From an uncultured Clostridia bacterium (GTDB taxonomy: Bacteria > Bacillota > Clostridia > Peptostreptococcales > Anaerovoracaceae), in assembly GCA_934234035.1 (NCBI GenBank), contig CAKQHH010000024.1:1-23702 (forward strand): 23,702 bases of DNA. Reading direction: 5' to 3'. A model generated the notes under the pieces. It saw only the letters and a list, made by a program, of their open reading frames with translations, did not search any database and was not told where the DNA came from. Of the stretch, positions 1 through 23,702 are shown one piece after another. The stretch's first letter is position 1, and each line of letters opens with the position of its first letter. The translations under genes and the position numbers were made by a program.

Positions 1-373
1 CTTGATCCCTCGTCGTGGGGCACCACGTCGCCCGAACCGGCCGGGCATTCGGCGGCTGCGACGTGGTGCTTCACCCCCGCCAAAGCCTTGATTCTTCGTC
101 GCGGGGCACCACGTCGCCTGCGCACGGCGGGCATTCGGCGTCTTCGACGTGGTGCTTCACCCCTGCCAAAGCCTTGATTTTTCGTCGCGGGGCACCACGT
201 CGCCCGGCTCGGCCGGGCATTCGGCGGCTCCGACGTGGTGCTTCACCCTCACCAAAGCCTTGATCCCTCGTCGTGGGGCACCACGTCGCCCGAACCGGCC
301 GGGCATTCGGCGGCTGCGACGTGGTGCTTCACCCCTGCCAAAGCCTTGATCCTTCGTCGCGGGGCACCACGTC
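1..373. repeat. Tandem 86-bp array of structured palindromes (array 1)
   Basis: Four complete units (60-115, 146-201, 232-287, 318-373) and the right half of a fifth (1-29) repeat with an exact 86-bp period. Each unit is a 56-bp inverted repeat bounded by GACGTGGTGC and GCACCACGTC, and units are separated by a near-identical 30-bp GC-rich spacer containing CCGGCCGGG. Inside each unit an inner stem (for example CCCGC with GCGGG) and a central core CAAAGCCTTGA are kept. The inner stem varies in a compensatory way: CTCAC with GTGGG in the unit at 232. The array lies beyond the terminator of the leftward permease gene and continues past the left edge of the window. I do not recognise a named family. 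The spacers are repeated, so this is not CRISPR, and reading frames through it shift with the period, so it is not coding. Confidence 0.95.
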
Positions 374-415
374 GCCGGAACCGGCCGGCCCTGTTCCACG
401 CCCGAAGAGCCATCG

Positions 416-448
416 GGCCCGGCCTGGCACCCGCCGGCCGGGCCTTTT
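416..448 (+). terminator. Possible rightward intrinsic terminator
   Basis: GGCCCGGCC (416-424) pairs with GGCCGGGCC (436-444), and TTTT follows at 445-448. The surrounding 374-456 looks like degenerate, GC-rich array spacer. It could end a rightward transcript entering from the left edge. The T tract is short, so confidence is modest. Confidence 0.35.
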
Positions 449-457
449 GGCAGCACC

Positions 458-496
458 AAAAAAGAGCTGCCGTCGATTTCTCGAAACGGCAGCTCT
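458..496 (-). terminator. Intrinsic terminator of the AEC permease gene
   Basis: On the minus strand, AGAGCTGCCGT and ACGGCAGCTCT form a perfect 11-bp stem with a 12-nt loop, followed directly by six T residues (plus-strand A-run 458-463). It lies about 35 bp after the permease stop codon and before array 1. Confidence 0.9.
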
Positions 497-530
497 CATC
501 TATTCATATATTCAATACTTCTTCATCCGG

Positions 531-1463
531 TTATACAAACATTGTAACAAATGGAATGGTGAACAGGGACAGCAGGGTGGTCAGTGCGTAGCCCCGGCTG
601 CACAGATCCGCATCCACATCGTAGCTCTCGCAGGCAATGACCGGCATGCTGCCGTTAGGCATTCCGTAGAGGAGGATGAAAATGCCCACCAGGGTGGAAT
701 CGAAACCCATGCCGCCGCTGCGATGCAGCACCAGTGCTGCCGTCGCCGGAATCAGCAGAAGCTGGAACAAGGAGAACACGTACAGGCGAACGTCCGTGAA
801 AACCCGCTTGAGATTGATTTGAGCCAGTGCACATCCGGTGATAATCATGGACAACGGAATGCAGGTATCCGACACGTAGGTGATGCATTTTACCGTGAGT
901 TCCGGGATGTGAATCGGGAACAGTACGAGAATCATTGCCAACAGGACACAGATGATTCCCGGATTAATGAGATCCTTGAACCGGAATGGGGATTTGTCCC
1001 CGGACATTCTCTTGAACACCTGAATGGCATAAGTATAGAAGAGAAGATTGAACCCCAGCGCATAGAATGTGATGTAGAACGTCTCCTCCGAACCGTATAG
1101 GGACTCCACCAGCGGAATGCCCATGAACGCCGTGTTGGCAAAAACCAGCATGATGGTCACCAGTTTCCGGTCGTTCCCCTGTACCCGCAGAAGCTTGGCC
1201 ACCAACGGACCCAGAAGAATCATCAGCCCGTAGAACAGCGCCATGAGAATCAGGTTCTGCGCCATCAGATTTTTGGGAATGGAGCCGGATCCGCTGAGGG
1301 CGGTGGAAATCATCAGCAATGGGTTAAAAACATTGACGATGAGGTTCGAGATTTCCGACGTTCCCTGCTTGGTGAGCCATCCCTTTCGGAAGCAGAAAAA
1401 GCCCACAAAAATAAAACAAAAGAGAAGCACGAGCTTCTCAAGAATGATTAAGCTGTCACTCAT
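531..1463 (-). CDS. AEC (auxin efflux carrier) family transporter
   Basis: A 310-residue integral membrane protein with about ten hydrophobic segments, matching AEC-family permeases such as the malate and other organic-anion carriers of Firmicutes. Recognisable features are an N-terminal half with NPLLMISTAL, a middle segment NTAFMGIPLV, and a C-terminal half with the GMPNGSMPVIA block. Together these give the family's two five-helix repeats. The substrate cannot be read from the sequence; members carry malate, lactate or other small anions by proton- or sodium-coupled transport. I chose ATG at 1463 (MSDSL). A TTG start at 1487 would add eight residues but lacks a good ribosome binding site, while AAAGG sits 11 nt before 1463. 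The gene is single, diverges from eno, and ends at a strong terminator. Confidence 0.85.
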   Translation of the reverse strand: MSDSLIILEKLVLLFCFIFVGFFCFRKGWLTKQGTSEISNLIVNVFNPLLMISTALSGSGSIPKNLMAQNLILMALFYGLMILLGPLVAKLLRVQGNDRKLVTIMLVFANTAFMGIPLVESLYGSEETFYITFYALGFNLLFYTYAIQVFKRMSGDKSPFRFKDLINPGIICVLLAMILVLFPIHIPELTVKCITYVSDTCIPLSMIITGCALAQINLKRVFTDVRLYVFSLFQLLLIPATAALVLHRSGGMGFDSTLVGIFILLYGMPNGSMPVIACESYDVDADLCSRGYALTTLLSLFTIPFVTMFV

Positions 1464-1555
1464 TTTCCAATAAACCTTTCTATTCAATCACCACTAACAC
1501 ATTTTCACGGAAAACATGCATCAACCGATTTTTATTTTTCCGCGAAAACTCATAT

Positions 1556-1561
1556 ATTATA
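1556..1561 (-). promoter_or_regulatory. Likely -10 box for the AEC permease gene
   Basis: The minus strand reads TATAAT here, about 95 bp before the permease start. No convincing -35 hexamer is visible 17 bp upstream (only TTCTAT-like sequence), so the promoter may be weak or activator dependent. Confidence 0.4.
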
Positions 1562-1647
1562 CCACTTTTTGGCGGCGAATAGAATAGCATTGCCGGAAAA
1601 GTTGGGAGAAAATTAGTTTTTTTTACCAAAATATAAGAGAAGCTTTT

Positions 1648-1676
1648 TTGCATATTTCGCAAAAAAATGGTATCAT
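1648..1676 (+). promoter_or_regulatory. Sigma-A promoter of eno
   Basis: TTGCAT (1648-1653) and TATCAT (1671-1676) are separated by exactly 17 bp. The roughly 80-nt leader that follows contains a small hairpin (GAATCG with CGATTC) just before the Shine-Dalgarno sequence GGAAAGGA, and translation starts at ATG 1761. Confidence 0.65.
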
Positions 1677-1733
1677 GCTGTTGAGGCGTCCCGAGGCGCC
1701 GACCGAAAAAGTGAAATTCTAAGGAATCGATGA

Positions 1734-3059
<1,326 letters not shown>

Positions 3060-3133
3060 TTCATGAATAGAGGTAATCCCTGAAGAATTGAGAAAGAGCT
3101 GCTAGATAGCACGATTATAATGGGCACGAATGA

Positions 3134-3200
3134 AAGACTTGGTGTAAAGAAACAGAAGGCAAATGGCCGGAACGGTTTCTTACATCAAGTCTTTTTGTTT
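3134..3200 (+). terminator. Intrinsic terminator of eno
   Basis: AAGACTTGGTGTAA (from 3134) plus GAAAC pairs with GTTTC plus TTACATCAAGTCTT (3175-3193), giving a stem of nearly 20 bp with one mismatch and one bulge, followed by TTTTTGTTTT. The outer arm GACTTGGTG equals the first nine bases of the palindrome arm found at 23640. Confidence 0.9.
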
Positions 3201-3218
3201 TCGTCATTTCCCATCGGG

Positions 3219-3703
3219 GACGTGGTGCTTCACCCCCGTCAAAGCCTTGATCTTCCGTCGCGGGGCACCACGTCAGCCGCGCCGGCCGGGCCTTTGGTGA
3301 TGCGGACGTGGTGCTTCACCCCCATCAAAGCCTTGATTCTTCGTCGCGGGGCACCACGTCAGCCGCGCCGGCCGGGCTTCGGGTGATGCGGACGTGGTGC
3401 TTCACCCTCGTCAAAGCCATGATCTTTCGTCGCGGGGCACCACGTCAGCCGCGCCGGGCGGGCATTTGGTGATGCGGACGTGGTGCTTTACCCCCGTCAA
3501 AGCCTTGATCTTTCGTCACGGGGCACCACGTCAGCCGCGCCGGCCGGACCTCTGGTGATGCGGACGTGGTGCTTCACCCTCGTCAAAGCCTTGATCTTTC
3601 GTCACGGGGCACCACGTCAGCCGCGCCGGCCGGACCTCTGGTGATGCGGACGTGGTGCTTCACCCCCGTCAAGCCTTGATCTTCCGTCGTGGGGCACCAC
3701 GTC
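3219..3703. repeat. Tandem 86-bp array of structured palindromes (array 2)
   Basis: Six units start at 3219, 3305, 3391, 3477, 3563 and 3649, an exact 86-bp period. Each has arms GACGTGGTGC and GCACCACGTC as in array 1; the last unit is 55 bp after losing one A from its core. The 30-bp spacers resemble each other but differ from array 1 apart from CCGGCCGG(G/A). The inner stem is conserved by pairing: CCCGT with GCGGG, CCCGT with ACGGG, CTCGT with ACGGG; the unit at 3305 has one A-C mismatch. The array starts about 20 bp after the eno terminator and fills most of the gap between the convergent eno and hemolysin III genes. Confidence 0.95.
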
Positions 3704-3710
3704 AGCAATG

Positions 3711-3885
3711 AAAAAACCTGCATCCGGAAAGCAATCTCAGCTTGACGATGAGCAAGAGCGTGCTAGGCTGGGCCAGCCAGGCTGGCACGAGCGGAGAATC
3801 CGCGACGTGTCACCTGGCGGCAGCCTAATTGCACGCTCTTCGAGGCTCGTAGTCAAGCTGTTGCTGATTGGTGCAGGTCTTTTCT
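3711..3885. other. Long (about 175 bp) imperfect palindrome, possible bidirectional terminator or MITE-like element
   Basis: The left arm 3711-3770 and right arm 3821-3885 are imperfect reverse complements. Matching blocks include ACCTGCA, CAGCTTGAC, GAGC, AAGAGCGTGC and TAGGCTG. Inner blocks GCCAGG and CCTGGC and an apical GCGGA-GAA-TCCGC hairpin centre it at about 3797. Outward of the stem, both strands are T-rich: six T residues on the minus strand and TCTTTTCTTTT on the plus strand. It could therefore terminate hemolysin III transcripts and any read-through from eno. No transposase or clear target duplication is visible. A structured RNA, a MITE remnant or an overgrown terminator all remain possible. 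Confidence 0.7.
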
Positions 3886-3928
3886 TTTATTTAAATCTCC
3901 GAGAAAAAGCGAAGATTAATTTTTCTAA

Positions 3929-4657
3929 TTACACCGCCATCGGGCAGAGCACCAGGTACGCCAGCATGTAGTGGCAAAAGCTTCCCGCCATGACGAAGAG
4001 GTGAAACAACTCATGGTTGCCGAAGCCGATATTGTTTGCCGGAATGATTTTCAGCTTGAGGGCGTAGATCACTCCGCCGACGGTGTAAAACAATCCTCCC
4101 GCCAGAAGCCAGAGGAATCCGGCGAAAGAAAGGTTGGCATAAATCGTGGGCAGGACGGAAACGCAGAGCCAGCCCATGCCGATGTACATCACGGAAGAGA
4201 CCCATTTCGGACAGGTCACCCAGAAGAATTTGAACAGCATTCCCAGTGCGGCCACAATCCAAACCGCGATGAGGAGCCGGGTCCCCGCCTTTCCCAGAAT
4301 GGCAATCAGGCACACCGGTGTGTAGGAACCGGCAATCAGCACGAAAATGCTCATGTGATCCAGGCATTTCAGCCGATGGTTCCGAACTTCATCCAGATTA
4401 AATGCGTGATAGGATGCGCTGGCGCCGTACAGCAGGATCATGCTCAGCATGAAAACCCCCATGGAAATCAGCGCCCGAAGGGGTGCGCCGGCGAAAGCTC
4501 CGTGAATCAGGAGGAGCGGGGTAGCGACGATGGCCATCAGGCATCCGATAAAATGAGTCAGCGAACTGATGGGATCTTTGGCGCGGAATACCGGGCGGTC
4601 TTTCGATGTCTCGGTGCCGCCGGGAACGATATTGGTGGAATAAGATAACTTCTGCAT
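3929..4657 (-). CDS. Hemolysin III / PAQR-family membrane protein (TrhA-like)
   Basis: A 242-residue protein with seven predicted membrane helices, the hallmark of the bacterial hemolysin III branch of the PAQR family. The putative metal-site residues are present: Ser80 and His84 in GASASYH, Asp100-His101 in LDHMS, and His215 and His219 in the C-terminal NHELFH. Bacterial members have been linked to membrane-energetics homeostasis; the hemolysin name is historical and does not show cytolytic activity. ATG 4657 has a perfect AGGAGG seven bases upstream. The gene diverges from a DUF1836 regulator and shares its operator region. Its leader carries a terminator whose T-run abuts the ribosome binding site, so expression is probably controlled by both repression and attenuation. 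Confidence 0.9.
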   Translation of the reverse strand: MQKLSYSTNIVPGGTETSKDRPVFRAKDPISSLTHFIGCLMAIVATPLLLIHGAFAGAPLRALISMGVFMLSMILLYGASASYHAFNLDEVRNHRLKCLDHMSIFVLIAGSYTPVCLIAILGKAGTRLLIAVWIVAALGMLFKFFWVTCPKWVSSVMYIGMGWLCVSVLPTIYANLSFAGFLWLLAGGLFYTVGGVIYALKLKIIPANNIGFGNHELFHLFVMAGSFCHYMLAYLVLCPMAV

Positions 4658-4672
4658 TGAGATACCTCCTGT

Positions 4673-4720
4673 AAAAAAAACGCTCGGTTCGGATTCGAGC
4701 GTGAGATCGAATCCACGAAC
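4673..4720 (-). promoter_or_regulatory. Candidate transcription attenuator in the hemolysin III leader
   Basis: On the minus strand, ACGCTCG and CGAGCGT form a hairpin with a 9-nt loop, followed by eight T residues (plus 4673-4680) and then the AGGAGG of the gene. Just upstream, GGATTCGA (minus; plus 4707-4714) pairs perfectly with TCGAATCC (plus 4691-4698), extended by GTTC with GAAC across a 2-nt bulge. The two hairpins share the CGA bases, so they exclude each other: a terminator and an antiterminator. No known riboswitch class was recognised. Confidence 0.7.
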
Positions 4721-4738
4721 AGTATAATCAACTCTTTG

Positions 4739-4830
4739 TTATCGGTTATTGAATAACCGATAAGCATATATTAGCGGTTATTCAATAACTTGTCAAGGGA
4801 TACTGTAAATATTATTGACGGTTATTGATA
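4739..4830. promoter_or_regulatory. Cluster of three CGGTTATT operators between hemolysin III and DUF1836
   Basis: Site 1 (4739-4763) is a perfect 25-bp palindrome with 12-bp arms TTATCGGTTATT. Site 2 (4777-4789) is GTTATT-C-AATAAC. Site 3 (4819-4830) is a half-site, CGGTTATTGATA. Site 2 lies between the -35 and -10 of the leftward promoter, and site 3 overlaps the rightward promoter, which suits repression of both genes. The DUF1836 protein encoded next door is the natural candidate binder (inference). Confidence 0.75.
4768..4796 (-). promoter_or_regulatory. Promoter of the hemolysin III gene
   Basis: The minus strand has TTGACA (plus 4791-4796), a 17-bp spacer and TAATAT (plus 4768-4773). 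The spacer contains operator site 2. The leader to the start codon is about 105 nt and includes operator site 1 and the attenuator. Confidence 0.75.
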
Positions 4831-4843
4831 TTTGCTATACAAT
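4815..4843 (+). promoter_or_regulatory. Promoter of the DUF1836 gene
   Basis: TTGACG (4815-4820), 17 bp, then TACAAT (4838-4843); a 15-bp-spaced TATACA is an alternative. Operator half-site 3 begins inside the -35 box. Confidence 0.65.
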
Positions 4844-4874
4844 GAATACCAGGTATTCGAAACAGGAGAAAACG

Positions 4875-5441
4875 ATGACACAGAAAGAAAACGAAAAGAA
4901 TAAAAGCATTCAGGCCGCAATTCAGGCGGACATCCAGCGTACCCTGGATTCCCTGCATTTGCCGGAATACAAAGAGATTCCGGACGTGGGACTGTATCTG
5001 GAACAGGTGACCCGGTTCATCAATACCGCTCTGGAATCCTTTCCGGATATGAGCGTCACCCCATCCATGATCAGCAATTACGTGAAGCTGAAAGTGGTGA
5101 CCCGTCCGGAGAAGAAAGCCTACTCACGGGATCAGATTGTGGCCCTGCTGTTCGTGGTCGTGGCAAAGACTGTGTTGTCCATGGACAACATTCGGAAAGC
5201 TTTTGAAATCCGCCGCCAGAACAGCGACGTGGAAACGGGATACGAATATTTCCGGAGAAGCCTGGAGCATGCCCTCACCTCCTTTGGGAAAGACCCGCTC
5301 CCTTGGAATCCGGAAGAAATTCCCAGGGACGTCAGTGAGGAAGCGCTGAATGTGGTGGATTACACCGCCTCCGCCATTGCGTATAAAATGTATCTAAATC
5401 TGTATTTCGACGCGATCAAAGAGCCTGCCGCATCCAAATAG
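4875..5441 (+). CDS. DUF1836 protein, probable DNA-binding regulator
   Basis: A 188-residue soluble protein of the DUF1836 family found in Firmicutes. The typical segments are visible: LPEYKEIPDVGLYLEQV (about residues 29-45), SVTPSMISNYVKLKVV (about 59-74), which looks like the recognition part of a MerR-type helix-turn-helix, and AYSRDQIVALLF, followed by a helical C-terminal region. The biochemical function of this family is not established. Its divergent placement from hemolysin III, with palindromic sites overlapping both promoters, suggests an autoregulatory local repressor or activator. ATG 4875 follows AGGAG with 6-nt spacing; an upstream TTG at 4815 in the same frame lies inside the promoter and is rejected. 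Confidence 0.85.
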   Translation: MTQKENEKNKSIQAAIQADIQRTLDSLHLPEYKEIPDVGLYLEQVTRFINTALESFPDMSVTPSMISNYVKLKVVTRPEKKAYSRDQIVALLFVVVAKTVLSMDNIRKAFEIRRQNSDVETGYEYFRRSLEHALTSFGKDPLPWNPEEIPRDVSEEALNVVDYTASAIAYKMYLNLYFDAIKEPAASK

Positions 5442-5465
5442 TTAAAAAATAAACGGCAAAAATGC

Positions 5466-5505
5466 CTGAAAAGCCCTTTATTAAAGGGTTTCAGCGGTGT
5501 ATAAT
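5466..5505 (+). promoter_or_regulatory. Hairpin and putative -10 upstream of the nitroreductase-like gene
   Basis: CTGAAA and CCCTTT (5466-5479) pair with AAAGGG and TTTCAG (5483-5494), with a 2-nt bulge. There is no T-run on the plus strand, so it is at best a weak terminator for DUF1836; on the minus strand GCATTTTTG follows. TATAAT at 5500-5505 is the likely -10 of the next gene, with no good -35. AATAACCG (5503-5510) and GGTTATT (5537-5543) echo the operator half-sites at 4739-4830. Confidence 0.45.
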
Positions 5506-5563
5506 AACCGACGGAGTATTTATAGAAAAAACCAATGGTTATTTTGCAGGAGGAGTATTGCAG

Positions 5564-6091
5564 ATGGAAATCGCAAAGAATGCAGGAATTACATACAAGC
5601 AGACACCGGTTGCCAACGGCACCCTGGTAAAGGTGATCAAGGCCGCGATGGCTTCCCACCTGGAGGACGAGAAGGGCTGGAATTATTACGTTTCCAAGTC
5701 CAAAGAGGCAATTGCCGAGCTGGCGGAATCCGGTGAGAACGCCGCCGAAGTGAAGGATGCACCGGCCGTTATCGTTCCGGTATACGCACCGGCAAAGGAA
5801 GCGCCGACCGCAGAGGATGTGGAGAGAAGCCGCGCCATCGGCAACATGATGGTAATCATGGAAGAAATCGGTCTGGCCGGCATCTGGGTGAACGTGATGG
5901 GCGACGAAGCGCAGCAGAAGAAGGTGGCGGAAGCCATGAGCATTTCTTCGGAATTCATGCCGATGGGCATTTTGACTCTGGGCTATCCGGAGCAGGATGC
6001 GGACGAGAACAAACCGGGCAAAAAGAAAAAGAAAGCCGAGGAACGTTTCCGCAAGAAGATTCACTTTGTGGATACGCTGGGCAGATACTAA
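5564..6091 (+). CDS. Short nitroreductase-fold protein
   Basis: A 175-residue protein resembling the core and C-terminal half of nitroreductase-family flavoproteins. It has a WNYYVSKSKEAIAELAE segment (the usual FVVVxD region), PAVIVPVYAP, a helix ERSRAIGNMMVIMEEIGLAG, and the end SSEFMPMGILTLGYPEQ. The N-terminal R-S-x-R-x-F flavin-phosphate motif of canonical nitroreductases is absent, so FMN binding and activity are uncertain. The lysine-rich stretch KPGKKKKKAEERFRKK near the C-terminus matches the usual Arg/Lys-rich tail. ATG 5564 follows AGGAGGAG with 8-nt spacing; an in-frame ATG at 5462 would begin inside the upstream hairpin and is less likely. It has its own terminator. Confidence 0.7.
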   Translation: MEIAKNAGITYKQTPVANGTLVKVIKAAMASHLEDEKGWNYYVSKSKEAIAELAESGENAAEVKDAPAVIVPVYAPAKEAPTAEDVERSRAIGNMMVIMEEIGLAGIWVNVMGDEAQQKKVAEAMSISSEFMPMGILTLGYPEQDADENKPGKKKKKAEERFRKKIHFVDTLGRY

Positions 6092-6098
6092 GAACTTT

Positions 6099-6133
6099 GT
6101 GTCGGAAGCGAAAGACTTCCGGCACTTTTTTTT
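6099..6133 (+). terminator. Intrinsic terminator after the nitroreductase-like gene
   Basis: GTGTCGGAAG (6099-6108) pairs with CTTCCGGCAC (6116-6125), one mismatch, with a 7-nt loop and eight T residues at 6126-6133. Confidence 0.92.
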
Positions 6134-6154
6134 ACAAAAAAATCCGTGTATGAA

Positions 6155-6183
6155 TTGCAGTACAATCCGTAAAAAGATATAAT
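6155..6183 (+). promoter_or_regulatory. Promoter of the NhaC-CDF operon
   Basis: TTGCAG (6155-6160), 17 bp, TATAAT (6178-6183). The leader to ATG 6237 is about 45 nt. Confidence 0.75.
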
Positions 6184-6236
6184 AGAAAAGATTACGAATC
6201 AATACCGTTTTGGTTAATTGGAAAGGACAGAGAAAG

Positions 6237-7598
6237 ATGAAACAGTTGGAAGAGACGAAAAGCAACGGATTGGCATTGATACCGTTCCTGTTGTTCATTG
6301 TGATCTATATGGGCGCCGGAATCATCCTGCAGATGCGGGGGGTGGAGATGGCGTTCTATCAGTTCCCGTCGGTGGTGGCCATGTCCATTGCGGTGATTGC
6401 CGCATTTGTCATGTTCCGAAAGGCGGGCATTAACGAGAATTTTACGACCTTTGCCAAGGGCGCTGCCAGCGAAGACGTGGTGACCATGCTGATGATCTAC
6501 CTGCTGGCCGGCGGATTCTCCGCAGTGGCCGGTGCGATGGGAGGCATCGAATCCACGGTAAACCTGGGCGTGTCGATTATTCCGGCACACCTGCTCACTG
6601 CGGGTATCTTCGTGATTTCTGCTTTTATGGCGACGGCGACGGGAACCTCCATGGGAACCGTGGGCGCTATTGTGCCGATTGCCGTGGGCGTGGTGGACAA
6701 AGCGGGTTTGAGCATGCCTTTGGTGATGGCGGCCTGCATGTCCGGCGCGATGTTCGGCGACAACCTGTCCATGATTTCGGACACCACCATTGCCGCCACC
6801 CGGACCCAGGGCGTAGAGCTGAAGGATAAGTTCCGCACCAACTTCTGGTGCGCCCTCCCGGCGGCCATCATCGCACTGGTGCTGCTGGTGGCATTCGGCC
6901 GCCCGGAACATGCGGTGGCGATTCAAGCCGGAAACTACGAGATGATTAAAGTGGTTCCGTACATGCTGGTGCTGGTGCTGGCGCTGATGGGAATCAACGT
7001 GTTCCTGGTACTGCTTTTCGGCATCGTGTCCGCCGGCATTATCGGAATTGCCTGCGGCGACCTGACCGTGATTACTTTTGCCACCAACGTGTGGGAAGGC
7101 TACAAGAGCATGATTGAAGTGTTCCTGCTTTCCATGTTCGGCGGCGGCGTGGCGGAGCTCACGGCGAAGTACGGCGGGCTTCAGTGGATGATCGAGAAGC
7201 TCAGCGGAATTTGCAAGGGCAAGAAATCCGCCCAGGCGGCGCTGTGCGTACTGGCGGGAGTGACGGATATGGCGACGGCCAACAACACCGTGGCCATCAT
7301 CGTGGACGGAAATATGGCCAGATCCATCAGCGAGAAGTATAAGATCGATCCGAGAAAAACCGCGTCCATCCTGGATGCGTTCACCTGCATCTTCCAGGGC
7401 ATGATTCCGTACGGTGCCCAGTTCCTGCTGGTGGCATCCCTGACCAAGGGACGGGTGAGCCCGCTGGATATCATTCCGCTGCTGTGGTACCTGTTCCTGC
7501 TGGGACTTTTCACCGTGCTGTCCTTCCTGATTCCAAGCTACGAGAAGCTGACCCTCTCCGGCGAATGGGATTGGGAGAACCACACCGTCATCCGATAG
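6237..7598 (+). CDS. NhaC-family Na+/H+ antiporter-like transporter
   Basis: A 453-residue polytopic membrane protein with about 11-12 hydrophobic segments. The block MSGAMFGDNLSMISDTTIAA (about residues 179-198) is the most diagnostic NhaC-family signature, and ATGTSMGTVGAIVPIA and TDMATANNTVAII are also typical. Family members exchange sodium for protons, and some exchange sodium and proton with organic acids such as malate and lactate, so the exact substrate is open. ATG 6237 follows GAAAGGA; a TTG at 6210 in frame has no ribosome binding site. A CDF transporter starts 22 bp after the stop and probably shares the transcript, giving a cation-homeostasis operon. Confidence 0.88.
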   Translation: MKQLEETKSNGLALIPFLLFIVIYMGAGIILQMRGVEMAFYQFPSVVAMSIAVIAAFVMFRKAGINENFTTFAKGAASEDVVTMLMIYLLAGGFSAVAGAMGGIESTVNLGVSIIPAHLLTAGIFVISAFMATATGTSMGTVGAIVPIAVGVVDKAGLSMPLVMAACMSGAMFGDNLSMISDTTIAATRTQGVELKDKFRTNFWCALPAAIIALVLLVAFGRPEHAVAIQAGNYEMIKVVPYMLVLVLALMGINVFLVLLFGIVSAGIIGIACGDLTVITFATNVWEGYKSMIEVFLLSMFGGGVAELTAKYGGLQWMIEKLSGICKGKKSAQAALCVLAGVTDMATANNTVAIIVDGNMARSISEKYKIDPRKTASILDAFTCIFQGMIPYGAQFLLVASLTKGRVSPLDIIPLLWYLFLLGLFTVLSFLIPSYEKLTLSGEWDWENHTVIR

Positions 7599-7620
7599 TT
7601 GTGGAAGGAGATGAATTGGA

Positions 7621-8733
7621 ATGGAAAAAAATCGAAATCAGGTCATCGTGCGGGCCAGCGTGGTGGGCATCGTCACCAACCTTTTGCTGGCAGGCTTTAA
7701 GGCTTTTGTGGGGATGATGTCCCATTCCGTGGCCATCACCATGGACGCGCTGAACAACCTGAGCGATGCCATGTCCTCATTGATTACCATCGTGGGCACC
7801 CGGCTGGCGGCAAAACCGGCGGATCGGGAGCATCCTCTGGGACACGGGCGGGTGGAATACCTCAGCGCCAGCGTGATTGCCCTGATTATTCTCTACGCGG
7901 GCATCACGGCTTTGGTGGAGTCCGTAACGAAAATCCTCCATCCCAAGACGCCGAACTATACCGGCGTTACCCTGCTGATTGTGGCGGTGGCGGTGGTGAC
8001 CAAGATTGTTCTGGGTCTTTGGGTGAAGAAGCAGGGGGTAAAAGCAAATTCGGAATCCCTCATCAATTCCGGTGCCGACGCCCTTCTGGATGCGGTGATT
8101 TCCGTCACCACGCTGGCAGCGGCCGGCCTGTATCTGGGATTCGGTCTGCAGGTGGAAGCCTGGTTGGCGGCCATCATTTCCCTGGTGATTATCAAAGCGG
8201 GAATCGATATGCTGCGAGAAACCATCAGCGATATTCTGGGAGAACGGGTGGAAAAACCACTGGCCCGGAAGGTGAAAAGCATCATCTGCATGCATCCGCA
8301 CGTGACCGGCGCTTACGACTTAATCCTTCACGCCTATGGACCGGATCAGTATCAGGGATCGGTGCACATCGCCATCCCGGATACCATGACTGCCGTGGAA
8401 ATCGACCGGCTCCAGCGGGATATTGCCGATGATGTGTATGAGAAGACCGGAGTCATCCTGATGGGAATCGGGATCTACGCCATCAACACCACCGATGCGG
8501 ATTTGGCGATGGTTCAGAAGCAGGTAACGAATCTGGCCATGAGCGTGGAACACGTGATGCAGATTCACGGATTTTTCTTTGATCCGGAGAGCCGGCGCAT
8601 GAGCTTCGACGTGGTGGTCAGCTTTGATTCCCCGGACCGGATGGAGACGATGGAACAGGTTCGCCGAAAAGTTCTTCAATGGATGCCGGATCTGAAACTT
8701 CGAATTCGGATGGATGCGGATCTCAGCGATTGA
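7621..8733 (+). CDS. Cation diffusion facilitator (CDF) efflux protein, possibly Mn2+-type
   Basis: A 370-residue CDF-family antiporter: six N-terminal membrane helices, then cytoplasmic domains. The metal site helices are visible: TM2 DALNNLSDAMSS gives Asn45-x3-Asp49, and TM5 SGADALLDAVIS gives Asp-x3-Asp. An ND/DD site is typical of manganese-type CDFs such as streptococcal MntE, whereas zinc CDFs usually have HD/DD or DD/HD, so manganese (or iron) efflux is inferred. The HPLGHGRVEYLSA loop is the standard family marker. The C-terminal half is longer than the usual roughly 290-residue family length and appears to hold a second ferredoxin-like segment (about 300-370). The start ATG 7621 has GGAAGGAG upstream. 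It lies directly behind the NhaC gene. Confidence 0.92.
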   Translation: MEKNRNQVIVRASVVGIVTNLLLAGFKAFVGMMSHSVAITMDALNNLSDAMSSLITIVGTRLAAKPADREHPLGHGRVEYLSASVIALIILYAGITALVESVTKILHPKTPNYTGVTLLIVAVAVVTKIVLGLWVKKQGVKANSESLINSGADALLDAVISVTTLAAAGLYLGFGLQVEAWLAAIISLVIIKAGIDMLRETISDILGERVEKPLARKVKSIICMHPHVTGAYDLILHAYGPDQYQGSVHIAIPDTMTAVEIDRLQRDIADDVYEKTGVILMGIGIYAINTTDADLAMVQKQVTNLAMSVEHVMQIHGFFFDPESRRMSFDVVVSFDSPDRMETMEQVRRKVLQWMPDLKLRIRMDADLSD

Positions 8734-8749
8734 TTTTCCGAAATTAGTG

Positions 8750-8775
8750 TTAAGATTTCTTAAGAATTGTTAAGA
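8750..8775 (+). promoter_or_regulatory. Three phased TTAAGA boxes, likely response-regulator site
   Basis: TTAAGA occurs at 8750-8755, 8760-8765 and 8770-8775, exactly 10 bp apart. Direct hexamer repeats with one-helical-turn phasing are typical of OmpR/PhoB-type activators. The boxes end 15 bp before the -35 of the ABC transporter promoter, a usual activator position. Confidence 0.65.
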
Positions 8776-8818
8776 TTGGGCTCCGGATGTTGTACACCGG
8801 AGCCCAATTCAGTATAAT
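8775..8818 (+). promoter_or_regulatory. ABC operon promoter embedded in a 12-bp-arm palindrome
   Basis: TTGTAC (8790-8795), 17 bp, TATAAT (8813-8818). ATTGGGCTCCGG (8775-8786) and CCGGAGCCCAAT (8797-8808) are perfect inverted repeats flanking and overlapping the -35 and spacer. There is no T-run, so this is not a good terminator for the CDF gene. It may be an operator. Confidence 0.6.
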
Positions 8819-8875
8819 TAATATCATTAATTTCGACCGATACTGTAATAGCATGGGGAAAGAAAGGATAGAATT

Positions 8876-11311
8876 ATGTCGCATATGATTGAACTTCATA
8901 ACGTGTCGAAGTTCTACAGCAATAAGGACACCGTGAGTACCGGATTTTCCAAGGTGGATCTCAACCTGGATATGGGGGAATTCGTGGTGATTACCGGTGA
9001 GAGCGGCAGCGGAAAATCCACGCTGCTGAACGTCATTTCCGGACTGGACAGCTATGAAGAGGGGGAGCTTTTCATCGGAGGAGAGGATACCAGCGGTTAC
9101 CGAACGGAAGATTACGAACGGTACCGGAAGAAATACATCGGGAATATTTTCCAGGACTTCAACCTGGTGAACAGCTATACCGTATACCAGAACGTGGAGC
9201 TGAGCATGATGCTGTCCGGCATGCCTCGGCCGGATCAAAAGAAGAACATCCCGGAATACATCGAGATGGTGGATATGACGGAGTATACGAAGACCAAGGC
9301 TTCCAAGCTTTCCGGCGGACAGAAGCAGCGGGTGGCCATCGCCCGGGCGCTGGCAAAGAACGCTCCGGTTATCGTGGCGGACGAACCGACGGGAAATCTG
9401 GACAGTGCCTCCGCAGAGAAGGTGATGGAAACCCTGCATCGGATTTCCAAAAATCGCCTGGTGGTTATCGTAACCCACAACTACGAGCAGGCGGCGCCGT
9501 ACGTTACTCGGAAGATCACCATGCACGACGGCCGAATTATCGAGGATAAAAGAATTCAGCCCGCGGCGGGGGACCTTTCCGATGATGAGATGGAATCCTA
9601 TCTGCATCCGGAGGAAGAGCGAAAGGAAGAAGCGGCAGCGGAAAAAGAAGCGGCGAAGCCTCGCAGCGGCGGAAGAGCCATGAGAAATGAAGAGGCGGAA
9701 ACCGGAGAGAAAGGAAGAAGAAAGGGCCGGAGGCGGAGAAATCCTTTTGCGGAAGCACCGGTATACCGGAAGATGTCGGCCGGGTCGCAGCTTCGGCTGG
9801 GGGTTCGGAACACCTTCAACCTTCCGGCGAAATTCATTTTGCTTTTATTGGTGTACCTGTTCGTCACGGCGGCGGTGCTGAGCCAGTACGCGGCCACAAA
9901 GCAGGCCCTCCATTCCAACGATTTGATGGGGTACAACAATTACTTCACGGATACCTCTCCGGAGCGGCTGATTCTCACCAAGAAGGATGGGAGTGCTTTC
10001 ACCACTTCGGATTACGAGAGCCTTCAGAAGATGGACAATGCGGATTACATCATCAAGGGCGATGCGGGCATCGACACCGGAATCATGTTTGAGTCCGACG
10101 ATATCGATATCAGCGGGCCGATGTATCCGGTGAGCTGCCTGAAGGAAAAGCCGACCATCGGCCGCCTTCCGAAGAAGGATACGGAGGTGGTGCTGGTGGC
10201 GGATCCGGAATGCTATTCCTACGATGCCATCAAGGAGATGGATAAGAAGATTCTGGGGAAAAAATACTACATCGATGCCCTGAATTCCATGGCGATACAG
10301 GGCGGCGACCGGCTGATCAAGGACAAGGTGACCGTGGTCGGCGTGGTTTTGCTGAGCGAAGATGCCGGCCGGTCCAGCAACGGAAACGTCATGATTTACG
10401 TAACGGATAACGTGGCGGCTCGGGTGCTGGTAAAGACCGCAGCGGCTTCTTCCAAGGTGACCCTGGACTTCAGCGGCACGAAGAACGATTACAGCGGCAT
10501 GCAGGTGGTGTATCCATCCAAGAAGGTGCCGAAGGGTGAGGTATACATTTCCGAAGATCAGGCATACCAGTTCTACGAAGAAGGTGCGGCTCGGGGAAAG
10601 ACCATGGGCCTTCACGTGAAAAACCATTATTTTGAGGAGTCTCGGGATTTCCGAATCGGTCAGGTGTTCAAAGCCGACAATATCCGGAGCCTGTTGGGTC
10701 TTTCCAAAAACAATTACGACGAATACACGTCCAACGTGTACATCAATCCGTCGGACTACAACAAGATTTTCAATCAGGGAAATTTCCAGAGCAGCTTTTT
10801 CATGAAGGACGAGAAGCTGTCCGATTCCACGGTGAAGGCGCTGGAAGGTGCCGGATACAAGGTGCTGGTGATTAAGGATACCTTTACGGATGCCACCGGC
10901 GGGTACGCATTCATCCTGCGGATGTTCAGCATGGCTCGCCTGGCACTGGAATTCGTGGTGCTGTTCTTCATTTCTTATGCGGTAATCCGGCTGATCATGC
11001 GGTCCCGAAATTCTTACTACTCGACCTTGCGAATTCTGGGCGCCAGCCGGAAAAACACGGACAACATCCTGCGCATCGAGCTACTGCTCATGATGGCGAT
11101 TTCCTACGGCGGCGTTTTGGTGGGAAGCAACCTGGTACGGCGGGGAATCGTCGCGGTGCCGGCGGTGAATGAGCGGCTGGCGTTCCTGTCCGCGACGGAT
11201 TATTTCATCCTGTTCGTCGGACTTCTGGTGATGTCCCTCCTGATTGCGAAGAGATATTCCCATAAAATCTTCAGCAAGAGCGCTATGAAAGTTTACAGAG
11301 AGGAGGCGTAG
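8876..11311 (+). CDS. MacB-type ABC transporter, fused ATPase and permease (first of pair)
   Basis: An 811-residue single-chain ABC protein. ATPase domain at about 4-225: Walker A GESGSGKST (41-49), Q-loop Gln93, signature LSGGQ (145-149), Walker B VIVADE (165-170) and H-loop His201. A highly charged linker (about 235-290) leads to TM1 (about 318-336), a large extracytoplasmic domain of about 350 residues, and three C-terminal helices with the FtsX/MacB-like RILGASRKN cytoplasmic loop. This is the type VII (LolCDE/MacB) layout, used for mechanotransmission or export of peptides and antibiotics rather than channel-like import. ATG 8876 has AAAGGA at 7-nt spacing; the second ATG (8885) would start like the next gene but is spaced too far. 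The second ABC gene begins 2 bp after its stop. Confidence 0.92.
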   Translation: MSHMIELHNVSKFYSNKDTVSTGFSKVDLNLDMGEFVVITGESGSGKSTLLNVISGLDSYEEGELFIGGEDTSGYRTEDYERYRKKYIGNIFQDFNLVNSYTVYQNVELSMMLSGMPRPDQKKNIPEYIEMVDMTEYTKTKASKLSGGQKQRVAIARALAKNAPVIVADEPTGNLDSASAEKVMETLHRISKNRLVVIVTHNYEQAAPYVTRKITMHDGRIIEDKRIQPAAGDLSDDEMESYLHPEEERKEEAAAEKEAAKPRSGGRAMRNEEAETGEKGRRKGRRRRNPFAEAPVYRKMSAGSQLRLGVRNTFNLPAKFILLLLVYLFVTAAVLSQYAATKQALHSNDLMGYNNYFTDTSPERLILTKKDGSAFTTSDYESLQKMDNADYIIKGDAGIDTGIMFESDDIDISGPMYPVSCLKEKPTIGRLPKKDTEVVLVADPECYSYDAIKEMDKKILGKKYYIDALNSMAIQGGDRLIKDKVTVVGVVLLSEDAGRSSNGNVMIYVTDNVAARVLVKTAAASSKVTLDFSGTKNDYSGMQVVYPSKKVPKGEVYISEDQAYQFYEEGAARGKTMGLHVKNHYFEESRDFRIGQVFKADNIRSLLGLSKNNYDEYTSNVYINPSDYNKIFNQGNFQSSFFMKDEKLSDSTVKALEGAGYKVLVIKDTFTDATGGYAFILRMFSMARLALEFVVLFFISYAVIRLIMRSRNSYYSTLRILGASRKNTDNILRIELLLMMAISYGGVLVGSNLVRRGIVAVPAVNERLAFLSATDYFILFVGLLVMSLLIAKRYSHKIFSKSAMKVYREEA

Positions 11312-11313
11312 AT

Positions 11314-13788
11314 ATGATTGAACTTCAGAATGTAAATAAGTATTTCAACCGAAAGAAAAACAACGAAATTCATGTCATCAACGACACCTCCCTGAATCTG
11401 CCGGAAAGCGGCATCGTGGCGCTGCTGGGTCCTTCCGGCTGCGGTAAAACCACGCTGCTGAATGCCATCGGCGGGCTGGACCGAATCCACTCGGGAAAGA
11501 TCTACGTGGACGGGGAATGCATCACCCGGAAGAGTTCCAATAAGGTGGACGTCATCCGGAATGCGAAAATTGGATATATTTTCCAGAACTACAACCTGCT
11601 GGATAACCGCACCGTCTTTGAAAACGTGGCCATCGCCCTGCGAATGGTGGGCATGAAGGATCGGGAACAGGTGAAGGAACGGGTGAATTACTGCCTGGAG
11701 GCGGTGGGCATCTACCCGTATCGGAACAAGATGGCGGATGCCCTGTCCGGCGGACAGCGGCAGCGGGTGGCCATCGCCCGGGCCATTGCCAAGAACCCGA
11801 AGATCATCATCGCCGATGAGCCGACGGGAAACCTGGACAGCCGAAATACCATCGAAATTATGAACATCATCAAGTCGATTTCCAAAGACCGACTGGTGAT
11901 TCTGGTGACTCACGAGACGGATATCGCGGAATTCTACGCGGATCGGGTGGTTCGAATCAAGGACGGCCGGGTGGTATCGGACCGGGAGAACGATCCTTCC
12001 CGGAAGCTGGACTATCAGCTGGAAAACAAGATTTATCTGAAAGATATGGAACACGGAGTGCGATTCCGGCACGATGGATTGACGGTGGACGTGTATCAGG
12101 ATGAGATTCGGGAGACGGATATCAAAATCGTTATTCGCGGCGGCAACCTGTACATCAATACCGGCGGGGCGTTCCACGTGGTGGATGAAACCGCCAACAT
12201 CGAGATGATCGATGCGCACTACAGCGCCATGGATTCCACCATCTACGAGGACGTGCACTTCCGGTACGACGAGCACATGCCGGAGAATTTTAAGGCGAAA
12301 TACACCTCCGTATATAACGTCTGGAACATGCTGACCAGCGGCTTCCGCAATGTGCGGAAATTCAGCCTGCTGAAAAAACTCCTGCTCATCGGATTCGTGT
12401 GCGCGGCGGCGTTTACTTTTACCGCGGTGAGCAACATCTTCGGTATTTTCAACGTGCAGGAGAAGGACTTCCTCACCACCAACAGTCACTACATCACTGT
12501 GGCCAACCCGAAGCACGATGAGTCGATGCTGAAGAAAATCCGGAAGATGAACGGGGTAAGCTATGTGACGCCGGGAGATACCCGAATTTGCGTGACCCTG
12601 CCGATGGACGATTACTATCAGACCGCCCAGGCGTCTGCCGGCCTCACCGGCTCCCTGAGCCATTCGGAAGAGCTGGAGACCAAAGATGTAATCGAAGGAC
12701 GTCTTCCGGAGAAGGGGCATGAAATCGTCATCGACCGGATGATTCTGGATAAATTCATCAAGGCCAAAGCGGGCAACATGGTGGGACTGACTTCCGTAAA
12801 ACAATTCATAGGACGGCGGATTAAGATTCCGCACCTGAAGGATTACGAAATCGTGGGCGTTTCCGACACCAAATCCCCGTCCATTTTCATTCCGGCAAGT
12901 CAGACCATCGACGTGCTGTCCAATGCGAAGAAGGGAACGGATGATACGGCGAGTGATTTTTCGGATTCCGGCGAGGATGACGAGATGGACGCAGAGGCTT
13001 CCGGCGAGGAGGACAACGCCATCGTGAATTACGACCTGCGTTCTTCGGCTCTTCGGATTAAGAAGGGATCCGCACCGAAGAATACCTATGAGGCGGTGGT
13101 GAACAATTCCCACAACGGCGAGGACGGGTATACCATCGGCAAGACCCTCAACCGAAAGGTGAACGGGCACAAGCTGAAATTGGTGGGATTCTACACCAGC
13201 GATTATCAGAACGACATCGTCTACGTGAGCAAGGATACGGTTCGGCAGAATTACATTGCAAAACAAAAGGTTTGTTCGGTATATACCACCGACACCTATG
13301 GGACGCTGACCACGCTGCAGGAAGAGGGCTATTCCGCAAAAATAAACTACGAGCGGGACCGCACCGACTACATGCGAAAGCACCGGGACAACCTGCGCTC
13401 CGCGCTGGTAGTGGCGGGTATCATTCTGCTGATTTCCCTCATTGAAATCTTCCTGATGCTCCGGTCCTCCTTCCTGTCCCGAATCAAGGAAGTGGGCACT
13501 TTGCGGGCCATCGGGCTGAAAAAGCGGGATATTTACCGCATGTTCACCGGAGAGATTCTGGTGATTACCGTGCTGACGGCGGTGCCGGGCATCGGGGCGG
13601 CGTACTACCTCCTGTACAATTTGATGCAGGGCATCGATTACATCGCCAACCAGTACGTGGTAAATCCGGGCATTGCGCTCCTGTCCTTCGGCGTGCTGGT
13701 GCTGTTCAACCTGTTGGCGGGACTCCTTCCGGTATTCCGAACCCTTCGGAAAACGCCGGCGGAAATTCTGTCGCGGACGGATATATAG
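11314..13788 (+). CDS. MacB-type ABC transporter, fused ATPase and permease (second of pair)
   Basis: An 824-residue protein of the same design as its upstream neighbour. Walker A GPSGCGKT (39-46), Gln91, LSGGQ (144-148), Walker B IIIADE (164-169) and His200 are intact. An insertion after the ATPase (about 230-320) precedes TM1 (about 365-385), a large extracytoplasmic domain with a very acidic, probably disordered stretch (about 548-570), and three C-terminal helices with the [12 protein letters not shown] loop. Both proteins contain full ATPase sites, so they could form a heterodimer or two homodimers. The gene starts 2 bp after the first, with its ribosome binding site AGAGGAGG inside the preceding coding end, which indicates translational coupling. 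No partner periplasmic adaptor, sensor kinase or regulator lies nearby. Confidence 0.92.
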
Positions 13789-13844
13789 GGCATTTTCCTA
13801 TCCGGGTTCGGCGGTTTGTCGGGCCCGGAATTGCATTACTCTGA

Positions 13845-13873
13845 TTGTAGAAAATTTCCCATTGTGCTATAAT
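13845..13873 (+). promoter_or_regulatory. Promoter of the glnS operon
   Basis: TTGTAG (13845-13850), 17 bp, extended -10 TGCTATAAT (TATAAT at 13868-13873). Between the ABC stop and this promoter only a hairpin TCCGGG (13801) with CCCGGA (13824) without a T-run is seen, so read-through from the ABC operon is possible. Confidence 0.75.
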
Positions 13874-13907
13874 CACAAATAAGTGTATTAATTATTTGGA
13901 GGCTGGA

Positions 13908-15566
13908 ATGAGTAACGAAAAAACGAACGAATACAAAGAGATGAGAGGAAATTTTATCCACGACATCATCGACAACGACCTGGAAACCGGAAAGTGGGAT
14001 CACATCGCCACCCGTTTTCCGCCGGAACCAAACGGCTATCTCCACATCGGACATGCCAAATCCCTGTGCCTGAACTTCGGAACCGCGCTGAAGTACGGCG
14101 GAACCTGCAACCTTCGTTATGACGACACCAACCCGGTCAAGGAAGACACGGAATACGTGGACGCCATCGAGGAGGATGTACACTGGCTGGGATTCCAGTG
14201 GAACAAGAGACTGTGGGCATCGGATTATTTCGATCAGATGTATGAAGCGGCAGTATCCCTGATTCAGAAAGGGAAGGCCTACGTGTGCCACCTGACGGCA
14301 GAGCAGATGAGAGAATACCGTGGAACCCTGACGGAGCCGGGAAAGGAAAGCCCTTACAGAAACAGAAGCGTGGAAGAGAACCTGGAGCTGTTCCAACGTA
14401 TGAAGGACGGGGAGTTCGGTGACGGAGAAGCGGTTCTCCGTGCCAAGATTGATATGGCATCCCCGAACATCAACATGAGAGATCCGATCATCTACCGGGT
14501 CGCTCACGTGACCCATCACAATACGGGAGACAAGTGGTGCATCTATCCGATGTACGATTTCGCTCATCCGATTGAAGATGCCATTGAGGGCATTACCCAT
14601 TCCATCTGTACTTTGGAGTTTGAGGACCACCGTCCGCTGTACGACTGGGTGCTGCAGGAAGTGGGTCTGTGGCCGAATCCGCCGCGTCAGATTGAGTTCG
14701 CTCGTCTGAACATCACCCACACACTGATGAGCAAACGGTACCTCAAGAGAATGGTAGACGAAGGGCATGTAGACGGTTGGGACGATCCTCGGATGCCAAC
14801 CATCGCCGGCATCCGCCGGAGAGGCTATACGCCGGAAGCGGTTCGGGCGTTCTGTGACGAAATCGGTGTGGCGAAAGCCAACTCCACCGTGGATATCGCA
14901 CAGCTGGAAGCCGCAGTTCGGGACGATTTGCAGGACAAGGTGCCGGCCGTACACGTAGTGACCAACCCGATTAAGGTGGTAATCACCAACTATCCGGAGG
15001 GTCAGATTGAAATGTGCACCGTAGAAAATAACCGTAAGGTTCCGGAACTGGGCGAGCGAGAGGTTCCGTTCGGCCGGGAACTGTGGATTGACGGAGATGA
15101 TTTTATGGAAGTGCCGGTAAAGAAGTATTTCCGTCTCTTCCCGGGAAACGAAGTTCGTTTCAAGGGTGCATACTACATTACCTGCAATGAAGTGATTAAG
15201 AACGAAGACGGATCCATTCGGGAGCTGCACTGCACCTACGATCCGGAAACCCGCGGCGGAGACGCACCGGACGGCCGGAAGGTGAAGGGAACCATCCACT
15301 TTGTGGAGGCCAGCACCGCGGTTCGGATCCGGATTCGGGAGTACGATTACATGATGATTGAGGACGAGGAAGGAAATTCCGTATTCAACGAGGATTCCCT
15401 CCGCGACACTTGGGGTTATGCAGAGCCGTCCATCAAGGAGGCAAAGCCGGAAGACCGGTTCCAGTTCTTCCGGAAGGGATATTATATCGCAGACAGGAAG
15501 CTGACTACCGAAGATGAGAAGGTATTTAACAGCATCGTCGGTCTGAAGAGCTCCTGGAAGAAGTAG
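13908..15566 (+). CDS. glnS: Glutaminyl-tRNA synthetase
   Basis: A 552-residue class Ic synthetase that charges tRNA-Gln with glutamine. The N-terminal [16 protein letters not shown] carries the HIGH motif (46-49), and LMSKRY (273-278) is the KMSKS equivalent, in the GlnRS-specific MSKR form. LRYDDTNP and the C-terminal beta-barrel anticodon-binding region (about 350-545) are also typical, and the length matches bacterial GlnRS. GlnRS is patchy in Firmicutes, many of which use GatCAB instead; clostridial lineages often have it by ancient transfer. ATG 13908 lies 5 nt after TTGGAGG; the TTG at 13896 is part of that ribosome binding site. The FHA-SEDS gene follows after 21 bp, probably on the same transcript. 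Confidence 0.96.
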
Positions 15567-15587
15567 TACAGACAGAGGGAGAAAGCA

Positions 15588-17372
15588 TTGGATACCATCA
15601 ATGGCATTGTGAATTCAATATTATCTCTGGCGAATTCCCATCCCGAAACGGCAAAGTACATCACCACCGGACTCCGGTGGGTGTTCGTACTGCTGGCGGT
15701 GTGGATTCTGTTGATGTGCATCATTTCATTGCTGTCCACCAGGGCCACGCCGGAAGTGTGGGGGTATCTCCACGTGGAAGGGGGAGAAGGCATTCCCATC
15801 ACCCATTGGGAGAACATCATCGGCCGCTCCTCCTCCGTGGATCTTCGAATTAAGGACAAAACCGTCTCCAAGAGCCAGGCATTGCTAATCCGGCAGTCGG
15901 AAGATAAATGGATGATTAAGGACTTGGGGTCCACCAACGGGACGGTGGTGAACGACTGGAAGCTGGTGCCCGGAAGGCGGTATATGATCGAGCCGGGGGA
16001 CAAAATCATCCTGGGCGGGGTGCGTGCCACCTTGGCCTCCATCAGCTTGGAGGAAACTCGAAACAACGAAGAACTCCGACTGATGGATAAAGAACCCCTG
16101 TCACCGTGGTCGGCGATGCTGGGAATTACGGCATTTCAGATTCTCGCGGTGGTACAGCTGATTCTGGGAATGGGAACGGAAGTGACGGTAACCGCTCTTC
16201 TTTCCATTCTCTTGCTGGGTGTGGTGATGTGGGTGTACATCCTCACGGGAAAGGCGATGGGGCGAAAGGGTTTTGAGATTGAGCTGATCGCCTTCTTCAT
16301 GTCTACCATCAGCTTGGCGATTACCGCATCCTCGGAGCCGGAACGGACGTTCACGCAGTTCGTATCCGTGGTAATCGGCCTGCTGATGTTCTTCGTCATC
16401 TGCCTTTTCCTTCGGGATCTGGATCGGACGGAGCGGATTCGGCCCATCATGGCCGTGGCATCGGTGCTTCTGTTGGCTTTCAACCTGGTGTGCGGCCAGA
16501 TTAAGTACGGTGCCGCCAACTGGGTATATATCGGAAACTTCGGTTTTCAGCCGTCGGAGCTGGTGAAAATCGTCTTCGTTCTGGTGGGCGCCGCCACACT
16601 GGAAGAGCTGTTCCAGAAGAAGAACCTGATGCAGTACGTGCTGTTTTCCTTCTACTGCCTGGGATGCCTGGCGGTGATGGGAGACTTCGGAACGGCGCTG
16701 ATTTTCTTCGTCACATTCCTGGTAGTATCCTTCCTGCGAAGCGGCGATCTGTCCCGGCTGATTCTCACCGTGGGCGGTGCCGGAATCATGGGACTGATGA
16801 TTCTGCGTTTTATGCCGTACATCGCCAGTCGTTTCGCCATCTGGGGACACGTGTGGGACGACCCGGCGGACAAGGGGTACCAGCAGGTTCGCACCATGTG
16901 CTACAGCGCCGGGGGCGGACTCCTGGGACAGGGCGCCGGAAACGGATACCTGAAAACCGTGGGCGCCTCCAATACGGACCTGGTATTCGGAATGGTGACG
17001 GAGGAGTGGGGCTTGATCATCGCCCTGCTGCTGATCGTGTGCATCATCACGCTGTGCCTCTTCGCGGTGAATTCCATCGTGGCCGGACGGTCCACCTTCT
17101 ACACCATCGGGGCCTGCGGTGCGTCCACGTTCTTCCTGTTCCAGACCATGCTGAACGTGTTCGGTGCAGTGGATTTGTTCCCGCTCACCGGTGTCACCTT
17201 CCCGTTCGTGTCGGCAGGAGGTACCAGTATGATGGCCTCATGGGCCATATTGGCATTCTTTAAAGCGGCGGATATGCGAAAGGATGCCAGCATTGCCATA
17301 AAACGGTCCAAGGTAAAAGTATCTCTGCAGGATTATGCGGAGGAGACCGATGAGGACGCAGAAGAGGTGTGA
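15588..17372 (+). CDS. FHA-domain SEDS glycosyltransferase (FtsW/RodA-like)
   Basis: A 594-residue membrane protein. An N-terminal helix (about 31-50) is followed by a cytoplasmic FHA domain (about 76-150) with IGRSSS, SKSQ in place of the usual SxxH, and STNGT. The rest is a SEDS peptidoglycan polymerase with about ten helices, including GDFGTALIFF, the acidic WDDPADKGYQ extracytoplasmic loop, and the end LTGVTFPFVSAGGTSMM. SEDS proteins polymerise lipid II together with a class B PBP, and the next gene encodes one. The FHA domain should bind phosphothreonine, implying control by a PASTA/PrkC-type kinase elsewhere (inference). The start is TTG 15588 with AGGGAG 6 nt upstream; no in-frame ATG fits better. 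Confidence 0.9.
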   Translation: MDTINGIVNSILSLANSHPETAKYITTGLRWVFVLLAVWILLMCIISLLSTRATPEVWGYLHVEGGEGIPITHWENIIGRSSSVDLRIKDKTVSKSQALLIRQSEDKWMIKDLGSTNGTVVNDWKLVPGRRYMIEPGDKIILGGVRATLASISLEETRNNEELRLMDKEPLSPWSAMLGITAFQILAVVQLILGMGTEVTVTALLSILLLGVVMWVYILTGKAMGRKGFEIELIAFFMSTISLAITASSEPERTFTQFVSVVIGLLMFFVICLFLRDLDRTERIRPIMAVASVLLLAFNLVCGQIKYGAANWVYIGNFGFQPSELVKIVFVLVGAATLEELFQKKNLMQYVLFSFYCLGCLAVMGDFGTALIFFVTFLVVSFLRSGDLSRLILTVGGAGIMGLMILRFMPYIASRFAIWGHVWDDPADKGYQQVRTMCYSAGGGLLGQGAGNGYLKTVGASNTDLVFGMVTEEWGLIIALLLIVCIITLCLFAVNSIVAGRSTFYTIGACGASTFFLFQTMLNVFGAVDLFPLTGVTFPFVSAGGTSMMASWAILAFFKAADMRKDASIAIKRSKVKVSLQDYAEETDEDAEEV

Positions 17373-17410
17373 GGCGGCGGAAGGACCGATAGAAAGAAGA
17401 GGAGCTATCC

Positions 17411-18760
17411 ATGCGTAAAGTAGAAAGACGTGCAACAATATGTCTGCTTTTGGCAGCGGTCCTGTTCCTGGGGACCGGGGTGTTCGTGTGGCGTTTTGTG
17501 ACTCAGGGGAAGACCTGGGCCAGCTTCTCCGGGAATCTGCAGATCTATGTGGATGGAAATCTGAACCGAGGAACCATCAACGATCGCCACGGGACGCAGC
17601 TTCTGAAGTGCGATAAGGACGGCACCCACTATTCCGACGACTCGGAGCTTCGGAAGGCTACCGTGCATGCGGTGGGCGATCCGGCCGGAAATGTGGCCAC
17701 CGGCGCTATCAACATGTGGAGCGGAGACCTGATTGGATACGATCTGCTGAACGGAACCTACGACACTTCGGCAGAGGGCAAGGAAATCACGCTGACCATC
17801 GATGCGGAAGCCAACCGGACGGCTTATGAACGGCTTTCCGGCAAAACCGGCACGGTGGGCGTCTACAACTACAAGACCGGAGAGATTCTGTGCATGGTGA
17901 GTACGCCGGCCTTCGATCCGGAGCTGGATCAAAGCGGAAATGACAGCGGAGATTCCATCTATTTCAACAACTTCCTGCAGGGGGCTATGACGCCGGGGTC
18001 CACCTTCAAGCTGGTGACGGCGGCTTCCGCCCTAGAGTCCGGCGTGGACGTGGATTCCTTCCGATTCACCTGTGACGGAAAGAACCGCTACAATAAAGAT
18101 GACATCACCTGCACATCCGCTCACGGCACGGTGAACTTCCGCCAGGCCCTTGCGGTATCCTGCAACGGCGCCTTCGGAAAACTGGCCCGGGAGGTGGGGG
18201 CCGCAAACCTTTCCACCACCACTCAGAAGGTGGGACTGACCAAATCCGTGGATGTGGACGGAATCAAGACTCAAGCGGGTTCCTTCACCTTCCCGGAGGA
18301 CAACGAGGTGAACCTGAGCTGGGCAGGTATCGGTCAGTACGATGACCAGGTGAACCCGTGCGCCATGATGGTGTACATGGGCGCCATCGCCAACGGCGGC
18401 GAGCCGATTCAGCCGAAGCTGATGAAATCCTCCAGCTTCCTGTCCGCCGGCAAATCCGGCAAATCCCTGGGGGAATACATCAGTTCCGAAACCGCCGATG
18501 AGCTTCGGTCCATGATGAAGAACAACGTAAAAGTAACCTACGGGGAGTCCAATTTCTACGGACTGGACATCTATGCCAAGTCCGGTACCGCGGAAACCGG
18601 CAGCGGCGAAGATGGTTGGTTCGTTGGATTCATCGATAATGAGGATTATCCGCTGGCCTTCGTGGTATGGATCAAAAACGGCGGCACCGGATACGCATCG
18701 GCGGGACCGGTGGCGAAGGATGTGCTGAATCGGATTATCAGCAACAATGACAGTGAATAA
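17411..18760 (+). CDS. Class B penicillin-binding protein (transpeptidase), PbpA-like
   Basis: A 449-residue peptidoglycan D,D-transpeptidase with an N-terminal membrane anchor (about 9-30) and an extracytoplasmic catalytic domain. The three penicillin-binding motifs are complete: Ser197-x-x-Lys200 in GSTFKL, Ser250-Cys-Asn252, and Lys390-Ser-Gly-Thr393. It is short for the class: the pedestal or dimerisation region (about 35-140, with RGTINDRHG) is compact, as in the actinobacterial PbpA that pairs with RodA. The gene begins 38 bp after the SEDS gene with GAGGAG upstream, making a SEDS-bPBP elongation or division pair. Weak hairpins such as ACGG with CCGT (near 18773-18788) followed by T residues may end the transcript. 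Confidence 0.93.
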   Translation: MRKVERRATICLLLAAVLFLGTGVFVWRFVTQGKTWASFSGNLQIYVDGNLNRGTINDRHGTQLLKCDKDGTHYSDDSELRKATVHAVGDPAGNVATGAINMWSGDLIGYDLLNGTYDTSAEGKEITLTIDAEANRTAYERLSGKTGTVGVYNYKTGEILCMVSTPAFDPELDQSGNDSGDSIYFNNFLQGAMTPGSTFKLVTAASALESGVDVDSFRFTCDGKNRYNKDDITCTSAHGTVNFRQALAVSCNGAFGKLAREVGAANLSTTTQKVGLTKSVDVDGIKTQAGSFTFPEDNEVNLSWAGIGQYDDQVNPCAMMVYMGAIANGGEPIQPKLMKSSSFLSAGKSGKSLGEYISSETADELRSMMKNNVKVTYGESNFYGLDIYAKSGTAETGSGEDGWFVGFIDNEDYPLAFVVWIKNGGTGYASAGPVAKDVLNRIISNNDSE

Positions 18761-18827
18761 AAAGAGTAAATCAACGGTGCGGTCCGTTTTCCCGGGGATG
18801 CTGGGAGAGTGGGCGGCATCGTGTTTT

Positions 18828-18840
18828 GTTTTTAGGATAA
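18828..18840 (+). repeat. Left 13-bp direct repeat (att-like)
   Basis: GTTTTTAGGATAA, 68 bp after the PBP stop codon and immediately before the operator palindrome of the XRE gene. It is identical to 21738-21750. Confidence 0.75.
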
Positions 18841-18876
18841 AACAGATTTAATTGCAATATTGCAATTAAATCTGTT
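18841..18876. promoter_or_regulatory. 36-bp perfect palindromic operator of the XRE gene
   Basis: The left half AACAGATTTAATTGCAAT (18841-18858) is the exact reverse complement of 18859-18876. Its centre is AATTGCA-ATAT-TGCAATT, and its right end overlaps the first two bases of the -35 box. An extra half-site TGCAATT lies in the promoter spacer at 18882-18888. This suits autorepression by the XRE protein. Confidence 0.8.
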
Positions 18877-18903
18877 GACAATGCAATTTACTGGTGCTAT
18901 AAT
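18875..18903 (+). promoter_or_regulatory. Consensus promoter of the XRE-ImmA operon
   Basis: TTGACA (18875-18880), 17 bp, TATAAT (18898-18903) with an extended TGC. This is a full consensus sigma-A promoter, so strong control by the overlapping operator is expected. Confidence 0.9.
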
Positions 18904-18944
18904 GCATAGCGAAGGCAAGATGGTTTTGTGAGGAGGAGATTATC

Positions 18945-19262
18945 ATGGTGTGGAGAGAGAAAGTGACTAATTTGATGACTGAGAGGGGTATTAACCAAAA
19001 ACAATTATCGCAATTGAGTGGAATAACAGAAAGCTCAATTTCAAGATACCTGCATAGTTCGCAGCGCCCAAGGATGGATATTGTAGTTAATATTGCAAAG
19101 GCGCTTCATGTAGAGACCGAATACTTATTGGATGACGATGAAAAAAGTGTATCCGCATATAATTCTATTGCAACTGCAATTGCTCGAAAGGGAAAAGACC
19201 TTACGGCGGAAGAAAAGAACGAGTTGATTGCATTGATTTTAGGAGCAAAGGCAGATGTATAG
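18945..19262 (+). CDS. XRE/Cro-CI family repressor
   Basis: A 105-residue regulator with a classical N-terminal helix-turn-helix at about 17-37 (NQKQLSQLSGITESSISRYL) and a short acidic, helical C-terminal part. This is the size of ImmR-like repressors of mobile elements. AGGAGGAG precedes ATG 18945. The stop overlaps the start of the ImmA-like gene by 8 bp, so the two are co-translated. The 36-bp palindrome at its promoter, and a matched site after the operon, are the expected targets. Its relief from repression is probably by proteolysis through the next gene product (known for ImmR/ImmA; inferred here). Confidence 0.92.
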   Translation: MVWREKVTNLMTERGINQKQLSQLSGITESSISRYLHSSQRPRMDIVVNIAKALHVETEYLLDDDEKSVSAYNSIATAIARKGKDLTAEEKNELIALILGAKADV

Positions 19263-19821
19263 AAGAGGAAAAACGTATGATGAGATTGCAGGGGTAGTTA
19301 TTGATATCTATATCGATTATGGAATCAAGTCATTTCCTGTTGACCCGAAAGAGGTATGTAGAAAACTAGGAGTGGCTTTAGTGGCCTATTCTGAATATGA
19401 TGATGAACAGAGAATGCTTCTTGAAAAGAAATCCAAAGATGGATTCTTTGTTAGAGGGGCTTGTAATCTGCCTCCTACAATTTTTTATAACGACAGACAA
19501 GAATCTGAGGGGAGAATTCGTTTTACGATTTTCCATGAATTAAAGCACTATGTATGTGAAGATGATAATGATGATAAAGATGATTTGGCAGATTATTTTT
19601 CAAAGTATTTCATGTGCCCAATTCCGTTCCTTTTATTGAAGAAGATTGATGTGCCGTTAGAGGTAATGTCCTTTTGTGGCACCAGTTCAATGGTTGCATA
19701 CAATGTTTGTTCCAATATCGAGAATAGGAGAAGAAAATACAATTATAATTTATTTGACTATGAAGTGAGATTAATTGAACATTTGAATCCTGTTTTGCTA
19801 GAAGCTTATCCCATGAAGTGA
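19255..19821 (+). CDS. ImmA/IrrE-type metallopeptidase
   Basis: A 188-residue protein of the ImmA/IrrE (COG2856) family. The zinc motif His94-Glu-Leu-Lys-His98 sits in IRFTIFHELKHYV, and the downstream DDLADYFSKYFMCPIPFLL matches the usual EAxxFAxxLLMP helix. The glutamate normally found there as third ligand appears to be replaced by aspartate or shifted, so activity should be checked. Such proteases cleave the partner XRE repressor to induce a mobile element or stress operon. The gene overlaps the XRE gene by 8 bp. Codon usage is AT-rich like the rest of the island. Confidence 0.9.
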   Translation: MYRRGKTYDEIAGVVIDIYIDYGIKSFPVDPKEVCRKLGVALVAYSEYDDEQRMLLEKKSKDGFFVRGACNLPPTIFYNDRQESEGRIRFTIFHELKHYVCEDDNDDKDDLADYFSKYFMCPIPFLLLKKIDVPLEVMSFCGTSSMVAYNVCSNIENRRRKYNYNLFDYEVRLIEHLNPVLLEAYPMK

Positions 19822-19829
19822 AAAAGAGA

Positions 19830-19855
19830 GTCCGTGAAATGCGGACAATTATTTT
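19830..19855 (+). terminator. Weak terminator after the ImmA-like gene
   Basis: GTCCG (19830-19834) pairs with CGGAC (19842-19846), followed by AATTATTTT. The short stem and interrupted T tract suggest partial termination. Confidence 0.4.
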
Positions 19856-19863
19856 AACAAAAA

Positions 19864-19881
19864 AATTGCAAAAATGCAATT
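19864..19881. promoter_or_regulatory. Second XRE operator, ahead of the toxin genes
   Basis: AATTGCA-AAAA-TGCAATT has the same half-sites and the same 4-bp gap as the centre of the palindrome at 18841-18876. A weak promoter could overlap it (TTGCAA 19866-19871, 17 bp, TCAAAT 19889-19894). This places the downstream genes under the same repressor. Confidence 0.65.
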
Positions 19882-19904
19882 ACAAATATCAAATACAAAA
19901 GATA

Positions 19905-20000
19905 AAGAGGTGATGTGGATTGATTGTACGAATAAAAGAAAACGTATGACTGGTGGTAGCAGTCATACGTCTCCTTGTGGAAAGATAAGTTAATATCTTT
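19905..20000 (+). promoter_or_regulatory. Structured leader with mini-ORF and two hairpins
   Basis: In the 348-bp gap before the toxin gene, AAAGAGG (19904-19910 region) precedes a possible TTG-started nine-codon peptide, MIVRIKENV, ending at TGA 19947-19949. The stop lies inside the left arm of a perfect hairpin: ACGTATGACT (19942-19951) with AGTCATACGT (19961-19970). A second hairpin AAAGATA with TATCTTT spans 19981-20000. On the minus strand the first hairpin is followed by TTTTCTTTTATT and could terminate leftward transcription. The rest of the gap (20001-20150) is AT-rich with no clear promoter. Confidence 0.35.
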
Positions 20001-20169
20001 CAAATAGTTTAATGTCATATTAGCATATTCTTTCTGCAAGAACAATTGATGTTTTATAAGATTTTATAGTATCACTATAGTCAATTAATTTTGACGGAAA
20101 GGCAGACACTTATGTTTGATTTTATATTAAAGCTATTTCATTTGATTATATGTGTAGGGAGAACGTGGT

Positions 20170-20673
20170 ATGGGAACAACTAAAACAGGCCGAGTATTAA
20201 ATACACGTGGAGCCGCAGGTCAAGCGAGTCAGTTTGCGGTTGTTCATTCTAACGAGGGCGATTATACTAAAGCAGGGAAGAAGAATCCGATTCGGTTAAA
20301 AGCAGGTGGTCATGGACAGGCAGGCATGAATGAACTTGATAAGTATGGTATTAAATATAACATTGTAAAAACGTATCCAAATGGAGTGAGGGTAGGAAAT
20401 ATTCCAAGTCACAAACAGAGAATGAAACGGACTGGAACAGGACAATCCTGGTTTCCCTCAAATTGGACTAGCAAGGATATTAAACATGCTGGTGAACATG
20501 TGGCAAACCTGAAAAGTAACAGACACATTCACATGAATGATGGAAAGCCTGTATACGGTATGTGGAAGGGTGTACGTGTTGGTGTGATTAGAACAAACGG
20601 AAAGATTGCTACAATATTTCCAGACTCTAAGCAACCATATAGAGGTAATAAGAAAGGTGGGAAAAGAAAATGA
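20170..20673 (+). CDS. EndoU-like polymorphic toxin domain protein (orphan module)
   Basis: A 167-residue basic protein resembling the C-terminal EndoU-type nuclease domains of polymorphic toxins. Visible blocks are RLKAGGHGQ (42-50, His48), NGVRVGNIPSHKQ (71-83, His81), TGTGQSWFPSNWT (88-100) with AGEHV after it, and KGVRVGVIRTNGKIATIFPD (133-152). EndoU members are ribonucleases using His and Lys residues. The assignment is from memory of family patterns, so moderate. No LXG, WXG or secretion domain precedes the module: it begins at ATG 20170 behind GGGAG as a free-standing protein. The immunity-like gene overlaps its end by 4 bp. It may be a displaced toxin cassette or act inside the cell. 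Confidence 0.65.
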   Translation: MGTTKTGRVLNTRGAAGQASQFAVVHSNEGDYTKAGKKNPIRLKAGGHGQAGMNELDKYGIKYNIVKTYPNGVRVGNIPSHKQRMKRTGTGQSWFPSNWTSKDIKHAGEHVANLKSNRHIHMNDGKPVYGMWKGVRVGVIRTNGKIATIFPDSKQPYRGNKKGGKRK

Positions 20674-21029
20674 ACATAGGAAAATTCAAAGAAATAATTC
20701 GAGAGAGAAGCAGAATTGCAGCAGAATGCTGTGATGAATGGTCATTTGGAATCGAAAAATGCTGGAACGAAGAAATAGAGATACTAAGTGAAGATGTTGA
20801 TGCGACAATCTCGTTTCTTCAGAATGAATGTACTGCTGAAGAATTCAGTTGGATTAGTGAAATAATTGATAATCTAGCAGAGCGAACCCGAAGTCGAGAA
20901 CTTGTGCAAGCATATAAGAATCTTATTGATAAGTTCCCTGAAGAATGCAAGGAAAGTAACATCTTAGAGTCTATTAAGTTCGCAGAAAACGTACTAAATG
21001 AAGAGGTGTATGATGAAAAAAAACAGTAA
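20670..21029 (+). CDS. Probable immunity protein for the EndoU-like toxin
   Basis: A 119-residue acidic, all-helical-looking protein with no signal peptide or membrane segment. It contains WSFGIEKCWNEEIEILSEDV and a second helical repeat EFSWISEIIDNLAERTRS. I do not recognise a named family with certainty. Its start overlaps the toxin stop in an ATGA arrangement, and its acidic nature contrasts with the basic toxin. Both are standard for toxin-immunity pairs, so the role is inferred from context. The DUF4417 gene overlaps its 3' end. Confidence 0.6.
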   Translation: MNIGKFKEIIRERSRIAAECCDEWSFGIEKCWNEEIEILSEDVDATISFLQNECTAEEFSWISEIIDNLAERTRSRELVQAYKNLIDKFPEECKESNILESIKFAENVLNEEVYDEKKQ

Positions 21030-21750
21030 GAATCTTGTGGATGAAGGTTTTAGAGTATCTCTTGTGGAAACAGCTTCTTTTGATGGTGATCTTGAAATAC
21101 CTCATATTGAGGCGCCTGACGAAATAATAGTTCCAAAAGGAATGGTTCCGTTCTCTTTAAGAGAACGGAGTCATAATTATGAAGATTTTGTATGTTTCTA
21201 TGAACAGGACATCGCATTTAGAGAAATACTAACAGAGACGGAATCATTTGTTGATGATTTAAAGCGCTTTCCGGGAATTATCAGCCCGGATTGTTCTTTA
21301 TATATAGATGCGCCCTTGTGCGTTCAACTCTGTAGCATATATCTGAATAGAGCAATCGGTCATTATCTTAAAAAACAAGGCATATACGTAATTCCAAATA
21401 TAAGATGGGGAGACGAAAGAACTTATACAAGAGAGATATTCCGAGAAAAAGTTGCGTTTCTAGGTGTGGAAAAGCACAGTGTTGTTTCAATTGGAACTTA
21501 TGGACAGGTTAAAAGCGCAGAATCAAAACGTGTTTTTCGAGAGGGGTTAGTAGCAATGATAGAAGAGTTAGAGCCTGAGGTGGTGTTGGTATATGGGTCG
21601 ATGCCAAATGTAATTTTTCATGGGCTTGAGAATAGAACGCAATTTGTTCAATACCCAGATTGGACGTCAAGGATGAAGAAAGAAGCTGCTACGAGAAATA
21701 GAGTATCTTCGCCAACACTACCTGACAAAGACTCTTCGTTTTTAGGATAA
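21013..21750 (+). CDS. DUF4417 family protein
   Basis: A 245-residue soluble protein with the DUF4417 pattern: RFPGIISPDCSLYIDAPLC (85-103), LNRAIGHYLKKQGIYVIPNI (111-130), RWGDE, VSIGTYGQV and VVLVYGSMP. The function is unknown; members occur beside plasmid, phage and toxin genes. I chose ATG 21013, with AAGAGG 6 nt upstream; ATGs at 21010 and 20998 are in frame but badly spaced. It overlaps the immunity gene by 17 bp and is likely its operon partner. The stop codon lies within the right 13-bp direct repeat, so the island boundary coincides with the gene end; the present C-terminus FLG may derive from the junction. Confidence 0.8.
   Translation: MKKNSKNLVDEGFRVSLVETASFDGDLEIPHIEAPDEIIVPKGMVPFSLRERSHNYEDFVCFYEQDIAFREILTETESFVDDLKRFPGIISPDCSLYIDAPLCVQLCSIYLNRAIGHYLKKQGIYVIPNIRWGDERTYTREIFREKVAFLGVEKHSVVSIGTYGQVKSAESKRVFREGLVAMIEELEPEVVLVYGSMPNVIFHGLENRTQFVQYPDWTSRMKKEAATRNRVSSPTLPDKDSSFLG
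21738..21750 (+). repeat. Right 13-bp direct repeat (att-like)
   Basis: GTTTTTAGGATAA, identical to 18828-18840. It encodes the last residues and the stop of the DUF4417 gene. Backbone sequence with the fhs promoter resumes beyond it. Confidence 0.75.
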
Positions 21751-21791
21751 CGTTATAAATTTGTTTAGTATAGTAACAATTGCCGGCTATA

Positions 21792-21820
21792 TTGAATGAT
21801 ATAACACGTTTTGTTACAAT
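21792..21820 (+). promoter_or_regulatory. Promoter of fhs
   Basis: TTGAAT (21792-21797), 17 bp, TACAAT (21815-21820) with an extended TGT before it. The leader to ATG 21860 is about 35 nt. Confidence 0.75.
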
Positions 21821-21859
21821 AAGCGTAGGACTTATATGATTGAATCTAGGAGGTTTTAC

Positions 21860-23530
21860 ATGAAGACAGACGTACAGATTGCGCAGGAAGCGCAGATGAA
21901 GCCAATTGTGGATGTCGCATCTCAGTTGGATATTTCGGATGATGAGTTGGAACTGTATGGAAAATATAAGGCGAAGATCAGCCCGGATGTGTTGGAGCGG
22001 CTGAAGGACCGTCCTAACGGCAAGCTGGTGCTGGTAACCGCCATCAACCCGACTCCGGCCGGAGAAGGAAAGACCACTACGAACGTGGGTCTGTCCATGG
22101 CGCTGAACAAGCTGGGAAAGAAGACTATTACCACGCTGAGAGAGCCGTCTCTGGGACCGTGCTTCGGCATTAAGGGCGGCGCTGCCGGCGGCGGATATTC
22201 CCAGGTGGTACCGATGGATGATATCAACCTGCATTTTACCGGGGACTTCCATGCCATCACTTCGGCACACAACCTGCTGGCGGCAATGCTGGATAACCAC
22301 ATTCACCAGGGAAATGCGCTGGATATCGTGACGAAGAAAATCGTGTGGAAGCGCGTGATGGATATGAACGACCGTTCCTTGCGCCACATCATCGTCGGCC
22401 TGGGCAAGAAGGGCGACGGCGTGATGCGGGAGAGCGGATTCGACATTACCGTGGCTTCCGAGATTATGGCAATCCTGTGCTTGGCAACGGACATCGAGGA
22501 TCTGAAGGCACGCCTGTCCAGAATGGTGGTTGCGTACAACAGCAAGGGCGAGGCCGTAACCGCCGGCGACTTGCAGGCGACCGGTGCGATGGCACTGCTC
22601 CTGAAGGATGCTATTAAACCGAACCTGGTACAGACACTGGAAAACACACCGGCTATTATTCACGGCGGACCTTTCGCTAATATCGCTCACGGCTGCAACT
22701 CCGTTATGGCAACACAGACGGCGCTGAAGCTGGGCGATTACGTGGTTACCGAGGCCGGATTCGGTGCGGACCTGGGTGCGGAGAAATTCTTCGATATTAA
22801 GTGCCGGTATGCCGGCCTGAAGCCGGATGTTGCGGTAATCGTGGCAACGGTTCGTGCGCTGAAGATGAACGGCGGCGTGGCAAAGGATAATCTGGCAGAG
22901 GAAAACCTGGAGGCACTGAAAGCCGGATCGGCGAACCTGCTTCGCCACCTGGACAACGTAGCCAAATACGGTGTTCCGGCAGTGGTTGCCATCAACCGTT
23001 TCCCAACCGATACGGATGCGGAGTTGGAATTGCTGAGAGACCTGTGCAAGGAAAAGGGCATCGACGTGGTTCTGTCCGAAGTATTTGCAAAGGGCGGCGA
23101 AGGCGGAATAGAGCTGGCAAAGGAAGTCATCAACATCTGCGAGAATCAGAAATCCGATTTCCACACGCTGTATGATGTGAACGATTCCATCGAAGATAAA
23201 ATGAACACCATCGCGACTGAAATATACGGTGCGGATGGCGTGGACTTCACTGCAGATGCTCTGAAGCAGGTTCGGGAGCTGGAGAAGCTGGGTCTGGACC
23301 GCCTGCCGATCTGCGTGGCAAAGACACAGTACTCTTTCACCGATGACCCGAAGAAGCTGGGTGCACCGAAGAACTTCCGAATCACCGTTCGGGAGGTAAA
23401 AGTATCTGCCGGCGCCGGATTCATCGTGGCGCTCACCGGATCCATTATGACTATGCCGGGTCTGCCGAAGGTTCCGGCAGCCAACGGAATGGATATCCTG
23501 TCCGACGGCACCATTATCGGATTGTCTTAA
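21860..23530 (+). CDS. fhs: Formate-tetrahydrofolate ligase (formyl-THF synthetase)
   Basis: A 556-residue cytosolic enzyme that makes 10-formyl-tetrahydrofolate from formate, ATP and tetrahydrofolate. The nucleotide loop TPAGEGKTT (65-73) and the signature [20 protein letters not shown] and [14 protein letters not shown] are intact, and the length is that of typical clostridial Fhs. The gene supports purine, serine/glycine and methyl-branch one-carbon metabolism; alone it does not prove acetogenesis. I chose ATG 21860, 6 nt after TAGGAGG; the in-frame ATG at 21836 lies upstream of that site. It is monocistronic, with its own promoter and terminator, and returns to the GC content of the backbone right after the island. 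Confidence 0.98.
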
Positions 23531-23549
23531 TAGAAAATGTAAAGAAAAT

Positions 23550-23605
23550 TGAGTGGCCGAGCTTCGAAACAGCAGTTTCAGAGTTCGGCCGCTCAGTGTT
23601 TTTTT
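23550..23605 (+). terminator. Intrinsic terminator of fhs
   Basis: TGAGTGGCCGA (23550-23560) pairs with TCGGCCGCTCA (23585-23595), one mismatch, with an inner GAAAC/GTTTC stem, followed by seven T residues (23599-23605). Confidence 0.92.
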
Positions 23606-23639
23606 GTTTGACACATTCTGCCGCCGTCGGCGGGCGCGG

Positions 23640-23696
23640 GACTTGGTGCAAGAAATCCCGCAAAGCCTTGAAGTATCGTTCGGCTTGCACCAAGTC
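23640..23696. repeat. Variant palindrome unit (possible start of a third array)
   Basis: A 57-bp unit with perfect 13-bp arms, GACTTGGTGCAAG (23640-23652) and CTTGCACCAAGTC (23684-23696). It keeps the central CCCG-CAAAGCCTTGA-n-TCGTT-CGG organisation of arrays 1 and 2, but its arms differ at both partners (GACG to GACT, with CGTC to AGTC). A GC-rich spacer-like stretch (23618-23639) precedes it. It lies 35 bp beyond the fhs terminator and the window ends 6 bp later. Confidence 0.85.
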
Positions 23697-23702
23697 AAAG
23701 GC

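Follow-up and report, generated by a model that had tools for sequence, protein, structure and literature searches.

Dispersed fixed-period hairpin arrays and a candidate nuclease-like partner family in the Anaerovoracaceae

Why would a bacterial genome carry tandem copies of one palindrome between its genes, and does any protein belong with them? A contig of 23,702 bp from an uncultured Clostridia bacterium of the family Anaerovoracaceae (CAKQHH010000024.1; the whole stretch is referred to here as the window) raises this question at two places.

Tandem hairpin arrays in the window

Tandem Repeats Finder delimits two arrays with a period of 86, at 1-388 (4.5 copies, 87% matches) and at 3218-3706 (5.7 copies, 92%). 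Together they contain ten complete hairpins, each of 54 nt except the last, of 53 nt, with 32-bp spacers within each array. The original prediction had described ten units of exact period 86 with a 10-bp outer stem. The arrays are real, and the stem consists of 9 bp (ACGTGGTGC/GCACCACGT) plus a flanking G-C pair. A third site with a different stem, at 23640-23696, had been overlooked. The features discussed below are as follows.

1..388, plus strand: array 1 (subfamily S1), period 86, 32-bp spacers, complete 54-nt hairpins at 61-114, 147-200, 233-286 and 319-372; of a partial fifth hairpin only the 3' part is present, cut by the window start
531..1463, minus strand: Mem_trans transporter gene (Pfam Mem_trans), its 3' end facing array 1
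1761..3059, plus strand: enolase gene (Pfam Enolase_N/Enolase_C), left neighbour of array 2 and pointing at it
3137..3190, no strand assigned: S2-like hairpin followed by a T-run, directly after the enolase gene
3218..3706, plus strand: array 2 (subfamily S1), hairpins starting at 3220, 3306, 3392, 3478, 3564 (54 nt) and 3650 (53 nt), 32-bp spacers
3712..3870, no strand assigned: long imperfect palindrome AACCTGCATCCGGAAAGCAATCTC..., directly after array 2, arms 3738-3753 and 3845-3860
3929..4657, minus strand: HlyIII-family membrane protein gene (Pfam HlyIII), right neighbour of array 2 and pointing at it
23640..23696, plus strand: S2 hairpin, stem GACTTGGTGC/GCACCAAGTC, loop CCCGCAAAGCCTTG, downstream of the formate-tetrahydrofolate ligase gene (Pfam FTHFS); the window ends 6 bases further on

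The enolase and HlyIII genes thus converge on array 2. The hairpin and T-run at 3137-3190, read from the sequence, are probably the enolase terminator, and Mogibacterium kristiansenii has one too. The stem and length of this hairpin are S2-like in both genomes, which could mean that an array unit was converted into a terminator, or that the conversion went the other way. By the same reading, a T-run hairpin stands behind the FTHFS gene and the S2 hairpin at 23640 lies beyond it. A terminator scan of window 1-4000 with a loop limit of 3-8 found none at the arrays. The long palindrome after array 2 has a 59-nt relative with a 25-bp perfect stem, which adjoins an S3 array in M. kristiansenii (C1:111242-111300).

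No tRNA genes were found in the window, and no Rfam family reached its gathering score there, the best sub-threshold match in 1-4000 being sR14 (21.4 bits against 38); a known RNA family was rejected at that score, and reading the units as uptake sequences was set aside after counts. Elsewhere in the window, 20170-20673 encodes a bacterial EndoU domain (Pfam) and overlaps a small downstream ORF at 20670-21029; the two may be a toxin and its immunity partner. An HTH regulator and an IrrE-like peptidase (Pfam) form a pair at 18945-19821; such pairs occur in mobile elements.

Subfamilies keep the loop and exchange the stem

Within the contig collection, the pattern was found in one genome, that of M. 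kristiansenii (G001), a species of an oral and gut genus; over the enolase region its identity to the window is 95%. Its 73 exact ACGTGGTGC N25-50 GCACCACGT sites, against 0 in the reversed control, place the arrays far beyond chance. The genome-wide covariance-model search that the original prediction had proposed found at least 149 units there, with 150 of 1418 candidates scored and a model built from 46 non-redundant units drawn from 123 rows at <90% identity. A wide spread of the S1 stem was rejected: among 197 Anaerovoracaceae genomes, only M. kristiansenii stands above chance. In other genomes of the family, one search gave 1-2 matches in each of three, a second gave one weak match in each of three (E 0.003-0.007), and a third gave one match in each of seven, against five reversed-control matches. 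The reversed-pattern controls for GTGGTGC words and for CGTGGTGC were uninformative because each word nearly equals its own reversal.

Hairpin length is almost constant. The 123 S1/S2-type rows, a set that leaves out the two enolase terminator-like hairpins, comprise 113 of 54 nt, nine of 55 nt and one of 53 nt. The outer stem is nearly invariant, with a compensatory change from G-C to U-A in 4 of 46 units. An inner 5-bp stem changing in matched pairs, as originally proposed, is seen loosely within the window, but it is only 50.0% paired over the 46 non-redundant units genome-wide, and such a bulged inner stem was rejected as a general feature. A direct continuation of the outer stem with a 4-bp apical stem fits better than that helix (84.9% of cells paired), and its covariation over the 46 units, 0.183, exceeds the shuffled mean of 0.099, with none of 500 shuffles as high. 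Hairpin positions 17-40 form a strongly conserved motif. The near-invariant core CAAAGCCTTGA noted in the window is real, but is the local form of this longer loop motif.

Searches with the loop in place of the stem revealed further stems, and at least five subfamilies can be distinguished that differ in stem but have the loop motif in common:

S1: stem ACGTGGTGC, period 86
S2: stem ACTTGGTGC, period 87
S3: stem TGTTGGCG, period 86
S4: stem GTTTGC[T/G]CC, period 86
S5: stem GGTTCGCGC, period 96

These subfamilies align end to end over 55 columns. In a cross-subfamily alignment of 32 rows, many of which had been chosen as palindromes, the nine stem pairs are 95.5% paired, and the covariation score of 0.560 was reached by none of 500 shuffles, which averaged 0.163; of the five measures, two (both-side pair changes and further pair types) were not above the shuffles. 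A loop-first test is independent of the palindrome-based choice of rows. Searched with up to two mismatches, CCCGCAAAGCCTT had 78 matches in 400 kb, 67 of them within a stem of at least 8 bp, whereas none of the 38 matches to three scrambled motifs lay in a stem. The earlier claim that the folded form is what is kept is therefore supported by the replacement of stems from one subfamily to another around a retained loop; covariation of the inner stem lends it no support genome-wide.

Spacers measure 32 bp in S1-S4 (S2 included) and 42 bp in S5, about one helical turn more, a difference that may reflect phasing on duplex DNA. Arrays in two further genomes described below, on contig C2 of G002 and in G169, imply spacers of about 34 and 23 bp.

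M. kristiansenii also has 63 exact S2 sites. In a 400-kb sample of its genome (parts of contigs C1 and C23), 17 of the 19 listed tandem-repeat rows with a period of 60-130 had a perfect unit stem of at least 8 bp, the two exceptions being overlapping 80-bp calls at one place. Arrays stand within about 250 bp of a contig end on C3, C6, C12, C13, C23, C25 and C41; the arrays therefore probably break the draft assembly, and the true copy number is probably higher. Single perfect terminator-like hairpins (AAAAGTGATGCA... and AGAATTGACGACG...) recur beside arrays, at C23:64393-64441, 103153-103199, 64465-64511 and 103386-103432 and at L001:3680-4020. Of these, the ATTGACGA type resembles the palindrome that flanks the nuclease gene at C34:61449.

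At the place orthologous to array 1, M. kristiansenii likewise has an array, of seven hairpins. Array 2 has no such counterpart. Between enolase and HlyIII, M. kristiansenii lacks window 3210..3918, a segment of 709 bp made up of array 2 and the long hairpin that follows; there window positions 3209 and 3919 meet, at 36860/36863 of the joined C5 stretch. No target-site duplication, a trait of MITEs, was seen at this junction, for which one empty site was compared.

We placed 42 arrays among their neighbouring genes. Fourteen lie in convergent gaps, 10 in tandem gaps and 6 in divergent gaps, and the other 12 lie at contig, stretch or window ends, nine adjoining a gene 3' end and three a 5' end. 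The arrays other than the 12 end arrays and two C5 arrays with failed gene calls were grouped by hand into 24 distinct gaps. Twelve of these are convergent, compared with 22 of 170 background gaps (p=8e-5); the background consists of C1 and C23 with their array gaps included, and most other loci had been chosen for holding arrays. Within C1 and C23 alone, the counts are 3 of 10 and 19 of 160 (p=0.12). The codon-score gene caller overlooked two of the three nuclease genes that adjoin arrays and a large part of C5; the two apparently divergent arrays on C5, for which a neighbour lay >30 kb away, were accordingly excluded beforehand. Two of the divergent gaps contain the nuclease-like gene or abut it. 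Codon usage trained on the window finds no genes in C5:22600-56200, which is probably foreign DNA, or else a failure of the gene caller.

A nuclease-like protein family beside the palindromes

Five genes for a nuclease-like protein were found in M. kristiansenii. The family is present in 102 of 197 Anaerovoracaceae genomes, often with several matches per genome (up to 11 places were scored in each). An alignment of 34 members, drawn from 43 homologues listed, describes stand-alone proteins of 254-312 aa with invariant E167, E184, D197 (PDF) and E212, and with E-H-x-G in place of ExK; the motif order of the PD-(D/E)XK superfamily is E ... PD ... (D/E)xK. Structural neighbours are TnsA, NGO0050, Vsr, Bax1, VRR_NUC and Hjc. 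We regard the protein as PD-(D/E)XK-like by sequence, and its fold as suggestive. Among the 12 Pfam families listed for the 34 members at E<=0.1 there was no convincing match and no Nop domain, and searches of NCBIfam and PDB sequences with three members were likewise without a convincing match.

A viral origin was rejected, as no viral contig has the S1 pattern and no PHROG matches the 34 members. Three viral stretches match the peptide pattern of one nuclease, and none encodes a relative, in a single-protein query that covers close relatives only. A plasmid origin was also rejected, with no plasmid match to window 3000-4000 or to the nuclease on G002 C114.

The genes and the palindromes occur side by side. 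Three M. kristiansenii paralogues, 31-38% identical to one another, adjoin S1, S2 and S5 arrays, and the S2 and S5 arrays lie on both sides of the gene. The other two paralogues adjoin ATTGACGA and TTCACGCT palindromes, which form 9 and 4 hairpins, respectively, in a 440-kb sample (reversed-word controls, 0). We then scored homologues that had 300 bp or more of sequence 5' of the gene for at least two hairpins of one 8-nt word within 500 bp. Of 41 such homologues, 14 have repeated same-stem hairpins in this 5' flank, and the 8-nt word differs in every case. These are 8 of the 9 from Mogibacterium (G001 and G002) and 6 of the 32 from elsewhere. On inspection, G044 is a weak positive, and G147 and G183 carry the palindrome on both sides of the gene. 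Controls gave 0 of 173 windows of the same loci (three 20-kb G001 loci omitted), 0 of 263 upstream flanks of other genes (from genomes other than G001) and 0 of 109 with a gap of at least 200 bp. The pairing is strong in Mogibacterium and extends to a minority of distant homologues.

If the pairing is general, palindromes beside these genes should be dispersed through their own genomes, and three of three whole-genome tests in G002 and G169 agreed with this prediction (reversed controls, 0). G002 was put in Mogibacterium solely via a genus search of G001, and G169 came solely via the family search. In G002, GGTGGCTCA/TGAGCCACC forms 34 hairpins on 10 contigs, mostly in period-74 arrays, and TGGTGGGA/TCCCACCA forms nine hairpins on three contigs, four of the nine with CCCTTAT in the loop, as in S1. 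The G169 palindrome ATTAGTTAG/CTAACTAAT forms 20 hairpins on five contigs, with a period of 63. Contrary to the prediction, the G051 palindrome was seen at the gene alone in a 142-kb sample.

The Mogibacterium members form one clade in the protein tree. Within it, hairpin length splits with the phylogeny in eight proteins: the four with 38-43-nt hairpins, two per species, are monophyletic (98/92), and the four with 54-57 nt lie outside. This split was noticed after the fact. One further member, G002 C175, lacked an array by the criterion used. Either phase of a tandem array may count as the hairpin, and the shorter phase gives 38-43 nt as against 50-54.

Proposed mechanism and alternatives

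We consider these elements best read as nuclease-paired mobile palindrome arrays, like REP/RAYT systems in layout but not members of them, and give this reading a probability of roughly 0.57. The units would be non-autonomous copies of dispersed tandem hairpin repeats in several subfamilies, and the arrays in the window would be copies without a gene of their own. Each subfamily would have as its partner a PD-(D/E)XK-like protein, with the gene bordered by that subfamily's own palindrome. The enzyme would recognise its cognate palindrome as folded DNA, either a single-stranded hairpin or a cruciform, with the loop as a common core and the stem as the specificity element, or private address. 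Nicking or cutting, followed by repair from other copies, would spread the palindrome and make arrays grow or shrink by whole units, and copies would survive at the least harmful places, for the most part past the ends of genes. We infer that the protein is an active nuclease that acts on the hairpins and moves or amplifies them, and that its substrate is DNA rather than RNA.

As described in the parts of two papers available to us, REP and REPIN elements are many-copy extragenic palindromes with several subfamilies per genome, a bias toward gene 3' ends and convergent gaps, known tandem REPIN clusters, and a RAYT partner (TnpA-REP, Y1) (PMC3733652, PMC3116915). The likeness lies in a partner gene flanked by a palindrome of which dispersed copies exist in the genome, a layout found here with a different protein. 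The partner here resembles PD-(D/E)XK nucleases, and the arrays run head-to-tail with one period per subfamily. A RAYT/IS200 partner was rejected: a search of M. kristiansenii with PF01797 gave 0 matches at E<=0.001, in a draft assembly where a gap is possible, while the control matched 5 of 14 known genomes. REP superfamilies are defined, in the available text of one paper, by an unpaired GTAG or CGTC at one end of the palindrome (PMC3733652). Column counts over 113 S1 units show variation at flanking positions -3 to -1 and place the 3' CGTC within the stem; S2 has AGTC. The same text gives REP loops of 2-20 nt (GTAG) or 4-5 nt (CGTC) and describes head-to-tail dimers as absent or rare (PMC3733652). 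Loops in S1-S5 are about 30-36 nt long, with a conserved motif of their own, and the units stand head-to-tail, outside that description. The 38-43-nt hairpins have loops of about 15-23 nt, and loop length therefore separates only part of the group from REPs. With no Rfam family at gathering score, no REP tag and no Y1 transposase in M. kristiansenii, the units matched no known repeat family, and the original statement that no named element has this array layout holds for the libraries and papers searched.

A first alternative is passive satellite or VNTR DNA, made by rare duplication and unequal crossing-over and gathering in gene-poor places, with the nuclease-like genes nearby by coincidence. 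MIRU/VNTR minisatellites resemble the arrays in having 50-100-bp tandem units dispersed over intergenic loci. Consistent with such an origin, the arrays vary in unit number and sit in intergenic gaps, often convergent ones, and their units are related, with spacer identity averaging 0.75 within groups (the window's two arrays pooled as one), 0.46 between groups and 0.30 when shuffled. In M. kristiansenii, moreover, only five nuclease genes were found, against 42 arrays of which most are from that genome, and most distant homologues are without a repeated palindrome by the flank test. In contrast to MIRU/VNTR units, however, those described here are palindromic, with exchangeable stems, and are paired with a gene family. 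Stem exchange around a conserved loop, a flank association of 14 of 41 against 0 of 263 with a different word each time, the successful dispersal prediction in two other genomes and a hairpin length that follows the nuclease tree in eight proteins all argue against a passive origin, which we regard as unlikely.

The units could instead be RNA or DNA elements kept by host selection, such as terminators, protectors of mRNA 3' ends, or BIME-like supercoil or nucleoid sites. BIME-2 elements offer a likeness here, as tandem palindromes between enterobacterial genes. REPs alternate in orientation within BIMEs, according to the available part of the source (PMC2817692), whereas the units here are head-to-tail with one period per subfamily. 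The excess of convergent gaps, which places arrays at gene 3' ends, and the S2-like hairpin with its T-run after enolase in both genomes would suit a host function. On the other hand, array 2 begins beyond the terminator-like enolase hairpin, and the S2 hairpin at 23640 lies beyond the T-run hairpin of the FTHFS gene, as both are read from the sequence. M. kristiansenii, about 95% identical to the window in this region, lacks the whole of array 2 at the corresponding site, and in the other genomes sampled from the family the S1 families do not rise above chance. Selection by the host is quite unlikely to explain the arrays.

A further possibility is a nuclease with a role in defence or regulation, for which the palindromes would be sites of self-recognition or regulation rather than cargo. 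PADLOC speaks for a link to defence: all 34 members match the C-terminal part of PDC-S68 (best E 8.7e-34), and 16 of them match HEAT_CxxC_PD-DEXK. A C-terminal nuclease-like domain is common to both of these and to the present family. The PDC-S68 match, however, spans the last ~130 positions of profiles 1202-1273 long in the one member tabulated, against the stand-alone 254-312 aa here. At least 11 matching places in some genomes, together with the dispersal of the arrays, suit a mobile repeat better, and a defence or regulatory role is decidedly improbable.

An RNA-guided system of CRISPR or TIGR type, with transcribed arrays whose units serve as guides, shares the layout of tandem repeats and spacers beside a nuclease-like gene, but is extremely improbable given spacers that are 75% identical on average within groups (0.51-0.94 by group), unlike guides, arrays scattered far from the gene and across the genome, and no Nop domain among the Pfam matches of the 34 members. 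A CRISPR array needs unrelated spacers, and was rejected on the S1 group mean identity of 0.75 against 0.30 shuffled. TIGR-Tas, in the part of its description available to us, combines a Nop-domain protein with 8-12-nt edge and loop repeats and 9-nt spacers, or with box C/D stem-loop arrays, next to tas (PMC12045711). It was rejected as well, the units here being 63-96 bp with hairpins of 38-57 nt in dispersed arrays.

Enzyme-paired dispersed palindromes are already known as a kind of element; the enzyme proposed here is unlike the Y1 transposase of REP/RAYT. Our literature search, which subscription papers and preprints mostly fell outside, brought up no work on repeats in Mogibacterium and none that pairs such a nuclease with palindromes. 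Going beyond the reading of nuclease-paired mobile arrays, we tentatively suggest, at somewhat less than even odds, that these are a second, independent class of palindrome/enzyme mobile elements, in which a PD-(D/E)XK-like family reads a loop core and a private stem and amplifies dispersed arrays of fixed period, new subfamilies arising as paralogue and stem diverge together. If this is true, the association of repetitive extragenic palindromes with a dedicated enzyme has at least two evolutionary origins, and the enzymes are unrelated. Through the pairing, a protein family that occurs in roughly half of the Anaerovoracaceae genomes sampled gains a visible genomic target, and a hypothetical protein becomes one half of a testable enzyme-substrate pair. 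The natural stem swaps among S1, S2 and S5, each beside its own paralogue, would provide a ready specificity assay for a structure-directed nuclease.
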